A DNA stretch of 64,000 bases, from the NCBI GenBank assembly GCA_020432045.1, contig JAGQHB010000013.1, positions 1 to 64,000 of the forward strand, written 5' to 3'. This document shows, in pieces, positions 1 through 64,000 of the stretch. Made by a program: the position numbers and the translations under genes. A model generated the notes under the pieces. That model was not told the DNA's origin, did not search any database, and saw nothing but the letters and a program-made list of their open reading frames with translations. Within the stretch, counting starts at the first letter, position 1. Every line of letters begins with the position of its first letter. Origin of the DNA: Dehalococcoidia bacterium (GTDB taxonomy: Bacteria; Chloroflexota; Dehalococcoidia; Tepidiformales; Tepidiformaceae).

Positions 1-232
1 CCTTCTCCCCGTGTCCGGGGAGAAGGGAGATCGTAGTCCGTGATCCGTGAACCCTCGCCCCCGCCAGGGGGGAAGGGCAGCGTGAGGGGCGCTACAGGCC
101 ACTCGCTGTTCGCTCCGCCCCTCATCCCCGGCCCTTCTCCCCGTGTCCGGGGAGAACGAAGATCGTAGTCCGTGATCCGTGAACCCTCGCCCCCGCCAGG
201 GGGAAAGGGCAGCGTGAGGGGCGCTGCAGGCC
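1..232. repeat. 100-bp direct repeat, two copies, intergenic
   Basis: Two copies of about 100 bp lie at 1-100 and 133-232, separated by 32 bp and differing at only about four positions. Each joins an inverted block (CTTCTCCCC...GGGGAGAAG) to a second GC-rich block ending in GTGAGGGGCGC. Related blocks recur at 11716-11930 and 40485-40645, always between genes, so this is a dispersed intergenic repeat family. The first copy may begin before the window. No gene is visible in the first 247 bases. Confidence 0.8.
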
Positions 233-247
233 GATATCCCCTTCCCC

Positions 248-673
248 TTACCCCCCGACGGCCGCCAGGCCCGCCTGCGCCACTTCCATGTCCTGCGTGT
301 AGTGGCCACCACTGACCCCGATCGCGCCGACCACCTGGCCGTTCGCATTGATCGGATAGCCGCCGCCGAAGATTACGAGCCGGTCAATACCGCCCACCGC
401 GCCCATCGCCAACGGGCCGTCGTCCTTGATGAAGCCGTGCCACGCCTCCGTCGGCATCCCGAACCCAACAGCCGAATACGCCTTGTCCTGCGATACCTGG
501 ATGCTGAGCAGCGCCGCGCCGTCCATGCGGCTGAATGCCTTCAGGTTGCCGCCGTCGTCGCAGACCGCGATGCACATCGGCACACCGATTTCCTTCGCCT
601 TCGCCTCGGCTGCGCGCAGCATCTTCGCCGCCGCCGTCGTGCTGATCGTGCGCTTCGTAACCGTCGTTGCCAT
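248..673 (-). CDS. GlcG/HbpS-like heme-binding protein (DUF336)
   Basis: The 141-residue product matches the small GlcG/HbpS fold (DUF336). Its N-terminal helix (residues about 8-27) is followed by the family pattern of an early AVCDDGGNL segment, an FSRMDGA turn near residue 46, an SxxKAYSA segment and a Gly-rich C-terminal VGAIGVSGG strand. Members bind heme or small ligands or sit beside glycolate-utilisation genes; the exact ligand cannot be read here. The ATG at 671-673 is chosen because a GGGAGG ribosome site lies just upstream; the reading frame stays open far beyond it, but that extension is not protein-like. The gene stands alone and diverges from the membrane protein at 758. Confidence 0.85.
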   Translation of the reverse strand: MATTVTKRTISTTAAAKMLRAAEAKAKEIGVPMCIAVCDDGGNLKAFSRMDGAALLSIQVSQDKAYSAVGFGMPTEAWHGFIKDDGPLAMGAVGGIDRLVIFGGGYPINANGQVVGAIGVSGGHYTQDMEVAQAGLAAVGG

Positions 674-757
674 AACCGGACCCTCCCCACGGGTGTGACG
701 CGGGACTATATCAGAACGGCGAAAGACCGGTAGCGCTACGCGGGCGATACTCGCGCT

Positions 758-1225
758 ATGGACGGCTGGCGATTCGTGCATCTCGTCGCGCTTGCCTGGC
801 TCGGCGCCGGGCTGGGGGCCACGTTCCCCCACATCCTCCGCGCCTGGGCCTCGAAGGACCTGAAGTACAAGGCCTATTCGCTGGTCGAAGCTGCGAACAA
901 CGAGACCCGCATCCTCCTCCCCGGTGCGATGACCACCGGCATCACCGGCTTTTTCTGGGGCGTTGCCGAAGGCTACAACTACGTCCGCGACGGCTGGCTG
1001 GCGGCGCTGGCCCTCTCTTTCGTCTTCTTCTACTTCATCTGCCTGCCACTGCTCGGCTTCGGCCTGCGAAGGGCCCGGCTCGCGGCCCTCATCGCCAACA
1101 AGAAGGGCGAAGAGACCGACGAACTGCGCGAAGTCCTCGAAGACCGCGTGCCGATCGTCTTCGGGACGCTGCTCGTACTCTCCATCCCCTGGATGGCGTT
1201 CCTGGCGATCTTCAAGCCGTTCTAG
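758..1225 (+). CDS. DUF2269-like four-helix membrane protein
   Basis: This 155-residue protein has about four hydrophobic segments (roughly residues 5-28, 55-75, 82-105 and 133-153). A charged cytoplasmic stretch, RLAALIANKKGEETDELREV, sits between the last two. Size and helix arrangement resemble DUF2269-type integral membrane proteins of unknown function; this is recognition by pattern only. It starts at the ATG 85 bp from the divergent heme-binding gene and is followed 100 bp later by an ATPase gene on the same strand. Confidence 0.7.
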   Translation: MDGWRFVHLVALAWLGAGLGATFPHILRAWASKDLKYKAYSLVEAANNETRILLPGAMTTGITGFFWGVAEGYNYVRDGWLAALALSFVFFYFICLPLLGFGLRRARLAALIANKKGEETDELREVLEDRVPIVFGTLLVLSIPWMAFLAIFKPF

Positions 1226-1324
1226 GGCGGGGGAGCGGTTCCTCCGGCGACTCCTGGCCAGCTCCCGCAACGATCCGGACACGGGGTGACGTGCCGGTTG
1301 GCGTATTCTGCACCCTGACTTCCA

Positions 1325-2101
1325 ATGCCGCGCAAACAACGCACCATCCGGCTGCCCGCCCCCTATCTCCGTCGAGTCTGGATCGACCCGGAGCGGGTCC
1401 CGGACCCTGCGAACTACCCGTTCAACCTGCCGCTCTTCCATGGCGGCTTCGACCTCACCTTCGATTCACCGGTGACGATCATCGTCGGGGAAAACGGGAC
1501 GGGTAAGTCCACGCTTCTCGAAGGCATCGCGGCCCTTGCCGGCTATGACGAGGCTGGTGGCGGCAAAGGCTATGCTCCCGTCGATCACGCGCTGGCACGG
1601 GAGACGATGGGCGGCGCGCTTTCGCAGGCATTGCGGGCGAGCTGGCTGCCGAAGATCACGCGCGGCTGGTTCTTCCGCGCCGAGAGCTTCTTTTCGGTCG
1701 CGCGTTACCTCGATGAAATGGCGACGCTCTACGGGGGGTGTGCGCCGGACTTTCTCTCGCACTCACACGGCGAAGGCTTTCTCCGCTTCTTCGAAGAGCG
1801 CTGCGCGACGCAGGGCATTTTCATCTTCGACGAGCCTGAATCGGCACTCTCACCCACGCGGCAAATCGAATTCCTGAAGGCGCTCCAGCGCATGGATCGG
1901 TCGGGCATCTCCCAGGTCATCATGGCCACACACGCGCCGATGCTGATGGCCTACCCGAACGCCAGCCTGCTGCGGCTCACCGGCCGCGGCATCGAGCGCA
2001 CCAGGCTCGAAGAGACCGAGCACTTCCAGCTCATGCGGGAATTCACGGCCGGACCGGCGGAGTTCATTGAGAGAGCGCTGGAGGGCGGGATGGGCCCCTG
2101 A
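1325..2101 (+). CDS. AAA/ABC-type predicted ATPase (COG3910-like)
   Basis: A 258-residue soluble, stand-alone ATPase with ABC-type motifs. Walker A (GENGTGKST) is at residues 55-63, a signature-like SHSHGEGF is near 145-152, Walker B (IFIFDEPESALS) is at 165-176, and a switch histidine lies in MATHAP near 203. No membrane segments or partner permease are present, so it belongs with the cytosolic predicted ATPases of COG3910 rather than with transporters. The C-terminal segment with EFTAGPAEFIERAL is typical of that group. Cellular role unknown. The start is the ATG shortly after a C-rich leader; no strong ribosome site is obvious. Confidence 0.85.
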   Translation: MPRKQRTIRLPAPYLRRVWIDPERVPDPANYPFNLPLFHGGFDLTFDSPVTIIVGENGTGKSTLLEGIAALAGYDEAGGGKGYAPVDHALARETMGGALSQALRASWLPKITRGWFFRAESFFSVARYLDEMATLYGGCAPDFLSHSHGEGFLRFFEERCATQGIFIFDEPESALSPTRQIEFLKALQRMDRSGISQVIMATHAPMLMAYPNASLLRLTGRGIERTRLEETEHFQLMREFTAGPAEFIERALEGGMGP

Positions 2102-2221
2102 CCGGAGCCGGTAACCGCCTTCGAGCCAGATTGGAAACCGCTTTACCGCCCGATCGCACGCTCGCGCGGCCGGCGAGAGAGTGAATGCCAGCGCGGCCTT
2201 AGGGCCGCAGGGAGCGATTCG

Positions 2222-2719
2222 TTGGAGATCTTCGGCATTCCCGCCCATCCCTTCTTCGTGCATGTCCCCGTGGTGCTCATCCCCGTCGCGGCGATCGGCA
2301 TCGCGGCAACGGGATGGCGGAAGCAGTGGCGGCGCTGGTTCATCATCCCGCTGCTCGCGCTCACCCTTGTAGGCGGCACGTTCTCCGTCCTCGCTGCCAA
2401 CAGTGGCGAAGACCTGGAGCACGCCGTGAAACGCAACGCATCGACGGCCGAACGCGATCGCATCAGCGACCACGTCGGGGCTGGCGAGACCGCCCGCAAT
2501 CTCTCCCTCCTGTTCGGTGCGACTGCCATCGGCCTGGGGGCCGTCGTGTTTCTCGATGAGCGAAAGCAGGTCCCGGCATGGGCGCCGCTGGCCGTCTACG
2601 CGGTCGTCGTCCTCGCCGGCGCGGGCGCGACCGTTGGCATGGTGGTCGCCGGGCACTCTGGTGCAGATGCCGCATGGACAGAGCGCCTGGCAGCGCAGGC
2701 GACCACCGGCGGCGGCTAG
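2222..2719 (+). CDS. DUF2231-family membrane protein
   Basis: The 165-residue product begins with the characteristic IPAHPFFVHVPVVLIP segment of DUF2231 (COG4244) and has about four transmembrane helices (about 12-28, 40-58, 94-112, 121-143). The connecting loop is rich in charged residues, with a conserved-looking GETARN turn. The start is a TTG; no in-frame ATG sits before the conserved HPFFVH motif. Function unknown; in some species these proteins lie near redox or heavy-metal genes. Its stop overlaps the stop of the convergent arsR-type gene by four bases. Confidence 0.8.
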   Translation: MEIFGIPAHPFFVHVPVVLIPVAAIGIAATGWRKQWRRWFIIPLLALTLVGGTFSVLAANSGEDLEHAVKRNASTAERDRISDHVGAGETARNLSLLFGATAIGLGAVVFLDERKQVPAWAPLAVYAVVVLAGAGATVGMVVAGHSGADAAWTERLAAQATTGGG

Positions 2720-3036
2720 CCCGGCTTTTCTTCCACCACCCGTTTCAGGTTCAACAACGACCGGTCAGCGACCGGCAGGAACGCCTGCAAGAACGTCCGG
2801 TAGATCTCGGTGACGGGCGCGGTGTCGACGGCGTAGCGCTGCTCCCGCCCCTGTGCCCGCGAATGCACCATCCGAGCCCGCCGCAGGACGGCGAGGTGCC
2901 GCGACACGGCCGGACGGCTGATGTCCGGGAACCGCGCCGCGATCTCACTCGCCCCGAGCCCCGGCTCATCGCGCAGCAGTTCGAGAATCCGGCGCCGCAC
3001 CGGGTGGGCAAGGGCCCCGAAGGCGTCAGCCGCCAC
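2716..3036 (-). CDS. ArsR-family winged-helix transcriptional regulator
   Basis: A 106-residue ArsR/SmtB-type repressor with a compact winged helix-turn-helix. The recognition helix is in ISRPAVSRHLAVLRRARMV (about residues 39-57) and the wing follows around GREQRYAVD. No metal-binding ELCVCDL motif is present, so this is the non-metal subgroup commonly paired with an SRPBCC (AHSA1) protein. Here the SRPBCC gene lies immediately upstream with an 11-nt overlap, which supports one transcript in which the regulator probably controls both. Confidence 0.9.
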   Translation of the reverse strand: MAADAFGALAHPVRRRILELLRDEPGLGASEIAARFPDISRPAVSRHLAVLRRARMVHSRAQGREQRYAVDTAPVTEIYRTFLQAFLPVADRSLLNLKRVVEEKPG

Positions 3037-3484
3037 CGGTCACGCCCTCGACGATCTGCTGCAGGCGAAGCAGGTGATGGTTGTCCCAGCCCGACTCGAA
3101 CCCGTTGAGGTCGTCACCCGGCGTTGCGGAAGCCGCTTCGAATCCGTGCTGGAACAGCTCCACCATCGTGCCGCCCGCTACCGGCGTCAGCCGGAACGTG
3201 ATCAGCGGCGGCTTCTTCCAGCCGTGCCCGACCCAATCCTGTTCGAACGTGAGCTCGTTTGGCGGTTCGAACACCAGCACGCGGCCGGAGAACATGAGAC
3301 CGTCGCCGCCCGCGTCGGTCACGACTATGCCGCCGGCGCGCGGCTCGTACACCTTCAGTTCGTGGCCGGTGCCATACCAGGCACGCATTCGCTCGAATGT
3401 CTCGAACTCCTGCCAGACACGTTCGGGCGGGGCGGCGATCCAGCCGGAGCGCCGCACGTTCAGGGGGCCGATTGGTGTCGTCAT
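3026..3484 (-). CDS. SRPBCC/AHSA1-domain protein
   Basis: A 152-residue START-like (SRPBCC) protein. The N-terminal RRSGWIAAPPERVWQEF strand-helix is the AHSA1 hallmark. It is followed by a beta sheet (about 44-110), a G-H-G-W-K turn, and a long C-terminal helix carrying GWDNHHLLRL. These domains form a hydrophobic cavity for lipids or aromatic ligands; the ligand is unknown here. It is the first gene of a two-gene unit with the ArsR regulator, a frequent arrangement. It starts at the ATG at 3482-3484, after a GGAGAGAA-like leader on the minus strand. Confidence 0.9.
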   Translation of the reverse strand: MTTPIGPLNVRRSGWIAAPPERVWQEFETFERMRAWYGTGHELKVYEPRAGGIVVTDAGGDGLMFSGRVLVFEPPNELTFEQDWVGHGWKKPPLITFRLTPVAGGTMVELFQHGFEAASATPGDDLNGFESGWDNHHLLRLQQIVEGVTGGG

Positions 3485-3504
3485 CGGGGTTCTCTCCGTC
3501 CTGT

Positions 3505-3540
3505 GCTATGAAATACGTAACCTCTTTGTTATGCATTTAG
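3505..3540 (-). promoter_or_regulatory. AT-rich leader with imperfect dyad, candidate ArsR operator/promoter
   Basis: This is the only AT-rich patch upstream of the SRPBCC-ArsR pair. It holds the dyad GTAAC-N6-GTTAT (3517-3532, one mismatch) 33 bp before the start codon. ArsR proteins commonly bind such dyads in their own promoter. Inference only. Confidence 0.25.
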
Positions 3541-3642
3541 TCCGAAACTACGCGCCTCCGGCATCAGGTGCAAGAGCCAACCACGCCCGCCCGTGCGCCC
3601 TCCTGTACCATCGCCAGACCACGAACTCCCGAGGCCGAAGTC

Positions 3643-4209
3643 ATGACCGAACGCATCTCCTGGTATCCCATCGCCCCGCGTGAATCGCTCGCGCCAGAGA
3701 CGCAGACGCTCTTCAACATGCTCGAAGAGAAGCTCGGCTTCGTGCCCAACGTCTTCCTCGCCTTCAGCTGGAAAGGCCCTCGCTTCGATAAGTGGCGCGC
3801 CCACTTCGAGGACCTGATGCAGCCGTCGCCGGGCCTTGGCAAGGCCGAGCGCGAGATGATCTCCGTCGCCGTCTCCATGCAGAACGGCTGCCTTTACTGC
3901 CTCGCCGCCCACGGCTTCGCGGTCCGCGCCCTGCTCAAGGACCCGGTGAAAGGCGACCGCGTCACCTTCGACTACCAGCGCGCCGGGCTCAGCGAGAAGC
4001 ACGTGGCGATGCTGGACTACGCGGTCAAGATCACGAATGAGCCCGCCGCCTGCAACGAGGCCGACATCCAGTCACTCCGCGATGCCGGGTTCGTCGACGA
4101 AGACATCTGGGACATCGCCGAGGTCGCCGCGATGTTCAACTTCACCAACCGTCTCGCCTCCGCAACAGGCATGCTGCCCAACCCCGAATACCACGCGATG
4201 GCACGATGA
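3643..4209 (+). CDS. AhpD-like peroxidase-related protein (carboxymuconolactone decarboxylase fold)
   Basis: A 188-residue alpha-helical protein with the AhpD/CMD fold. The redox pair is in NGCLYCLAAHG (CxxC near residues 85-88, followed by the conserved histidine). The context WLSVAVS/ISVAVSMQNGC is typical of the 'uncharacterised peroxidase-related enzyme' family (alkylhydroperoxidase AhpD core). It probably acts as a disulfide-linked peroxidase or thiol-redox protein in the cytosol. The ATG at 3643 is chosen over an in-frame start 75 bp upstream, because the conserved domain starts at ERISWYPI. It overlaps the next gene by ATGA. Confidence 0.9.
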   Translation: MTERISWYPIAPRESLAPETQTLFNMLEEKLGFVPNVFLAFSWKGPRFDKWRAHFEDLMQPSPGLGKAEREMISVAVSMQNGCLYCLAAHGFAVRALLKDPVKGDRVTFDYQRAGLSEKHVAMLDYAVKITNEPAACNEADIQSLRDAGFVDEDIWDIAEVAAMFNFTNRLASATGMLPNPEYHAMAR

Positions 4210-4439
4210 GCGGCGTCAACGGTGGCCGAACCTCCGGACTCCGAACCCTGCTTACCCGCCTCACCTCGCCTGGCTACGTGCTCATCGCGCCGTTCCTCGT
4301 GATCGCCGTCCTCACGTTCGTGCTGGACCTCTCGTTACCCGAACGGTTCCTGCTTGTAGCCATCCTCGCCGCGATCGTGGTCGCGGTCCGCTACTTCTAC
4401 CAGCCCTGGTGGCTGCGCAAGTACGGGCGGCGCCGGTAG
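4206..4439 (+). CDS. Small two-helix membrane protein
   Basis: A 77-residue protein translationally coupled to the AhpD-like gene by a 4-nt overlap. It has two hydrophobic segments (about 25-43 and 50-65), ends in a basic tail (WLRKYGRRR), and has no recognisable domain. The coupling suggests it is real and expressed with the upstream gene; function unknown. Confidence 0.65.
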   Translation: MSGVNGGRTSGLRTLLTRLTSPGYVLIAPFLVIAVLTFVLDLSLPERFLLVAILAAIVVAVRYFYQPWWLRKYGRRR

Positions 4440-4985
4440 GGGCAGAGGGCAGGGTGAGGGCCAGGCGGAATGGTGTGTCCTGGCTACGACGTGACATGGT
4501 CCGAGGAGAGAGGAGGCGACTGGCATCGGAGCATCGCCACTTCAGTACGGAGCGCACGAAGTCCGCTGAGGATCGAACCGAGGTCGACATCTTCTTCGAA
4601 CCGTACGCCTGGCTCGCGACACCTGGTGACTAGGGCACCGCTGCGGGCGCCGGCGCGGGCGGGCGATGGGTTTGCCATGTGTTTCACGGGGTTCTCCCAG
4701 GGTCACCCCCTAACGTGGGCAAATGGCATCGAGGAAAACTCGTGCCCTGCGCACACTCATACCAGTCCGTGCAAAGTGGCGAGCCATGGAAAGAGCCGTG
4801 GGTGCTATCGCAGGACGCCGCCAAACAGTGTGCCTCCGATCGTGTCGGTTCGTTGCGGGCATCGCGGGCGCACGGACGGGCTCGTGCATGCCGTCGTCTC
4901 TTCTATAGAGTAGGGAGCTCCAGAGAGTAGGGAGCTCCAGAACGGCCTCACGGCTGTGTTAAGTGAGCCGAAGGGAGCCGAGCGT
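4440..4985. other. Intergenic region without a confident gene
   Basis: About 545 bases between the small membrane protein and the ABC exporter. Short open frames on both strands (for example 4484-4687 minus) have no recognisable domain or convincing ribosome site. The only clear structure is the 17-bp tandem duplication at 4907-4940. The promoter of the ABC operon should lie here, but no good -35/-10 pair is evident. Confidence 0.6.
4907..4940. repeat. Perfect 17-bp tandem duplication containing a GGAGCTCC palindrome
   Basis: AGAGTAGGGAGCTCCAG occurs twice head to tail at 4907-4923 and 4924-4940, with no mismatch. Each copy carries the 8-bp palindrome GGAGCTCC. It sits 46-79 bp ahead of the GTG start of the ABC ATPase gene, so it may affect the promoter or leader of that operon. 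Confidence 0.85.
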
Positions 4986-5690
4986 GTGGACGAGAAACAC
5001 GAACAGACTGGCCTAATCCGGCTGCTCGGTGTCGAGAAGGTCTACCGAACGGGAACGGTAGAGTTCGCGGCACTGCGTCATATCGACCTGACCATCCATC
5101 ACGGGGAAATGGTTTCGATCGTTGGGCCTTCCGGAAGCGGGAAATCGACGATCCTAAACGTCATCACGGGCATCGATCGTGTGACCGCTGGCCAGGTGAG
5201 CGTCGACGGTAACCGGATCGACCTCATGAGCGAAGAACAACTGGCGGCGTGGCGCGGACGCAACCTGGGCATCGTCTTCCAGTTCTTCCAGCTCCTTCCG
5301 ACCCTCACCGCGCTCGAAAACGTCGTCCTACCGATGGAGTTCGCCAGGTTCTCCAAGGGGCAGGAACGCATCGATCGCGGCTCCCGAAACCTGGACCTCG
5401 TCGGTCTTGGAGACAAACTCAACCATCTCCCGGGCGAACTGTCTGGCGGCGAGCAGCAGCGTGTGGCTATCGCTCGCGCACTCGCCTGTGAGCCCTCGAT
5501 CCTCGTCGGCGACGAGCCCACCGGGAATCTTGATTCGGAATCGGCTGGACGCATGTTGGACCTGTTCGTGTCGCTTAACCAATCCGGCATGACGGTGATC
5601 TTCGTGACCCACGACCGTCAGCTGGCCAACCGTGCCTCGCGGACGATTTCTATCCGCGACGGACGGGTCGAAAGCGAAACCTCGCGGTGA
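4986..5690 (+). CDS. ABC transporter ATP-binding protein (LolD/MacB/FtsE type)
   Basis: A 234-residue ABC ATPase of the LolD/MacB branch. It has Walker A GPSGSGKS (residues 47-54), a Q-loop at FQFFQLLPTLT (near 99), signature LSGGEQQ (152-158), Walker B ILVGDEPTGNLD (172-183) and the H-loop histidine at FVTHD (209). It would power the permease encoded next, which overlaps it by four bases. The GTG at 4986 is preferred over the GTG at 4956, because AAGGGAG lies 8 nt before it and the family N-terminus begins with the RLLGVEKVY strand. Codon choice looks less GC-biased than the neighbours, a hint of transfer. Confidence 0.9.
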   Translation: MDEKHEQTGLIRLLGVEKVYRTGTVEFAALRHIDLTIHHGEMVSIVGPSGSGKSTILNVITGIDRVTAGQVSVDGNRIDLMSEEQLAAWRGRNLGIVFQFFQLLPTLTALENVVLPMEFARFSKGQERIDRGSRNLDLVGLGDKLNHLPGELSGGEQQRVAIARALACEPSILVGDEPTGNLDSESAGRMLDLFVSLNQSGMTVIFVTHDRQLANRASRTISIRDGRVESETSR

Positions 5691-8038
5691 GCGTGTTGGC
5701 ACGGAAGTCGTGGAGGGATGTGCGCCGCCGGTCCGCACGTTCGCTGTTCACGGCCGCCACCATCGCTGTAGCCGTGGCCAGCCTCTCGCTTTTCGGCATC
5801 ACCGGCCTGCTCGATCGAGCCATGGACCAGCGCGTGGTCGAACATCGCCTCCACGACGTACGGCTCTTCGTTGAAGACACCAGCATCTCGACGGCGGATC
5901 TCGACGAGTTACGCGCAGTTGCCGGCGTGGCAGCGGCGGATGCCAGGACCACCTTCAGCTCGCGACTGCGGGACGGCGACCGGCGCACCGAGGTGCTGCT
6001 CGTCGGCATCAATGACTTCGAGGACCAGCCGGTCAACCGCGTAGAGCGGGACTCCGGGTCGTTCCCCGGCCCGGCCGAGGCCCTCAGCGAGTCCCAGAAC
6101 GCGCGCAGCGGGCGTTACGGCGGTGGCGAGGGAGACAGGATCGACCTGGAAGACAACAGCGGGGGCCTCCATCCCGTCACGGTCGCCGGCCGCGGTACGA
6201 CGGTGGAATACAGCAGCTATGTGGCCGATGCCGCAGCCGTGCTCTACCTGCGGCAAGAGTTCGTGAACGCGATTAGCGGGGCACGCGGTGTCAACACGAT
6301 TGACTTCCGGGTGACCGACCCTGATGACGCGGAAGCGGTGCTTTCGGGAATTCGGACGTGGTTCGCGACACACCGGCCGGACGTGACCTTCACCGGCCTT
6401 CCCGAGGTCCGCGAACCCGGGACGTGGCCAGGCCAGGACCTGGTGCAGAATTTCACAACGCTGTTCTACGTTGGCGGGCTGCTGGCGCTCATTTCGGCGG
6501 TTGCCCTTGTCTCGAACACCATGACGACGATGGTGGCGGAGCAGCGGCGGGATGTAGCCATCATGAAGGCGATCGGCGGCCGCCGCAGGCAGATCGTGGG
6601 CTCGTTCCTCAGGACAGTCTGGCTGCTGGCAGCAGCGGGGACGCTCGTCGGCACCCTGGCCGGTATCCCGTTCAGCAACCTGCTGGCAGGCGCGGTCGGT
6701 GGTCAGTTCGGAGTCGACCCTGAGTGGGGTTTCTCGGTGCCCGTCCTTCTGCTCAGCGTTGTGGTCGGGATGCTGGCGGCCACGCTGGCTGCGATCCCGG
6801 CCGTCCTTCGGGCGGCGCGGATGTCCATCCGGGACGGACTCGCTTCCGGGCTTTCCGCGACGCAGGGCTCGTGGGCTGACCACGTATTGCATGGGGTGCG
6901 CCTGCCCCTAACCGTTCAGGTTGGCCTCAGAAACATCACTCGGCGCAAGGGCCGGACGATCGGGACGTCTCTGCAGGTGGCGCTCGCCACTGGAATCGCC
7001 CTCGGCTTCTTCGGTGTGGGCGCCACGGTTTCGAACCTCACGACCAGAAACTGGAATGCTATGAGCTGGGATGTTGAGCTGCGCCAGCAAGCCAATGTTG
7101 GATTCGACCATCAGTCACTGACCGTCCTCGAAGGTCTTGATGGCTTCGGGTCGGCGGATCCATTGCTCTTCAATGCGGTCGAGATCGACGGAGTGCAGTA
7201 CGAAGCCTGGGGTATCCCACCCGGCACGGCGATGTTCGACCCGGAAATCCGCTCTGGCCGCTGGTTCGAGCCGGGCGATGCCGACATGGCCGTCGCCGTT
7301 GTCGGTCCAGCGCTGGCGAAGGTGGAGGGCCTAAACCCTGGAGACGTAGTCACAGTGGAGACTGCGAGCGGCCCCGTGGACTTCACAATCGTGGGCGTGG
7401 ATGGCCGCATCCTGTACGGCGGATTGCTGATCTACGTTCCGCTGCCAGCGTTCCAGCACATCCTGCGTAGCGAGGACGTGAACGGCTACTGGCTGCAATC
7501 GGCAAGCCAGGATGAGAACGATATCGACCGGCTGGCCGCCACCGCTGAGGACGCGCTCGGCGCCGCGGGCATTCCAGCGACTACCAAAGTCCACCACGTG
7601 GAGTTGGAAGCGAATCTTTCAGCGTTCCGGCTCCTCACAGCCGCACTCGCGATCATGAGCGTGCCGATCGTCGCACTCGGTCTCATTGGGCTCGTTAACA
7701 TGATGACGATGAATGTGTTGGAACGGACGCGCGAGATTGGAGTCCTGCGCTCCATCGGCGCGAGTTCGTCGTCGATTAGGCGGATTTTCAGGACGGAGGC
7801 ACTCGCCATTGCCTTCGTTGGCTGGCTGATCGCCGTCCCCCTGGGGTGGTTCATCGGCTGGGGGCTCATTCGGATCGTCTCCGAACTCTTTAGCTTCGGC
7901 GATGTCAAATACACGTTTGACCTTTGGCCCGTTCCGCTGGCACTCGCCGTGACACTGGCGTTGGCATGGGTAGTGGTCATCGCCCCGCTTCGCAGGGCGA
8001 CACGGCTCCGCCCGGGCGATGCCCTGCGCTACGAATAG
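5687..8038 (+). CDS. ABC transporter permease with two FtsX halves
   Basis: A 783-residue permease with a first transmembrane helix near residues 17-40, a large extracytoplasmic domain (about 41-255), and a first FtsX core of three helices (about 258-375, with MVAEQRRDVAIMKAIGG as the coupling helix). A second ectodomain (about 430-640) and a second FtsX core (about 645-780, with LERTREIGVLRSIGAS) follow. This double MacB-PCD/FtsX layout is typical of type VII-like ABC exporters that move lipids, lipoproteins or peptides, or act mechanically across the membrane. The start is a GTG coupled to the ATPase stop. Together with the ATPase it forms a complete exporter, with no periplasmic adaptor nearby. 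Substrate unknown. Confidence 0.9.
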   Translation: MSVLARKSWRDVRRRSARSLFTAATIAVAVASLSLFGITGLLDRAMDQRVVEHRLHDVRLFVEDTSISTADLDELRAVAGVAAADARTTFSSRLRDGDRRTEVLLVGINDFEDQPVNRVERDSGSFPGPAEALSESQNARSGRYGGGEGDRIDLEDNSGGLHPVTVAGRGTTVEYSSYVADAAAVLYLRQEFVNAISGARGVNTIDFRVTDPDDAEAVLSGIRTWFATHRPDVTFTGLPEVREPGTWPGQDLVQNFTTLFYVGGLLALISAVALVSNTMTTMVAEQRRDVAIMKAIGGRRRQIVGSFLRTVWLLAAAGTLVGTLAGIPFSNLLAGAVGGQFGVDPEWGFSVPVLLLSVVVGMLAATLAAIPAVLRAARMSIRDGLASGLSATQGSWADHVLHGVRLPLTVQVGLRNITRRKGRTIGTSLQVALATGIALGFFGVGATVSNLTTRNWNAMSWDVELRQQANVGFDHQSLTVLEGLDGFGSADPLLFNAVEIDGVQYEAWGIPPGTAMFDPEIRSGRWFEPGDADMAVAVVGPALAKVEGLNPGDVVTVETASGPVDFTIVGVDGRILYGGLLIYVPLPAFQHILRSEDVNGYWLQSASQDENDIDRLAATAEDALGAAGIPATTKVHHVELEANLSAFRLLTAALAIMSVPIVALGLIGLVNMMTMNVLERTREIGVLRSIGASSSSIRRIFRTEALAIAFVGWLIAVPLGWFIGWGLIRIVSELFSFGDVKYTFDLWPVPLALAVTLALAWVVVIAPLRRATRLRPGDALRYE

Positions 8039-8111
8039 GAATGCGGCCGCGCCAGCGGTCGGATGCTGGTGGCAGGTGGTACGCGTTGCCAACGGGCAAT
8101 GGCTCGCGGCA

Positions 8112-8330
8112 ATGGCCCGGCGGCGGGGTACGTGGACCGTCATCCATGGCTGGAGTGTCCCGCACGGTCTCTCGATCGCGAGCAACGCGAAGCGGTATCA
8201 CCCCCGCGTCCGGCTGGCCCGGGAAGGCGAGTCCCGGCTCTACAGTCTGACGGCTCAACAGATAGAAGAGCTGCACCGGGTCGGAAATTCGTTCATGGTC
8301 CTCTGGCGCGACCTTCCTGCGACGGGCTGA
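8112..8330 (+). CDS. Possible small hypothetical protein
   Basis: A 72-residue frame whose C-terminal part (LTAQQIEELHRVGNSFMVLWRDLP) looks protein-like, with an amphipathic helix and normal codon bias. The first part is basic. No domain is recognised and no ribosome site is clear, so it may be chance. It occupies part of the 414-bp space between the ABC permease and the convergent NnrS-like gene. Nothing else is seen there. Confidence 0.3.
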   Translation: MARRRGTWTVIHGWSVPHGLSIASNAKRYHPRVRLAREGESRLYSLTAQQIEELHRVGNSFMVLWRDLPATG

Positions 8331-8452
8331 TGCCATCGGCGATCCCTCGGCCGGGGAGCATCGAATCAATGCGGCGCGAGTCCCCGGCTCATGAGTCCAG
8401 CTGAGGAAGATGCCCGCCCGCACCCCGGCAAGTCCGGAGACAGCCGTTCGCG

Positions 8453-9907
8453 CTACTTCGTTGCGGTGTTCCTTTCGCGGGCGCGTGCCGCGCTGGCGCC
8501 GAGTTGAGCCTTGATCCGTGGTTCCTCACGCACAGCGCGGACGATCATGAGTGCGAAGAGGACAAGGCCAAGCAAGGCGACCGTCCCGGCGAGCGCACTG
8601 AGGTGCATGCGGCTGGCGGTGCTGGTATGCCCGAGCATAAGCCCGGCCGCGATCCGCAGGACGGCGGCTGAAGCGAGGAGCCAGAACACGCTTCGCTCTA
8701 TCAGCGGCGCGGCTTCGGCCCCGACTCGCCGGAGGGCGAAGAACGGTGCCACGAGCTGTGCCATCCCGACGATGAGCAGCGTGATCAGGCCGACCCCAAA
8801 CGCATGGCGGGCTGCATCGCGCGCCTCTGCTGCAGCGAACGAACCTTCGATGAGCGTGTATGCGCCGGCCCAGAGGAGGAGCACGGCGCAGAACACAGCT
8901 GCGATATTCGCCGCCAGGACGAATCGAGCGGCAGCCTGGGCCCGTGGACGGAGACGCGTGGGGCTCCCCCAACAGGCGCCGGCCAGCGGCGCCAGCATGA
9001 GCAAAGAAGGCCCCGCGAACACGAAGCCGGCACCCACAAGGCGTTCATGCACAGTGCCCCTATCCGTCAATGCGGCCACGAACAGGAAGACCACGCCGAG
9101 GTTCAGGAGGATGCCGGGAATCGCCAGGGACCGGAGCGTGGGGCGCTTCCGCCCGAAGAAGATGGGGACACTACGGCTCTGGACGGCCCAGATGAAGTTG
9201 CCGATCGCCCCGAGCATCACCATCCACGTCATCGGTTCATCCACGGCGGTGGGGACATACGCGTCTGACCGCGCGCCACGGATAGCAGCGAACATGGCCA
9301 TCGCCGCCCAGGCGGCCCACCATGCAGCACCGGCGAATGCGAAGAGCCGCCAGGGCTCCCGGCCACCGCGTCCCATCAGCAGCGTCCGGATGACGACGAC
9401 ACTGAACGTGCCCGAACCCAGTGCCCAGAGGATCCCCGCCACCAACAGACCCGTTTCAGGGACGGCGCCGGAATCAAGGGGCTGAGTCACGGTGCGGATC
9501 ACGGTTCCCAGGAAGAGCATCGCGAAGATCGGCAGGTTGACCCGGTGAGTGAGCGGACGCCGGCCGGCGAATCGCGGCAGTAGCCGCAGCCCCATGCCTG
9601 CCACGAACAGCCCGGCCCAGCCCTGGAGCTGTGCCGAGCCGTGCGCCTGCACCAGCCACGGGACACGTTCATCGAGGAACGCTCCACTCGAAGCCAGCGA
9701 CGCGACTATCGCGAGTGCAAAGCCGCCCAGGATGGCGGTCGCGAGTGCCCCGGCAATGAACACCGCGTACGAGCGGTCCTCCACAGCCGTCACAACATCG
9801 GCGTGACTGGCGATGGGCGATGGCAGCAGGATCTCTCCACTCGCTGCGTTTGAATGATCCGCGCCCCTTCCTTCCCGCCTCCGCCCTCCGGTGCGTTCAT
9901 CAGTCAC
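8453..9907 (-). CDS. NnrS-like polytopic membrane protein
   Basis: A 484-residue protein with about 12 transmembrane helices resembling NnrS, the heme- and copper-containing membrane protein associated with nitric-oxide metabolism. Family-like features include the early FALAIVASLASSGAFL helix, LQGWAGLFVAGMGLRLLPRF after helix 2, and conserved histidines in later helices. The GTG at 9905-9907 is chosen because GGGAG lies about 8 nt upstream; it overlaps the end of the DUF488 gene by 8 bases. The upstream in-frame extension is just the DUF488 gene read in another frame. Together the pair looks like one transcript. No nitrite or NO reductase genes are in the window. Confidence 0.8.
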   Translation of the reverse strand: MTDERTGGRRREGRGADHSNAASGEILLPSPIASHADVVTAVEDRSYAVFIAGALATAILGGFALAIVASLASSGAFLDERVPWLVQAHGSAQLQGWAGLFVAGMGLRLLPRFAGRRPLTHRVNLPIFAMLFLGTVIRTVTQPLDSGAVPETGLLVAGILWALGSGTFSVVVIRTLLMGRGGREPWRLFAFAGAAWWAAWAAMAMFAAIRGARSDAYVPTAVDEPMTWMVMLGAIGNFIWAVQSRSVPIFFGRKRPTLRSLAIPGILLNLGVVFLFVAALTDRGTVHERLVGAGFVFAGPSLLMLAPLAGACWGSPTRLRPRAQAAARFVLAANIAAVFCAVLLLWAGAYTLIEGSFAAAEARDAARHAFGVGLITLLIVGMAQLVAPFFALRRVGAEAAPLIERSVFWLLASAAVLRIAAGLMLGHTSTASRMHLSALAGTVALLGLVLFALMIVRAVREEPRIKAQLGASAARARERNTATK

Positions 9908-10280
9908 CCTGGTCGCTCCCGAGCCGCTCTTCGAGCAATTCCTGCAGCACGCGCGCCTGGCTGTGATCGGCGTCTTTCGCGCCGAAGACCAGCGTAAGGG
10001 GACCCTGGCGGGCATGCTCTAGCAACGCTGCGAATGCCCGTGCCTGGGCACCCTGCATGAGTTCGCTGCGATAGCGCTCGCGGAATTCAGGCCATCGGTC
10101 CAGCCGGTGGCCGTACCAGCGGCGCAGTTCCGTCGTGGGCGCCACATCGCGGCTCCACTCGTCCAGCCGCAAGGTCTCCCTCTTCACCCCGCGAGGCCAG
10201 ACACGGTCGACCAGCACCCGATAACCCGTGGAGTCAGTTGGGCCCTGATACGCGCGTTCGAGGTTGATGCGACTGACCAT
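9900..10280 (-). CDS. DUF488 family protein (YeaO-like)
   Basis: A 126-residue protein of the YeaO-type DUF488 family. It has the conserved YRVLVDRVWPRGVKRETLRLDEW start-of-core segment (split here as VDRVWPRG near 20-27 and DEWSRDVAPT near 36-45), the WYGH and RYRSEL motifs, and the C-terminal TLVFGAKDADHSQARVL. Biochemical role unknown. The start is placed at the ATG 15 codons inside the longest frame, because homologues begin around the RINLERAY strand. It is translationally linked to the NnrS-like gene. Confidence 0.85.
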   Translation of the reverse strand: MVSRINLERAYQGPTDSTGYRVLVDRVWPRGVKRETLRLDEWSRDVAPTTELRRWYGHRLDRWPEFRERYRSELMQGAQARAFAALLEHARQGPLTLVFGAKDADHSQARVLQELLEERLGSDQGD

Positions 10281-10430
10281 CCAACACAGCGTAGTCTGTG
10301 GCGCGGGCATAGCCCACGAAAACACCTGTCACGGTTCGCGGAGAAGGCCTGCAGGAGCTGACACAGCACGCCTGGGCGGGCTCCGCCCCATGGCTGAGGA
10401 TGACAGGTTCAAGCTTCGTGATGGTGCCGC

Positions 10431-11486
10431 TCAGGCAGGTGCGAACTCACGCGTCCCCGCGAGGTCAGCCATCAGTTCCAGCGCCTCAGGCTGCCAGGCA
10501 GAGATCGTGAGCCCGTCGAGGCCCTTCTCGCCGGCGTCCGCCCATGCCCGGAACTTCTCCCGGATGCGTTCGGGCGGGCCAACGATCGCTTCCTCATCGA
10601 TGAACTCGTCGGGGATCGCCGCAGCCGCTTCGTCCTTCCGCCCCGCGAGGTACAGCTCCTGAACACGGGCGGCTTCCTCGGGATAGCCCCGCTTGATCAT
10701 CCGCTCGTTGTGGAAGTTCTTCGTGCGTGCGCCCATGCCGCCGATGTAGAGAGCGCGTTGGGGCTTGATACTGTCGAGCGCCGCCTTCACATCGTTGGTA
10801 ATCACCACCGACGCCCCTGAGAAGAGCTCGAAGTTCCTGAACGACTTCCCGTTGCCGGCCTTATCGAACCCCTGCTGGATCGAAGCCCGCACTCGCACCA
10901 GTTCGCCCGGCACGAAGCCGCCGGTGAGTCCGTCCGCGATTTCGCCCGCCAGCCGCAGGTTCTTCGGCGTGAAGCTCCCGAGCCAGATTGGCAGGTCCGG
11001 GCGCATGTGCAGGATCGGTCGCAGCGGCTTCGCGAGGCCCGACGATCCTGGCCCGGTGTACGGCAGGCTGATCTCGGAGCCATCGTGCGTCACAGGCGCT
11101 TCCCGCGCGAAGATCTTCTTCATGATCGCCACGTAGTCGCGGATGCGCTCCGACGGGTTACCCCACGGCTGCCCGTACCAACCCTCGACGATCTGCGGTC
11201 CCGACACGCCGATCCCGCAGATGAAGCGCCCGTTCGACATGCCGTCAATCGTCGCGGCCTGCATGGCCGCGTTCGCGGGCGTTCTCGCCGCCAGCTGGAT
11301 GATGCCGGTCGCCAACCGGATCTGCTTGGTGAATCCGGCGAGGTATGCCAGCGGGGTCATCGCGTCCGAACCGTACGCTTCGCCGGTCCAAACAGAGTCG
11401 TAGCCCAGCCGGTCAGCGTGCTGGACGTGTTCGACGGGCACGGCCATTTGCGCGCCCGCGTATCCGATGCTCAATGCGAGCTTCAT
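10431..11486 (-). CDS. LLM-class flavin/F420-dependent oxidoreductase
   Basis: A 351-residue luciferase-like (LLM) TIM-barrel oxidoreductase. The N-terminus MKLALSIGYAG is followed by DSVWTGEAYGSDAMTPLAYLA (about 34-54), RLATGIIQLAARTPANAAMQA (about 63-83) and RFICGIGVSGPQIVEGWYG (about 92-110), all typical of F420-dependent methylene-tetrahydromethanopterin-reductase-like enzymes. It probably uses F420 or FMN to reduce or oxidise an organic substrate, but the substrate cannot be inferred. The start is the ATG at 11484-11486 before the first beta strand, with GGAGGATC upstream. Its upstream region contains the repeat cluster at 11716-11930. Confidence 0.9.
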   Translation of the reverse strand: MKLALSIGYAGAQMAVPVEHVQHADRLGYDSVWTGEAYGSDAMTPLAYLAGFTKQIRLATGIIQLAARTPANAAMQAATIDGMSNGRFICGIGVSGPQIVEGWYGQPWGNPSERIRDYVAIMKKIFAREAPVTHDGSEISLPYTGPGSSGLAKPLRPILHMRPDLPIWLGSFTPKNLRLAGEIADGLTGGFVPGELVRVRASIQQGFDKAGNGKSFRNFELFSGASVVITNDVKAALDSIKPQRALYIGGMGARTKNFHNERMIKRGYPEEAARVQELYLAGRKDEAAAAIPDEFIDEEAIVGPPERIREKFRAWADAGEKGLDGLTISAWQPEALELMADLAGTREFAPA

Positions 11487-11715
11487 GACTGATCCTCCAA
11501 AGATCTGATACATGTCATACTAACGATCTCTTCCATGCTGGAAACGATGCCTTCCAGATCTCCTCCGGTTGGCACCTGCAGTTTGTTCCTCGACCACCGT
11601 TCACCGGCGGTAACCACGGCGTATCTGCCGCGCCCTGAAGTTCAGCCGGACGAGACGTGGAGCAGCGTGGCCGAGGCCATCGGTGCGTAGGTGCCGGACA
11701 GCCGAGACCGTTCCG

Positions 11716-11930
11716 AACCCTCGCCCCCGCAGGGGGAGAGGACAGGGTGAGGGGTGCTACCCGCCGAAATCCTTGTGCCGCCGCACCCCTCATCCCCGGC
11801 CCTTCTCCCCGTGTCCGGGGCGAAGGGAGAACAGATTGGATCGCTCAGCACCCTCTTCCCCGGCAGGGGGAAAGGGCAGGGTGAGGGGCGCCCCAGCCCA
11901 AATCCTTGCCCCGCGGCGCCCCTCATCCCT
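11716..11930. repeat. Intergenic repeat cluster (same family as 1-232)
   Basis: The 490-bp space before the SDR gene contains alternating blocks of the dispersed family: ACCCTCGCCCCC...GTGAGGGG (11716-11757), CTCATCCCCGG...GGGGCGAAGGGAGA (11787-11830), a second ACCCTC...GTGAGGGGCGCC (11849-11892), and a truncated CCCCTCATCCC (11919-11929). A short AAATCCTTG unit also occurs twice (11767 and 11900). No gene is seen in 11487-11977. Confidence 0.75.
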
Positions 11931-11977
11931 CTACTCGCCTACAATCCACGCACACACATCACAAACCGGGGGAACAC

Positions 11978-12748
11978 ATGTCGCTCGCAGGCAGGGTCGC
12001 AATCGTTACGGGCGGGGGGCGCGGCATCGGCCGGGCCATCTCAGAAAGCCTCGCCACCGAAGGCGCCATCGTCGCCGTGAACTACCGGCGCGATAAGGAC
12101 GCCGCCGAAGATACCGTCACCGCGATCACCAAAGCCGGCGGCTTCGCGAAGGCCTATGCTGCCTCCGTCGAAGATTGGGACGCCGACAAGGCGATGGTCG
12201 ATGCGGTCATCGCCGACTTCGGGCACGTCGACATCCTGGTCAACAACGCCGGCATCGCCAGCCGCGGCCAGAGCGTCGCTGACACCGACCCGGCGGAGAT
12301 GGAACGGGTCGTCCGCACCCACGCCTTCGGTGCCTTCTACATGTCCAAGCTCGTGCTGCCCTCCATGCGGCAACAAGATCGCGGCGACATCATCATGATC
12401 TCCAGCGGTGCCACGCACTCGATGGGACCCAACGGCTCGCCGTACAACATGGGCAAGGCTGCCCTCGAGGCACTCGCGATGACGCTCTATAAGGAAGAGC
12501 GCCGCAACGGGATTCACGTCAACATCGTTGCGCCCGGTCTCGTCGCGACGGAGATGGGGAGCCGCCTCGCGAAGGCGACGCGAGGCGTTGGCAACATCCA
12601 TGAACTCGACAGCACGAGCGCCTTCGGACACGTCTGCTCACCGGAAGAGATCGCCTCGGTGGTTACCTTCCTCGTTGGTCCAGGTGCCAGTTATGTCACT
12701 GGCCAGCGCATCTATGTCGATGGTGGCGGCGCGATCCCCGGCGGCTAG
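11978..12748 (+). CDS. SDR-family short-chain dehydrogenase/reductase
   Basis: A 256-residue classical SDR. It has the TGGGRGIG cofactor loop at residues 11-18, NNAG at 89-92, catalytic Ser near 142 (ISSGATHSMG), and the Tyr156-x-x-x-Lys160 dyad in PYNMGK. The C-terminus TGQRIYVDGGGAIPGG is typical of FabG-like enzymes. NNYRRDK after beta-2 suggests NADP(H) preference. The ATG at 11978 follows a GGGGGAA leader. It lies 18 bp upstream of the class II aldolase gene, so the two may process the same hydroxy-carbonyl or sugar-derived compound. Confidence 0.92.
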   Translation: MSLAGRVAIVTGGGRGIGRAISESLATEGAIVAVNYRRDKDAAEDTVTAITKAGGFAKAYAASVEDWDADKAMVDAVIADFGHVDILVNNAGIASRGQSVADTDPAEMERVVRTHAFGAFYMSKLVLPSMRQQDRGDIIMISSGATHSMGPNGSPYNMGKAALEALAMTLYKEERRNGIHVNIVAPGLVATEMGSRLAKATRGVGNIHELDSTSAFGHVCSPEEIASVVTFLVGPGASYVTGQRIYVDGGGAIPGG

Positions 12749-12766
12749 GTTCGAAAGTAGGATCCC

Positions 12767-13345
12767 ATGCCACAAACCCTCCCGACGGAAACGCTCGCAA
12801 CGCTGGCAGAGGTCGGCAAAGACCTCTACCAGCTCGGGCTCGTCACCAGCCATGGCGGCAATCTCAGCGTGCGCGTGCCCGGCGGCATGTGGATCACCGG
12901 CACCGGCACTATGCTCGGCCGCCTGCGTGATCGGCACATCAGCTTCGTGCACACAGCGGGTCACCACGAAGGCACATCGCCATCGAGCGACACGCTGCTC
13001 CACTCGACCATCTACGCGGTCACGGGCGCGAGTGCCATCGTCCACGCCCATCCGCGCCACGCCACCGCGCTTGCCTTCGACCTCGATCTCTTCAAGCCGC
13101 CCGACTTCGAAGGGCAGCTCCACCTCACGGACGTCCCCGTCATCGGACCCGGGCCACTCCAGTTGGAGCGCATCGCCGGGGCACTTCAATCGCGGCTCGT
13201 TTGCGTACTTCGCGGCCACGGCGCCTACGCCCGCGGCGCGACGCTGTGGGAAGCGTTGCACTGGATCACCGCACTCGAAGAGAGCGCCCATATCGAGGTG
13301 ATCCGGCGGTCGATCGGGCCCATCAGGTCTGACACGGCGCCGTAA
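12767..13345 (+). CDS. Class II aldolase/adducin-domain protein
   Basis: A 192-residue protein of the fuculose-phosphate aldolase/adducin family. The phosphate-loop-like GGNLSVR is at 30-36, the zinc ligands HAH at 93-95, and the third ligand probably the histidine in LRGHGAYARG (near 152). The usual catalytic Glu in the PSSE motif is replaced by Asp75 (PSSDTLLHS), so the reaction may differ from a standard retro-aldol cleavage. The gene follows the SDR closely on the same strand, which suggests one pathway. It starts at ATG 12767, after a GGATCC-rich spacer. Confidence 0.88.
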   Translation: MPQTLPTETLATLAEVGKDLYQLGLVTSHGGNLSVRVPGGMWITGTGTMLGRLRDRHISFVHTAGHHEGTSPSSDTLLHSTIYAVTGASAIVHAHPRHATALAFDLDLFKPPDFEGQLHLTDVPVIGPGPLQLERIAGALQSRLVCVLRGHGAYARGATLWEALHWITALEESAHIEVIRRSIGPIRSDTAP

Positions 13346-13388
13346 TCGCGGCCGTCCCCTCCCTTTTCGCGAGTGATAGGATCGGGTC

Positions 13389-13688
13389 ATGACCACCGTC
13401 CAGCTTCACCCCGCGATCCCGGACCTGGTCCAGCAGCTTTCGGAAGAACCATCTGTCCAGCGCGTGCTTCTATTCGGTTCCCGCGCACGCGGCACCGCCC
13501 GGGATCGTTCCGACATCGACCTGGCCATCGATGCGCCCGGCGCCAGCGAACAGGAATGGGACCGCATCGCCGTCGCCGTGGACGAAGCCGAAACCCTTCT
13601 ACGCATCGACCTCATCCGCCTGGACGAAGCATCGGGCGACTTCCGCGAGGAGATTGAAGGGGAAGGGGTGGTGCTCTTTGCCCGGTGA
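13389..13688 (+). CDS. MNT-domain nucleotidyltransferase antitoxin (MntA-like)
   Basis: A 99-residue minimal nucleotidyltransferase. LLFGSRARGTARDRSDIDLAI carries the diagnostic GSxARG (30-35) and DxD (Asp42, Asp44) motifs; a third acidic residue lies in LLRIDLIRLD. Such MNT proteins pair with HEPN proteins as toxin-antitoxin systems in which the MNT protein AMPylates and neutralises the HEPN ribonuclease. The HEPN gene follows immediately. It starts at the ATG at 13389, 43 bp after the aldolase gene. Confidence 0.9.
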   Translation: MTTVQLHPAIPDLVQQLSEEPSVQRVLLFGSRARGTARDRSDIDLAIDAPGASEQEWDRIAVAVDEAETLLRIDLIRLDEASGDFREEIEGEGVVLFAR

Positions 13689-13689
13689 G

Positions 13690-14067
13690 ATGGTCCAACG
13701 GAGCCTGGCCAAACTCGAACACGCTATGTCACGGCTGGAGGAGGCAGTCGCCATCCCTGAGACAGCGCCATTAGCGATTGACGGCACTATCCAGCGCTTC
13801 GAGTTTGTGTTTGAGCTGTTCTGGAAGACGCTGCGCCGGGTGCTGCAGGAACAGGGTGTGAGTGCGAGCACTCCGAGAGATGTCTTGCGAGCTGGCTACG
13901 AGGCCCGGATGTTGGCCGACGAGGCGGCGTGGCTCCGGATGTTGCGGGATCGGAACGACACGTCTCATACGTACGATGAAGCCAAGGCCGTCGCGGTCTA
14001 CGAGAGCATCAAGGCAAACATGCCCGCAATGCGATCGGCCATCGCGACCATCCACGAGATCCCATAA
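13690..14067 (+). CDS. HEPN-domain toxin (HI0074 / HepT-like)
   Basis: A 125-residue four-helix HEPN protein of the HI0074 ('nucleotidyltransferase substrate-binding') type. The motif RNDTSHTY (Arg88-x4-His93-x-Tyr95) matches the RX4HXY element of HepT toxins: Arg/His for RNA cleavage and the Tyr as the AMPylation site used by MntA partners. The MNT gene ends 1 nt before the ATG at 13690; a TTG at 13678 overlapping the MNT stop is an alternative start. All key residues of both proteins are intact, so this looks like a functional toxin-antitoxin pair. Confidence 0.88.
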   Translation: MVQRSLAKLEHAMSRLEEAVAIPETAPLAIDGTIQRFEFVFELFWKTLRRVLQEQGVSASTPRDVLRAGYEARMLADEAAWLRMLRDRNDTSHTYDEAKAVAVYESIKANMPAMRSAIATIHEIP

Positions 14068-14070
14068 CCC

Positions 14071-14226
14071 TCACGCCCCACGCCGGATGGCCTCGGCCCG
14101 CTCCACGGTCACGACTTCGATGACCAGCACTTCGCCGCAGAGCGCGCAGTAGCTCCGGTCGCGGAGCGCACTCGCACCACCGGCAAACACTGCTTTCCGT
14201 TCCTCCGGGGGATGCTGACATGCCAC
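14071..14226 (-). CDS. Possible 51-residue zinc-ribbon-like protein
   Basis: A short minus-strand frame starting at GTG 14226 and ending 4 bp from the HEPN stop. The product has a C-x-H near its N-terminus (ACQH) and a CALC knuckle near residues 27-30, then a hydrophobic strand (GEVLVIEVVTVERAEA). This resembles a small zinc-binding protein, but the family is not recognised and the ribosome site is weak. Confidence 0.4.
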   Translation of the reverse strand: MACQHPPEERKAVFAGGASALRDRSYCALCGEVLVIEVVTVERAEAIRRGA

Positions 14227-14387
14227 CCCTGCACTTTCGCCAGCCCAGTCGCCAACGCAAACACCAGTGTGACACGTCAAAGGATCTGTCGGCCCACGCT
14301 TCCGGGCCGTCCGGCGGATCCCGGCGCACTGCGCCTGGGTGATGATCCCCGCACGAGGCCATGAGGATGTGGTTGGGCCCGGTAAAC

Positions 14388-14415
14388 GTGAGTCAGCGCC
14401 GCCGGCGTGACTCAC
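14388..14415. other. Strong GC hairpin in the intergenic region
   Basis: GTGAGTCA (14388-14395) pairs with TGACTCAC (14408-14415), and the interior CGCC/GGCG also pairs, giving about 12 bp of stem with one bulge. It lies 25 bp before a rho-independent terminator. The stretch 14227-14491 holds no convincing gene, so the two hairpins may belong to an unannotated plus-strand transcript. Confidence 0.45.
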
Positions 14416-14439
14416 CGGTGGCGGCCTCGATGGCGGCTC

Positions 14440-14480
14440 CAGACGGCGGTGACGGTGATGCGTCGCCGCCGTCTGTTTTT
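14440..14480 (+). terminator. Rho-independent terminator, plus strand
   Basis: A perfect 10-bp stem (14440-14449 with 14466-14475, core AGACGGCGG/CCGCCGTCT) is followed directly by TTTTT (14476-14480). The T tract fixes the direction as plus. The nearest plus-strand gene, the HEPN toxin, ends 370 bp upstream, so this may terminate a long MNT-HEPN transcript or a separate RNA. Confidence 0.75.
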
Positions 14481-14491
14481 CTCCAACTGCC

Positions 14492-14908
14492 TCAGGACTG
14501 TGCCACCGCGATGTGCTTGGCCGTGTCCACGTAGTGGCGGAACGCGGACACCTTGCCCTCAGCGTTGAGCGTCCACATGTGCAGTTCCTGGTCGGCAAAC
14601 CGCTTCCCGCCGCCAATGTTGAAGTCGGCCTCGATCTCGGCAACCACCTTGTTGCCGCCATCGAACAGCGCCTTCACCTCGAATGAATTCGGCTGCCACG
14701 CGCCGACCACCTGGAAGAAAGCGGCGACGGCCGGGATCCCCGTCCCGCCCACCAGCCACGGTACCCCGGCCTTCGTGGCCGAATTGTCGGCGAAGTCTTC
14801 CCACGCAACATCCTCTGCCATCTGCGAAATGATGAATGGGACATCGCCCCTCCCGAACGCTTCATAGATCCCCTGGATAGTGGCCATGTTGCTGACGCCC
14901 GTGGTCAT
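14492..14908 (-). CDS. SnoaL/NTF2-like protein
   Basis: A 138-residue cone-shaped NTF2/SnoaL-like protein. MATIQGIYEAFGRGDVPFII and the MAEDVAWEDF segment form the first helix and strand, then GTGIPAVAAFFQVVGAW and the terminal strands. Such proteins are small isomerases, hydrolases or binding proteins; no catalytic residues can be assigned. The ATG at 14908 is favoured by a good AAGGAGAT site; a second in-frame ATG lies seven codons on. Confidence 0.85.
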   Translation of the reverse strand: MTTGVSNMATIQGIYEAFGRGDVPFIISQMAEDVAWEDFADNSATKAGVPWLVGGTGIPAVAAFFQVVGAWQPNSFEVKALFDGGNKVVAEIEADFNIGGGKRFADQELHMWTLNAEGKVSAFRHYVDTAKHIAVAQS

Positions 14909-15135
14909 GATTGTGATCTCCTTCGTCCGTGGGTTGGACCACGAATACCCCTTATACGCCCGGCTCACCGCGGCTGATCACTCCCCTTTGTGCCGCGTGA
15001 AAAAAGGGCCGGGACCCCTCACGGGCGACGCCTACATTGCCTGCGATGCCACGATCGCTGGCGCGACGTCACACGGGTCGATCGCCGTCGCGGGCGGCTG
15101 ACCTCACCGTTTCATCCCCGCGTTACACTCCTTCC

Positions 15136-16086
15136 ATGCCCCCCGCCGCATCCTCCATTGAGGGCCTCGTCGGAAACACGCCGCTGGTCGAGCTCAAACA
15201 GCTCTCGCCGCGTCCGGGCGTGCGCCTCTTCGCCAAGCTCGAAGGCCAGAACCCAACGGGCAGCATCAAAGACCGCATCGTCGTCCGCATCCTTGCATCG
15301 GCTCGACGCTCCGGCGCGCTCTCCCCGGGCCAGCCCATCGTCGAAGCATCGACCGGCAACACCGGCGTCGCCCTCGCGATGTTCGGCCGGCGTGCGGGCC
15401 ACCCTGTTACCGTCTGCGTGCCCGAAAGCGTCTACCCGGAAATTGAACAGCTGCTCACCGTGTACGGCGCCACCATCCGCAGGGTGCCGCGCCAGGCCGG
15501 CATCAAATCGGCCCTGGAAGTTGCACGAGAGATCGTGGCGGAGACCGGCGCCTACCTGCTCAACCAGTTCGGCACGCCAGAGAACATCGCCGCCCACTAC
15601 GAGGGAACTGGCCCCGAGATCCTTGCCGACCTCCCGCAGGTCGACGTCCTGCTTGCGGGCATGGGCACGGGTGGGACGATTACCGGCGCCGGCCGCCGCA
15701 TCAAAGAAAAGAATCCCGGTTGCAGAGTGATCGGCGTCGAGCCACGCCTCGGCGTCCATGTCCAGGGGCTGAAATCACTCGAAGACGGATTCATCCCGCC
15801 GGTGCTCGATGAGACGGTGCTCGATGGCAAGATCCTCGTCGGCAACCGCCACGCGTTCTCCCACGCGCGGCGTGCGATGCTGGCCGAAGGGCTCTTCGGT
15901 GGCATCAGCAGCGGCGCCGTGCTGCACGCTGCGATGAGAGTCGCCGGCCGCATGGAGCGCGGCAACCTGGTCCTCATCTTCGCCGATGCCGGATGGAAAT
16001 ATCTCGCCACGGACCTCTGGGCCGCGGAGGACGACGCCTCCATCGACCGCGGCGAAGACCCGCTCGACGACATCCTCTGGTGGTAG
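15136..16086 (+). CDS. PLP-dependent cysteine synthase family protein
   Basis: A 316-residue fold-type II PLP enzyme. Lys45 in NPTGSIKDR forms the Schiff base, the TGNTG loop (73-77) binds substrate carboxylate, and GTGGT binds the PLP phosphate. The architecture is that of O-acetylserine sulfhydrylase/CysM or the catalytic core of cystathionine beta-synthase. The C-terminal tail LWAAEDDASI...DDILWW is acidic and aromatic rather than the Ile-terminated CysK tail that binds serine acetyltransferase. So a CysM-like or other thiol-lyase role is possible. It starts at ATG 15136. No sulfur-assimilation genes adjoin it. Confidence 0.88.
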   Translation: MPPAASSIEGLVGNTPLVELKQLSPRPGVRLFAKLEGQNPTGSIKDRIVVRILASARRSGALSPGQPIVEASTGNTGVALAMFGRRAGHPVTVCVPESVYPEIEQLLTVYGATIRRVPRQAGIKSALEVAREIVAETGAYLLNQFGTPENIAAHYEGTGPEILADLPQVDVLLAGMGTGGTITGAGRRIKEKNPGCRVIGVEPRLGVHVQGLKSLEDGFIPPVLDETVLDGKILVGNRHAFSHARRAMLAEGLFGGISSGAVLHAAMRVAGRMERGNLVLIFADAGWKYLATDLWAAEDDASIDRGEDPLDDILWW

Positions 16087-16633
16087 CTCGAACCAGAGCG
16101 TTCACACACTGGAAAATATGTCCGCACATCGCGTGAAACCTCCCGGGCAAATCCTCCTAAGCATCCCGGATGCAGGGGCGCCCCCAAGCACGTCCGAGTT
16201 ACCCCCGGGTGGCGGAAACAAGGAACGCACCCTTTCAATTGCGTGCCGGCTCAGGAGACGAGGCTACGTCCTGACCGGCGGCGTCCTGGGGCTGACAGCG
16301 GTAACGTCCACGTTTGCCCAGGAGCCGGCCACCGAAGATCAGCTCGCCCGCCTGCCTTCGAACGGCGACGGGCGCGTGACCGCTCCACCTCCCGGCCCTA
16401 CGATGCGCCGGGGGTTTTTGCCCATGAAGGTCCGCGAACGCACCGGCATCCAACCGTTCCCGCCACGGGAAGGCTAACGACAGGTCTCCCTGTTCGTTAT
16501 CTTCGACCGGCGGCGCTGTCCACGTGGCAGTGCCGGTTCTTTGCGCCTTCCCGTTGCCGTCCAGGAACGAATTCCCACCGCGCCCGGCCATCACGTCGGC
16601 TGCGGCGCTGTCTTCTTGTGACCGAGGTTTCCT
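16087..16633. other. 547-bp gap with hairpins and one doubtful reading frame
   Basis: A plus-strand frame at 16119-16477 encodes about 119 residues with an Arg-rich then hydrophobic stretch (RRRGYVLTGGVLGLTAVTS) and an Ala-Gln, vaguely like an export signal; the rest is Pro/Arg-rich and not domain-like. A second hairpin (ACCGGC 16506-16511 with GCCGGT 16532-16537, plus an inner CTG/CAG pairing, then TCTTT) precedes the MFS gene. No riboswitch class was recognised. Confidence 0.5.
16391..16419 (+). terminator. Candidate terminator downstream of the cysteine-synthase gene
   Basis: CCCGGC (16391-16396) pairs with GCCGGG (16407-16412), followed by GG and TTTTT (16415-16419). The stem is short, and the distance from the nearest certain gene is 300 bp. 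Confidence 0.4.
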
Positions 16634-17899
16634 GTGCGTTTCCGGCGAACCGGGCTCTGGGCTCATCACGACTTCCTCAACCTCTGGGCCGGCCAGACCG
16701 TCTCCGTCTTCGGGACGCTGGTTGGCATGCTGGCGCTCCAGTTCACCGCCGTGCTCTGGCTGGATGCGGGCGCCATCGAACTGGCAATCCTTTCGCTATG
16801 TGGAATCGTCCCGCCGTTCGTCGCCGGCCCCTTCGCCGGCGTCTGGGTCGATCGCGTGGCGCGGCGGCCACTCCTCATCGGCGCCGACATCGGCCGGGCT
16901 GCACTGCTCGCGACGGTGCCCATCGCTGCCGTCTTCGATGTCCTGGTCATCGAGCAGCTTTACGCGGTCCTGGTAGTGACGAGCACCCTCTCCTTACTGT
17001 TTACGATCGGGTACGAGGCCTACCTGCCCTCCGTCGTGGGGCCGAAGCACCTGGTCGAAGGCAACGCGAAGATGTCCGCGAGCTTTTCCCTGGCGGAGAT
17101 CGGCTCCTTCGGGATTGCGGGCTGGATGGTGCAATTGCTGACCGCGCCCGGCGCCATCGTGCTCGATGCGGTGTCGTTCGTGTGGTCAGCGAAGTTTCTC
17201 GCCCGGGTGAAAGCGGATGAGACCCGCGCACCCACGGAAGCGCATGCGCCGCCCCCGAACATCTGGCGTGAAGTAAGCGAGGGTATCCGCACGGTTGCTG
17301 GAAACGGCGTTCTCCGCGCGCTGCTCATCGCCAACATGTTCACCGAGGCAGGCTCCAAGATGATCAGCGTCCTCTACCTGCTCTATTTGGTAGACGTACT
17401 CGGATTCTCGGCCGGTGTCCTCGGGATGATCTTCGCCGTCGGCGGAGCGACCTCGCTCGCCGGGGCATGGGTGGCGGCACGTCCCGATGTCTACCGGCGG
17501 CTTGGCCCGGCGATGGTCGTCGCGGCACTCATGCGAGCGGCTGGCACCCTGTTCATGCCGCTTACTCCAGGCGTTTCCACCCTCGGCGCGAGTTCGCTGG
17601 TCGCCAACCAGCTGGTGACCGACCCTTCATGGATGTTCTATGAGATCCATGAAGTCAGCCTTCGCCAATCGATCAGCGCCGAGGCAATGCGCGGCCGGGT
17701 GGCGGCGACCATGCGCTTCACGGGATTCGCCGCTGCCCTGGTGGGAACTGGCATCGCCGCCCTTGCGGGCGAGACCATCGGGGCGCGCGGTGGTCTCTTC
17801 CTGGGGGCGGCCCTGATGGCCATCTCCGGCGTCGCGATCCTCTTTTCGCCTGTCGTGAAGCTGAAGCGCGAACCCGTCGTCGTGGACGTGAGCGGATGA
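16634..17899 (+). CDS. MFS transporter (MFS_3 / exporter type)
   Basis: A 421-residue major facilitator with about 12 transmembrane helices. After helix 1, FLNLWAGQTVSVFGT is typical of the MFS_3 branch; the loop 2-3 signature appears as GVWVDRVARRPLLIGADIGR. A central loop (about 195-215) separates the two halves. Members export small molecules such as siderophores or macrolides, but substrate cannot be inferred. The start is a GTG. The last four bases overlap the MBL hydrolase gene, so transport and hydrolysis may be linked. Confidence 0.88.
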   Translation: MRFRRTGLWAHHDFLNLWAGQTVSVFGTLVGMLALQFTAVLWLDAGAIELAILSLCGIVPPFVAGPFAGVWVDRVARRPLLIGADIGRAALLATVPIAAVFDVLVIEQLYAVLVVTSTLSLLFTIGYEAYLPSVVGPKHLVEGNAKMSASFSLAEIGSFGIAGWMVQLLTAPGAIVLDAVSFVWSAKFLARVKADETRAPTEAHAPPPNIWREVSEGIRTVAGNGVLRALLIANMFTEAGSKMISVLYLLYLVDVLGFSAGVLGMIFAVGGATSLAGAWVAARPDVYRRLGPAMVVAALMRAAGTLFMPLTPGVSTLGASSLVANQLVTDPSWMFYEIHEVSLRQSISAEAMRGRVAATMRFTGFAAALVGTGIAALAGETIGARGGLFLGAALMAISGVAILFSPVVKLKREPVVVDVSG

Positions 17900-18684
17900 C
17901 CACCCCCCACGCCGACCTCGTCGCGCCCGGCACCTGGTGGCTGCGCGGCACCCGCGGCGCGAATGTCTACCTGGTCGAGGCGGACGATGGATCGCTCGTG
18001 CTCGTCGACACCGGCTTTCGCGGCTCCGAAGCGGCGATCCTTCGTGCCCTCGATAGCGTCGCGCCCGGAAGGCCGCTCGAAGCGATCCTCCTCACCCATG
18101 AGCACTTCGACCATGTGGGCGCCGCGGCCGGGCTCGTCGCGCGGACCGGTGCGCGCATCGTCGCCGGACGCGGGGACTGCGACGCGGCTCCGGGCGGCGG
18201 CTTCCTCCTCCGCCCCCACACCGGCCCCACGCACCATCTGCGACGGCTCAAGCAGCGGTTCCGTCCCCCGCCCACCCCCAGGGCGCTCCGCGTGGACGTG
18301 GCCGTCGAGGACGAATGCGAAGTTGCGCCCGGCGTCTGCGCAGTGCCCACGCCGGGACACACGCCGGGCTCGCTCTGCTTCGTCGTGCCATCGCGCGGGC
18401 TGGCGTTCGCCGGCGACCTCGTCATCAGCCACGGGGGCACGCTCACCCGGCCGTTGCGTTCCGCCAACGCCGACGACGCCGTGTACCTGCAATCGATGCG
18501 CACCTTCGCGGCCGCCGCCCCGGCCGCTGGCTTTCCCGGACACGGCCAGCCGCTGCTTACCGGCTTCGACGCCGCCTTGAAGCAGCTCGCCGCCTTCCCC
18601 CGGCGGCGGCCCGGCGTCACGGGCTACATCACGCGCGCCCGCCGCCTCGCCGGCTTCGGCCGCAACATCTACCGCCGGCGATAG
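17896..18684 (+). CDS. MBL-fold metallo-hydrolase
   Basis: A 262-residue metallo-beta-lactamase-fold hydrolase. The metal site THEHFDH lies at 67-73 (His68, His70, Asp72, His73), with a further ligand in PTPGHTPGS (near 151-159), an Asp in FAGDLV, and the late His in FPGHGQP. This is the glyoxalase-II-like branch. The C-terminal 50 residues are basic (RRRPGVTGYITRARRLAGF). It is coupled to the MFS exporter by an ATGA overlap and followed 28 bp later by tsaD. Substrate unknown. Confidence 0.88.
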   Translation: MTTPHADLVAPGTWWLRGTRGANVYLVEADDGSLVLVDTGFRGSEAAILRALDSVAPGRPLEAILLTHEHFDHVGAAAGLVARTGARIVAGRGDCDAAPGGGFLLRPHTGPTHHLRRLKQRFRPPPTPRALRVDVAVEDECEVAPGVCAVPTPGHTPGSLCFVVPSRGLAFAGDLVISHGGTLTRPLRSANADDAVYLQSMRTFAAAAPAAGFPGHGQPLLTGFDAALKQLAAFPRRRPGVTGYITRARRLAGFGRNIYRRR

Positions 18685-18712
18685 CAGCGCCAACCTCTGG
18701 TACCCTCGGGAT

Positions 18713-19705
18713 GTGAAGGTCCTCGCGATCGAATCCTCCTGCGATGAGACGGCTGCCGCCGTCGTCGAAGACGGCCGCACGGCGCACTCGTCCGTCGTCG
18801 CCAGCCAGGTGAGCCTCCATGCCCGCCACGGCGGCGTCGTCCCCGAACTTGCCAGCCGCGAACACCTCCGAGCCATCGGCCCCGTCGTCGAAGAGGCGCT
18901 CGCATCAGCCAACTGCACGCTCGACGACATCGATGCGGTCGCGGCCACGCGCGGGCCTGGGCTCGCCGGCTCGCTGCTCGTCGGCTACAGCTTCGGCAAG
19001 GCACTCGCCTATTCGCGCGAGCTGCCGTTCCTCGGCGTCAACCACCTCGAAGGCCACATCTACGCGAACTGGCTCGTCGAAGGCCCGGAACCGCGATTCC
19101 CCGCCCTCGCACTGATCGTCTCAGGCGGGCATACGGACCTCGTCTTCATGCGCGGCTACGGCCACTACGAACGGCTCGGCGGGACCCGTGACGACGCCGC
19201 CGGCGAAGCCTTCGATAAGGTTGGCCGGCTCCTGGGCCTGCCGTTCCCCGGCGGACCCCACATTTCCCGCGTGGCGCTGGAAGGCGGCCGTTCGAAGCTG
19301 CAGCTGCCCCGCGCATGGATGCACGGCTCGCGCGACTTCAGCTTCAGCGGCCTCAAGACCGCGGCGCTTCACGCGGTCCGCGCAAACACACATTCCGTCG
19401 CCGACATCGCCTGGGAGTTCCAGGAATCCGTTGTCGACGTGCTCACCGGCAAGACCACAAAGCTCGCGCGCGAATTAGGTGCGAAGGAAGTGCTGATGGC
19501 CGGGGGCGTGGCCGCCAACGGCCGCCTGCGCGAAGAAATGGCACGGCGTTCGCCCGTCCCCGTGCGTGTGCCACCGCCATCACTCTGTACGGACAATGCC
19601 GCGATGATCGGCGCGGCCGCCGGCTACCGGCTCGACCGCGGCGAACGCAGCAGCTGGGACGAGGACATCTTTAGCACCAACGATTGGGCCGCCGTTTCGC
19701 GTTAA
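18713..19705 (+). CDS. tsaD: tRNA N6-adenosine threonylcarbamoyltransferase TsaD
   Basis: A 330-residue TsaD (Gcp/Kae1). It starts with the invariant AIESSCDETA, has the metal-binding HLEGH at 111-115, the ATP-site SGGHTDL near 136-142 and GGVAANG near 263-269, and ends with CTDNAAMIGAA. It transfers the threonylcarbamoyl group to A37 of ANN-decoding tRNAs, together with TsaB and TsaE, which are not in the window. Length is normal. The GTG start immediately precedes the first conserved strand. Confidence 0.97.
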   Translation: MKVLAIESSCDETAAAVVEDGRTAHSSVVASQVSLHARHGGVVPELASREHLRAIGPVVEEALASANCTLDDIDAVAATRGPGLAGSLLVGYSFGKALAYSRELPFLGVNHLEGHIYANWLVEGPEPRFPALALIVSGGHTDLVFMRGYGHYERLGGTRDDAAGEAFDKVGRLLGLPFPGGPHISRVALEGGRSKLQLPRAWMHGSRDFSFSGLKTAALHAVRANTHSVADIAWEFQESVVDVLTGKTTKLARELGAKEVLMAGGVAANGRLREEMARRSPVPVRVPPPSLCTDNAAMIGAAAGYRLDRGERSSWDEDIFSTNDWAAVSR

Positions 19706-19796
19706 CGTGCGAAATCCATGCGCTGCGTCCCCAGGCGGATGACGCCATGCACCTCCGGCCGTATCGTTTGCGCGGCGTCCCCCAGGAGGTCGTTTC

Positions 19797-20411
19797 GTGC
19801 AGTTCAACGTGATCGCTATTTCCCGCACGCTTGGCGCTGGCGGTGAGTCCCTCGGAGAAGCCCTCGCCGACGCCCTCGGGTTCCGTTACGTCGATTCCGA
19901 GATCATCGACCGCGCCGCCGCGCTCGCCAACGCAACCCCGTCTGAGGTCGCCCAGGTGGAAGCCCGCAAGGGCCTGCTCGGCCGCATCCTCGAAAACCTG
20001 GCTCGCACGGGTGGCGCCGGCGGCATGGTCGAGCCCGTCCTCATTGACATCACCACCCCTGGATACGAACAGCTCATCGTCGATGTCATCCGCGAGACGG
20101 CAGCGATGGGTATGGCCGTCATCGTCGCGCACGGCGCCAGCATCCCGCTTGCCGGCACACCGGGCGTCCTCCGCGTGATGGTCACAGCCTCGACCAATAC
20201 ACGTGCCGCGCGGGTGGCGCAGGCGGAAAGCGTGGACCCGGACCGCGCCCGCAAACTTGTGGCCGATTCCGATGCCGCCCGGGCCGACTACTTCCACCGC
20301 TTCTACCACCTTGAGCGGGAACTCCCGACAAACTACGACCTGGTCGTCAACACCGACGTGCTGACTGTGGAACAGGCGCAGGCAGCCGTGCTCGCCATCG
20401 CCCTCACCTGA
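19797..20411 (+). CDS. Cytidylate kinase-like P-loop protein
   Basis: A 204-residue protein of the 'cytidylate kinase-like' family. The N-terminal AISRTLGAGGESLGEALADALGF holds a degenerate P-loop (SRTLGAGGESLG). RYVDSEIIDRAAALA follows at the usual nucleoside site, and the lid-like VDPDRARKLVADSDAARADYFHRFY and the NTDVLTVEQA segment match this family. The nucleotide substrate is uncertain, and these proteins are not true CMP kinases by proof. The GTG start is preceded by AGGAGG. It lies between tsaD and a cNMP-binding gene. Confidence 0.85.
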   Translation: MQFNVIAISRTLGAGGESLGEALADALGFRYVDSEIIDRAAALANATPSEVAQVEARKGLLGRILENLARTGGAGGMVEPVLIDITTPGYEQLIVDVIRETAAMGMAVIVAHGASIPLAGTPGVLRVMVTASTNTRAARVAQAESVDPDRARKLVADSDAARADYFHRFYHLERELPTNYDLVVNTDVLTVEQAQAAVLAIALT

Positions 20412-20520
20412 AACGAGGCGCCCTTCCCGGCGGGTGTGTGAACGCTACCCTTGTTATCTCCGCGATGGCCCGCCTACAATCCGCACTCTGCCGGAACGTC
20501 CGGCATAAAGGAGTCTGCCA

Positions 20521-20937
20521 ATGGCCGCCGAAGATCAACTGACCCGCGTCCCCCTCTTCCAGGATCTTCCAAAGAAGTCGCTCGAACGGATTGCCAAGAC
20601 GATCCGGACACGGAACTTCCGCGCCGGCGACGTCATCTTTAAGGAAGGCGAAGAGGGCGTCGGCTTCTTCATCGTCACCAAGGGCAAGGTCGATATCACC
20701 CGCGGTGGGACGAAGCTCGCGTCTAACGGCCCCGACGGGTTCTTTGGCGAGATGGCCCTGTTGGACCACCATCGCCGCAGCGCTACCGTGACCGCTGCCG
20801 AAGACACCGAGTGCCTCGCCATCATGCGCTCCGACTTCCTCGCCGAAGTGCGCAACAACCCTGACCTCGCCATCGACATGCTCGCAGCGATGAGCAAGCG
20901 CATCCGCGACCTCGACGAGCGGCTGTCCCAGAGCTAG
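20521..20937 (+). CDS. Cyclic nucleotide-binding domain protein
   Basis: A 138-residue protein consisting almost entirely of one cNMP-binding (CRP-like sensor) beta-roll. It has VPLFQDLPKKSLERIA at the N-terminal helix, the GDVIFKEGEEG strand, and the phosphate-binding cassette FGEMALLDHHRRSATV with its conserved Glu and Arg. No DNA-binding or catalytic domain follows, only a C-terminal helix (MSKRIRDLDERLSQS). It is therefore probably a stand-alone second-messenger receptor or regulatory subunit. AAGGAG precedes the ATG. Confidence 0.9.
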   Translation: MAAEDQLTRVPLFQDLPKKSLERIAKTIRTRNFRAGDVIFKEGEEGVGFFIVTKGKVDITRGGTKLASNGPDGFFGEMALLDHHRRSATVTAAEDTECLAIMRSDFLAEVRNNPDLAIDMLAAMSKRIRDLDERLSQS

Positions 20938-20990
20938 GGACTCGGCACCTGCAGCCTTGCGAGAGCCGGAGGTCGATGGCCGCGGCCGCG

Positions 20991-21404
20991 TCAGTCCGGC
21001 TGCCGGTCCTTTAGCCGGATGACGAAGCGCAGGCCCGACCAGGTCTCGTCAATCGCGCAGACTTTGTTGTCGACCATCCCGGTGGCCAGTCCGAGTTCGC
21101 GGATTACGCTCTCGTTGAGGTCCGTCGGGACACCGCTCGCCCGCTTTGGCCACGCGATCCAGAGCCCGCCATCCTGCCGGATCCAGCCCATCGCTACAGG
21201 GAAGACTTCGCCCAGTGCGGCCAGCGTCGTGACGAACACGACGGCAACGCCGGTCAGGCTGGCCCCTGGCTCAATCGCCAGGGCCCCGGCCGGGAGTTCA
21301 CCCAGCATCTCGGTGAATCCCGGCGGTGCGGCCGAGACAGCGAAGGTACTCCCCTCCTTGATTCCGAGTTTCTTCGGCAGCGGCGTGCCCGAATAGCCAG
21401 CCAT
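20991..21404 (-). CDS. DUF3052 family protein
   Basis: A 137-residue protein matching DUF3052: MAGYSGTPLPKKLGIKEGS at the N-terminus, a central hydrophobic VAVVFVTTLAALGEVFPVAM strand-helix and GGLWIAWPKRASGVPTDLNE. The C-terminal GLRFVIRLKDR completes the family pattern. Function unknown. The ATG at 21404 is chosen over a TTG three codons upstream. Confidence 0.85.
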   Translation of the reverse strand: MAGYSGTPLPKKLGIKEGSTFAVSAAPPGFTEMLGELPAGALAIEPGASLTGVAVVFVTTLAALGEVFPVAMGWIRQDGGLWIAWPKRASGVPTDLNESVIRELGLATGMVDNKVCAIDETWSGLRFVIRLKDRQPD

Positions 21405-21504
21405 CGCGGCCAATCATACGAAGTCCCCTCCGGCCGGGGAGGACGGGCCGGTCTGCCAGGCCACGGTGCTCGCGCCCAGCACGGTCCGACCGTACGCTCG
21501 CCCT

Positions 21505-22200
21505 ATGCCAGCCGACCCGCGAAGACCCGTCCACGAATGGCGCCCCGATGAGCCGCCTCCCCTGGGACAACGCAACGCCCTCCTGCGGCTCACGGCCGCG
21601 ATTCGCCAGACGATCGACCTGGTGATGGATACGGACGCACCCGAAAACGAGATCGATGCTGCCGCGGCCGCGCTCGAAGCGTGGAACGAACGGCTCGCCG
21701 CCCAGCCGCGAGGCCGCCCGCTGCGCGGCTACGCGGAGGCATCAACCGCCGGGAACGTGCGCTCTGTGCGCGACAACAGCGCTGTAACAGGCGCCCTCAA
21801 CCCCATTGCGCCACCAATGACCTTTCGCATCTTCGACGACTACGTAACCGGCGAAGGCGTCGTCGGCATCCCCTACGAAGGCCCGCCCGGCCACATCCAC
21901 GGCGGCGTCACGGCCATGATCTTCGATGAACTGCTGGGCCTGGCGCAGTCCCTCACGGCCCAGTCCGGCATGACCGGCACGCTGACCGTGCGCTACCGCC
22001 GGCCCACACCCCTCGGTCAGCCACTCGAATTTCGCGGCGTCGTCGACCGTGTGGAGGGGCGCAAGATATTCACGTCGGCCACGCTCCACGCCAACGGCGT
22101 GCTCTGTGCCGAATCAGAGGCTGTCTTCATTACCGTCGCGAAGGACACCTTCTCCCGGCTCGCCGAACAAACCGGCCGGCCCCTCCTGCCGGAGCGATAG
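21505..22200 (+). CDS. PaaI/YiiD-type hotdog-fold thioesterase
   Basis: A 231-residue protein. Its C-terminal 110 residues form a hotdog (4HBT) domain with the active-site helix GHIHGGVTAMIFDELLGLAQ, followed by GTLTVRYRRPTPLG and a terminal strand. The N-terminal 100 residues are helical and less conserved. It probably hydrolyses an acyl-CoA in the cytosol; the acyl group cannot be inferred. The start at ATG 21505 is chosen because the 13 upstream codons look non-coding. Confidence 0.85.
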   Translation: MPADPRRPVHEWRPDEPPPLGQRNALLRLTAAIRQTIDLVMDTDAPENEIDAAAAALEAWNERLAAQPRGRPLRGYAEASTAGNVRSVRDNSAVTGALNPIAPPMTFRIFDDYVTGEGVVGIPYEGPPGHIHGGVTAMIFDELLGLAQSLTAQSGMTGTLTVRYRRPTPLGQPLEFRGVVDRVEGRKIFTSATLHANGVLCAESEAVFITVAKDTFSRLAEQTGRPLLPER

Positions 22201-22205
22201 CGGCT

Positions 22206-22298
22206 TCAACAGCAGCCGTGGATCGACGCTACGGCATCGTCCGGCCGCTCTTCCACGAACAAATGCGTGCCGCCCGCCACGATTTCCAGAGCGGCCAT
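22206..22298 (-). pseudogene. Remnant of an alpha/beta hydrolase C-terminus
   Basis: Thirty codons encode a segment containing LEIVAGGTHLFVEERPDDAVASI. This closely resembles the C-terminal strand, catalytic-His loop (G-T-H-L-F) and last helix of alpha/beta hydrolases. It lies in the same frame as the Nudix gene just after its TAG stop, but nothing upstream encodes the rest of a hydrolase. Most likely an eroded gene end. Confidence 0.45.
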
Positions 22299-22307
22299 TG
22301 CCGGATT

Positions 22308-22835
22308 CTACGGTTGCATCCCACGGCCGGGCTCCGCTTCCCCCTCTTCGCTCACCTTGAGCCGCCCAAACGGCCCCGCCTCGCCGATCCCCCGCGCACG
22401 CTCCGCGGCCCGGATGACGCGCGCTACCTCGGCCGCCATCGCGATTGCGTCTTCGCTCACACCCCGCGCCCGCAGCATCGCCGCGTCGTAGAAGCGGCGA
22501 ATCGCCACATCGGGCGTATACCAGCGGGCCACATGATGCTCGCCGTTGATCTCCGCTTCGGCTCCGTCGGGGCAGCGCGCGTTGTAGATGAACAGGTGTG
22601 CCGTCCCGCCCTTGCCCGGATAGGTCATCGCCTCCGCGAGGGACAGGCCGTCCAGGTCCAGGTCGATGCCCGTCTCCTCGCGCACCTCGCGGACGGCTGC
22701 CTCTACGGGCCGCTCGTTTCCTTCAATATGCCCGCCTGGCAGGAACCAGCCGCCGGCCCCGACGCCGCCCGTGCGCTTCATCAGCAATACCTGGCCACCG
22801 CGCCAGAGCACAACGGAAGCGCCCAGTTCATACAT
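22308..22835 (-). CDS. Nudix hydrolase
   Basis: A 175-residue Nudix protein. The Nudix box spans residues 35-57 (G35-x5-E41-x7-R49-E50-V-x-E53-E54-x-G56-I), with all catalytic Glu residues present. Upstream, ASVVLWRGGQVLLMKR is the usual first strand. Members hydrolyse nucleoside diphosphates linked to a further moiety; the substrate is not evident. The ATG at 22835 is chosen over a TTG at 22862 because homologues begin close to the first strand. A hydrolase remnant follows its stop. Confidence 0.9.
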   Translation of the reverse strand: MYELGASVVLWRGGQVLLMKRTGGVGAGGWFLPGGHIEGNERPVEAAVREVREETGIDLDLDGLSLAEAMTYPGKGGTAHLFIYNARCPDGAEAEINGEHHVARWYTPDVAIRRFYDAAMLRARGVSEDAIAMAAEVARVIRAAERARGIGEAGPFGRLKVSEEGEAEPGRGMQP

Positions 22836-22988
22836 GTCCACAGCGCGAAGTGTATCGGCCAACTTCGCCGGGTTCGAACGGCAGCGATCGTGACAGCGGT
22901 TGCGCGCCGGTGAAAAACGCGTGTCTGTCCACCTGTCCGCACGTGCCGGGCGGCCGAACTTGAACTATGACTCCACCAAGGTGCCAGC

Positions 22989-23789
22989 ATGACCATGCGG
23001 AAAAACAAGAAGATTGACCTTCGCCCGGTGGGCCGCTTCCCCGGCGAACTGTTCGCACTGGGATTGGCGATCGCCCTCATCGTCCAGATGACTGCCGGCG
23101 CACCGGCTGCGATAGCCACTGCCGCCATCATTGGCCTGGTCCAGGTGGTGCTCCTCCGCCGCCAACGGATGGCCGGCGAAGCAACCGCCAAGCGGCTCGA
23201 ACTGAGCGAAGCCGAGGCCAAGAAATGGCAGGAACGCTCCAACACCTTCATGTCCGAGCTCTCCCATTTCAAGGAACAGGTTGATTACCAGGACCCCGAA
23301 ACGGGCGTCGGTAGCACTCGCCAGTTCGAAGTTGAGTTCATCAAGCAGGTCGCCCGTTTCCGCCGCCGCAACGAGCCATTCACCGTAGCACTCCTCCAGG
23401 TGCGCGACCCCGAACACCCGGATGCCATGCTTGAAGCACCCGTCATCGCCGCTGCCGCGCACCGGCTCGCCGAGACTGCCCGCGTGGAAGACGCCCTCTG
23501 CCGCGTCGCACGCCGCGGATTCGCCGTCCTCCTCGCCGGCGCCGACCGCGAAGGCGCAGAGGTCTATATCCACCGCGCCCGCCAACGCTTCGAAGAAGTG
23601 CCAGTCTCGGTCGGCGGCAAGCGCGTCCCACTCACGCTGAGCGGTGGGGCCGCCACCTATGAAACGACGATGACCGAGGTACAGGACATCCTCTCCGCGG
23701 CCGCGCGCGACCTTCACTCCCAGCTGCGCACGAACCTCGCAGAAGACGCAGACGACCGCCCGGTCCGCAAATTGGCCCGCGCCTCCTAG
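22989..23789 (+). CDS. Membrane protein with degenerate GGDEF domain
   Basis: A 266-residue protein with two hydrophobic helices (about 20-55), a coiled-coil-like helix (about 62-98) and a C-terminal GGDEF-fold domain (about 100-245). The fold is recognisable from DPETGVGSTRQFEVEF (the usual D-x-L-T-G-L-x-N-R), FTVALLQVRD, and SGGAATYETTMTEVQDILSAA near the end. The GGDEF signature is replaced by ARRGF (174-178), so diguanylate cyclase activity is unlikely. It is a paralogue of the protein at 29999, with the same layout and the same loss. It may be a membrane-bound nucleotide sensor or a pseudo-cyclase. Confidence 0.75.
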   Translation: MTMRKNKKIDLRPVGRFPGELFALGLAIALIVQMTAGAPAAIATAAIIGLVQVVLLRRQRMAGEATAKRLELSEAEAKKWQERSNTFMSELSHFKEQVDYQDPETGVGSTRQFEVEFIKQVARFRRRNEPFTVALLQVRDPEHPDAMLEAPVIAAAAHRLAETARVEDALCRVARRGFAVLLAGADREGAEVYIHRARQRFEEVPVSVGGKRVPLTLSGGAATYETTMTEVQDILSAAARDLHSQLRTNLAEDADDRPVRKLARAS

Positions 23790-24238
23790 GGTTGCGCCGG
23801 CAGCAGCGGCTGAGGCGAGCCAGGCGGCTGCACTACGCGGAACGGCAACACGCGCCGGATCGTTGGCTGGCCCTGGTCCGCGACCTCCACAACGACACGG
23901 TGGCCGCCCGGCCGCTCCACCTGCACCGAGATCACTGCGGCAAGCTGAGCCAGCTGCGTCGAGCCCGCCACCAGCGTCGGCGCGCGGCCAACCTGGACCG
24001 TCCCGTCGATCCGGGTGAGCACCTTGCCGTCGTCGTCTTCCAGCCGCATGGTCACCGCGATCGGACGGTTCGTTTCGTCCCACCCGATCCGAACGCCAAC
24101 GGCCACGGCGAAGCGCACCGCCGCCGGAAATCGTGCTGACCCGAACGTGTCCCAGCCGCCGCCCATCAGATAGAGCTTGCCGCCGGTGATCTCTGCGTGG
24201 TCGGCGATGAGCGCGTAATCGAGTTCCATCGGGGCCAT
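23786..24238 (-). CDS. DUF6941-like protein
   Basis: A 150-residue protein beginning with MELDYALIADHAEITGGKL-YLMGGGWDTF, a pattern seen in a widespread family of unknown function (annotated DUF6941). It looks like an all-beta cytosolic protein with a Pro-rich tail (PPGSPQPLLPAQP). ATG 24238 and ATG 24229 are both possible starts. Its stop overlaps the stop of the degenerate-GGDEF gene. Confidence 0.75.
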   Translation of the reverse strand: MAPMELDYALIADHAEITGGKLYLMGGGWDTFGSARFPAAVRFAVAVGVRIGWDETNRPIAVTMRLEDDDGKVLTRIDGTVQVGRAPTLVAGSTQLAQLAAVISVQVERPGGHRVVVEVADQGQPTIRRVLPFRVVQPPGSPQPLLPAQP

Positions 24239-24323
24239 CGTACGGCCACGGGCGCGGAGTGCCACGCGCTGGATCAGTCGCCATGTCTTCACACAAGGGG
24301 CCGGCCAGCCTACAGTCGCCTTT

Positions 24324-25823
24324 ATGCCGCTTTTCGGAGAGCCGGGAACCGGGATCGGGTATGAAGTGTATCCGGGCCCGGAAGGTTCCCCGCCTATCTT
24401 CCTGCTTCACGGGTTCGCAGCGAGTAGCTCCATCTTTGGGAGCAACATCGGCGACCTCGCGCAGAAGTTCACCGTGATCACGGTGGACCTGCTTGGGCAT
24501 GGAGAATCCGATGCCCCGGTCGACGTGGAGCCTTACGGCCCCGAGCCCGCCGTCGGCCGCATCGTCGCCCTCATGGACGAACTCGGCTACGACCACGCCC
24601 TGTTCTGCGGCCATTCGCTCGGCGGTGCACTCGCGCTCCGCCTCGCGCTCGATTACCCCGATCGTGTCGCCGGCGTCGTCATGATCAACTCCAGTTCGGC
24701 CGCCGGCACGCCACGCTGGCGAAACGAGACACAGCCGCGCCTCGAACTGATCGCTGCCCGTATCCGCGCCGAAGGCACCTGGTTCATCCGCGAATCACGC
24801 CTCTATCCGGCGCGCAGCAAGCGCATCCCCGATGAGGATCGCGACCGCCTCAGCTACGACTTTGACCAGACGCCTGCCGCGGGTCTGGCCGGCACCGCCG
24901 AAGGCCTGGTCGCCCGCGTGAACTCCTGGGAACGGCTCGGCGAACTCACCGTGCCCGTCCTTGCCATCGCCGGAGATCGCGACCGCGATTTCATGCAGGG
25001 TGCGCCGCGGATGGTCGCCCAGATGCGCCACAACCGCGTCCAGCTGGTCACCTTTGAAGAAGCTGGCCATGCCGCCAACCTGGAAGAGCCCGACCTCTTC
25101 GATGAGGCTGTCACCGGTTTCGCCCAGGAGATTGGCTATCTAACGGTCGCTGCCGGCGAAAGCAGCCGCCGCACCGCACTTATGCTCGTCGCCGGGTCGA
25201 TCATCGTCGCAGTCGTCGCGCTGGCCGCCGCCGCCGTCATCATCCTCAATCGCGGCGACGATCCTCCAGCAGTGATAGACATCAATTCCGGCAGTCCCTC
25301 GCCGGCGGTAACCGTCACGACACCCAGTGCTGGCGCCACATCGAGCGTGTCACCGGCCGCCACGGCCGCGTCCGCCACAACGGCGGGGACGCCAGGAACG
25401 GCCTCGCCCGCCGCGACGAATACGGCCGCCGCAACGGCGACGCCAACATCCACCCCGCGCCCAACGTCAACGCCCAATGCAGGCAATCCGACGCCGATCC
25501 CGCCGACGCCCGTGCCGCCCACTCCCACGGAGACGGCGACACCGACCGATACGCCCACACCAACCGCGACAAGCACGCCGAGCGGCCCGTCGGTGAGGAT
25601 CGTTGGCCCCACCGGCACGGGGAACACACGAGGATTCGGCGTCGATGTTGGCGGCGATCTCGATGTGCTGGTGGTGGACTGGAGCGCAAGCAACGGCCAA
25701 TCGGCTCGGGGCAGCACGTTCACGTTCACTGCGTCCCAAAGCGGGAACTACTCGGTAAGCGTAGTCGTCACCTTCGTCGGTGGGACCACCAGGACCGATT
25801 CCGTCAGCTTCACGATCGAGTAA
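24324..25823 (+). CDS. Alpha/beta hydrolase fused to TM helix, Thr/Pro stalk and beta-sandwich
   Basis: A 499-residue fusion. Residues 1-275 form an alpha/beta hydrolase: LLHGFAASS oxyanion region, nucleophile Ser98 in GHSLGG, acid Asp near 218-220 in AGDRDRD, and His249 in EAGHAANLEEP. One membrane helix follows (about 284-308), then a stalk very rich in Thr, Pro, Ala and Ser (about 322-424), then a beta-sandwich-like domain (about 425-499) resembling PKD/Ig folds. There is no N-terminal signal, so the hydrolase should be cytoplasmic and the stalk and sandwich outside. The combination is unusual. The frame is continuous with no frameshift visible. Confidence 0.85.
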   Translation: MPLFGEPGTGIGYEVYPGPEGSPPIFLLHGFAASSSIFGSNIGDLAQKFTVITVDLLGHGESDAPVDVEPYGPEPAVGRIVALMDELGYDHALFCGHSLGGALALRLALDYPDRVAGVVMINSSSAAGTPRWRNETQPRLELIAARIRAEGTWFIRESRLYPARSKRIPDEDRDRLSYDFDQTPAAGLAGTAEGLVARVNSWERLGELTVPVLAIAGDRDRDFMQGAPRMVAQMRHNRVQLVTFEEAGHAANLEEPDLFDEAVTGFAQEIGYLTVAAGESSRRTALMLVAGSIIVAVVALAAAAVIILNRGDDPPAVIDINSGSPSPAVTVTTPSAGATSSVSPAATAASATTAGTPGTASPAATNTAAATATPTSTPRPTSTPNAGNPTPIPPTPVPPTPTETATPTDTPTPTATSTPSGPSVRIVGPTGTGNTRGFGVDVGGDLDVLVVDWSASNGQSARGSTFTFTASQSGNYSVSVVVTFVGGTTRTDSVSFTIE

Positions 25824-25857
25824 AGCCCCGTCGCTCCTCGTGCGCGCGAGGGATACC

Positions 25858-26820
25858 ATGGGAAATCCAGAGATGGCAGACCTCTCGATCTATCTGTTCT
25901 GGACGGGCCTCACCACGGCGATCATCGCCGTTGTGCTCTACATCGCCTACGCCGCGAGTGCGTCCATCTCACTCCGCCGGTACGCCGCGCAGACTTCGGC
26001 CGGCACCGTCACGATGGTTTCCGGCAGCGGCCAGCCCAACGCCCCGCTGGGCAGGCTGGCAACGACCACCACAGGTGTCGTCGTCCTCGCGCTCGGCGCC
26101 GCCGTCGCAACTCGCTGGGTGGCTGTTGGGCACGCGCCGATCTCCAATCTCTATGAATTCACCGTCGCGTTTGCCTTCGGCATGGCGGCGGCCTACCTGG
26201 GCTTCGAAACCTACTCCGGCATGCGCCGCCTTGGCCTTGTTGGCCTGCCGATCGTGCTGGCGATGCTGCTCGTCGCGACGCGCTTCCCAACCGATATCGT
26301 CCCGCTGATCCCGGCCCTGCAAAACGGCCCGCTGCTGACGATCCACGTCAGCGTGATGATGATCTCGTACGCGATCCTCACCGTGGCGTTCTGTGGCGCG
26401 GTCATCTACCTCGCACAGGGCGGCGAACAGGGCCAGCGCTTTTCATGGCTCCCATCCGGGGAAGCCGCAGGCGACCTCTCGCACCAGGCGATCAAGCTCG
26501 GCTTCCCCCTGCTTGGCCTTGGCATCGCGCTCGGCGCGTGGTGGGCAAACGCCGCCTGGGGCCGCTACTGGGGCTGGGACCCGAAGGAGACCAGCGCGCT
26601 CGTCACCTGGCTAAGCATCGCAGCCTACTTCCACGCCCGATCCGGCAGTGGCTCCGTCGCGAGCGCGCCCGGCATCCGCAAAGTCGTTCCCACGCGCATC
26701 CGCCGCGGCTGGCGTCCGGACCCGATGTGGTGGGTTGTGGTGATGTTCGGGCTCGTGATGTTCACCTACTTCGGCGTCAACCTCTGGATCAGCGGCCTCC
26801 ACAGCTACGCGGGCGTGTAA
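25858..26820 (+). CDS. Cytochrome c biogenesis protein CcsA/CcsB (ResC) type
   Basis: A 320-residue polytopic protein of the heme-handling CcsA/ResC family. It has about eight helices, with the WWD-type heme motif in WGRYWGWDPKETSALVTWL (about 243-261) and conserved histidines in SNLYEF-adjacent, TIHVSVM and C-terminal regions. It would deliver heme for covalent attachment to c-type cytochromes in the system II pathway. The partner ResB/Ccs1 is not adjacent. The ATG at 25858 has GAGGG just upstream; an ATG five codons later is an alternative. Confidence 0.9.
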   Translation: MGNPEMADLSIYLFWTGLTTAIIAVVLYIAYAASASISLRRYAAQTSAGTVTMVSGSGQPNAPLGRLATTTTGVVVLALGAAVATRWVAVGHAPISNLYEFTVAFAFGMAAAYLGFETYSGMRRLGLVGLPIVLAMLLVATRFPTDIVPLIPALQNGPLLTIHVSVMMISYAILTVAFCGAVIYLAQGGEQGQRFSWLPSGEAAGDLSHQAIKLGFPLLGLGIALGAWWANAAWGRYWGWDPKETSALVTWLSIAAYFHARSGSGSVASAPGIRKVVPTRIRRGWRPDPMWWVVVMFGLVMFTYFGVNLWISGLHSYAGV

Positions 26821-26830
26821 CCGCGACAGC

Positions 26831-27526
26831 TTAGAGCGCCCAGTCGAGCGAGCCCGGCACGTGGATAGCGTTGCCCTGCAGCCAGTGGTACTCGGCCGGG
26901 TCCGGCGATTCGGGCCGCCCCCACGGCCGCGTCAGGCCAATCGCTACGAATCCGGACTCGCGTTGTAACAGCTGGTTCAGTTGACCCACGCGGCGCGTCC
27001 GCACCGTCGCGCCATCCTTTTCGAACAAGCGCAGGTCCGTCACCGGCAGCCGCATCCCATCCGGCCACGCTGCCCGGACCGAACGCCCGGCGATGGACAG
27101 TCTCACCCGCCCTGCGTCGATGCCCTGGATCGCGAGCGAACGCAGGCCCATGCCCTGCGGGGTCACGTAATCATGGCCGTTTTCGTGGCGCCGTAGCGTC
27201 GGCCCAAAGCTGAGGCGCGCGTTGAGTTTCGACACGCCCTGCAGCGTTTCAAGGAACTCGTGCGGCTGCATGGTCCTCCGCAGCGCCAGGTCCCCCCGCG
27301 TGACCAGCACATCCTCAATCTCCGGCGTCCGGCCGATGAATCTCCCCGGGCCGATATCGATGATCCGCCGGTAGTCCACGATGCCGCCGTGCGCTGGAGT
27401 CCAGTCGAGCGGGATCTGCTCTTCGGCAAGGACCGGGCGAATCCGCTGACCCGTCTGCACGTCGATGCCCGCCACGCAGATGTAGCCCTTCTGCATCCGC
27501 GTCACGTCCGTAATCAGCACCTCCAT
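26831..27526 (-). CDS. Dual OB-fold-like protein, partner of DUF488 gene
   Basis: A 231-residue soluble protein, rich in beta strands. MEVLITDVTRMQKGYICVAGID and a repeated strand pattern fit proteins annotated as 'dual OB domain-containing'; I recognise this from memory only. Basic patches (RRTMQPHEFLETL, LRRHENGHDY) would fit nucleic-acid binding. It starts 2 bp after the stop of the DUF488 gene on the same strand, with a good GGAGGT-like context over the junction, so the two are almost certainly co-expressed. Function unknown. Confidence 0.65.
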   Translation of the reverse strand: MEVLITDVTRMQKGYICVAGIDVQTGQRIRPVLAEEQIPLDWTPAHGGIVDYRRIIDIGPGRFIGRTPEIEDVLVTRGDLALRRTMQPHEFLETLQGVSKLNARLSFGPTLRRHENGHDYVTPQGMGLRSLAIQGIDAGRVRLSIAGRSVRAAWPDGMRLPVTDLRLFEKDGATVRTRRVGQLNQLLQRESGFVAIGLTRPWGRPESPDPAEYHWLQGNAIHVPGSLDWAL

Positions 27527-27528
27527 CG

Positions 27529-27966
27529 CTAGAGATGCTCCACCTCGGCCTCCCAGGCCTCCTGCAGCAATTCGGCGACGAGCCGCCGATGGCACCGTTC
27601 CGGGCCAGGCTCGCTGCAGACGAGGACCGTCTTTCGATCCTCGAACGGACGCCGATCGAGGATCGTTGGGATGTCCCGAGCCTTCATGAGGTCGACGAAT
27701 TGCGCTTCGAACCACTCCCAGGGCTGACGTCCTGCTCGATATGTGGAGACCATCTCCGCGGTTGGGGAGAGGCGTGTGTCATGTTCGTAGAACGCGCCGG
27801 CGATGACGCGGGCGAAATAGGCAAGGTCTCCCGCCTTCGCGAATCCGGCAAGCTGCGATGTGTTGTGAATCCGCACATCCAGCACGCGGCGGACGCCCGC
27901 CGCCCTCAACCGCTCAAAGAAGTGCTCGGCAGTGCTCTGCGTGAAGCCGATCGTGGCGATTTCCAT
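27529..27966 (-). CDS. DUF488 domain protein
   Basis: A 145-residue DUF488 protein of the larger type. It opens with the family's TIGFTQSTAEHFFERLRAAGVRRVLDVR layout (strand, helix, D-V-R) and carries the characteristic C-terminal LVCSEPGPERCHRRLVAELL with its Cys and Cys-His-Arg. The conserved Cys/His residues suggest a catalytic or metal-linked role, but none is established. The gene forms a two-gene unit with the dual-OB-like gene. The window has a second, YeaO-type DUF488 gene at 9900 that is not closely similar. Confidence 0.85.
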   Translation of the reverse strand: MEIATIGFTQSTAEHFFERLRAAGVRRVLDVRIHNTSQLAGFAKAGDLAYFARVIAGAFYEHDTRLSPTAEMVSTYRAGRQPWEWFEAQFVDLMKARDIPTILDRRPFEDRKTVLVCSEPGPERCHRRLVAELLQEAWEAEVEHL

Positions 27967-28159
27967 TGTCGCTCTCCCGCACCTGCCGTCCCGCCTCGCG
28001 CGTCGTCACCATGCCGAACGGCAGCGAAGTTCGCAACCTCGCACACTGTCTAGCCCTGGCCACCCCGATCCACGTATCGCCGCCCGGTGACCACCGGCAA
28101 GATGCACAGCGACGAAGTCATCGCGAACTCTTCCCAGGGGCAGTCAAACAACACGGCTG

Positions 28160-29893
28160 TTACGCCGCCAGCGGGTCTACCAGCGCTGCAAAGCCGGTCT
28201 CTTCGTCCCGGTCACTTCGCCGCCACACGAGCTGCGCGAATTCATCCCGTGGCATGGGCTTCGCGAACAGGTAACCCTGTCCCCGCTGGCAGGCCAGCGC
28301 GCGCAGGAAATCCAGCTGTTCGCGTGTCTCGATACCCTCCGCCACGACCTCCAGCCCCAACGCCCCTGCAACATCGACGATTGCCCGCGCAACGGCGGAC
28401 GGTGTCTCCTTTTCACCCAGGTCCTTGACGAACGACCGGTCGATCTTGAGCGTCGTGAAGGGCAACTGGTGCAGGTAGCTCAACGATGAATAGCCGGTGC
28501 CGAAGTCATCGATTGCGAGGCCCACGCCGAGGTTGCGGAGCGCACTAAGCGTGCGCCGCGCGTCATCAATGTTATCGATGATGCCGCTCTCGGTGATCTC
28601 GAGCTCCAGCTGGTGGGGCGGCAGGCCCGTACGCACCAGCACGCGGCTCACATAGTCCACCAGGTCCGGGCGCTTCAGCTCCTGGGCAGAAACATTGACG
28701 CCAACCTTGAGTGCAACGCCCGCACGCCGGCCAAGCGCCACGGTGTCGGCACATGCCTGTGCCAGCACCCAGCGGCCGATCCGGACAATCTCGCCGGTCT
28801 CTTCAGCAAGCGGGATAAATTGTCCGGGTGGCACAAGTCCGCGCGTGGGATGGGCCCAGCGCACGAGTGCTTCCATGCCGACCAGCCGGCCAGCCTCCAG
28901 GTCCACCTCCGGCTGGTAAAACACGCGCAGTTCACGGTTCTCGATCGCTTTCGCCAGCCCCGACTCCAGCTGCAACGATTCGGGCGAGCGGGCATCGAGC
29001 TCCGGACGGTACATCACGAAGCGGCTCGCCCCCTGGGCCTTGGCCGCGTACAGCGCGATGTCTGCCTGCCGCAGCAGGTCCAACGTCCCCGCTTCCCGTC
29101 CTTTGCCGCTCAACGCGACCCCGATGCTTACGGTAACGAACAGGTCATGGCCGGAAATGTGAAATGAGCGGCGGAGTGCTTCGACCACGCGCCCGGCCAT
29201 CGCCTCCACCGCCGCCGCGCTTGTGTGTTCCATCAGGATCGTGAATTCGTCCCCACCAAGCCGTGCCACCATGTGATCGTCGCCGACAGTCGAAGTGAGA
29301 CGGACGGCCACAACCGAGAGAAGTTCGTCGCCCACCGGATGACCAAGCGTGTCGTTGACGTTCTTGAAGCGGTCCAGGTCGAGGCAGAGGACGCCCAGCT
29401 CATTTCGACGGCCGCCCGTTGCCGCATCCAGCGAAGCCCGCAGCCGCGAGAGAAAGTAGTTGCGATTCGGCAGGCCGGTGAGCGGGTCATGAAATGCCTC
29501 GTGTGCCAGCCGCCGCGTCGAGCGGCCAATGCGTTCAGCCATTGCATTGAAGTCTTGCGCCACATGGGCCGCCTCGGCCAGTTCGCCGGCTGGCGCACGT
29601 ACGGCCATGTCTCCAGCGCCGAAGCGACGGATGACGCGACGCACGGCGTCCGTGTCACGCCGGACAGCCTGTTGCAGGTAATAGCCGCCGAGCGCGAAGA
29701 AGCCATCGACCGCCACGACTCCAACGACTCCCGGCCACGCGTCCACACCGGCGAGCCGGGAGGCAATCGTCACCGCAACGACACCCAGGAGGCCGCCCGC
29801 GGCCACCAGCCCCGGCATGAACAACGCAACGGGCACAGGTCTCCTGCGGAGGTCTTGCAGGATGCGCGCGCGATCAAAAGGGAAGAAGCCCAT
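28160..29893 (-). CDS. Membrane GGDEF-EAL bifunctional c-di-GMP protein
   Basis: A 577-residue protein with two N-terminal helices (about 20-45 and 52-75), a HAMP-like stretch (about 78-130), a complete GGDEF domain with an intact RLGGDEF signature, and an EAL domain with EALVRW, the metal-binding DDFGTGYSSL loop and AEGIE. Both cyclase and phosphodiesterase sites look intact, so it may make or degrade c-di-GMP. It is divergently oriented from the degenerate-GGDEF gene at 29999, 105 bp away, so a shared promoter region is likely. Confidence 0.93.
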   Translation of the reverse strand: MGFFPFDRARILQDLRRRPVPVALFMPGLVAAGGLLGVVAVTIASRLAGVDAWPGVVGVVAVDGFFALGGYYLQQAVRRDTDAVRRVIRRFGAGDMAVRAPAGELAEAAHVAQDFNAMAERIGRSTRRLAHEAFHDPLTGLPNRNYFLSRLRASLDAATGGRRNELGVLCLDLDRFKNVNDTLGHPVGDELLSVVAVRLTSTVGDDHMVARLGGDEFTILMEHTSAAAVEAMAGRVVEALRRSFHISGHDLFVTVSIGVALSGKGREAGTLDLLRQADIALYAAKAQGASRFVMYRPELDARSPESLQLESGLAKAIENRELRVFYQPEVDLEAGRLVGMEALVRWAHPTRGLVPPGQFIPLAEETGEIVRIGRWVLAQACADTVALGRRAGVALKVGVNVSAQELKRPDLVDYVSRVLVRTGLPPHQLELEITESGIIDNIDDARRTLSALRNLGVGLAIDDFGTGYSSLSYLHQLPFTTLKIDRSFVKDLGEKETPSAVARAIVDVAGALGLEVVAEGIETREQLDFLRALACQRGQGYLFAKPMPRDEFAQLVWRRSDRDEETGFAALVDPLAA

Positions 29894-29998
29894 ACAGGTT
29901 CAAGATTCGTCTCCGGGGGGCCCAACAACAGCCAGCGTGCACCCCAGGGACTGATTCCGGGACCAATCAGTGTCGAACCTGATAGCGAGAAAGAACGT

Positions 29999-30742
29999 AT
30001 GCCTCTTTATCGAGCCCTCGCACGCACGATCTTCCACTGGCCCTTTCCTGCCGCCGCCGGCGGGACTGCCGCTATCATCATGGCGATCGCAGGCGAACCG
30101 GACCGGGCAATGAGTATCGGTCTCACCGGCGCCGCCGCGTCGATCCTGCTCGCATGGTACGAACTCCGCCGGGCCGCCTGCGAGACCACAGAACTGCGGA
30201 CACATCTTCAACACGCGATGAACCACGATGGCTTTCGCGACGCGGAGACGGGCCTCGGCACCCTGGCTGCGCTCAGGATCGACTGGGCACGGCAGGTTGC
30301 GCGGCTCCAGCGCAGGGGCGAACGCTTCTCTGTCGCCCTTTTCGATATCCACGAACTAGGCGAAATCCAGCCACCTCCCCCTGCGATCATGCGCGGCGGC
30401 GGCCAGGCGCTCCGCTCCATCGCCCGCACCGAGGACACTCTCTACCGGCTTTCACCCGAGCGTATCGCGGTACTGCTGCCCGGTTCCGACTTCCCCGGTG
30501 CCGTCGCCTTTATCGAACGCGCACGCGCGGAGCTGAGCCCGCTCAAGCTCGAAGGCGCCGGCGAACCGCTCAACATTTCGCTCGATGCCGACGTCGTGGA
30601 CTGGCGGGAGGGCGTCGAGAGCTTCCCCGAAGCCCGGATCATGTTCGACACGGCCACGGCGGCAACATCGGACAAGATATTCCTGCGCTTTTCCGCCCAG
30701 CGCGCCTCGAACGAGGACCTGGACATCCCCGAAGCGGCCTGA
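29999..30742 (+). CDS. Membrane protein with degenerate GGDEF domain (paralogue)
   Basis: A 247-residue paralogue of the protein at 22989. It has two hydrophobic helices (about 15-52), a linker helix, and a GGDEF-fold domain starting at RDAETGLGTLAALRID (about 80-95). The signature position reads SPERI (152-156) instead of GGDEF. Catalysis is therefore unlikely, and the fold may serve as a c-di-GMP or nucleotide receptor, or as a dimerisation unit. The ATG at 29999 is preceded by GAGAAAGAA. Its position opposite an intact GGDEF-EAL gene suggests a functional link. Confidence 0.75.
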   Translation: MPLYRALARTIFHWPFPAAAGGTAAIIMAIAGEPDRAMSIGLTGAAASILLAWYELRRAACETTELRTHLQHAMNHDGFRDAETGLGTLAALRIDWARQVARLQRRGERFSVALFDIHELGEIQPPPPAIMRGGGQALRSIARTEDTLYRLSPERIAVLLPGSDFPGAVAFIERARAELSPLKLEGAGEPLNISLDADVVDWREGVESFPEARIMFDTATAATSDKIFLRFSAQRASNEDLDIPEAA

Positions 30743-30744
30743 GT

Positions 30745-31581
30745 CTAGCCAGGCGGCTGCTTCCTCACGCGCGTCAGCCCTTCCTGCGCAGCCGACACCA
30801 CAAGCGTTCCGTCTTCCCGATGCATCGTCCCGAATATCAGGGCGCGCGCTGCCTGGGCGGCATGTCCCGTCGTCGTGTAAAGCAGCCAGCCATCCCACCG
30901 CGGCGGCCGGTGAAACCAGAGCGTGTGGTCCAGGCTGGCGGGCAGCAGGTCCCGCCGGGGCACGTCCATCGAATCAAGCACCGTGCTGAGCAATCCCCGG
31001 TCGCTGGCGAAGGTGACCATCGCGGCGTGGATCCCCGGGTCCTCCGGGAGCTCTCCCTGCGGCCGTATCCAGACCTTCCGCATCGGCCCCTGTCCCGGCG
31101 GCCCTTCGCTTTTCGGGCATTCGAGCATGTCCACCGGAAACTCGCGATCCCAGCGCTCATGCCCCTCTTCGCTCGCATCCTGCCATCGCGGCAACCCTAC
31201 TGGAGGGGGCGCGGGCGGCGCCGGTTCCTGGAACGAGTAGCCGTCCTCTTCCTTCACGAACGAAGCGGCGAGGTTAAAGATCGCCTCGCCTCCCTGGTGG
31301 GCCACCACACGCCGCGTCGTGAACGACCGCCCATCGCGGATGCGATGCACCACGTACTGGATCGGCACCCCATACCGTCCCGGGCGGAGGAAATAGCTGT
31401 GGAGCGAATGCAGTTCGCCCTCGGCGACCGTGCGCACGGCCGCGACCACTGCCTGCGCGGCGACAGTCCCGCCATACAGCCGTTGCTTCCCCGGCCCCGG
31501 GTCGCCGATGAAGAGGTCGCGGTCCAGCTGCTGCAGGTCGAGGCGATGAAGCAGACGCGAAAACGGCGAAGAAGTAACCAT
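30745..31581 (-). CDS. Acyl-CoA thioesterase II (TesB-like)
   Basis: A 278-residue double-hotdog thioesterase of the TesB family. The first hotdog has FIGDPGPGKQRLYGGTVAAQA (about 22-42) and HSLHSYFLRPGR; the second ends in the active-site region SLDHTLWFHRPPRWDGWLLY, with the catalytic Asp-Thr/Ser-Gln type triad residues in LDHT and AAQEG. It hydrolyses acyl-CoA to fatty acid and CoA in the cytosol. It follows the haloacetate dehalogenase gene (82-bp gap) on the same strand and ends 2 bp from the convergent gene. Confidence 0.92.
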   Translation of the reverse strand: MVTSSPFSRLLHRLDLQQLDRDLFIGDPGPGKQRLYGGTVAAQAVVAAVRTVAEGELHSLHSYFLRPGRYGVPIQYVVHRIRDGRSFTTRRVVAHQGGEAIFNLAASFVKEEDGYSFQEPAPPAPPPVGLPRWQDASEEGHERWDREFPVDMLECPKSEGPPGQGPMRKVWIRPQGELPEDPGIHAAMVTFASDRGLLSTVLDSMDVPRRDLLPASLDHTLWFHRPPRWDGWLLYTTTGHAAQAARALIFGTMHREDGTLVVSAAQEGLTRVRKQPPG

Positions 31582-31663
31582 GTGCCCGGATCGTAGTGCA
31601 GGCCGCCCCAACAATCCGGGGTCAGCCAACTGCGCGGAATCCGCCAATGTCCGGAGGTGCACC

Positions 31664-32533
31664 CTACTCCCCAAAGAACTCCAACAACGCTGCGATAACC
31701 GCCCCCGGCGCCTCTTCGGCGATGAAGTGTCCGCACGGCACGGGCAGCCCGCGCACGTCATCGGCCCACTCCCGCCAGGCATCCACCAGCGACGGCCGCT
31801 GCCCGGCCCGGTCGCCCCACAGCGCCAGAAGCGGCTGCGAAATCTTGCGTGCGCCGAGGTCGGCCTCGTCGATCGCTACGTCCACGCTCGCGCCCGCGCG
31901 GTAATCCTCACACGAGGCGTGGATGACCTCCGCCTGGCGAAAGCTGCGCTCGTATTCCGCGAGCGCCTGGCCATCGAACACGAAGCCCGGCGCGGCCCAG
32001 CGGCGCAGGATGGTGTGCAGCCAGAACAGTGGGTCGGCCCCGATAAGGCGTTCGGGTAGCGGCGCCGGCTGTGCCAGCAACTGCCAGTGAAATGCGCCCA
32101 TGGCGCCGCGCCAGTCCATCGCCTGCCACGTGGAAAGCGTCGGCACGATGTCGAGGGTGGCCAGCTTCGTCACCGCCTGCGGGTGATCGAACGCCATGCG
32201 GTAGGTAACCCGCGCGCCGCGGTCGTGCCCGGCCACGAAGAACCGCTCGAAACCCAGCATTCGCATCGCCTCGACGAGGTCGAGCGCCATCGTCCGCTTG
32301 CTGTATGAAGCATGATCGTCACTCGCGGGCGGTTTCGACGAATCACCGTAGCCGCGTATGTCTGCCGCGACCACCGTGAAGTGCCGTGCCAGCGCAGGCG
32401 CCACCGCGTGCCACATCACGTGCGTTTGTGGATATCCGTGCACAAGTAACAGTGGCGGGCCTTGGCCGCCAACACGCGCATGGATCTCGACGCCGTTGGC
32501 GGAAATGCGCCGGGTCTCGAAGCCTTCGAACAT
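31664..32533 (-). CDS. Haloacetate (fluoroacetate) dehalogenase-type alpha/beta hydrolase
   Basis: A 289-residue alpha/beta hydrolase with an Asp nucleophile instead of Ser: Asp104 in GHDRGAR. Residues known from fluoroacetate dehalogenases are all present: Arg105 and Arg108 (carboxylate binding), Asp128 in LDIVPT (acid), His149-Trp150 in FHWQL plus Tyr211 in DYRAG (halide pocket), and His269 in CGHF. This supports hydrolytic dehalogenation of haloacetates, probably including fluoroacetate; preference between fluorine and chlorine cannot be read. It starts at ATG 32531-32533. The 288-bp upstream region contains the 12-bp hairpin at 32566. Confidence 0.88.
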   Translation of the reverse strand: MFEGFETRRISANGVEIHARVGGQGPPLLLVHGYPQTHVMWHAVAPALARHFTVVAADIRGYGDSSKPPASDDHASYSKRTMALDLVEAMRMLGFERFFVAGHDRGARVTYRMAFDHPQAVTKLATLDIVPTLSTWQAMDWRGAMGAFHWQLLAQPAPLPERLIGADPLFWLHTILRRWAAPGFVFDGQALAEYERSFRQAEVIHASCEDYRAGASVDVAIDEADLGARKISQPLLALWGDRAGQRPSLVDAWREWADDVRGLPVPCGHFIAEEAPGAVIAALLEFFGE

Positions 32534-32565
32534 GCGGGCGATCCTACAGGCGAACGCCCTGCCAA

Positions 32566-32603
32566 CGAAGAAGGGCGCCCACGCGACTGGACGCCCTTCT
32601 TCG
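32566..32603. other. Perfect 12-bp inverted repeat in divergent promoter region
   Basis: CGAAGAAGGGCG (32566-32577) and CGCCCTTCTTCG (32592-32603) are exact reverse complements, with a 14-nt loop. No T tract follows on either strand, so it is not a typical terminator. It sits between the divergent dehalogenase and enoyl-CoA hydratase genes, and could be an operator or a 5'-UTR hairpin of the dehalogenase mRNA. No gene is seen in 32534-32821. Confidence 0.6.
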
Positions 32604-32821
32604 CACTTGCCTGCCGGGGCTCCGGCTGACGTTCCGGGCGTGGCCAACTGTTTCCCCTGTGGCCACCAGCACCTGGGATCGAGGATGCCCCATCTCTCCA
32701 CCAGCAGAGGAAGACGGCCGGTGACAAACAGGTGTCGCTGCCACCGGGATCTACCCGCCCATTTGGCCGCATGGCAAGTCCGCCGGTACAGTGCGGAGAC
32801 ATCTGCCGGGGGCCACCACAC

Positions 32822-33619
32822 ATGCAGCTCAAGGAAATCCGCTACGAAGTCCACGACAACGTCGCATGGGTCATGCTCAACAAACCCGAAAAGCTCAACG
32901 CCATGTCGTGGGGCAACTGGGCGGAAATCGAACAGTGCATGGCCGCTGCCGAGGCCGATGACGACGTCCGCTGCGTCGTGATCACCGGCGAAGGTCGGGG
33001 CTTCTGCGCCGGTACCGACCTCACCGGCCAGGGCAGCGAAGCCGAATGGCCACCGCGCGCCCACCAGGGCCGCACCGGCAAAGTGCGGACCCGCTATCTC
33101 GCCACCGCCGACATCTTCCGCTGCAAGAAGCCGACGGTTGCCGGGCTCAACGGCGTCGCTGCCGGGGCCGGGTTCTCGCTTGCTGTCTCCTGCGATATCC
33201 GCTTCGCATCTGACCAGGCACGGCTCACCACCGTTTTCCGCAACCGCGGCATCGTCGCGGACACCGGCTCGACCTGGCTGCTGCCGCGCCTCGTCGGCCC
33301 ATCCGTCGCCATGGACCTGCTATACACGGCCCGCATGGTCGGCGCCGAAGAAGCACTGAAGATCGGCCTCGTGAATTACGTAGTCCCGCACGAGGAATTC
33401 CGTACGAAGCTGGAGGAGTACGCCCGCTCCATCGCCCACGGCCCCTCGCTCGCCCTCGAACTCGACAAGACGCTCGTCCAGAGCTGGATGGAACGCTCGC
33501 TCGAAGACCAGGTAGAGCGCGAGCAGTTCCTGCAGAGCTACACCTCCGGCTCAGACGACGCGAAAGAAGGACGCATGGCCTTCATCGAAAAGCGCGACCC
33601 GGACTTCCGGGGACGGTAA
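32822..33619 (+). CDS. Enoyl-CoA hydratase/isomerase family protein
   Basis: A 265-residue crotonase-fold enzyme. NKPEKLNAMSW begins the CoA site, the oxyanion residues lie in GRGFCAGTDL and GVAAGAGFSLAVSCD, and the C-terminal helices carry EKRDPDFRGR. The usual catalytic Glu of GIVP-type hydratases is in a region reading RNRGIVADTGSTW, where Asp replaces one expected acid. So hydratase, isomerase or other crotonase activity is possible. It acts on a CoA thioester in the cytosol. Nearby thioesterase and dehalogenase genes suggest acid catabolism. Confidence 0.9.
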   Translation: MQLKEIRYEVHDNVAWVMLNKPEKLNAMSWGNWAEIEQCMAAAEADDDVRCVVITGEGRGFCAGTDLTGQGSEAEWPPRAHQGRTGKVRTRYLATADIFRCKKPTVAGLNGVAAGAGFSLAVSCDIRFASDQARLTTVFRNRGIVADTGSTWLLPRLVGPSVAMDLLYTARMVGAEEALKIGLVNYVVPHEEFRTKLEEYARSIAHGPSLALELDKTLVQSWMERSLEDQVEREQFLQSYTSGSDDAKEGRMAFIEKRDPDFRGR

Positions 33620-33663
33620 GGAGGCCGGGCGGCGTGGCCGCATCTGGTACCCTATGACCAGCT

Positions 33664-34046
33664 ATGGCTACCAACGAATCCTCGACAGCCCGTGCGCCCG
33701 GCGCCTCCGAAGACTTCCTCACCATCGATTAGGCGGCGAGCGTCCTCCGGATCAGCACGACGACCATCCGGCGGCGGATTCGCTCGGTGCCGTGGTAGCG
33801 TATCGCCGCAGGGGCCGCCGCCTGTGGGTGAAGCGCTGCGAATTGGCCGAGCCCGTCGATGCCGCCAACGCCGATCGGCCGGAAGGCGAGCTGACGGCCG
33901 CGGAGGCCGCCCAATGGCTTGCTGCGTTTGACCAGTCCGCCCAACGGCACGCGGAACAGCTAGCGAAACGGCATGGGATACCATTCCCGGATTCCGCACT
34001 CGATATCGCCGCCGCGCGCGCCGAGCGTTCTGCCGTCCGCCAGTGA
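33664..34046 (+). pseudogene. Broken helix-turn-helix antitoxin gene upstream of vapC
   Basis: From the ATG at 33664 the frame reads up to EDFLTID, then TAG (33730-33732), then AASVLRISTTTIRRRIRS, a typical excisionase/MerR-like helix-turn-helix (DEAASVLRIS expected). Near 33783 the reading must shift by one base to continue as VVAYRRRGRRLWVKRCELAEP and a long C-terminal helix ending at 34046. So there are two lesions, a G-to-T nonsense change and a one-base loss (likely in a G run). The downstream half remains open and overlaps the toxin start by GTGA. Confidence 0.75.
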
Positions 34047-34495
34047 TCTGCGTCGATGCGAGCATCGTGTTCAAGTGGTACTTCGTGGAGGACCATTCGG
34101 AACAATCGGTGGCCCTCGGACGAGACGCCGTGCAGGCGGGAGAGCCGCTCGTTGCACCGCCTTTGCTCCTGTTGGAACTCGCAAGCACCATTCGGCAACG
34201 AACACGACGGTCGCTGCTGACGGCTGAGGAAGCCCGGCTCGCACTGGACTACTTCCTGGGTCTGCCCCTTTGGATTACTGGCGAAACGAATACCTCCACG
34301 TCCTGGAGCCTCCACCACCGCGCCCTCGCCCTCTCAATGCGATTCAACCTGCCCGCCGTCTACGACGCCTACTACCTGGCGCTCGCCAAGTTGAACAACT
34401 GCCCGTTCTGGACCGCTGACCGGCGTCTCGTGGAACAGCTCGGCAGCGGCTTCCCGCTCATCCACTGGATCGGTGATTTCACGGGGACCGGCTGA
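34043..34495 (+). CDS. VapC-type PIN-domain ribonuclease toxin
   Basis: A 150-residue PIN protein. The metal-binding acids are in place: Asp5 (CVDASIVFKW), Glu45 (LLLLELAS), Asp107 (AVYDAYYLALA) and Asp125 (FWTADRRLVEQL). It should be an active Mg-dependent RNase that cleaves RNA unless bound by its antitoxin. The start (GTG) overlaps the stop of the preceding antitoxin frame, which is damaged, so the toxin is either silent, poorly translated, or neutralised by another protein. Confidence 0.88.
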   Translation: MICVDASIVFKWYFVEDHSEQSVALGRDAVQAGEPLVAPPLLLLELASTIRQRTRRSLLTAEEARLALDYFLGLPLWITGETNTSTSWSLHHRALALSMRFNLPAVYDAYYLALAKLNNCPFWTADRRLVEQLGSGFPLIHWIGDFTGTG

Positions 34496-34540
34496 ACCGC
34501 CCTGCCTGTGCCTTCCCATCCCGCGTCCTACACTCTTCCT

Positions 34541-35665
34541 ATGAGCACCGAAGCAAGCGCCGGGAGCGGCGGCATCCGCAGGCCGACCCACGAACCCAAG
34601 GTCGCCGTCATCACCACCAGTGCCGACACCGTGATCGACGATGTCCGCCGCGTCATGGAGTTGGCGGGCTACCTGGACCACCTGCCCGCCGCCAACGAGA
34701 CGCTCCTCAAGGTCAACATCTCCTGGCAGCACTACTACCCAGGCTGCAGCACCAGCCCCTGGCAGCTCGACGGCGTCACGCAGGCGCTCAGGGGCGCCGG
34801 CTTCGGGCACATCACGCCCGTCCAGAACGGCACCGTCGTCGTCGATTCGCACGAAGGCGAACGCGGCAACAAGCACGACCGCGTCTTCGCAAAGCACGGC
34901 CTCACGCCGGTCCACCTCCAGGACGAGGGCGCGCGCTGGGTCCCCTATGCCCCGCGAGGACCGATGCTCGTGCTGGACAAGATCTTTCCGGACGGCATCG
35001 AGATCCCCGAGATGTTCATCGGCACCAACATCATCCATATGCCGACTCTGAAGACGCACGTCTTCACAACCATGACCGGCGCGATGAAGAACGCGTTCGG
35101 CGGCCTGCTCAACAACCGCCGCCACTGGACTCATTCCGTCATCCACGAAACCCTGGTCGATCTGCTTCGCATCCAACAGGAGATCCACAGCGGCGTCTTC
35201 GCAGTGATGGACGGAACGATCGCAGGCGACGGCCCTGGCCCGCGCGCGATGCGCCCGCACGAAAAGAACCTGCTCCTCGCCAGCTCCGACCAGGTGGCAA
35301 TCGATGCCATTGCTGCGAAGCTCATGGGCTTCGATCCCATGTCCATCGGTTTCATCCGGCTCGCGCACGAAGCGGGCCTGGGCGTCGGCGACCCCGCCGA
35401 GATCAAGGTCGAAGGCTTCGACATCTCAGGGACGAACTTCCATTTCAGCAAAGACGAAGACACATTCGTCAGCTGGGGGCAGAAGCAGATCTACTGGGGG
35501 CCGCTCAAGCCGCTGGAGAAGCTACTGCTGCGGAGCCCGATCGTGCCCTGGAGCTACGCCGCCTCCAACCTGTATCACAATCGCTACTGGTACAAGCGCG
35601 TCGGCAAGAAGCGTATCGACGCGATGATGCAGACCCAGTGGGGCCGCCTCTTCGACCAGTACTAG
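34541..35665 (+). CDS. DUF362 domain protein
   Basis: A 374-residue protein with the DUF362 core. It has LLKVNISWQHYYPGCSTSPW after the first strand, a central NIIHMPTLKTHVFTTMTGAMKNAFGGLLNNRRHWTH region (about 170-205, given here in part), and MDGTIAGDGPGPRAM followed by the NLLLASSDQVAIDAIAAKLMG helix. There is no ferredoxin-like FeS insertion. DUF362 proteins are of unsettled function, sometimes linked to redox or methyl-transfer enzymes. The ATG at 34541 is chosen over an in-frame start 33 bp upstream, because the N-terminus MSTEASAG is already disordered. Confidence 0.88.
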   Translation: MSTEASAGSGGIRRPTHEPKVAVITTSADTVIDDVRRVMELAGYLDHLPAANETLLKVNISWQHYYPGCSTSPWQLDGVTQALRGAGFGHITPVQNGTVVVDSHEGERGNKHDRVFAKHGLTPVHLQDEGARWVPYAPRGPMLVLDKIFPDGIEIPEMFIGTNIIHMPTLKTHVFTTMTGAMKNAFGGLLNNRRHWTHSVIHETLVDLLRIQQEIHSGVFAVMDGTIAGDGPGPRAMRPHEKNLLLASSDQVAIDAIAAKLMGFDPMSIGFIRLAHEAGLGVGDPAEIKVEGFDISGTNFHFSKDEDTFVSWGQKQIYWGPLKPLEKLLLRSPIVPWSYAASNLYHNRYWYKRVGKKRIDAMMQTQWGRLFDQY

Positions 35666-35728
35666 GGTGGGCGGCCGGTACTATTCCGGGCGCGCTTCAT
35701 CTGTCCCCGCACCAGGGTCACTGGGAGG

Positions 35729-37129
35729 CTACTGAGCGCCCCCGGCGATCGGCTCCGGCTCCATCTCCGGGCCCGGCTTCACGAACGCCAGCAGGAACAA
35801 ACAGCCGACAACAGCCGCGAGCAGTGACCCGACGAGGATTCCGAGCTTCGCCTCGTCCGTGATGATCGGGTCGTCAAAGGCCAGTTCGGTCACGAACAGC
35901 GACACCGTAAAGCCGACACCACCCACCATGCCCGCGCCGAGGATGTGGATATACCGCACCCCGCGCGGCAGCGCCGCCAGGCCAGTGCGCACGGCCACCC
36001 AGGAAAACAGGAAGATGCCAATCGGCTTTCCAAACAGCAGGCCAATCATCACGCCGTAGGTCACGGGCGATTGGACAGCAGCATCAAACATGTCCCCCGT
36101 GATGTGCACGCCCGCGTTCGCGATCGCGAATATCGGGACGACAGCAAACGCCACCCAGGTCTGGATCATGCGCTCCAGCCGCTCCAACGGCGCTTCGCTG
36201 CGGCGTACCGCCGATTCGAACTCCTGGAGCAGCACCTGCTCCGCTTCCGCGTCGTGGCGGTTCGGGTCGAACCTGCCAAGCAGGTTATTCGCCTCTGCCC
36301 GGAACCTCTCCACCGGCTGTAGCGAGCTTGCCGGCGTAAGGAACGCGAGCACTACGCCTGCAATCGTGGCGTGGATACCGGATGCCAGCACGGCCGCCCA
36401 GAACAGGAACCCGAGCATCACGTAGACGTCAACACGCCGCAGTCCAAGCTGCCGGAACGTCAGCAGGATCCCGAGGAACAGGGCCGCGTACGCCACCGCC
36501 TCCAGCGACAATGACTCGGTGTAAAAGACCGCGATCACCGCGATTGCACCAAGGTCGTCAGCCACGGCGAGGGCCAGCAGGAAGATCTTCAGCGGGAATG
36601 GCGCGCGATTCCCCAGCAGCGCCAGCACGCCGACCGCGAACGCGATGTCCGTGGCCATCGGGATGCCCCAGCCTTTGGAGCCGTCACCACCAGCATTCAT
36701 CGACGTGAAGATCAACGCCGGAACGATCATCCCGCCCAAGGCAGCCATGACCGGAAGCGCGGCCTTGCGGAACCCCGCCAGCTCTCCGTGGAGCATTTCA
36801 CGCTTGATTTCGAGGCCGACCATGAAAAAGAAGATGGCCATCAGGCCGTCATTCACAAGGTGGCCGAGCGTGTGGATGTTGTGGAGGCCAATCCCTCCAA
36901 CCTCCAGCGATACCTCAGCGTTCCAGAGATCGAAGTACGACTCGTGCCACGGTGAGTTCGCCCAGACGAATGCGATCAGCGCCCCGAGGACGATGACCAT
37001 GCCACCCGCCGCCTCCTTCGCCATAAAGGCCTGGGCGGGGCGCACGAGCCGCGCGTTCACGAACGCGCTCATGTCGACACGCGATGCAGAGGTGGTGGAA
37101 TCGTCCCGCGAGGGTTGTCGGTGGCTCAT
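35729..37129 (-). CDS. nhaA: Na+/H+ antiporter NhaA (copy 1)
   Basis: A 466-residue NhaA with about 12 helices. FVWANSPWHESYFDLW follows helix 1; the Na+/H+-binding aspartate pair is in LALAVADDLGAIAVIA, and the GFTVSLFVTELAF motif is near the end. It exchanges Na+ for H+ at the membrane for pH and salt homeostasis. It lies directly downstream (65 bp) of a second nhaA on the same strand and is clearly homologous over its whole length. A later Met (37072) is an alternative start. Confidence 0.93.
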   Translation of the reverse strand: MSHRQPSRDDSTTSASRVDMSAFVNARLVRPAQAFMAKEAAGGMVIVLGALIAFVWANSPWHESYFDLWNAEVSLEVGGIGLHNIHTLGHLVNDGLMAIFFFMVGLEIKREMLHGELAGFRKAALPVMAALGGMIVPALIFTSMNAGGDGSKGWGIPMATDIAFAVGVLALLGNRAPFPLKIFLLALAVADDLGAIAVIAVFYTESLSLEAVAYAALFLGILLTFRQLGLRRVDVYVMLGFLFWAAVLASGIHATIAGVVLAFLTPASSLQPVERFRAEANNLLGRFDPNRHDAEAEQVLLQEFESAVRRSEAPLERLERMIQTWVAFAVVPIFAIANAGVHITGDMFDAAVQSPVTYGVMIGLLFGKPIGIFLFSWVAVRTGLAALPRGVRYIHILGAGMVGGVGFTVSLFVTELAFDDPIITDEAKLGILVGSLLAAVVGCLFLLAFVKPGPEMEPEPIAGGAQ

Positions 37130-37193
37130 CGACTGTGGATGCTGACAGAACCGCGTCTAGCAGCAAAGCGGAGCGCCCACGCGCGTGCCTCCG

Positions 37194-38561
37194 TCAGTGG
37201 CTCACAATTGGCGGAGGCGCAAAGTCCTCCCCTGGCTTCACGGCAAGCCGCAAAAACACCAGTCCGGCGACCCCCGCAATGATCGACCCGGCGAGAATCC
37301 CAAGCTTCGCCTCGTCGATGAGCAACGCGTCGTCGAACGCGAGGTCCGTGACAAACAACGAAACCGTGAAGCCAAGCCCCGCGATCATCCCGACGCCAAG
37401 GATATGCGCATAGCTGACGCCATTGGGAAGTGCCGCCAATCCCGAGCGCACTGCAATCCAGGTGGCAAGGAAGATGCCGATCGGCTTGCCCAGCACCAGT
37501 CCAAGCATCACCCCGTAGGTTACCCGAGACTGGATTGCGCCTTCGAACGCCTCCGATGTCACCTCCACGCCTGCGTTCGCCAGCGCGAAGATCGGCACGA
37601 TTGCGAACACCACCCACGGGTGGATGAGGTGTTCCAGCCGTTCCAGCGGCGCTTCGCTGCGACGTACAGCAGCTTCGAACTCGTGGAGCACCACCTGCTG
37701 TGCATCCGAATCGCCGCGGTTCTTGTCGAAGGCGTCGAGGAAGAGGTCCGCCTCGGCGCGGAACTTCTCCACATCCTGCTTCGGCCGCGACGGGGTCAAA
37801 AACGCAAGCAAAACACCCGCGATCGTGGCGTGAATCCCCGATTCCAGCACCGCAACCCAGAACAGCGCGCCTAGCAGGGTGTAGACATCCAGCCGCCGTA
37901 CGCCGAACTGCCGCACGACGAGGATGACCGCGAGCACCAGCCCCGCGTACATCAGCGCTTCGACGGAAATCCCATCCGAATAGAAGACCGCGATCACGGC
38001 GATGGCGCCAAGGTCATCCGCCACGGCCAGCGCCAGCAAGAACACCTTGAGCGGGAACGGCGCTCGCCTGCCCAGCAATGCGAGGACCGCAACTGCGAAG
38101 GCGATATCCGTCGCCATCGGGATGCCCCAACCACGCGCACCATCCCCGCCCGCGTTAAACGCGGTAAAGATGAGTGCCGGCAGGACCAGTCCACCGATTG
38201 CTGCCGAGACGGGCAACGCAGCTTTCCGGAAGCCGGCCAGCTCGCCGTGCAACAGCTCGCGCTTCGTCTCCAGGCCGATCATGAAGAAGAAGATCGCCAT
38301 CAGGCCATCGTTCACGAGATGGCCGAGGTCCTCGTCAAGGGTCAGCAGTCCGGTCTCCAGCGTGACCTTGCTGTGCCAGAGGTCGAAATACTGTTCGCTC
38401 CATGGCGAGTTCGCCCAAACGAACGCGACAACCGCCGCGGCGAGGATCGCAAACCCGCCTGCTGTCTCCCTCGCAAGAAACTCCTGCGCTGGACGCACCA
38501 GCCGGTGTTCGATGGCCTGGACAGGCGAACGCATGGCGCCGGGCAGTCTACTCTGTGTCAT
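37194..38561 (-). CDS. nhaA: Na+/H+ antiporter NhaA (copy 2)
   Basis: A 455-residue paralogue of the neighbouring NhaA. It has the same FVWANSPWSEQYFDLW, VADDLGAIAVIAVFY (transport Asp pair), GIHATIAGVLLAFLTP and GFTVSLFVTDLAFDD segments, with divergence at the termini and in the central loop. The ATG at 38561 is taken because AGGTGG precedes it; the reading frame extends further but over non-coding sequence. Transcribed first, it probably forms a two-gene operon with copy 1. Confidence 0.92.
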   Translation of the reverse strand: MTQSRLPGAMRSPVQAIEHRLVRPAQEFLARETAGGFAILAAAVVAFVWANSPWSEQYFDLWHSKVTLETGLLTLDEDLGHLVNDGLMAIFFFMIGLETKRELLHGELAGFRKAALPVSAAIGGLVLPALIFTAFNAGGDGARGWGIPMATDIAFAVAVLALLGRRAPFPLKVFLLALAVADDLGAIAVIAVFYSDGISVEALMYAGLVLAVILVVRQFGVRRLDVYTLLGALFWVAVLESGIHATIAGVLLAFLTPSRPKQDVEKFRAEADLFLDAFDKNRGDSDAQQVVLHEFEAAVRRSEAPLERLEHLIHPWVVFAIVPIFALANAGVEVTSEAFEGAIQSRVTYGVMLGLVLGKPIGIFLATWIAVRSGLAALPNGVSYAHILGVGMIAGLGFTVSLFVTDLAFDDALLIDEAKLGILAGSIIAGVAGLVFLRLAVKPGEDFAPPPIVSH

Positions 38562-38661
38562 GCCCACCTGATGCTGGCGCCTGGGCCGGTACCAGAAAAG
38601 TCGCGACTCTGCTTTCGGCCTGTTCGTGAACCTCACAGCTGCGCGCGGTACGCTGCCAGGC

Positions 38662-39156
38662 GTGACACGCACGTTCGTCCTCGTCATCGCGATGTTGGCC
38701 TGCGCCTGTGGCGGCGAGAGCGACAGCGGCGACCCGCCGCTCCTCCCCACCCGGCAGCTCACCGTCAGCCAGGGGACTGTCTCCCAGAAAGTGACCGCCG
38801 AACTGGCGCTCTCCGCGGCGGAGCAGCAGCAGGGGCTCATGTTCCGGCAATCCATGCCGGAAGACCGCGGCATGCTCTTCATCCTCGGCCGCCAGCTGAC
38901 CGGCGGGTTCTGGATGAAGAACACCTACCTGCCGCTCGATATCGCCTACCTCGACGTAGACGGAACGGTTCTCGACATCATCCCGGGCGAGCCGCTCAAC
39001 GAGACGATTCACAAGCCGAAGAAGCCGTACTGGAACGTGCTGGAAATGAACCAGGGATGGTTCCAGCGCCACAACCTCGGGATCGGCGCGAAGGTGGAAA
39101 TCCCGAAAGACCTGCCAACGCCCTTGCCAACGCCGACGAGGACAGCGTCCCCGTAA
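38662..39156 (+). CDS. DUF192 exported protein/lipoprotein
   Basis: A secreted DUF192 protein of about 164 residues. A short hydrophobic signal ends in MLACACGGESD, a lipobox-like stretch. The conserved domain follows: QQQGLMFRQSMPEDRGMLFIL (about 60-80), GGFWMKNTYLPLDIAYLDVDG, and GWFQRHNLGIGAKVEI. DUF192 domains are small beta barrels of unknown role outside the membrane. A GTG at 38662 is preferred; a GTG 12 codons upstream is also possible. Confidence 0.85.
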   Translation: MTRTFVLVIAMLACACGGESDSGDPPLLPTRQLTVSQGTVSQKVTAELALSAAEQQQGLMFRQSMPEDRGMLFILGRQLTGGFWMKNTYLPLDIAYLDVDGTVLDIIPGEPLNETIHKPKKPYWNVLEMNQGWFQRHNLGIGAKVEIPKDLPTPLPTPTRTASP

Positions 39157-39192
39157 CATCCACGCCGTTGCCGGGCATCGACCACTGCATGC

Positions 39193-39415
39193 ATGGTCAA
39201 CGTGACGATTCGCGACCTTCCCGACGACGTCCACGCCTGCCTTCGCGCCCGCGCTGATGGCTCGAGCATTCGAACTGCGCGCCAACGAAACTCCCCACGA
39301 TGCCTGTTACATCGCCCTCGCAGAGTCGCTCAAGTGCACCCTGGTCACCGCAGACGCACGACTCGCCCGCACTCCCGGCATCCACTGCGCAGTTGAAGTG
39401 CTCACCCTCAGCTAA
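39193..39415 (+). pseudogene. FitA/VapC toxin-antitoxin remnant (internal deletion)
   Basis: The first 20-odd codons (MVNVTIRDLPDDVHACLRAR) encode the start of a FitA/VapB-type ribbon-helix-helix antitoxin. From about 39257, in another frame, the sequence encodes the last third of a PIN toxin: FELRANETPHDACYIALAESL...LVTADARLA, ending at TAA 39413-39415. The antitoxin C-terminus and the toxin N-terminus are missing, so a deletion has joined the two gene ends. Neither product can be functional. Confidence 0.75.
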
Positions 39416-39422
39416 CGACCAA

Positions 39423-39641
39423 CTAGCCGTTCCTCGGATGCCGCCCCGCAACGCGCCCGTTGCCCCGGCGGTAGTTCCCGGTCGCCCGCGCCATCAGCGC
39501 TTGCGCGTTGCTGCCTTCGGCCTTCGCCAGGAAGTTCGCTGCCGCCGCACCACGCAACAGCGCCGCCTCAGCACCGAGATGCGTGATCGCGACGCTGCCG
39601 TCCTTCCGCACGCGATACGCGAAACCCTCGGGTGGCGGCAT
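39423..39641 (-). CDS. Small hypothetical protein downstream of sufE
   Basis: A 72-residue product starting 6 bp after the sufE stop, with GGGAGCG upstream. It reads as a short strand pair (FAYRVRKDGSVAITHLG) followed by a helix rich in Ala (AALLRGAAAANFLAKAEG) and a basic tail. No family is recognised. Close spacing and proper start context support a real, co-transcribed gene. Confidence 0.65.
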   Translation of the reverse strand: MPPPEGFAYRVRKDGSVAITHLGAEAALLRGAAAANFLAKAEGSNAQALMARATGNYRRGNGRVAGRHPRNG

Positions 39642-39647
39642 CGCTGG

Positions 39648-40091
39648 CTACGCTCCCGCCTTCAGCTTCCGCCGCGCCGCCACGTTTACGTGGTCCAGCA
39701 TGCCCATCAGCCCCTGACCTTTGCCCATGGAAAGCTCTTTCCCGAACAAGTCGAAGATCACGTCTGGCGGCACTTGCGCCACAACCTCCGGCGGCTGCCC
39801 GGAAAGCGTCTGCTGCATGATCACCGCCCACGCCTTCGCTGAAAGCCCCTGTGGATTTTCCACCGCGAACCAGTAGTCCTGCGTCCCATCCGGCCGGTCT
39901 TCGGCCCAGACGAATGCCTCCGATTCGCAACGCGTCACGTGGTTCTCCTCCGGAAACGGCCGCTCCGCGATCCGCGCCGGCACGTCTTCGAACTGGTCCG
40001 CGAACTCGATCAGCAGCATCGAACGCTCCTGGCGGTCGACAAACTTGAAGTCTTCGATGAGGGACGTGAGGGCAGCAGGAAGCTCGGTCAT
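39648..40091 (-). CDS. sufE: SufE-family sulfur acceptor
   Basis: A 147-residue SufE-like protein. LIEDFKFVDRQERSMLLIEFAD is the N-terminal helix pair; the sulfur-accepting Cys is in HVTRCESEAFVWAE (near residue 54); and GKGQGLMGMLDHV lies near the C-terminus. It takes persulfide sulfur from a SufS-type cysteine desulfurase for Fe-S assembly. No suf genes adjoin. It heads a two-gene minus-strand unit and diverges from clpS, 58 bp away. Confidence 0.9.
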   Translation of the reverse strand: MTELPAALTSLIEDFKFVDRQERSMLLIEFADQFEDVPARIAERPFPEENHVTRCESEAFVWAEDRPDGTQDYWFAVENPQGLSAKAWAVIMQQTLSGQPPEVVAQVPPDVIFDLFGKELSMGKGQGLMGMLDHVNVAARRKLKAGA

Positions 40092-40149
40092 GCCTTCGAT
40101 CCTACCGCACCGCGGCCACCGCGCGCGGTCCCGGGCCTATACTGTCGGC

Positions 40150-40476
40150 ATGCCGGAAGTGATCACAAAGCCCGGGATCGAGATCCTCCAGGACACGGGA
40201 GACCAGCTCGCCGACCGCTTCCACCTCATCCTGCTCGACGACCAGGAGCACACCTACAACTACGTGATCCATATGCTCGGCGACGTCTTCGGCTACTCCC
40301 GCGAAAAGGCCTACGCCATCGCCTGTATGGTCGATGCCCAGGGCGAAGCGATCCTGATGACCGGCGGCCACGAAGAAGTGAAGCTCAAGCAGGACGCCGT
40401 CCATGCCTTCGGCGCCGACCCCCACATGCCCGAAAGCAAGGGCAGCATGTCCGCGGTGATCGAACCCGCGGCGTAA
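40150..40476 (+). CDS. clpS: ATP-dependent Clp protease adaptor ClpS
   Basis: A 108-residue ClpS. The core HLILLDDQEHTYNYVIHMLGDVFG carries the conserved D-D-x-H/T-Y and the hydrophobic N-end-rule pocket, followed by AYAIACMVDAQGEAIL (expected H replaced within the usual M-x-V-D-x-x-G-x-A) and a helix to the end. It delivers N-degron substrates to ClpA/ClpC-ClpP. No clp genes lie nearby. It starts at ATG 40150, divergent from sufE. Confidence 0.93.
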   Translation: MPEVITKPGIEILQDTGDQLADRFHLILLDDQEHTYNYVIHMLGDVFGYSREKAYAIACMVDAQGEAILMTGGHEEVKLKQDAVHAFGADPHMPESKGSMSAVIEPAA

Positions 40477-40484
40477 CATCGACG

Positions 40485-40645
40485 CCCCTCATCCCCGGCC
40501 CATCTCCGCCCGGGAGAAGGGAGCACGTCGTTTCCCGTAGTCGCGGCCGCCCCTGGCCGCGGGACTCTGAACCCCGCCGGGCAACACCACACAATGCAAA
40601 CCCTCTCCCGCGACAGCGTGAGAGCGCAGGGTGAGGGCGCCCCGG
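40485..40645. repeat. Intergenic repeat blocks after clpS
   Basis: The 250-bp gap between clpS and the capsid gene contains CCCCTCATCCCCGGCC...GGGAGAAGGGAG (40486-40522), a 40-bp block (40534-40573) that recurs at 54273-54312 with two differences, and CCCTCTCCC...GGGTGAGGGCGCC (40600-40642). These belong to the dispersed family seen at 1-232 and 11716-11930. No gene is present. Confidence 0.75.
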
Positions 40646-40729
40646 CCCGCATGACGCATAAAGGACGAACGGGAAGGGGACAGGTCCGATGCCCGTCCCC
40701 TTCCCATCTATAGAGCACCCACCACAACC

Positions 40730-41617
40730 CTACGGCCGCACGCCCACCAGCTTCGCCAGCTTCACCGTGTTGAACAGCGCCAGGCTCGCGTACCACTTCA
40801 CGCGGATGCGCGTCGCGTCCTTCGTCTCCAGGCTGCCGACCCGCTCCACCGTCAGCCCGCCCGGCGCCGTCAGCCCCAGCAGGCCGCCTTCGCCCACCTG
40901 CAGCGCAAACACCGTCGTGCAGTCGTCGCTCGTGCCCACCGTCTGGTCGTCGGCGATATAGTCGTTGATGCCGATGGGGATGCCATCGTAGAACTGCAGC
41001 ATCTGGCCAAACTCGTCCCGGTCCGCCTCCAGGAACGTGCCCGTCGTCCGCGCCAGCACGTTTAGCCCACGGCGCGTGCGACGGCTCATCAACAGCAGGT
41101 CCGGCTTCCCGCCCTTCACCGTATCGACCAGCTCGTCGAGCTTCTCCAGCGTTAGCGTCGCGCCGTTCGTGCCCATGCTCACCGTTTGACCGGCCGGGCA
41201 GAGCACGTCGATGCCGTCGAAACTCTTCGCATCGACCGAGTCGTCGCCGTTGACGAACGTGTCATCGAACAGCGACCGCACAGCCCGCGCCTTCAGCTGC
41301 ACGATCGCCGCCTCCAGGTCCTGCACGTTCGAACGCGTCGACTTCAGGAAGTTGTCGATGTCGGCGTCGCCGCCCATCACCTTCAGCGTGGCGGTGATCT
41401 GCGTGAACGTCGGCGTGTCCTCGCTCCAGGTGTCGCCGACGTCGTAGAACGCGGCCGTGGGGGCGACGTTTTCGCGGTTGTAGGTCAGCCCGTTGCCGAC
41501 GATCTCCACGAACGGCAGACGCTGCAGGATCGGGCTTTCCTGGGCGATGGTTTCGACCACGCCCTCGATGAGCGTGTCGTTGCTGAGCTTGCTTGCTTCG
41601 ACGAGCGTGAGCGCCAT
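40730..41617 (-). CDS. Phage-type major capsid protein (HK97-fold like), isolated
   Basis: A 295-residue protein of phage major-capsid type. It has MALTLVEASKLSNDTLIEGV, LPFVEIVGNGLTYNRENVAPTA and VGDTWSEDTPTF (extended N-arm/E-loop-like), then the helical LEAAIVQLKARAVRSLFDDTFVNGD with FDGIDVL, and GIPIGINDYIADD near the C-terminal third. Pattern and length match the coat proteins of tailed phages. A strong GGAGGTG site precedes the ATG at 41617. No portal, protease, scaffold or tail gene is next to it; a methyltransferase gene lies upstream on the same strand. The frame is intact. An encapsulin is less likely, since the encapsulin N-terminal motif is absent. Confidence 0.8.
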   Translation of the reverse strand: MALTLVEASKLSNDTLIEGVVETIAQESPILQRLPFVEIVGNGLTYNRENVAPTAAFYDVGDTWSEDTPTFTQITATLKVMGGDADIDNFLKSTRSNVQDLEAAIVQLKARAVRSLFDDTFVNGDDSVDAKSFDGIDVLCPAGQTVSMGTNGATLTLEKLDELVDTVKGGKPDLLLMSRRTRRGLNVLARTTGTFLEADRDEFGQMLQFYDGIPIGINDYIADDQTVGTSDDCTTVFALQVGEGGLLGLTAPGGLTVERVGSLETKDATRIRVKWYASLALFNTVKLAKLVGVRP

Positions 41618-41675
41618 GGCGGCCACACCTCCGGGATGAGATGCCGCCGATAGTCCCGCGACTTCCCGCGACCAC

Positions 41676-42392
41676 CTAGCCGGGATTGGCACGGCCGGTG
41701 ACGGGCGACGATCCCCCGGGCGCCCGCTGCGCCCATGTCGCGAACCGGCCGTACTCATCCAACGTAAGCTCGCGAACCCAGACGAGCTTGAACCCCGCGG
41801 CGCTCGCTATCGGCCGCGCGACCGACTCAATCCGGTGCTTGTGGAGGTCGTCGAGAATCGCCGCGCCGCCCGGCGCAACGTAGTCCAGTGCAGCCGCCAG
41901 GGTGGCGCGCCGCGTATCGACTGAACCGAGGTCGTGGAATACGAAATCGAACAGCTGCAGCGGTTCGGCCCGGAAGTCCGGCCACGTGAAGAGCCGGTCA
42001 GCCGGGAGCCCCCTGCGCTCCAGGTATTCCCGCGTGCGTCCCAGCCACGCGGCATCATCATCGACCGAGATCACCGTCGCGTTTCCCGCTCCCTGCGCAT
42101 ATTGCCGGAGGACGGCGGAACTGAACCCGCTCCCGAGATCGAGAATCGTGCGCGGACGGAGATGTTCACAAAGACAACGCAGCAGCGCCGCCGTCGGAAG
42201 TGAAACCGCCATTCCGGACCATGAGACGTTGGCCACGTAGTCGTCGTAGTCGGCCCTCAACGCGTCCTGGGCACGCGGCATGGCGGCACGCACATCCCGG
42301 TACCAGCTCAGCCCGTGAAGCTTCCGGCGCTCCCGTACGTCGTACAGCCCGTGGCGAAGGTCACGGATGACGAGCTTGCCGCGGATGTACAT
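41676..42392 (-). CDS. Class I SAM-dependent methyltransferase
   Basis: A 238-residue Rossmann methyltransferase. Motif I is ILDLGSGFSSAVL (about 83-95), motif II VISVDDDAAWLGRTREYL, and motif IV-like FDFVFHDLGSVDTRRATL. The family is the O-methyltransferase/predicted-methyltransferase type; the target is unknown. The ATG at 42392 is chosen over a GTG five codons upstream. Its stop lies 58 bp before the capsid start on the same strand, so the two may share a transcript. It diverges from the glycosyltransferase gene. Confidence 0.85.
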   Translation of the reverse strand: MYIRGKLVIRDLRHGLYDVRERRKLHGLSWYRDVRAAMPRAQDALRADYDDYVANVSWSGMAVSLPTAALLRCLCEHLRPRTILDLGSGFSSAVLRQYAQGAGNATVISVDDDAAWLGRTREYLERRGLPADRLFTWPDFRAEPLQLFDFVFHDLGSVDTRRATLAAALDYVAPGGAAILDDLHKHRIESVARPIASAAGFKLVWVRELTLDEYGRFATWAQRAPGGSSPVTGRANPG

Positions 42393-42478
42393 ACTCGGTT
42401 CGGCCACGGCCAGACTGTACGGCCCGCATCGTCACAGCGGCAAAGATATCAAGAATCGCAGAAAGGCCAGGTGCACGA

Positions 42479-43336
42479 ATGCCCGCCCTGTCCGTGCTCA
42501 TGCCTGCATACAACAGCATATCTACGCTCGAAAAGGCGGTTGCCAGCGTGCAGTGGCAGACCTTCAAGGATTGGGAACTTGTCATCGTCGACGACGGCAG
42601 TTCCGACGACACCCTCGTGCTCGCCCGGCGGCTGGCGTCGGCCGACCCGCGAATACGTGTAATCGCGGCAGCCCACACCGGCCGCGGCGGCGCCCGCAAC
42701 GCCGCCATCGAAGCCGCTCGCGCCGGACTGATGATCCACTGCGACAGCGACGATGTGTATTTCCCCAACGCCTTCGAAAAAGTCGTCGCCCGGATGAGCG
42801 GCGATGACGAAGTCGATCTGGCGGGGCCAGACCTCGTCCTCTACCGCTCAGAACGGCCACGCGGGTGGTTCGTCCGCGACTATCCACAGACTCACGAGCA
42901 GATCGTCGACCACATCGACAAGAACATCATGCTTGTCCGCGTCTGCACGCATCGACGATCGGCGGTGGAGAGGGCGGGCATGTTCAACCCGGAGGTTGCC
43001 GTGCTCGAGGACTGGGAATGGTTGCAGCGCTGCCGTATTGCGGGTCTCAGGTTTGGTTCCGTTCCCGGCCCCCTGTTTTCGTACCGGCACGACCTTGTGC
43101 GACCACTAAGGTCCCACCTTTCCCACCAGAGAGCCGTGGCCGGCTACCGGGCCCGCATCGCGCTCCACGGTCAACTCCCCGAAGGGGTGCGTCCGGGACG
43201 GATGCGGGAACTCTTCTGGCTAGCACGGTATCCCGGTCATGTCGTCCGCGACTATTTCCTACACCCGTCCGCACGGCAGGTTAGTCGCCGGGAGTGGGGG
43301 AGTGATTGGCCCCCACCACGTTCACTCTTGATCTAG
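42479..43336 (+). CDS. Family 2 glycosyltransferase
   Basis: A 285-residue GT2 (GT-A fold) enzyme. LSVLMPAYNSISTLEKAVASV is the N-terminal strand-helix; VIVDDGSSDDT binds nucleotide sugar, and CDSDDVYFPNAF holds the DxD metal motif. ED (in VLEDWEWLQRC) is the probable catalytic base. It has no membrane helices. It probably adds a sugar to a cell-surface or secreted acceptor; the neighbouring secreted beta-helix gene would fit but does not prove this. Confidence 0.9.
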   Translation: MPALSVLMPAYNSISTLEKAVASVQWQTFKDWELVIVDDGSSDDTLVLARRLASADPRIRVIAAAHTGRGGARNAAIEAARAGLMIHCDSDDVYFPNAFEKVVARMSGDDEVDLAGPDLVLYRSERPRGWFVRDYPQTHEQIVDHIDKNIMLVRVCTHRRSAVERAGMFNPEVAVLEDWEWLQRCRIAGLRFGSVPGPLFSYRHDLVRPLRSHLSHQRAVAGYRARIALHGQLPEGVRPGRMRELFWLARYPGHVVRDYFLHPSARQVSRREWGSDWPPPRSLLI

Positions 43337-43458
43337 GAGCCCTTCCAGCCGGAATTCACGTGGCGCAACCGGCTGTCAACCTCCGATCGCAAGGCGGAAC
43401 GCCGTGGCCAGCGCTATGGGGTCGTCCCGGTGAACGCACAGTGAATCATCACCGATCC

Positions 43459-43487
43459 TTGACATCCGCTATCCCAATGGCTAAATG
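43459..43487 (+). promoter_or_regulatory. Candidate sigma-70-type promoter of the beta-helix gene
   Basis: A perfect -35 TTGACA (43459-43464) is followed after 17 bp by TAAATG (43482-43487), a weak -10. The ATG at 43560 is about 70 nt downstream with GGAGGGG between. The remaining part of 43337-43559 holds nothing else recognisable. Confidence 0.5.
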
Positions 43488-43559
43488 TTGCTATTCGTGC
43501 GAGCGGATCGGCCTACACGGTCACCCTCGTCGGAATTTCCCGGAGGGGTTTCTTCGAAC

Positions 43560-45848
43560 ATGGCCGTTCCCCGCAGGCACAAGACACGACGCTCCACCTG
43601 GTTCTTGCCAGCCGCGCTCGCTGCCCTCGTCCTCACCATTTCATCCGGGCTCTTCGTTGCTCCGGCCGCCCGCACCGTTGCTGCGGGCCCAGCGAGCACG
43701 ATGGCCAATGACGCCAACAACCGCCCCCTCCTTGATGGCTGGCGAGACATAGCAATCGTCGATCGCAACAACACGGCGACCGTCGGAGCCGTCCTCACCA
43801 GCTTCGACTACTACGCTCGCAACACCAATCCATTCAACATTCTCGTCGTCAACCCTGCGAACGAAGTGACGTGGGTCTCGCCTTCCGTCGTGCCACCCGG
43901 TACCGGGACACAGACATACACGCCTGTCTCGCCAGTCGCTGTCCTGGCGGGCGACGCCATCGGCCTCTACTTCCCTCCCATCCTTCAACCCACAATTCCA
44001 TACGAGTTCGCCGGTGCTGAGGGCCTCTTCACCGCCATGGGCCTCGGCACACCAACGGTGAGTCAGACGCTCATCAAGTACCCCGCGGGCAATCACGCCC
44101 GCAAGTACTCCATCGTCGGGTATCTTTCCTGCTACGCCACCTGCTACGTCGACGCCGTCCTTGGCAGCGATAGCAACGACGGCCTCTCACCGGCTTCCCC
44201 GCTTGAAACCATCCAGGAAGGCGTTGACCGCGTGATGGATGGCGGTGAAGTCATCGTCGCCACCGGCACGTACGTGGAACAAGTCCAAATCGGCCGGCCC
44301 GTGACCCTGACCGGCCCCAATGCCGCGGTCCCGGGCAACGGCATCCGCGGCCCCGAAGCCACCATCGATGGCACATCCATTTCCGGCGACTGCGTCCACG
44401 CGCACTACACCACGGACGTGACAGTCCAGGGCTTCCGTGTCCAGAACTGCGACTACGACGGCTTCAACGTCCACGACTCCGACAACGTCTCGATCAAGAA
44501 CAATGTCGTCACCCTGTTTGCGGACGACGGCATCGACTTCGACTACTCCGATGTCTATGGCGTCAACGGCGGAGAAATCAGCGGCAACCTGGTCGTCAAC
44601 GGCGGTCCCAGCAGCGAGCGCGCCATCGAAGTCGAGTACTCCAACGCCGTCGATATCACGGACAACGAAGTGACCGGCCACGAGGGCGAAGAGCCCGTCT
44701 CGGTCGACCCTTCGAGCAACATCCAGTTCCTCCGCAACTACATCCACGACAACCCGTGCACGAGTTGCGACGCTGCCGTCATCTTCGACGACGTCACCGG
44801 GCTGCTCGTCGCCGAGAACCACATCGTCACCGACCCGCTGTCCAGCAGTGAAGACGCAATCGAATTCGAAGACGCCAACTCTGCCGTCATCGTTCGCAAC
44901 AACATCCTCCATGCCGGCAGCGACTCCATCCGGATCTATGGATCCGGGAACTTCGACTTCCAGGTCTTCCAGAACGACCTCGGCACCGCCGGCGACCAGG
45001 CTCTACAGGTCAATTCTGGCAGCTACACGGGCGCCATGCCCGCCGAGCACAACTGGTGGGGCGCAGCCGACGGCCCCAGTGGCGACGGCCCCGGCTCTGG
45101 CACTGACCTCGACGACTTCGACGGTGTCACCGATGTTGACCCGTGGCTCTGCCTCGGCACCGATACCAGCGCCGCCATCGGCTTCCAGCCCAACCTCGCC
45201 GCCGTGAGCCCCTGCGACGCCACGCCGCCGGTCTGGAGCTACAGCTACGCGAAGTGGGGCGAGGGTCCCGGCTCCTACACCCCGGGCACCTGGTCGACCA
45301 AGTGGGTGAAGCTCACCTTCACCTGCACGGATAACCCCGGCGGCTCGGGCGTCGCCCAGGCCCGCGGCGACCTCAACATCACCTACCAGGACGGCATCTA
45401 CACGGACCCGATCCTTGGCAGCGAAGGCACCCTCAAAGGTGACAACGAATACGAGTACTGCCTGGACAAGGCCGGCAACATCGCCACCTCCATAGACCCG
45501 GCCGGCCCGGTGATGGTCGATACCAAGGCGCCCGTCTGCAAAGCCAACCCACTCACCACGCGCGTCAAGCGCAACACCACCGCCACGCCTCTTGAGATCT
45601 TCATCGACGGTACAGAGGCGACCAGCGGGCTCGACCTCGGCAGTTCCACCATTTCCGTGGTTGCCGCCGGTGGCGCCAGCTACAGCGGCACTCCGTCCTT
45701 CGTAGGCGGCTCGGGATCGCTGAAGGTGCACTTCGACAGTGTCACCATGGGCAGCAGCTACGGTGGCCGTCTCACCCTCACCGTGAAGGTCAAGGACGTC
45801 GCTGGGAACAGTGCCACCTGCGCAACCTTCACGGTCCGGGCGCAGTAG
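43560..45848 (+). CDS. Secreted parallel beta-helix protein
   Basis: A 762-residue exported protein. A signal peptide (about 1-41) has a basic start (RRHKTRRS), a hydrophobic core and an AxA-like end. An early beta domain (about 45-190) is followed by a DUF1565-like GSDSNDGLSPASPLETIQEGVDRV entry strand. A right-handed beta-helix (about 205-520) then carries repeated N-V/N-N-I-x-x-N turns (VQGFRVQNCDYDGFNV, VIVRNNILHAG). The C-terminal 200 residues look Ig-like, with several Cys. Such proteins bind or cleave surface polysaccharides or act as adhesins; no lyase residues can be assigned. The GGAGGGG ribosome site and promoter upstream, and a strong terminator after it, mark a single-gene unit. 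Confidence 0.85.
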   Translation: MAVPRRHKTRRSTWFLPAALAALVLTISSGLFVAPAARTVAAGPASTMANDANNRPLLDGWRDIAIVDRNNTATVGAVLTSFDYYARNTNPFNILVVNPANEVTWVSPSVVPPGTGTQTYTPVSPVAVLAGDAIGLYFPPILQPTIPYEFAGAEGLFTAMGLGTPTVSQTLIKYPAGNHARKYSIVGYLSCYATCYVDAVLGSDSNDGLSPASPLETIQEGVDRVMDGGEVIVATGTYVEQVQIGRPVTLTGPNAAVPGNGIRGPEATIDGTSISGDCVHAHYTTDVTVQGFRVQNCDYDGFNVHDSDNVSIKNNVVTLFADDGIDFDYSDVYGVNGGEISGNLVVNGGPSSERAIEVEYSNAVDITDNEVTGHEGEEPVSVDPSSNIQFLRNYIHDNPCTSCDAAVIFDDVTGLLVAENHIVTDPLSSSEDAIEFEDANSAVIVRNNILHAGSDSIRIYGSGNFDFQVFQNDLGTAGDQALQVNSGSYTGAMPAEHNWWGAADGPSGDGPGSGTDLDDFDGVTDVDPWLCLGTDTSAAIGFQPNLAAVSPCDATPPVWSYSYAKWGEGPGSYTPGTWSTKWVKLTFTCTDNPGGSGVAQARGDLNITYQDGIYTDPILGSEGTLKGDNEYEYCLDKAGNIATSIDPAGPVMVDTKAPVCKANPLTTRVKRNTTATPLEIFIDGTEATSGLDLGSSTISVVAAGGASYSGTPSFVGGSGSLKVHFDSVTMGSSYGGRLTLTVKVKDVAGNSATCATFTVRAQ

Positions 45849-45880
45849 CGCTCGTCATCCCTTTCCGTCCACAAACCAGG

Positions 45881-45914
45881 AGGGGCCGGTCTCGCATGAG
45901 ACCGGCCCCTTCTT
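45881..45914 (+). terminator. Rho-independent terminator of the beta-helix gene
   Basis: A perfect 13-bp stem (45881-45893 with 45898-45910) closes on a GCAT loop and is followed by TCTT. The T tract is short. It lies 32 bp after the TAG of the beta-helix gene, and could also serve the convergent gene that ends at 45950. Confidence 0.75.
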
Positions 45915-45949
45915 CGTACCCCGCCACAGGGTCCGCTTCGATCTGCTGC

Positions 45950-46960
45950 TCAGGATGCGAGCGAGCGCGCCCGCGCCGGCAGGTGCGCCGCGAATTCCGG
46001 GTGGCGTTCGTGCAGGTCCGCGACCTCCGCCAGCACCCGCGATTCCAGGTCCGCACGCTTTAGCCGGAAGGCCAGCCGCGCCAGCGTGTCGAGCAGACAT
46101 TCATCGAGTACACCGCTCACATCGTCCGGCGGTTCGCCCGAAAACATCGCCGCGCCGCCCACGAACCCAAACAGCCGGGCATCGGGCGAAAGGTACGGGT
46201 ATATCGTCCCGCGTTCCGCCACGACCTCGTTGAACGATTCCTCGAACCGGCCGGGCCCGCCGATGCCGTCGATCACGCGCTCCGCGCGCGTCAGCATTTC
46301 CGTCCAGAAGGTCGCGAGGTCTGCCGGGTCGATCGGCGCGGGCGGTGGCGGCATCGGGCTGCTTTCCGGTACAGCTTCCGTGGCCGTCCGGTACACGCTC
46401 AATGTGGCGCCGTGGTTCGCCGCCAGCTGGACAACGCTATCGGCCACGTCGACACCCGCGTACGTCTTCCCTTCGGAGACAAGCACCGCACGGACGATCG
46501 AGCCCTCTTCGAACATGATCATCGCCTCGCCATTGCCGCTGGCGAGGTGCACGTCCACGTGTCCCGAATGGCCGTCTTCGCGAAGGCGTGCAAACAGCCG
46601 GTCAGGACTCGCGAAGTCGGTCGAGAGGTTCTCGTAGAGCGGCACCGCATCGAGGCCCCGGACCAGCCCTTGCAGCACAGCCTCTTCCAGGCCGTAGACC
46701 TCGATCAGCCCGCCGGGCTTGCCCGCGGCCGCATGAATCTTGCGCGCCGCCTCCGGGCCTGTGAACCGCTTCGTGCCCTCGCTGAAAAGCGACGCCGCGG
46801 GCGTGCCATTCAGAAACAGGATCGCGCCTTCACAGCCGGCGAACGTCCCCGCGAGGCAGCCCGTGGCCCCCTCCGAGGCAAGCTCGTCGATGAGGATGTC
46901 GAACCTGGTAAACGACGTGCGCAGGACCGGAAAGATCGGCCGATCCTTTGGAAACAGCAT
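45950..46960 (-). CDS. Protein with two DUF4388-like repeats, function unknown
   Basis: A 336-residue soluble protein. Two similar segments, GTFAGCEGAILFLNGTPAASLFSEG (about 37-61, first copy) and LASGNGEAMIMFEEGSIVRAVLVSEG (second, about 138-163), match the G-x-G-x-x-x-F-x-x-G-x-x-x-A pattern of DUF4388/PATAN-type modules used in signalling adaptors. A Pro-rich linker (ESSPMPPPPAPIDP) precedes a helical C-terminal region. The ATG at 46960 is chosen; the in-frame sequence upstream looks non-coding and overlaps the divergent gene's leader. Confidence 0.55.
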   Translation of the reverse strand: MLFPKDRPIFPVLRTSFTRFDILIDELASEGATGCLAGTFAGCEGAILFLNGTPAASLFSEGTKRFTGPEAARKIHAAAGKPGGLIEVYGLEEAVLQGLVRGLDAVPLYENLSTDFASPDRLFARLREDGHSGHVDVHLASGNGEAMIMFEEGSIVRAVLVSEGKTYAGVDVADSVVQLAANHGATLSVYRTATEAVPESSPMPPPPAPIDPADLATFWTEMLTRAERVIDGIGGPGRFEESFNEVVAERGTIYPYLSPDARLFGFVGGAAMFSGEPPDDVSGVLDECLLDTLARLAFRLKRADLESRVLAEVADLHERHPEFAAHLPARARSLAS

Positions 46961-47100
46961 GGGTGCCCTCCTGCCGCGAACGGAACCGGCGCCCAGCAGC
47001 CCAGATCGGCCCTGTCGCGATCCCCTCAGTCTCGACAATCGACCGGATCCACCGGGAAAGACAGGCATCCGCAACGCACAGCGCTGCTAAGCTGGCCCCT

Positions 47101-47880
47101 ATGCGTTCGATCCTGCCCGCGCTGTTTGGGGCGGCCGTGCTGGTGACCCTCGCCATCGCTGCGCTCGCTGCACCCCGCCAGGCCTCCACCCAGGCCGGCG
47201 CCGAACTGACAAACCAGTACCTCCTCCCCGGCGTCAGCCGCGATGTGCTGCCGGACGTCGGCATCGAATTTATCGACATCACCGCCTCCAGCGGCACGGA
47301 GGCAACCTTCCGCTACCGCATCCGCAATGTCGGCGACGCCCAGGCGGACCTCTCGCGTTTCACCCTGCAGGCATGGTTTTCGTCCGATGCCGCGCTCCAG
47401 AAAGGGCTGGATCAGCCCGCTGGCGTTATCGGCTTCACTATCTCCCTCGCCGCGGGCGCCACCCTGGAAGCCGAATCCAGCGCCCAGAATGGCGACGCTC
47501 CGATCGAAACCCACCCGTACCTCATCCTCGAGCTGGACTCAGCCGGCGCTGTCGTCGAATCCAACCCTTTTAACAACGTCCTCGCTGCCCGCCGGCCGCC
47601 CGCCGACCTTGTCGCGGACGCGACGATCACCTGGGACATGGCGAACCACCGTGCCACGGTGTTCTGGTCGTTCCGTGGCAGCCTTTATGGCATCCCTGAC
47701 CGCGGATTCCGCATTGAGACCCCCGGCTTTGGCGTCCAGACGGTCCCGCCCGGCGCCCGCGACATTACCGTGCCGTTCAACCCGGTCACCAGCGAACGCC
47801 CCTGCTTTGCCCGCATCGCCGCGATCCTCGAAGGCGACCGCACCTGGCCCGCGGTCGAGACGAACAACCTCTGCGACTGA
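47101..47880 (+). CDS. Secreted CARDB-like beta-sandwich protein
   Basis: A 259-residue exported protein with a signal peptide (about 1-24, VLVTLAIAALAAP) and two beta-sandwich modules. The first, FRYRIRNVGDAQADLSRFTLQAWFS, and the late NPFNNVLAARR (about 160) are typical of CARDB adhesion-type domains. No catalytic motif. Probably a cell-surface or extracellular binding protein. It starts at ATG 47101, divergent from the DUF4388-like gene. Confidence 0.75.
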   Translation: MRSILPALFGAAVLVTLAIAALAAPRQASTQAGAELTNQYLLPGVSRDVLPDVGIEFIDITASSGTEATFRYRIRNVGDAQADLSRFTLQAWFSSDAALQKGLDQPAGVIGFTISLAAGATLEAESSAQNGDAPIETHPYLILELDSAGAVVESNPFNNVLAARRPPADLVADATITWDMANHRATVFWSFRGSLYGIPDRGFRIETPGFGVQTVPPGARDITVPFNPVTSERPCFARIAAILEGDRTWPAVETNNLCD

Positions 47881-47951
47881 CGCGCCCGATCGTGTCGCGC
47901 GGATGACAGTCCCACGCTGACGCGGCCCGCACTTCGTACGACGCTGCCTGC

Positions 47952-49301
47952 ATGGCGGCGAACCCCTCGTCCACTGGTCTCCCGCTCCTGCGCGACTACC
48001 AGGCGAGGACCTTTCTCGCGCTCGCCCGGGGCATCGAGTCTCGTCCCGGCACCACGTTCACCGTCCTTTTTCCGAGACAGGCCGGGAAGAACGAGGTCGC
48101 GGCCACCCTCGTCACATTTCTTCTGCTGACAAACGCGGCCCGCGGTGGCTCCATCGTCGTCTGCGCGCCGACACTCCATCCGCAGGCCGTAATCAGCCGG
48201 GAGCGGACTCTTCGCGCGCTCGCGAACGTTGGCCATCTCCTCCCGGCCGTTGCCAGGCTGCATGTCGCGGACCAGGTCGTTCGCGTCGGCAAAGCATCCG
48301 CCACGTTCCTCAGCGCGTCGCCGGAGGCGCACGTGGCCGGGCACACGGCCTCGCTCGCGCTCATCGCCGACGAAGCACAGGAGATCGACCCCGGCTGGTT
48401 CGACCGGCAGTTCCGCCCGATGGCTGCCTCTGCTGGTGCGCCCACGGTCCTCTTCGGTACCCCGTGGGATGGAGAAACACTCCTCGATCGCGCCGTCTCC
48501 CGCAACCGTGAGCTGGACGCGGACAGCCCGCCGGGTGGACCGCGCCTCCATCACGAGGTCCACTGGCCCGAGGTTGCCAGGGCGAACCCGGCCTACGGCG
48601 ACTATGTCCGGGCCGAGCGTGCTCGGCTTGGCGCTACCCACCCGCTCTTCCTGACGCAATACGCACTGCAAACGGTCGCTGACGCCAGCCGGCTTTTCAG
48701 CGCGGAGGACCTCCTGGCACTCGAAGGCGCGCATCCGCGCGAAGACGCCCCGCGGGCTGGCGAACGTTATGTCGCTGGCCTCGACCTCGGTGGTGAAGGT
48801 CGGGAGAGTGACCGAAGCGTCCTCACCATCGCCCGCATAGATGGCGACGGCATCGCCGTGGTCAGCCACGTCGCCTGGCAGGGCACGCCCATGCGCGAAA
48901 TCGGCGCCGCGGTCGAACTCCTCGCGGGGCACTGGTGCATTGAACGGCTCGTCATCGACGCCACCGGCATCGGTCAGCCGCTCGCCCGCGAACTCGAACG
49001 CGCCCTCGGAGACCGCGTCGAACCGTTCGTCTTCACGGGCCCATCGAAATCGGAGCTTGGCTACTCGCTCCTCGCCGCACTCCGCAGCGGCCGCCTCCGC
49101 CTCTACGCTGACGACGGCTCAGCGGAAGCGCGCGCCTGTCGCGCAGAACTCGACGTCTGCCGGTCACGCTTCCTCGGCCCCGCCCTTCGCTGGGGCGCAC
49201 CACCCGGCGCCCACGACGACTACGTGATCAGCCTCGCGCTCTGCGTGCGGGCAGCCACGTCGTTGCCGGCGCCGCGCGTCGCAGTCGGCAGAAAACGTTA
49301 G
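47952..49301 (+). CDS. Phage terminase large subunit, isolated
   Basis: A 449-residue TerL. The ATPase part has a Walker A-like FPRQAGKNEVAA (about 37-48, in the R-Q-x-G-K-N form common among phage terminases), Walker B LALIADEAQEID (about 136-147) and a motif III-like GTPWDG. The RNase H-like nuclease follows, with its acids in VAGLDLGGEGRESDRS, LVIDATGIG and HDDYVISLAL. Both halves look complete. It normally packages phage DNA with a portal and small subunit, none of which is near. The other phage gene in the window is the capsid gene 6.3 kb away. Confidence 0.88.
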   Translation: MAANPSSTGLPLLRDYQARTFLALARGIESRPGTTFTVLFPRQAGKNEVAATLVTFLLLTNAARGGSIVVCAPTLHPQAVISRERTLRALANVGHLLPAVARLHVADQVVRVGKASATFLSASPEAHVAGHTASLALIADEAQEIDPGWFDRQFRPMAASAGAPTVLFGTPWDGETLLDRAVSRNRELDADSPPGGPRLHHEVHWPEVARANPAYGDYVRAERARLGATHPLFLTQYALQTVADASRLFSAEDLLALEGAHPREDAPRAGERYVAGLDLGGEGRESDRSVLTIARIDGDGIAVVSHVAWQGTPMREIGAAVELLAGHWCIERLVIDATGIGQPLARELERALGDRVEPFVFTGPSKSELGYSLLAALRSGRLRLYADDGSAEARACRAELDVCRSRFLGPALRWGAPPGAHDDYVISLALCVRAATSLPAPRVAVGRKR

Positions 49302-49349
49302 GTTGAGGGAGGCTCCCAGCGAGCGAGTCGCTCAGCATCGGGAGCAGCG

Positions 49350-49501
49350 GGTCAGCGTTTGGGCGGTGTCCCCGCCGCATCCTTGAGCACACTCAGCAAA
49401 TACGTCCGCGCATACACGCCCTGCTTGGCCGGGACCACCGGACCAGGTTGGCGATCTTCGTCTGTTTGGCGTCCTTTTTCGCGTCGCTGTGTTGTACCCA
49501 T
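49350..49501 (-). CDS. Possible 49-residue protein
   Basis: A short minus-strand frame, 49352-49501 (plus flanking bases), gives a Lys/Arg/Gln-rich N-terminus and PAKQGVYARTYLLSVLKDAAG, which looks helix-forming. No domain or clear ribosome site. The rest of the gap 49302-49595 shows only small GC hairpins. Confidence 0.3.
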
Positions 49502-49595
49502 AGTTCCAGCTTACCACGCGAGACGGGGCCACTATTGACGAGGAGTGATGTGCCCATCGACCAAGTCTATTCGCGAGGTGACGTCCGCCCCAATG

Positions 49596-50519
49596 TTACC
49601 CCTGCGCCGCGACCTCCAGCGTCCGCCTCGCGATTGCATCGACGTGATCCCACCGGCCCCGGAACGCGTTGTAAGCCTGGCCATCGAGACCGATGTGGAC
49701 TTGATAGCAGCGGAGCCGCTCGGCAAAGCCGGGGACATCGGCGTTGTTGGCGGCGTAGCGGGTGGCCGACTCACGAACGAAGTCGATTCCGTTCCACGCC
49801 GGAAACCAGGGCGCCCAGAACGCAAACCAGGCGATGTCGTAGAGGAAGTCCCCGTAGAGCGAACTCCCCCAATCGAGCACTGCCGACACCCGGCCCTCAT
49901 CTACGAGCACGTTGAAGTGCAAGAGATCGCTGTGGACGAGGTGGCGCGATTCGGGACACGACACCACCAACGACTCAAGCGTCTTCAGGCCAGCTTCGAA
50001 TGCCCGCATACGCTCTGGAACGGCACCGTGAGTCCGCGTCCCCGGCAAGTCCTCGGCAATCGCGAGCAGCGCCGCGTTCCACGAGGGATGCCGTCCGTGT
50101 CCATCGGCCCCCCAGAGGCCATATCCCGTCGTCGAAGACACGTCGACCACGCGCATCGCATCCAGCCCCGCAAAGAGCGACGGCAAGACGCGGCGCATCT
50201 GGTTCTCATCCAGGTCGTCCAGATACCCGCCGGGAGCGCGTTCCGTGATGGCGTAGTGGCCCTCGAGTGCGCGGCCCCGCTCGACCATCTTCGGGATCGG
50301 CAGGCCAGCGTGTTCGAGCCGCGTCGCCCGTTCGTCCTTGGCAAAGTCTTCATCGATCTCGCTGAAACGGATCACGTACGCGGCAGTGCTGCGCCGAAAC
50401 GCGAACGCCTTCGACCACTCCCCATGCCCGATCGGCTCGACATCGGTCACGGCATCGCCGAAGCGCTGAGCGAGAAACGCACCGGCCTGCTCCGCCGCCA
50501 CCGGTATGTATGGACTCAC
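49596..50519 (-). CDS. Aminoglycoside phosphotransferase/kinase-like (APH) protein
   Basis: A 307-residue APH-fold kinase. The catalytic loop is HLVHSDLLHFNVL (H-x-D-x4-N), the Mg-binding DWGSSLYGD follows, and a Lys in the N-lobe is likely in GEWSKAFAF. It phosphorylates a small hydroxylated substrate; antibiotic resistance is only one possibility and cannot be inferred here. The GTG at 50519 follows the alcohol dehydrogenase stop by 5 bp on the same strand, so they are co-transcribed. Confidence 0.85.
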   Translation of the reverse strand: MSPYIPVAAEQAGAFLAQRFGDAVTDVEPIGHGEWSKAFAFRRSTAAYVIRFSEIDEDFAKDERATRLEHAGLPIPKMVERGRALEGHYAITERAPGGYLDDLDENQMRRVLPSLFAGLDAMRVVDVSSTTGYGLWGADGHGRHPSWNAALLAIAEDLPGTRTHGAVPERMRAFEAGLKTLESLVVSCPESRHLVHSDLLHFNVLVDEGRVSAVLDWGSSLYGDFLYDIAWFAFWAPWFPAWNGIDFVRESATRYAANNADVPGFAERLRCYQVHIGLDGQAYNAFRGRWDHVDAIARRTLEVAAQG

Positions 50520-50524
50520 GCCCC

Positions 50525-51547
50525 TCACCCCATCACCACTGCGCTCTTCAGCCCCGCCTTCCCCAGGCGCGCCGTGTACGCTTCCGCCGCGTCGGCCAGC
50601 GGATACTTGTTCGTGATGATCCGGTCGATCGCCGGCAGGCGGCCCAGCATCTGCGAGGCGCGGTGGTACAGGTGGAACGGCGCGTTCTGCGTCCCCAGGA
50701 TGCGCACCTCGTCGTAATGCACCCGGTTCAGGTCGAGCGAGTGCGCCGAGCCCGGCGGGAACCCCGCGAACAGGTTGATCCGCCCCAACTTCCGCGCCAG
50801 GTCCAGCGCCGTCGGGAACGCGTCCGAAAAGCCCACCGCCATCGCGACGGAGTGGAAGCCCTCGCCTCCGGTCATATCTCTTCCGATCGCCGCTGCCTCT
50901 TCCGGCGTGCAAACCCCGTCCGCGCCCAGCTCCAGCGCCACCGCGCGGCGCTCCGCCTCCGGCTCCACCACCAGGATCGGCCCCGCGCCGTACGCCTTCC
51001 CGGCGACAAGGTGCACGAGCCCCATCGGCCCCCCGCCGACAATCGCCAGGGCGCGCCCGGGGCCCGTGCCGATCTCCTCGATCGAGTTCAGCACGCAGGC
51101 AAACGGCTCCAGGAACGCGCGCACCTGTGGCGCGATTGCGCGGTCCATCGGCAGCAGGTGGCCGAGTGCGACCAGCTGTGCCGGGATCCTCACGTACTCG
51201 GCTATGCCGCCGTCTTCGTCATAGCCCAGCGTCTTGCGGCTCGGGCAGCGGTTTCGGTACCCCTCGCGGCAGAACGAACAGGTGCCGCAGCAACGGATCG
51301 GGCAGACCGCTACCGTCTCGCCCATGCGCGCGTTCGCTCCCACCCCCACTTCCACCACTTCGCCGCTCATCTCGTGCCCGGTGATTACGCCCGCGGCCGC
51401 CTTCTTCTCCCCAAGGTAGACGCGCACATCGCTGTTGCAGAGGCCGGTGGCGTGCAGCTTCAGCACCACCTCCCCCGGCCCGGCGTGCGGGTCCGGGACA
51501 TCGACGACGGCGACCTTACGGGGTTCGAAGAAACGCAGTGCTTTCAC
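50525..51547 (-). CDS. Zinc-dependent MDR alcohol/polyol dehydrogenase
   Basis: A 340-residue medium-chain dehydrogenase. The catalytic zinc site is Cys37 in GLCNSD, His58-Glu59 in GHEM, and a later ligand in FLEPFACVLN. The structural zinc Cys cluster is C87, C90, C93 and C101. The Rossmann GGGPMGLVHLVAG binds NAD(P). This is the sorbitol/threonine dehydrogenase branch; the substrate is unknown. The start is GTG 51547. The kinase gene follows directly, so sugar or alcohol catabolism is plausible. Confidence 0.9.
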   Translation of the reverse strand: MKALRFFEPRKVAVVDVPDPHAGPGEVVLKLHATGLCNSDVRVYLGEKKAAAGVITGHEMSGEVVEVGVGANARMGETVAVCPIRCCGTCSFCREGYRNRCPSRKTLGYDEDGGIAEYVRIPAQLVALGHLLPMDRAIAPQVRAFLEPFACVLNSIEEIGTGPGRALAIVGGGPMGLVHLVAGKAYGAGPILVVEPEAERRAVALELGADGVCTPEEAAAIGRDMTGGEGFHSVAMAVGFSDAFPTALDLARKLGRINLFAGFPPGSAHSLDLNRVHYDEVRILGTQNAPFHLYHRASQMLGRLPAIDRIITNKYPLADAAEAYTARLGKAGLKSAVVMG

Positions 51548-51591
51548 GCTCTCGATGCTACCAGCGCCGCGCGAACGCGGGGAACTCGCGG

Positions 51592-51601
51592 CCCCCCCCC
51601 C
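51592..51601. repeat. Homopolymeric C10 tract
   Basis: Ten consecutive C bases lie 17 bp before the ATG of the lipoprotein gene at 51619 and 44 bp before the start of the divergent dehydrogenase gene. The matching leader of the paralogue at 52347 lacks it. Such tracts can change length by slippage, so expression of either gene might vary. Confidence 0.9.
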
Positions 51602-51618
51602 GCCGCTATCCTCTCTGT

Positions 51619-52281
51619 ATGGCCCGTGCGATTCTGCTTCTTGCATCCTTCGTCGCCGTATTGGCGGCTGCCTGTGGCGGTAGTGGTTCGAAGGCCACGC
51701 CCACGGCATCGCTTTCGCCCTCACCGGCAAGTGCGGACACGCCCACCCCCACACTCACGGCTGAACCCAGCCCGGAACCCGGCGTCGTGGGCCACCCGAA
51801 GGGGACACGCACCGGCGACCCGCAGTGGGACGCCGTGATCGCCGCGCTTGAAACCGGCGACTTTGCGTCGATCGAACCGCTCGTCGACTGGGAACGGGTC
51901 GCCTGCCGGGGAGGATCGACCGAACACTCCAGGGAGCGCCCGGACTGCCCGGAGGGCGTGGCAGACGGCGCCGAGGTAGAGGCGCTCCCGGAAATCGGTT
52001 GCGAGGGTGAGTGGTACGTCCATACCCCGGGGAGCATCAGCCCTCCGCTCGCCGTCGGCCCGGCCGACCGCCTGTACTCGGTCTGGAAAGGACCACCCGA
52101 CTCCATCCAGCGGAATCCCAACTCCATGGTTATCTATGTTGATTCCCAGCGACCGGGCCGTTTCGAAGCAGTGTTACTCCGCGACGCCCTCATCGTCCTC
52201 GTCTATCACGGCTGCGACGGTCTGACCGACGAGCTTGGATGGCGTGGGGGCGAGGAGATCTTCCCCCGCCCCTCGCGCTGA
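51619..52281 (+). CDS. PT-rich lipoprotein (paralogue of next gene)
   Basis: A 220-residue lipoprotein. The signal ends at the lipobox LAAAC (lipid-modified Cys19), then comes a linker rich in Thr/Ser/Pro (about 20-55) and a Cys-containing domain beginning HPKGTRTGDP (about 58). The last domain contains CPEGVADGAE and CEGEWYV. The same domain forms the C-terminus of the next protein. Function unknown; it should sit at the outer face of the membrane. The first 110 bases of the gene and its leader are almost identical to those of the next gene. Confidence 0.8.
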   Translation: MARAILLLASFVAVLAAACGGSGSKATPTASLSPSPASADTPTPTLTAEPSPEPGVVGHPKGTRTGDPQWDAVIAALETGDFASIEPLVDWERVACRGGSTEHSRERPDCPEGVADGAEVEALPEIGCEGEWYVHTPGSISPPLAVGPADRLYSVWKGPPDSIQRNPNSMVIYVDSQRPGRFEAVLLRDALIVLVYHGCDGLTDELGWRGGEEIFPRPSR

Positions 52282-52346
52282 GCGCAACCGGCGAACGCGG
52301 GATGCCGGCGGAACCTGCGGCCACCTGCCGGCGTTATCCTCTCTGT

Positions 52347-54251
52347 ATGGCCCGTGCGGTTCTGCTTCTTGCATCCTTTGTCGCCGTATTGGCGGCTGCC
52401 TGTGGCGGCGGTGGCTCGAAGGCCACGCCCACGGCATCGCCGGCCGCATCCGAATCTGCGACAGCGACCGCTACGGCGACACCCACTCCCGAGCCCGAGA
52501 AGATTCTCGGCGTCACCGTCACGCCGCTCGTCGCCGGGAGCGACACTCCCTTCCCGAAAGATGTGGCTCTCTACATCGAAAGCGGCTGCTGGGGCTGCGA
52601 TGCGCCCGCGGCGGCGCTGCAGCGCATCTACCGTGACCCCTCTGGCGCGCTAAAGACCGAAGACCTCTACCGCCTCCCTGGCGCGACCATCACATCCTCC
52701 GAGGTGGATGGGCGCTACATCCGTTCGATCGCGGCTGCGAACAGCGGCAACGACCTGCTGCTCTCCCTCTGCGAAAGCCCGTACTGCGGTGGCGTCGGCA
52801 ACATGGCCGAGGGCGCGAAGACGTCGATCCTCCACAGCACCGATGGCGGCATCACCTGGACGAACGAAGTCACGCTCCCTGGCGATGTGGTCGTGATTGC
52901 GAACCAGGGCGGCAGGGCGCAAACGGATCCGGGCTTCGGCATCATCAGCCGGACGTATCGCACCGTCGTGGGCGACACGTACACGTTCGAAATCGTGAGC
53001 TATCCCGGCCTCGACCGCGAGCCCTACAACCTCACCGGGCAGGCCGCGGCCACCACGCGCTTCCTCGTCCCTGCCAACGGCCCGGCCCTGGTCGTCGGCG
53101 ACGATAGCGTTTCCCTGAACCGCCCGGGCGCCGGGCCTGGCAACGCGCCCTGGCCAAACCTTACCAACCTCCCGAAGGGTTCCGGGGTAGTGGATATCCA
53201 GTTCCCTGCCAACGGCATCCAGGCCACGTGGCAGTCGGCCGAAGGCGTCTTGTACACCGGCCTCTCGAGGTCCAGCGACCCATCCAGGCCGCTCACCTTC
53301 GACGCGATCTACCGCTGGCCCGATGATGTCCGGCCCACGTTCCTGCGCTATTCCGGCGGCGGTTTCCTCGCGTCCGGCGAATGGATCCCATCTGCGAGCT
53401 GGCCCGGCCTGCGGGCGCAAATACCGATCGTTGTCGATCTCAAGGCAGCTACCATCCGCCCCATTGCCGAGTTCCGTGAACGCGCGCAGACCGACCGCAA
53501 CCTCGTCCTCGCCGTGCTCAACGGCCCCTTCGCGCGCGTCATCGAGGCCGGTAAAGACGACTGCCTGAACGTCCGCGAAGGGCCATCGCTCTCCTCGCCG
53601 CCGTTCGCCTGCTACGCCGATGGCACACTCCTCGTCGAACAGGGCCAGCGCACGGAGGCCGACGGGCACAACTGGTCATATGTAAACACGCCGTCGATGC
53701 GGAGCGGCTGGGCGAGTCAGTCGTTCCTCGAAACCTCGGGCTCGGCCCCCTCGCTCAACTACCACCCGAAGGGCACACGTACCGGCAACCCCGAATATGA
53801 CACCGTGATCGCCTCCCTCGAATCCGGCGACCTCGAAGCCATCGCCGCCCTTATCGAATGGCGGAAGGTCGAATGCAAGGCTGGCCCGCCCCAGGGCATC
53901 GGCGGACCGCCCCAGTGCCCGGACGGCGTCGCCGACGGCACGCCGATCGACGTCATCCCCGGAGCCGCTTGCGAGGGCTACTGGCACATCCGCCTCAACG
54001 ATGGCGGCCGCGCGAACCTCGCCATCGGCACCGCCGACCGCCTGTACGCCGTCATCAAGAACGATGCAGACAGCTTCTGGCGCGGCTCCGACGCCGGCAT
54101 CATTTACGTGAACCCGGAACGGCCGGAGTGGGGCAAGGCCATCTACCTGGCCAACGGCCGCATCGTCGGTGATTGGAGTGGGTGCGGGACGTCGCCCGCG
54201 GAGATCGCGAACCGCGGCGCCTCCGTCATCTTCCCGCCGCCAAAGCCGTAG
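52347..54251 (+). CDS. Large lipoprotein with BNR, SH3-like and shared C-terminal domains
   Basis: A 634-residue lipoprotein: signal with lipobox LAAAC (Cys19), Thr/Pro linker, then a beta-rich region with an Asp-box-like SILHSTDGGITWTNE (about 172-186). A bacterial SH3-like module follows (DDCLNVREGPSLSS to GWASQSFLE, about 410-468). The C-terminal domain beginning HPKGTRTGNP (about 478) is homologous to that of the preceding gene. It likely binds cell-wall or surface ligands. Tandem duplication plus domain gain explains the pair. Confidence 0.82.
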   Translation: MARAVLLLASFVAVLAAACGGGGSKATPTASPAASESATATATATPTPEPEKILGVTVTPLVAGSDTPFPKDVALYIESGCWGCDAPAAALQRIYRDPSGALKTEDLYRLPGATITSSEVDGRYIRSIAAANSGNDLLLSLCESPYCGGVGNMAEGAKTSILHSTDGGITWTNEVTLPGDVVVIANQGGRAQTDPGFGIISRTYRTVVGDTYTFEIVSYPGLDREPYNLTGQAAATTRFLVPANGPALVVGDDSVSLNRPGAGPGNAPWPNLTNLPKGSGVVDIQFPANGIQATWQSAEGVLYTGLSRSSDPSRPLTFDAIYRWPDDVRPTFLRYSGGGFLASGEWIPSASWPGLRAQIPIVVDLKAATIRPIAEFRERAQTDRNLVLAVLNGPFARVIEAGKDDCLNVREGPSLSSPPFACYADGTLLVEQGQRTEADGHNWSYVNTPSMRSGWASQSFLETSGSAPSLNYHPKGTRTGNPEYDTVIASLESGDLEAIAALIEWRKVECKAGPPQGIGGPPQCPDGVADGTPIDVIPGAACEGYWHIRLNDGGRANLAIGTADRLYAVIKNDADSFWRGSDAGIIYVNPERPEWGKAIYLANGRIVGDWSGCGTSPAEIANRGASVIFPPPKP

Positions 54252-54272
54252 CACCCCGGAACGTACGCTTCC

Positions 54273-54312
54273 CCCGTAGCCGCGGCCGCCCCTGGCCACG
54301 GGACTCTGAACC
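54273..54312. repeat. 40-bp dispersed intergenic repeat, second copy at 40534-40573
   Basis: The 40-bp element (starting CCCGTAGCCGCGGCCGCCCC, ending GACTCTGAACC) occurs here and at 40534-40573 with two differences. It is rich in GGCCGCC palindromic words and lies between convergent or tandem genes in both places. Confidence 0.75.
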
Positions 54313-54372
54313 ATGCCCGGCCTGCATGCGATGGACGCAATGCGCCGCGATCATCGAACGCCCCGGCGTCAC

Positions 54373-54780
54373 CTACCCCAGCAGCAGCTCAAACTCCTCA
54401 ACCGACGCCTTCTCGGCCGCCACCTGCCCTTCGAGCAACGTGCGCAACGAGATGTCGTCGCCGGCGTGCTCCAGTGCCTGCGTATACAGCTCCACGGCCC
54501 GCCGCTCCATCCCGAGATCGTTCTTCAGCATCGCCATCAGATCCTGTGTCGGGTCCAGCTTGCCAACCGTTGTCGTCGGCACACCCCCGAGCGCCACGAT
54601 CTTTGAGCCCACGAGCTGGGCATGCGCCAGCGATTCCGTCGCTTCGCCCTGGAACATCGTCACAAACCGGGGGCGCTCCAGCCCACGCACCACGAACGTC
54701 TGGTACGTGTATTGCAGCACCGCCGTGTATTCGAGCGTGAGGATCTCGTTGAGGTCCGCGATGATCTGTTCGTTGTCCAT
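54373..54780 (-). CDS. Ferritin-like domain protein (bacterioferritin/Dps type)
   Basis: A 135-residue four-helix protein of the ferritin-like superfamily. Helix A carries LNEILTLEYTAVLQYT with Glu17; helix B carries QGEATESLAHAQLVGSKIVALGG; helix C has MLKNDLGMERRAVELYTQAL with Glu; helix D has EGQVAAEKASVEEFE. Candidate metal ligands are present, but the exact di-iron set cannot be confirmed. The role is iron or manganese storage or redox. It starts at ATG 54780, divergent from DUF302, with 125 bp between. Confidence 0.85.
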   Translation of the reverse strand: MDNEQIIADLNEILTLEYTAVLQYTYQTFVVRGLERPRFVTMFQGEATESLAHAQLVGSKIVALGGVPTTTVGKLDPTQDLMAMLKNDLGMERRAVELYTQALEHAGDDISLRTLLEGQVAAEKASVEEFELLLG

Positions 54781-54905
54781 GAAACCGATCGTAGGCCACG
54801 AACATCAACGGTGCAGGTCGCTGGCCAAACGCACACCGTGTACGGCCGTTCGGCCGTTTCAGCCCGGAAGGCCCCTGCCCACAATGGGATCACGGAGGTC
54901 ACACC

Positions 54906-55304
54906 ATGACTGTTGAACAACGCCGCTACGGCATGCGCCGGGAACTCGCCATCAGCTACGACCAGGCGGTCGCGAAGACGAAAGACGCGCTCAAAGCACA
55001 GGGCTTCGGCGTCCTTACCGAGATCGACATGAAAGCGACGCTCAAGGCGAAGCTCGACGCCGACCTCGACCCTTACATCATCCTCGGCGCCTGCAATCCG
55101 CCACTCGCCCACCGTGCTATCACTGCCGACCCGGAGGTTGGGCTCCTGCTGCCCTGCAACGTCGTCGTGCGTTCATCAGGCGGCAAGACGATCGTCGAAG
55201 CGATGGACCCGGCCGCGGCCATGGGGATCGTCGGCAACCCCGCGGTCGAAGCTGTCGCAAACGAGGCGAAGGAGCGGCTCGAGAAGGCGCTCGCTGCGCT
55301 GTAA
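54906..55304 (+). CDS. DUF302 family protein
   Basis: A 132-residue protein with the DUF302 pattern: SYDQAVAKTKDALKAQGFGVLTEIDMKATL (about 17-46), YIILGACNPPLAHRA (about 58-72, with Cys) and LLLPCNVVVR (about 81-90, with Cys). The two Cys are typical of the family. Function unknown. A GGAGGTCACACC leader precedes the ATG. Confidence 0.9.
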   Translation: MTVEQRRYGMRRELAISYDQAVAKTKDALKAQGFGVLTEIDMKATLKAKLDADLDPYIILGACNPPLAHRAITADPEVGLLLPCNVVVRSSGGKTIVEAMDPAAAMGIVGNPAVEAVANEAKERLEKALAAL

Positions 55305-55312
55305 CTCCGGGT

Positions 55313-56536
55313 CTAACCCTGGCCGAAAAGCGTTTCCGCCTCGCGTTCGAGCGTCCGTTGGACCTCGATCGCGGGGCGGTCCAGTTTCGCCGCGATTGCG
55401 ATCACGTCGTCGTACTCGGGCACGGCCTGGAGCCGCCCGTTCCATTCGCTCACCTTGAAACGTGACGGTCCAAGGCTCGTCTCCCGCATTTCGACCCGGC
55501 GTTCCGCTTCCCAGCGCCGGTAGACGGTCGCGCGCACCCCGATCGTCGTCGTCTCTTCGATGATCAGGGATGCGATCGGTGGCTCCTGCTCGGGCCGCAC
55601 GAGAGCGCAGAGCTTTGTCGCCGCACGCCCCTTCTTCATCGCGATTGGTTCGAGCCACGCGTCCAGCGCGCCCGCCTCCAGCAGCCGGTCACGGGCGTGC
55701 GCCAGCAGCGCAGCACTCATGTCATCGATGTTGGCCTCCAGCAGGATAAGCGGACGCAACCCTCCGGGAGCGGACGGCATCGGATCTGGCATGTCCAGGG
55801 GCGCCGGCTCGAACACGAGGCGCTCGCCGATAAAGATCCGCAACGCGTTCGGCCGTCCCGGGGGATCCATGGTCCCTGCGCCCGCGCCGTGAATCATTGG
55901 ACGGATCGTGGCCGGTCCTGGGTGCGCGACTGCCGCCAGGATCGCGGCGCCCGTTGGTGTCACCAGTTCATGCCCTGCTTCGACAAAACGCATCGCAAAC
56001 CCGGCGCGCTCGAGGATGTGCGCCGCGGCCGGTCCGGGTGCGGCTGGCAGCGTCCCGTGCACCGACTTCGTGATCGTCCCCGAACCCACCGTGACGACGG
56101 GGCAGGCAGCGTCAGTAACACCGAGTGACTCCAGCGCCAACATCGAGCCGACAAGGTCGATCATCGCATCGACGCCGCCCGCCTCGTGCAGGTGCACCTC
56201 CTGCCCGCCGTGTGCCAGCCACTCGCCCACTTCCAGCGCCGCGATCGCCTTCAGCGCCCGTTCCGTCACGCGGTCCGGCAACTCGGCGGCGCGCACCATC
56301 TGGCGCATCGCCTCGGGCTGGTACGTCTCTTCACGCGCCACCGAAACACTGAGATGCAGCGCTCGCATCCCTCCGCGCACAACCTCTTCGGCGGTGAGTT
56401 CAAAAGCGGGGATGCCCAGCCGTGCCAATCCGTACTTTATGTCTGCCAGCGAAGCGCCCGCATCCAGCAGCGCTGCCAGCGTCATGTCGCCCGCGATCCC
56501 CGAAAAGCAGTCGAAAACGGCGACACGGCCGCTCAT
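55313..56536 (-). CDS. larC: Nickel-pincer cofactor biosynthesis protein LarC
   Basis: A 407-residue LarC in one reading frame. VAVFDCFSGIAGDMTLAALLDAG (residues 5-27, D and Cys conserved) opens the protein. Metal-binding GHELVTPTGAAILAA lies in the middle, and the second domain (LEANIDDMSAALLAHARDRLLEAGALD) follows. It inserts nickel into the pincer cofactor of lactate racemase-type enzymes. In some lactobacilli it is split by a frameshift, which is not the case here. It overlaps larB by ATGA. LarE and LarA are not in the window. Confidence 0.95.
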   Translation of the reverse strand: MSGRVAVFDCFSGIAGDMTLAALLDAGASLADIKYGLARLGIPAFELTAEEVVRGGMRALHLSVSVAREETYQPEAMRQMVRAAELPDRVTERALKAIAALEVGEWLAHGGQEVHLHEAGGVDAMIDLVGSMLALESLGVTDAACPVVTVGSGTITKSVHGTLPAAPGPAAAHILERAGFAMRFVEAGHELVTPTGAAILAAVAHPGPATIRPMIHGAGAGTMDPPGRPNALRIFIGERLVFEPAPLDMPDPMPSAPGGLRPLILLEANIDDMSAALLAHARDRLLEAGALDAWLEPIAMKKGRAATKLCALVRPEQEPPIASLIIEETTTIGVRATVYRRWEAERRVEMRETSLGPSRFKVSEWNGRLQAVPEYDDVIAIAAKLDRPAIEVQRTLEREAETLFGQG

Positions 56537-57306
56537 CGCTCGCCCTCGCCCGGTTCGACCGCCAGCCGGTTGATCGCCGCGGCCATGTACCCGGCGCCGA
56601 ACCCGTTATCGATGTTTACGACGGTGACCCCGGCCGCGCACGTGTTCAGCATCCCCAGCAACGCTGCCAGCCCGCCGAACGCCGCCCCGTAGCCGACCGA
56701 CGTGGGCACAGCGATCACCGGGTTCGCCACCAGCCCACCGACCACGCTCGGCAACGCCCCTTCCATGCCCGCAACGACGACGAGCACATTCGCCTTACGC
56801 AACGCCTCCACTTCGGCAGCCACGCGATGCAACCCGGCCACGCCGACATCGTAGATGCGATGTACCCGTGCTCCGGCAAGTTCCGCCGTCAGCGCCGCCT
56901 CTTCGGCCACCGGGATATCCGCCGTCCCCGCCGAAACGACGGTGACATTTCCGCGCCGGGACCGGGGGTGCAGGTCCATCCACGCGACCCTCGCATCCGC
57001 ATCCAGGCGAATCCCCGGGATCGCCTCGGTCAGGGCCGATGCATGCGCCAGTTCCACCCGCGTGACCAGCACTCGGCCCGCACGCTCCAGTACTTCCCGC
57101 GCGATCGCCGCTGCCTGCGCGGGCGTCTTCCCCATCGCCAGCACCACTTCCGGCAATCCATCGCGCAACGCCCGATGGTGGTCGACCCTGGCAAAGGCGC
57201 CCAGCGCCTCGAACGGCTCCCGTGCCACGCGTTCGAGTGCATCTCCGGGCGCAACCTCGCCGGCAGCCACCTGTGCGAGCAGATCAGAAAGCGCCTCGCG
57301 GTCCAT
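56533..57306 (-). CDS. larB: Pyridinium-3,5-biscarboxylic acid mononucleotide synthase LarB
   Basis: A 257-residue LarB, related to the PurE class. The N-terminal helices are followed by TVVSAGTADIPVAEEA (about 117-132), DVGVAGLHRV (about 146-155) and ANVLVVVAGMEGALPSVVGGLV (about 166-187), which match the AIR-carboxylase fold. It carboxylates nicotinic acid adenine dinucleotide in the first step to the nickel-pincer cofactor. The ATG at 57306 is chosen over an upstream in-frame start. It overlaps larC by 4 bases. Confidence 0.95.
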   Translation of the reverse strand: MDREALSDLLAQVAAGEVAPGDALERVAREPFEALGAFARVDHHRALRDGLPEVVLAMGKTPAQAAAIAREVLERAGRVLVTRVELAHASALTEAIPGIRLDADARVAWMDLHPRSRRGNVTVVSAGTADIPVAEEAALTAELAGARVHRIYDVGVAGLHRVAAEVEALRKANVLVVVAGMEGALPSVVGGLVANPVIAVPTSVGYGAAFGGLAALLGMLNTCAAGVTVVNIDNGFGAGYMAAAINRLAVEPGEGER

Positions 57307-57363
57307 GAAGAAGAGTCTACCGCCGCTTTGCACGAGGCGCGGGCCTGCCGGACGCTAGAGTCC

Positions 57364-58323
57364 ATGGCGCTCTCTCGTCGCAGGTTCCTCGTGCTCGCTC
57401 CCGCTTCGGTGGCCGCGCTGCTGGCGGCGTGCTCGGGGAGCAAGCCCACCCAGGTCGTGGTGAAGTCCGCGCCGCCGCTGCAGGGCACGCCCACGCCCAC
57501 GCAGGACACCTCCGAACCCATCCCACCGCCCGAGATCGACCTCTCGGAGGACACGATCCCACAGGCCGGCACGGCCCTCCTCTCGCTGGTCGGCCAGGTC
57601 ACCGGCGGCCAGGTGAAGCTGTTGGACCGCGTCTACCCGCTCACCCAGGGCAGCCGCAGCATTTACGCATTCATCGGCATCGACGCGGAGGACCCTCCCG
57701 GCGACCACCGTATGGATGTCGAATTCATCCTCGAAAACGGGTCACGCGGCGTCCTCCAGGAGCAGGTCACGATCATCCATACCCAGTGGCCGATTGACGC
57801 CGTCACTCTCCCCACCGCCTTCCTCGCGCAGCTCCTGGACCCGGCGACCACCGGCCGGGAAGAAGGCTTCCTCAAGACCATTTACTCCGTCTACACCCCG
57901 CAGAAGCTCTGGAAGAGCGAGGAGGCGTGGCGGTTGCCCGTGAACGGCATCCTCACTACCCGCTTCGGCGAAGTCCGCTCGTATAACGGCTCCGAACCAT
58001 CCGGCCATCACTCGGGCACGGATATCGGCGCCGATGCCGGCGACCCTGTGCTGGCGACCAACTCCGGCCGTGTCGCCATGGCGCGCCAACTCGAACTGCG
58101 CGGCAACATGGTGATCATCGATCACGGTGGCGGCCTCTTCTCCGGCTACGCGCACATGCGCTCGTTTTCTGTCGCCGAAGGTCAGATGGTTGCCGCCGGC
58201 GAGACCGTCGGCGAAGTCGGCACATCGGGCCTCTCCACCGGCGCGCACCTGCACTGGGAGATGTCCGCCGGTGGCGTCCTCGTCGATGCCCTTCGCTTCA
58301 CGGATGGCTCGAACGGCTTTTAG
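57364..58323 (+). CDS. M23-family peptidase lipoprotein
   Basis: A 319-residue exported protein. The signal has an RRR start and lipobox LLAAC (Cys23), possibly Tat-like (SRRRFLVLAP). A middle beta region (about 60-180) precedes a C-terminal M23 domain with HHSGTDIGADAG (about 217-228), IIDHGGGLFSGYAHM and the metal-binding HLHWE (about 298-302). It would cleave peptidoglycan cross-bridges outside the membrane. All Zn ligands look present. It is divergent from larB. Confidence 0.92.
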   Translation: MALSRRRFLVLAPASVAALLAACSGSKPTQVVVKSAPPLQGTPTPTQDTSEPIPPPEIDLSEDTIPQAGTALLSLVGQVTGGQVKLLDRVYPLTQGSRSIYAFIGIDAEDPPGDHRMDVEFILENGSRGVLQEQVTIIHTQWPIDAVTLPTAFLAQLLDPATTGREEGFLKTIYSVYTPQKLWKSEEAWRLPVNGILTTRFGEVRSYNGSEPSGHHSGTDIGADAGDPVLATNSGRVAMARQLELRGNMVIIDHGGGLFSGYAHMRSFSVAEGQMVAAGETVGEVGTSGLSTGAHLHWEMSAGGVLVDALRFTDGSNGF

Positions 58324-58335
58324 CCGGGCAAACCC

Positions 58336-58794
58336 TTACGCCACCTCGAACAGGAACTCGACCTCCACCGGTACGCCCGCGGGCAGCTCCGCCATGCCCA
58401 CAGCGGCACGGGCGTGCTTCCCCCTGTCCCCAAACACATCCAACAGGAGCTTTGACGCCCCGTTTATCACCTGGGGGTGCTGCACGAATCCAGGCGCACT
58501 TGCGACGAAGCCACCAACGCGCACCGCCTGCACCACCCGGTCCAGCGTCCCAAGGTGGTTCCGGACAATCGCCAGCGCGTTCAGCGTGCACAACGCCGCC
58601 AGTTCCGCACCCTGTTCGACGCTGATCCCGGCGCCGCACTTGCCGATTGCGACCGGCTTCCCATCGCGCTGCGGGATTTGCCCGGCGATGAACAGCAGGT
58701 TGCCGCTCCGCACACAGGGCGAGTAGAGCCCCGCCGAGCCGGGCGGTGGCGGCAATTCGATTCCCAGTTCTTTCAGCTTCGCTTCGGCACTCAT
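58336..58794 (-). CDS. RidA/YjgF family deaminase
   Basis: A 152-residue RidA-family protein. YSPCVRSGNLLFIAGQIPQ (about 24-42) and NALAIVRNHLGTLDRVVQAVRVGGFV form the core. HARAAVGMAELPAG (about 128-141) carries the conserved Arg that binds imine carboxylates. It hydrolyses reactive enamine/imine intermediates. It is the last gene of the yidC-parAB operon, overlapping parB by ATGA. Confidence 0.9.
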   Translation of the reverse strand: MSAEAKLKELGIELPPPPGSAGLYSPCVRSGNLLFIAGQIPQRDGKPVAIGKCGAGISVEQGAELAALCTLNALAIVRNHLGTLDRVVQAVRVGGFVASAPGFVQHPQVINGASKLLLDVFGDRGKHARAAVGMAELPAGVPVEVEFLFEVA

Positions 58795-59720
58795 CGTTCG
58801 TCATCCTCCTCGCCGAGAATCCGGGCAATCACGCCTTCGAACTCCTCGCCGCTGTAACAGTCGATCGTAATTCTGGCTCCCTGCCGCTGTGGCGTCACAC
58901 TCACTCTTGTGCTGAGCGCCCGGCGCAGACGGCCCTCGACATCAGCGTACACAGCATCGCGCCGCGCCGTCCGGCCCGCGGTCCCGGCCGGCTGTCCCGC
59001 GGCGGGCTCTGCAGCCGCAACCGCCTTGCGCACGAACGCCTCGGTGTCGCGCACACTCAGCTTTCGCCGCACCACCTCGCGCCACAGATCGAGCCTGGCC
59101 TTGCCGGCCTCCATGCCGAGCAGCGCGCGGGCATGTCCTTCGGTCACCTCCCCGGCGACCAGGCTGCGGCGAATCTCCGGTTCGAGGGCGAGCAGCCGCA
59201 GTGAGTTCGCCACCGCCGTCCGGCTTTTGCCCACACGCCGCGACGCTTCCTCCTGGGTCAGCCCGTACTCATCGATCAGCCGCCGGTAGGCGAGGGCCTC
59301 TTCAATCGCATTCAGGTCCGACCGCTGGATATTCTCGATCAGCGCTAGCTCCAGCAGCTTCCCCGAATCAGCCTCGCGGAACACCACGGGCACCGTCGCC
59401 AGCCCCGCCAGCCGTGCAGCCTGCAACCGGCGTTCGCCCGCGATCAGACGGATGCCGCCCGCTTCATCGCGCGAGACGATGAGCGGTTGGATGATGCCGT
59501 GTTCCCGGATCGAATCCGCAAGCTCTCGCAATTGCACGGGCTCGAAGTGGGTCCTCGGCTGCTCCGGGTTCGGTGCAACAAGGTCGATGTCGAGTTCAAT
59601 CGGTCCGCGCGATGCGGGTGCGGGTGCTCCGGCCGGGTCCGCACCGGCCAGGGGAGCGCCTGAACCCGGCGAAATGAGCGCGTCGAGCCCGCGGCCGAGC
59701 CCACGGCGTGGTTGCGTCAT
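58791..59720 (-). CDS. parB: Chromosome partitioning protein ParB
   Basis: A 309-residue ParB. The N-terminal RRGLGRGLDALI is typical. The CTPase/ParB-N domain has GERRLQAARLAG (about 93-104) and ENIQRSDLNAIEEALAY (about 128-144), and the HTH YGLTQEEASRRVGKSRTAVAN follows. A C-terminal dimer domain ends the protein. It loads on parS sites and spreads. The start at ATG 59720 is chosen as it precedes the RGLGRGL motif. No obvious parS (GTTTCACGTGAAAC-type) was seen in the window. Confidence 0.95.
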   Translation of the reverse strand: MTQPRRGLGRGLDALISPGSGAPLAGADPAGAPAPASRGPIELDIDLVAPNPEQPRTHFEPVQLRELADSIREHGIIQPLIVSRDEAGGIRLIAGERRLQAARLAGLATVPVVFREADSGKLLELALIENIQRSDLNAIEEALAYRRLIDEYGLTQEEASRRVGKSRTAVANSLRLLALEPEIRRSLVAGEVTEGHARALLGMEAGKARLDLWREVVRRKLSVRDTEAFVRKAVAAAEPAAGQPAGTAGRTARRDAVYADVEGRLRRALSTRVSVTPQRQGARITIDCYSGEEFEGVIARILGEEDDER

Positions 59721-59760
59721 CGCTCGTCCCCTCTCGCGCACCACCAGTATCGCCTGCTGG

Positions 59761-60531
59761 TCACACCGGCACACCGGCGCGAGCCAGTATTTCGCGCCCA
59801 AGCGCATCATAGGCTGCGGCAGCCCGCCCGTTGGGCTCATACCGGAAGATGGACTGCCCGTAGCTCGGCGCCTCGCTCAACCGGACCGCACGAGGGATCA
59901 CGGTCTCGAACGCGGTCTCTTCGAAATGCGACCGCACCTCGTCTACCACCTGCTGCGACAGCCGCGTGCGGCTGTCGAACATCGTCAGGACAACGCCGAA
60001 GATCCGCATTGCCGGGTTCAGGTTCTTGCGCACCAGCTCCAGCGTCTCGCTCACGTGGCTGAGCCCTTCCAGCGCCATGTACTCGCACTGCACCGGGATA
60101 ATCACGCTATCGGCTGCTGTCAATGCATTGATCGTGATCAGGCCGAGCGATGGCGGGCAGTCGATCAGCATCCAGTCGAATCGCTCCCGGCCTGGCTCCA
60201 GCCCGATGGCCAGCCGCCGTTCGCGCGCCATCATCCCGACGAGTTCCACCTCGGCGCCGGCGAGGGCCGGTCCCGCGGGCACGACCCAGAAGCCTTCTTC
60301 CTCCGCTTCAGCGATGCATTCGGCCAACGGTGCATCGCCGCGCAGCAGTTCATAAGCGCCCGACCCGCCGGGGGCGACACCCGAAGCGCTCGTCGCATTG
60401 CCCTGCGGATCGAGATCCACAAGGCAGACTCGCTGCCCGTGCTTCGCCAATGCCGCCGCGACGTTCACCGCGGTCGTGGTCTTTCCCACTCCGCCCTTCT
60501 GGTTCACAAACGCCACGATCCGCGCAGCCAT
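59761..60531 (-). CDS. parA: Chromosome partitioning ATPase ParA
   Basis: A 256-residue ParA/Soj. The deviant Walker A is NQKGGVGKTTTAVN (about 10-23), switch/Walker A' DLDPQGNATS, and Walker B region FDWMLIDCPPSLGL. It drives chromosome segregation with ParB. It starts at ATG 60531, where its first base is also the last base of the sugar-kinase stop (TGATG). Confidence 0.96.
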   Translation of the reverse strand: MAARIVAFVNQKGGVGKTTTAVNVAAALAKHGQRVCLVDLDPQGNATSASGVAPGGSGAYELLRGDAPLAECIAEAEEEGFWVVPAGPALAGAEVELVGMMARERRLAIGLEPGRERFDWMLIDCPPSLGLITINALTAADSVIIPVQCEYMALEGLSHVSETLELVRKNLNPAMRIFGVVLTMFDSRTRLSQQVVDEVRSHFEETAFETVIPRAVRLSEAPSYGQSIFRYEPNGRAAAAYDALGREILARAGVPV

Positions 60532-61358
60532 CAGGCAGCCACCTTCGCCAGCCGCTCTTCGATTGCAGCGCGGCTCGGGATACCGGAAATGCCCGCACCT
60601 TCCACGGCGAGCGCCCCCGCGGCAAGTGCAAACGAAAACGCGGCGTCTCCATCCTGCATCTCCGCGAAACGGACCGCATACGCCATCGCAAAACAGTCTC
60701 CTGCGCCCGTCGGGTCCACCGGAGTTGCCAGGACCGCGGGCCGCTCTTCCTTCGAAGTCCCGAAATAGCGGGCAGCGCCAGATGGGCCGTGCGTCACCAG
60801 GGCAATCGCCCCGGCCGCGGCGATCCGGCGAGCCAGCCCATCTGCATCAGCCGTGTCCTCATCGCTGAAAAAACAGAACGCGCCCGGTTCCACAAAACTC
60901 TGCACAGCCTGCCACGCTCCCGGGCGGTGGACGACCCTGCCGTTCGCACCCGTCGCCCGCAACAGCCCTTGAAGGCTTACAGCACGAACCCGGGCATCGA
61001 TCTGGGGCCATTGCCCTATCTCGTGATACGCGGGCGCGAGGAATAGGACATCACACGGGGCAATGCGCTCATACAGCCCGGAAGGGAGAGCCGTCCCCTC
61101 GGCGAGGAGCAGCTGCGTGCGAGCACCCGCCGAGTCGTAGCGGTTCGCATACCGTGGCAACGAATCGACCATGGCGCTCACCACGCACAGTCCCCGCAAC
61201 ACCTCTTCCGGATACCCGCGCTCCATGCCGGTCACCAGCGTTACATCTACGCCAAGCGCCGCCGCACACCGGGCCGCATAAAGCGAAGGCCCGCCTGGGA
61301 GCCATCCGCCTTCGGCTGTCCGGTCCAACACCACGTTGCCGGCAACGACGACGTGCGT
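60531..61358 (-). CDS. PfkB-family carbohydrate kinase with apparent ACG start
   Basis: A kinase of about 275 residues with the PfkB fold. It has PGGPSLYAARCAAALG near the N-terminus, and DPTGAGDCFAMAYAVRFAEM with the anion hole and the catalytic Asp near the C-terminus. The first canonical start codon in frame is GTG at 61334, but the sequence upstream encodes THVVVAGNVVLD, the conserved first strand of PfkB kinases. An AAGGAGGG site (61366-61373) lies 7 nt before an ACG at 61356-61358. So translation probably begins at ACG, or an ATG was mutated. The substrate sugar is unknown. Confidence 0.75.
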   Translation of the reverse strand, partial: THVVVAGNVVLDRTAEGGWLPGGPSLYAARCAAALGVDVTLVTGMERGYPEEVLRGLCVVSAMVDSLPRYANRYDSAGARTQLLLAEGTALPSGLYERIAPCDVLFLAPAYHEIGQWPQIDARVRAVSLQGLLRATGANGRVVHRPGAWQAVQSFVEPGAFCFFSDEDTADADGLARRIAAAGAIALVTHGPSGAARYFGTSKEERPAVLATPVDPTGAGDCFAMAYAVRFAEMQDGDAAFSFALAAGALAVEGAGISGIPSRAAIEERLAKVAA

Positions 61359-61373
61359 GGCGACGCCCTCCTT

Positions 61374-62405
61374 CTATTCCCGGCGGCTGATGACGACCTT
61401 GCGGCTCTCGCCTTCGCCGATACTGTTCGTCAGGATTTCAGGGTCGTCAGCGAGCGTGACGTGGATGATCCGGCGCTCCGCCGGCGCCATCGGCTCCAGC
61501 GTGATCGGCGTACCCACTTCCCGCACGCGATCGGCCATTCGCCGCGCCAGCGACACGATCTGCTCCTCCCGGCGGTGCCGGTAGTGCTCAATATCGATCG
61601 TGATCCCGGTCGAACCCTCCACCTGGCGGGTCACGATCAGGTTCACAAGGTACTGGAGGGCGACAAGCGTATCGCCGCGCCGCCCAATCAGTAGTCCGAG
61701 GTCGTCCCCCGAGAGGTCGATGACCGCCTTCACCGAACCAAGTCCGTCACCGGGTGTCAGCGGCTCACGGATTGTTATTTCCGCGTTTATGTCGAGCAAT
61801 CGAAGGATATCATCCACGACCTGTGCGGCGATATCCACTTCTGGCGCGTTGATGTCGGGCGCAACCTCTGGCCGATCCGCACGCGGCCGCGGAGGGCGGC
61901 TCGATGCCGGCCGATCGGGCCGATCAGGCCGATCAGAGCGGCGCTCTCCCGACGGCGGCCGGCGGTCGCGTCCTCCCCTGGAATCGCCACCACCACTGTT
62001 GCTCCGTGCGCCACTGGCTGGCGCAGGGCCACCATCGCCACGCGGGCGGATGAAGTCCTCCTCGCGGAGCTTCGGCTGAATCTCATCAAGGCTGGCAGCC
62101 CCGGGGCGGCCCCGGCCACCGCTGTTGCGCGGGCCACGACCACCATTGCCTCGCGGTGAGCCGGTGCTTCGGGGCGCTGAACGCGGGATGCGCGTGTCGG
62201 GCAGTTCGTCGTCACCCTCCACTTTTTCACCCTGGGGCAGGCGTGTCACCCGGACGACGGCGTCATGGCCGCCGCGGCCCAGGAACGAGCGCTTTCCCTC
62301 TTCCAGGACAACAAACTCTACTTCGTCGCGGCTTGCCCCCATCTGGGCGAGTGCACGTTCAATTGCGTCGTCGACGGTTTTGCCGCTTGCTTCGGCCGAT
62401 TCCAT
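61374..62405 (-). CDS. jag: Jag (KH-R3H) RNA-binding protein with long disordered insert
   Basis: A 343-residue Jag/KhpB. It has a Jag-N domain (about 3-53: GKTVDDAIERALAQMG, FLGRGGHDAVVRV), a long low-complexity linker rich in Arg, Gly, Pro, Asp and Ser (about 70-187), a KH domain with the GRRG loop at 241-244, and an R3H domain ending in GESRKVVI. It binds RNA and works with KhpA and YidC in cell-shape and membrane-protein biogenesis. ATG 62405 is preferred, since GAGGA lies 7 nt upstream; it lies inside yidC, overlapping it by 47 bases. Confidence 0.92.
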   Translation of the reverse strand: MESAEASGKTVDDAIERALAQMGASRDEVEFVVLEEGKRSFLGRGGHDAVVRVTRLPQGEKVEGDDELPDTRIPRSAPRSTGSPRGNGGRGPRNSGGRGRPGAASLDEIQPKLREEDFIRPRGDGGPAPASGARSNSGGGDSRGGRDRRPPSGERRSDRPDRPDRPASSRPPRPRADRPEVAPDINAPEVDIAAQVVDDILRLLDINAEITIREPLTPGDGLGSVKAVIDLSGDDLGLLIGRRGDTLVALQYLVNLIVTRQVEGSTGITIDIEHYRHRREEQIVSLARRMADRVREVGTPITLEPMAPAERRIIHVTLADDPEILTNSIGEGESRKVVISRRE

Positions 62406-63225
62406 TTGCATTCCTCGTTTCACGAGCAGGTTCGATTGGGGCGGCCGCGGCCGTCGCCTCAACCATCCGCGCCGGTGCGGGTCCGGGCGAACTGGACCCC
62501 AGAAGCGGCTGGATGTTGAAGCGAGGCAGCCCATAGACCGCAACGTTGAAGGCGACACCGACGATGGAGTTCACCACCCAGTACAGGCTCACGCCGCTTG
62601 GAAAGCTCAGCGCGAAGAAGCCGAACATCAGCGGCATCATGTACGCCATCATCTGTTGCTGGGCCCGCTGCTGTTCCGTCTGCGTGGGCGTCGCCGTCGT
62701 CTTCATCTGGATGTAGGTCGTGAGCCCCACCAGCACGACCATCAGAATGTTCCCTTCGCGAAGGTCCATCGTCAGGAAACGTTCCTGGATAGGAATCGCG
62801 TGCTGGATGAAGCTCCACGAGTAGAGATGGCTCGAAAGCCGTTCGAGTGCCTCCGGTGATTCCGGAAGCGTGTACCGCACCGCATAGAACAGCGCGAACA
62901 GGATAGGCATCTGGAGCAGCATCGGCCCTGCGCAGCCGAGCGGATTGGCCCCCGCCTCTTTGTACAGTGCCATCATCTCTTGCTGCCGCCGCTTGGGGTC
63001 GCTGTACTTCTTCTGGATCTCCTGGATCTTCGGCTGGATCGCCTGCATCGCCCGCGTGCTGTGCAGCTGCCGGATCGTCAACGGCCATGTCAACAGCCGG
63101 ATCAGGATCGTGAACGCAATGATCGCGAGCCCGAAGCTGCCGAACAGGACGTTGTTCAGCAGGACCAGGAAATTGATCATTGGGTCCAACAGCAACGGGG
63201 TGAAGATCTCCCCAATCAGGCTCAT
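62359..63225 (-). CDS. yidC: Membrane protein insertase YidC
   Basis: A 288-residue YidC of the Gram-positive/short type, without a large N-terminal periplasmic domain. It has about five helices; the conserved positively charged residue is in ILIRLLTWPLT (about 38-48). The cytoplasmic helical hairpin IQPKIQEIQKKYSDPKRRQQEMMAL is present. SGVSLYWVVNSIVGV is the last core helix, and a basic tail (SKRQNRRRRN) follows. It inserts membrane proteins with or without Sec. It overlaps the beta-propeller gene by ATGA. Confidence 0.95.
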   Translation of the reverse strand: MSLIGEIFTPLLLDPMINFLVLLNNVLFGSFGLAIIAFTILIRLLTWPLTIRQLHSTRAMQAIQPKIQEIQKKYSDPKRRQQEMMALYKEAGANPLGCAGPMLLQMPILFALFYAVRYTLPESPEALERLSSHLYSWSFIQHAIPIQERFLTMDLREGNILMVVLVGLTTYIQMKTTATPTQTEQQRAQQQMMAYMMPLMFGFFALSFPSGVSLYWVVNSIVGVAFNVAVYGLPRFNIQPLLGSSSPGPAPARMVEATAAAAPIEPARETRNANGIGRSKRQNRRRRN

Positions 63226-64000
63226 CGTGCCACGCTCGCGATCGAAAGCGGCGTCACCTGGAGCCGTGCTGGGTCAGCTTCAAAGAGCTTCCCCTGCGTC
63301 GTCGCAATCAGTGCTTTGCCGTCCAGCACGACCAGGGAGGCCCGTACGGACCCGGCGTTATCAAGCGGTACGCTGTTCTTCATCGCGCCCGTCTTCAGGT
63401 CGATGAAGTGAATCTCCGGATCCCGCGTCGCCACGATGAGCGTATCTCCAATAACCACTGGTGCCGATTTTATCCGAGCTCCCGCGTCATATGGAGGCCA
63501 GACATCCTCTCCAGTTGTTATGTTAAGCGCATGGACTTTTCCACCGAAGTCCCCGAAATACAGTACGTCGCCGGCGATGGCCGGGCGGCTCCACACCCAC
63601 TCCCCGACATTAAACGGCCCTGAAACGATGGATCCGTCCGCCGTCGAGATCACCGTCACCTTCTTGTTTAGCCCGGGGACGAACAGCCGGTCAGTGCCGA
63701 CGAGCGCAAGGTCCGCGATCGCCCCCGAGTTCTTGTACGGCTCTGCCCAGACCGGCGACGCATCCGCGAGGCGGTAGGCTGAGACCTCGCCGCCCATTGT
63801 CGCCACGAACACCGTATCTCCGGCAATGACGGGCGCCGCATAGATACCCTTGGAGAACGAGAGTCCCCCTTTCGGCCATCCGGCGGCGGCATCACCTGTC
63901 GTCTTATCCAGCACATAGAGCTTCCCGTCGGTCGTTCCGAAGGCCAGATAGCTGCCTTCAAGCACGGGTCCACCCACGATGCCGCCTGCAATCGCATTGC
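63222..64000 (-). CDS. PQQ-type beta-propeller protein, partial (start beyond window)
   Basis: The C-terminal 259 codons of a beta-propeller protein. The frame is open to the window edge on its N-terminal side. Repeated blades show the G-x-V-x-A-L/Y-x-x-x-T-G-x-x-V-W pattern (GKLYVLDKTTGD, GKVHALNITTGEDVW, EIHFIDLKTGA). It resembles PQQ-like repeat (BamB/outer-surface) proteins; a lipoprotein or signal sequence cannot be checked. Its stop overlaps the yidC start by four bases, so it heads the visible part of the operon. Confidence 0.85.
   Translation of the reverse strand, partial: NAIAGGIVGGPVLEGSYLAFGTTDGKLYVLDKTTGDAAAGWPKGGLSFSKGIYAAPVIAGDTVFVATMGGEVSAYRLADASPVWAEPYKNSGAIADLALVGTDRLFVPGLNKKVTVISTADGSIVSGPFNVGEWVWSRPAIAGDVLYFGDFGGKVHALNITTGEDVWPPYDAGARIKSAPVVIGDTLIVATRDPEIHFIDLKTGAMKNSVPLDNAGSVRASLVVLDGKALIATTQGKLFEADPARLQVTPLSIASVAR

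Follow-up and report, generated by a model that had tools for sequence, protein, structure and literature searches.

A gene for a phage-type major capsid protein lies intact and alone among host genes in the stretch of Dehalococcoidia DNA analysed here (64,000 nucleotides, hereafter the window), which raises the question of what such a gene is doing there. A preliminary description of the sequence offered three possible explanations (i.e. a decaying prophage, a domesticated particle resembling a gene transfer agent (GTA) and a protein nanocompartment). We weigh these and further explanations by comparing the window with the rest of its genome and with the genomes of relatives.

The capsid gene, its surroundings and its fold

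The features of the window that bear on this question are:

40730..41617, minus strand: gene for a major capsid protein of 295 aa, HK97 fold, epsilon15 gp7-type (phrog_212), from the ORF, profiles and fold model
41627..41632, minus strand: GGAGGT ribosome binding site, 9 nt before the capsid start codon, from reading of the sequence
47952..49301, plus strand: gene for a terminase large subunit (TerL) of 449 aa, phrog_38 and Terminase_6C, with Walker A/B and nuclease residues intact

The translated capsid ORF contains zero stops. Its start is of the MALTL type, as in relatives, and the open frame extends upstream to 41758. The protein matches phrog_212 (PHROGs, E = 1.9e-70), the NCBIfam family NF045672 'MCP_gp7_epsi_15' (E = 9e-59, well above the family cut-off) and Pfam Phage_capsid (E = 6e-10), while a phmmer comparison with PDB sequences returned chance-level matches only. 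The complete coat-like frame with a strong ribosome site, as first described, is therefore borne out. The gene is single-copy in its genome, and its GC3 (0.92) is higher than that of six host genes (0.74–0.87). Its neighbours encode SufE, ClpS, a SAM methyltransferase, a GT2 glycosyltransferase, an NhaA antiporter and a NosD-like beta-helix protein; domain matches agree with the methyltransferase, clpS and glycosyltransferase initially recognized and add further host genes. The terminase reported 6.3 kb away on the opposite strand is confirmed by its matches to phrog_38 (E = 3e-13) and Pfam Terminase_6C, and is also single-copy. No structural or packaging genes were found when ten other ORFs of the window were scanned against PHROGs. 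Thus, the statement that other head and tail genes are missing holds for the window but not for the genome, whose other contigs carry genes for portal, connector and tail.

This genome (3.48 Mb, 115 contigs, 97% complete) contains intact capsid, terminase, portal and connector genes: the first two are on contig C66, the portal gene is on C50 near the contig end, the connector gene is on C91 and the tail gene is on C82. A repeat-bounded insertion divides the tail gene into two ORFs that lie in different frames; relatives have intact copies. The second half of the split gene encodes a LamG (concanavalin-like lectin) domain (L356:3668-4729), which makes the tail-like protein a candidate adhesin. 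Scaffold and helix-turn-helix (HTH) genes were not detected in this 97% complete genome. Because the tail gene is interrupted and these two genes were not found, the system may be on its way out in the window's lineage, unless parts of it fall into assembly gaps; its activity here is uncertain.

Short dispersed repeats (~25–106 bp, 77–96% identical) also occur in this genome (e.g. window positions 40470-40690, 11786-11899 and 54273-54321, and L356:3375-3671). Among these copies, one lies a short way downstream of the capsid gene and another within the tail gene.

AlphaFold models of the capsid protein reached a pLDDT of 33 for the protein alone and a mean of 59 with 24 homologues, which should be enough for calling an HK97 fold, not for detail. 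The best PDB fold matches of this low-confidence model are family 2 encapsulins (E = 1.5e-7), and its top match in the viral library BFVD is a phage capsid (E = 1.7e-10). Sequence searches of Pfam and NCBIfam found no encapsulin family match. The structural comparison proposed in the preliminary description thus recovers the HK97 fold, but fold alone does not separate an encapsulin shell from a phage head; the company that the gene keeps does.

Companion genes and their arrangement in Dehalococcoidia

We surveyed 61 genomes including the window's own; since most are drafts, the absence of a single gene from one of them carries little weight. The capsid gene is present in 40/61, the terminase in 44/61, the portal in 45/61, the connector in 44/61, the putative tail gene in 44/61 and the scaffold-like gene in 38/61, each essentially as a single copy per genome. 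Only G024 contains a second capsid copy, which is distant (31% identical); this copy, like the second copies found in a few other genomes, probably belongs to an ordinary prophage and was put aside. Capsids are 72–86% identical to the window's within its family (80–86% in named relatives, i.e. Dehalococcoidia MAGs and Tepidiforma flava YIM 72310) and 54–78% in other families of the class, with zero in-frame stops across the 40 genomes. The portal and connector match Pfam SPP1_portal and SU10_adaptor and, in the G057 cluster, phrog_64 and phrog_399, respectively.

Across the 61 genomes, the other genes co-occur with the capsid gene (Fisher p 1.4e-4 to 8e-8), and the strongest association is that of connector and tail (Fisher p 2e-10); co-occurrence is weaker within the family alone. 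Lineages with losses show the same dependence. The complete genome G011 lacks the capsid gene, retains a terminase fragment and has a portal gene with two stops. In G049 (complete, 1.5 Mb), a deletion joins mid-portal to mid-tail (L360:6715-11164) and has removed the scaffold, capsid and connector genes; the small-terminase-like (TerS-like) and TerL genes and the flanking genes are kept. Loss of one part alongside decay of the others is as expected for one machine. A conserved four-cysteine HTH protein of ~100 aa is encoded upstream of the portal gene (L359:7879-8151 and homologues) and is a candidate regulator. Its gene occurs in 42/61 genomes, some of which (e.g. G013) lack the other genes of the system, so it may have a wider role.

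These patterns bear on the nanocompartment explanation, by which the capsid protein has been taken over as an encapsulin-like shell, with no part played by the other genes. The HK97 fold, which family 2 encapsulins have in common with this protein, their rank as the closest solved folds and the isolation of the gene among host genes would all fit. Nevertheless, we regard this as highly improbable, because (i) capsid presence tracks terminase, portal, connector and tail; (ii) portal, terminase, connector and scaffold are retained together with the capsid; (iii) no encapsulin family is matched by sequence; and (iv) the fold model is of low confidence and its top viral match is a phage capsid.

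We then compared gene organization. Dehalococcoidia share the order HTH, portal, scaffold, capsid, small genes, connector, small gene, tail and a 70-aa gene, and in many of them the TerS-like and TerL genes lie near this cluster. Outside the window's family the clusters are compact, with a portal-to-tail core of ~6–8 kb. For example, the cluster of G057, from another family, consists of genes for terminase, portal, a coiled-coil scaffold-like protein, capsid, three further proteins, connector, a 668-aa protein and an amidase. PHROGs searches of cluster L070 and of the window ORFs recognized no integrase or replication genes, and the flanks are host genes; the linkage of integrase, regulation and replication genes to head genes that defines a temperate prophage is absent from both. 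The TerS-like gene (~110 aa) precedes TerL in other Dehalococcoidia families, and a homologue was not found in any of the 37 genomes of the window's family. The match of its product to small-terminase profiles is confined to their middle part; in this respect it may resemble the small terminases of GTAs, which have no N-terminal DNA-binding domain (PMC6854486).

By contrast, in the family of Tepidiforma, to which the window belongs, the six genes lie mostly one by one, spread over 200–320 kb. They span 202–243 kb in complete chromosomes of genus g13 (G012, G029 and T. flava G032) and 210–323 kb in G017 and G025, i.e. 202–323 kb in five genomes of three genera. In T. flava, the connector gene lies at 1.100 Mb, the tail and 70-aa genes at 1.112, the scaffold gene at 1.129, the portal gene at 1.221, the capsid gene at 1.340 and the terminase gene at 1.343 Mb. 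This spread is far wider than a phage cluster but tighter than expected if the genes were placed at random (P 5e-6 to 1e-4), which points to a former cluster that has spread out. G042 and G052 are intermediates, with separate small clusters on different contigs. Capsid neighbourhoods are conserved and genus-specific. The search for the same isolated gene in relatives therefore gives a divided answer: it is isolated and scattered within the family, but part of compact clusters elsewhere in the class.

Related small capsid–portal–scaffold–connector clusters also occur in other Chloroflexota classes (L357, L358, L363, L369, L370 and L371), often single-copy and with capsids 43–56% identical; in L358, host-like transporter genes adjoin the capsid cluster. 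Most of the short 'viral' contigs L211–L290 of IMG/VR carry the core cluster of Dehalococcoidia chromosomes and, on this basis, are probably chromosomal fragments. This suggests that some short IMG/VR 'viral contigs' may derive from a chromosomal domesticated system.

Inheritance and selection

Within the family, protein distances follow those of rpoB for the capsid (Mantel r = 0.91, 23 genomes), terminase (0.73, 23 genomes) and portal (0.93, 16 genomes; p = 0.001 each), and the gene trees have 8–12 splits in common with the rpoB tree, against ~0.2 after shuffling. In the three gene trees, a few splits that conflict with rpoB or with each other have strong support; in the capsid tree, such conflicts occur only among other families, not the window's. 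When the capsid tree also includes sequences from nine phages and from other Chloroflexota classes, together with the second copies, the Dehalococcoidia capsids form one clade (support 0.93) with zero phages inside and one other-class sequence (L406). The particle genes thus appear to have been inherited mostly vertically and to have diversified together with their hosts, with some conflicts.

The conflicts with rpoB, and the presence of related capsids in phages (38–42%) and other Chloroflexota classes, would also be expected if related Dehalococcoidia phages had integrated many times and the likeness of the capsids reflected a common phage pool. This is very unlikely, given that there is essentially one copy per genome, distances are congruent with rpoB, neighbourhoods are conserved by genus, no integrase or replication genes were recognized in cluster L070 or the window ORFs scanned, and the Dehalococcoidia capsid clade is free of phages. 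The closest viral capsids (38–42% full-length identity) belong to phrog_212-capsid phages (Mesyanzhinovviridae, e.g. Pseudomonas phage Ab18; and Rhizobium phage RHph_Y2_11), which have full genomes of ~38–280 kb and lie outside this clade.

Capsid dN/dS within genera is 0.01–0.25, with genus medians of 0.09–0.20, compared with medians of 0.13–0.24 for the portal and 0.08–0.12 for rpoB. These ratios point to purifying selection on the capsid and portal close to that on rpoB. The terminase evolves faster than these three (genus medians 0.13–0.62), most of all in genus g13 (median 0.62, up to 0.84), but every homologue that spans the catalytic residues of its ATPase and nuclease has them unchanged.

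On the decaying-prophage view, these genes are what is left of an old infection: rearrangements have broken them apart, and they no longer have a function. Several observations agree with it, i.e. the presence of only a few neighbouring phage genes in the window, the interrupted tail gene and undetected scaffold gene of its genome, the fast-evolving terminase of one genus and the clear decay in G011 and G049. However, the rpoB-like dN/dS of capsid and portal, the stop-free capsid in 40 genomes, the correlated presence of unlinked genes and the invariant terminase residues all speak against it, since neutral relics would not remain intact across the divergence of many genera. We consider this explanation improbable, and for the family it is already largely refuted. 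Relatives yielded no full prophage module at this locus, and capsid dN/dS is well away from the value near 1 that decay would predict. Both results speak against decay of the capsid locus. Decay is real, however, in some relatives (G011 and G049), and the tail and scaffold of the window's own genome may be partly affected.

A gene transfer agent as the probable explanation

Among the explanations first proposed, the GTA-like one agrees best with genes that are single-copy, vertically inherited and under purifying selection, and with a packaging motor, portal, connector and scaffold retained together. We consider it probable that the capsid gene is part of a particle system that Dehalococcoidia derived from a phage long ago and have since passed on vertically, and that this system most likely works as a GTA. 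A more specific proposal, to which we give about even chances, is that this GTA was domesticated early in Chloroflexota and independently of all known GTAs, and that its core head genes became unlinked in one family while under purifying selection; it would then perhaps be the most dispersed GTA known and provide direct genomic evidence for selection on the host lineage.

Such a system would work as follows: (i) in a few cells, the genes would be switched on together, with the four-cysteine HTH protein as the candidate regulator; (ii) a scaffolded head with a short tail would be assembled; (iii) the terminase would fill the head with headfuls of chromosomal DNA; and (iv) the cell would lyse and relatives would take up the DNA. 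A DNA-filled head is predicted from the portal, connector, scaffold and intact packaging motor. A lysis gene was not identified in the family.

Three of the six properties by which GTA viriforms are recognized (PMC9662315) are found here at the level of sequence: (i) genes for particle proteins like those of tailed phages (capsid, terminase, portal, connector and scaffold-like); (ii) endogenized genes at several loci, over 202–243 kb in g13 chromosomes, and no integrase or replication gene in cluster L070; and (iii) mostly vertical inheritance (Mantel r 0.73–0.93 against rpoB within the family), with some conflicts. The remaining properties are a gene set too large to fit whole into one particle, packaging of mostly random host DNA and delivery of that DNA to other cells. 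As to whether one particle could package the whole set, the span of 200–320 kb is far above the likely capacity of a small head, if head size is as assumed. No particle would then carry its own full gene set, and selection would have to act on the host lineage. A self-spreading element needs linked genes; here they have been pulled apart yet conserved, which host-lineage selection explains most readily. The separate chromosomal positions of the genes in this family give the impression that they are maintained by the cell rather than by a virus.

The same packaging head could have been domesticated for another use (e.g. to dispose of or repair DNA, or to kill relatives). The conservation of genes for head and packaging does not in itself show DNA delivery, and the regulator-like HTH gene occurs without the rest; however, the retained portal, connector, terminase and lectin-domain tail-like protein fit delivery to other cells, and we see only a slight chance that such a use is the correct explanation.

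If the system is a GTA, it both resembles and differs from known ones. The RcGTA of Rhodobacter capsulatus (Rhodogtaviriformidae) is encoded at five loci totalling ~20 kb (PMC9662315). Both systems combine head genes and a terminase without replication genes, vertical inheritance and several loci. Unlike RcGTA, the Dehalococcoidia system has, by family comparison, an epsilon15 gp7-type capsid, an SPP1/P22-type portal and an SU10-type connector; long-tail genes are not recognized, the phylum is different and the core head genes are unlinked over 200–320 kb. Known GTAs may also occupy several loci, some with one gene only, but they typically retain a cluster of core structural genes (PMC9662315, PMC11841831). 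Outside Alphaproteobacteria, domesticated phages include Brachygtaviriformidae (VSH-1 of Brachyspira) and Dd1 of Desulfovibrio (PMC9662315); compared by description, they are alike in this respect, and their host phyla are unrelated. We found no description of a Chloroflexota GTA in the open-access literature (subscription papers and preprints were outside this scope), and a paper on Tepidiforma physiology mentions no phage, virus, capsid or particle (PMC10284905).

It is still debated what hosts gain from retaining GTAs (PMC11841831). For its study, lineages that are losing or have lost the system (e.g. G011, G013, G036 and G049) offer natural controls, and cultured hosts are available (Tepidiforma). 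A GTA in these bacteria would add a phylum to the GTA map and would be relevant to how genes are exchanged in Dehalococcoidia, to which the organohalide-respiring Dehalococcoides also belongs.
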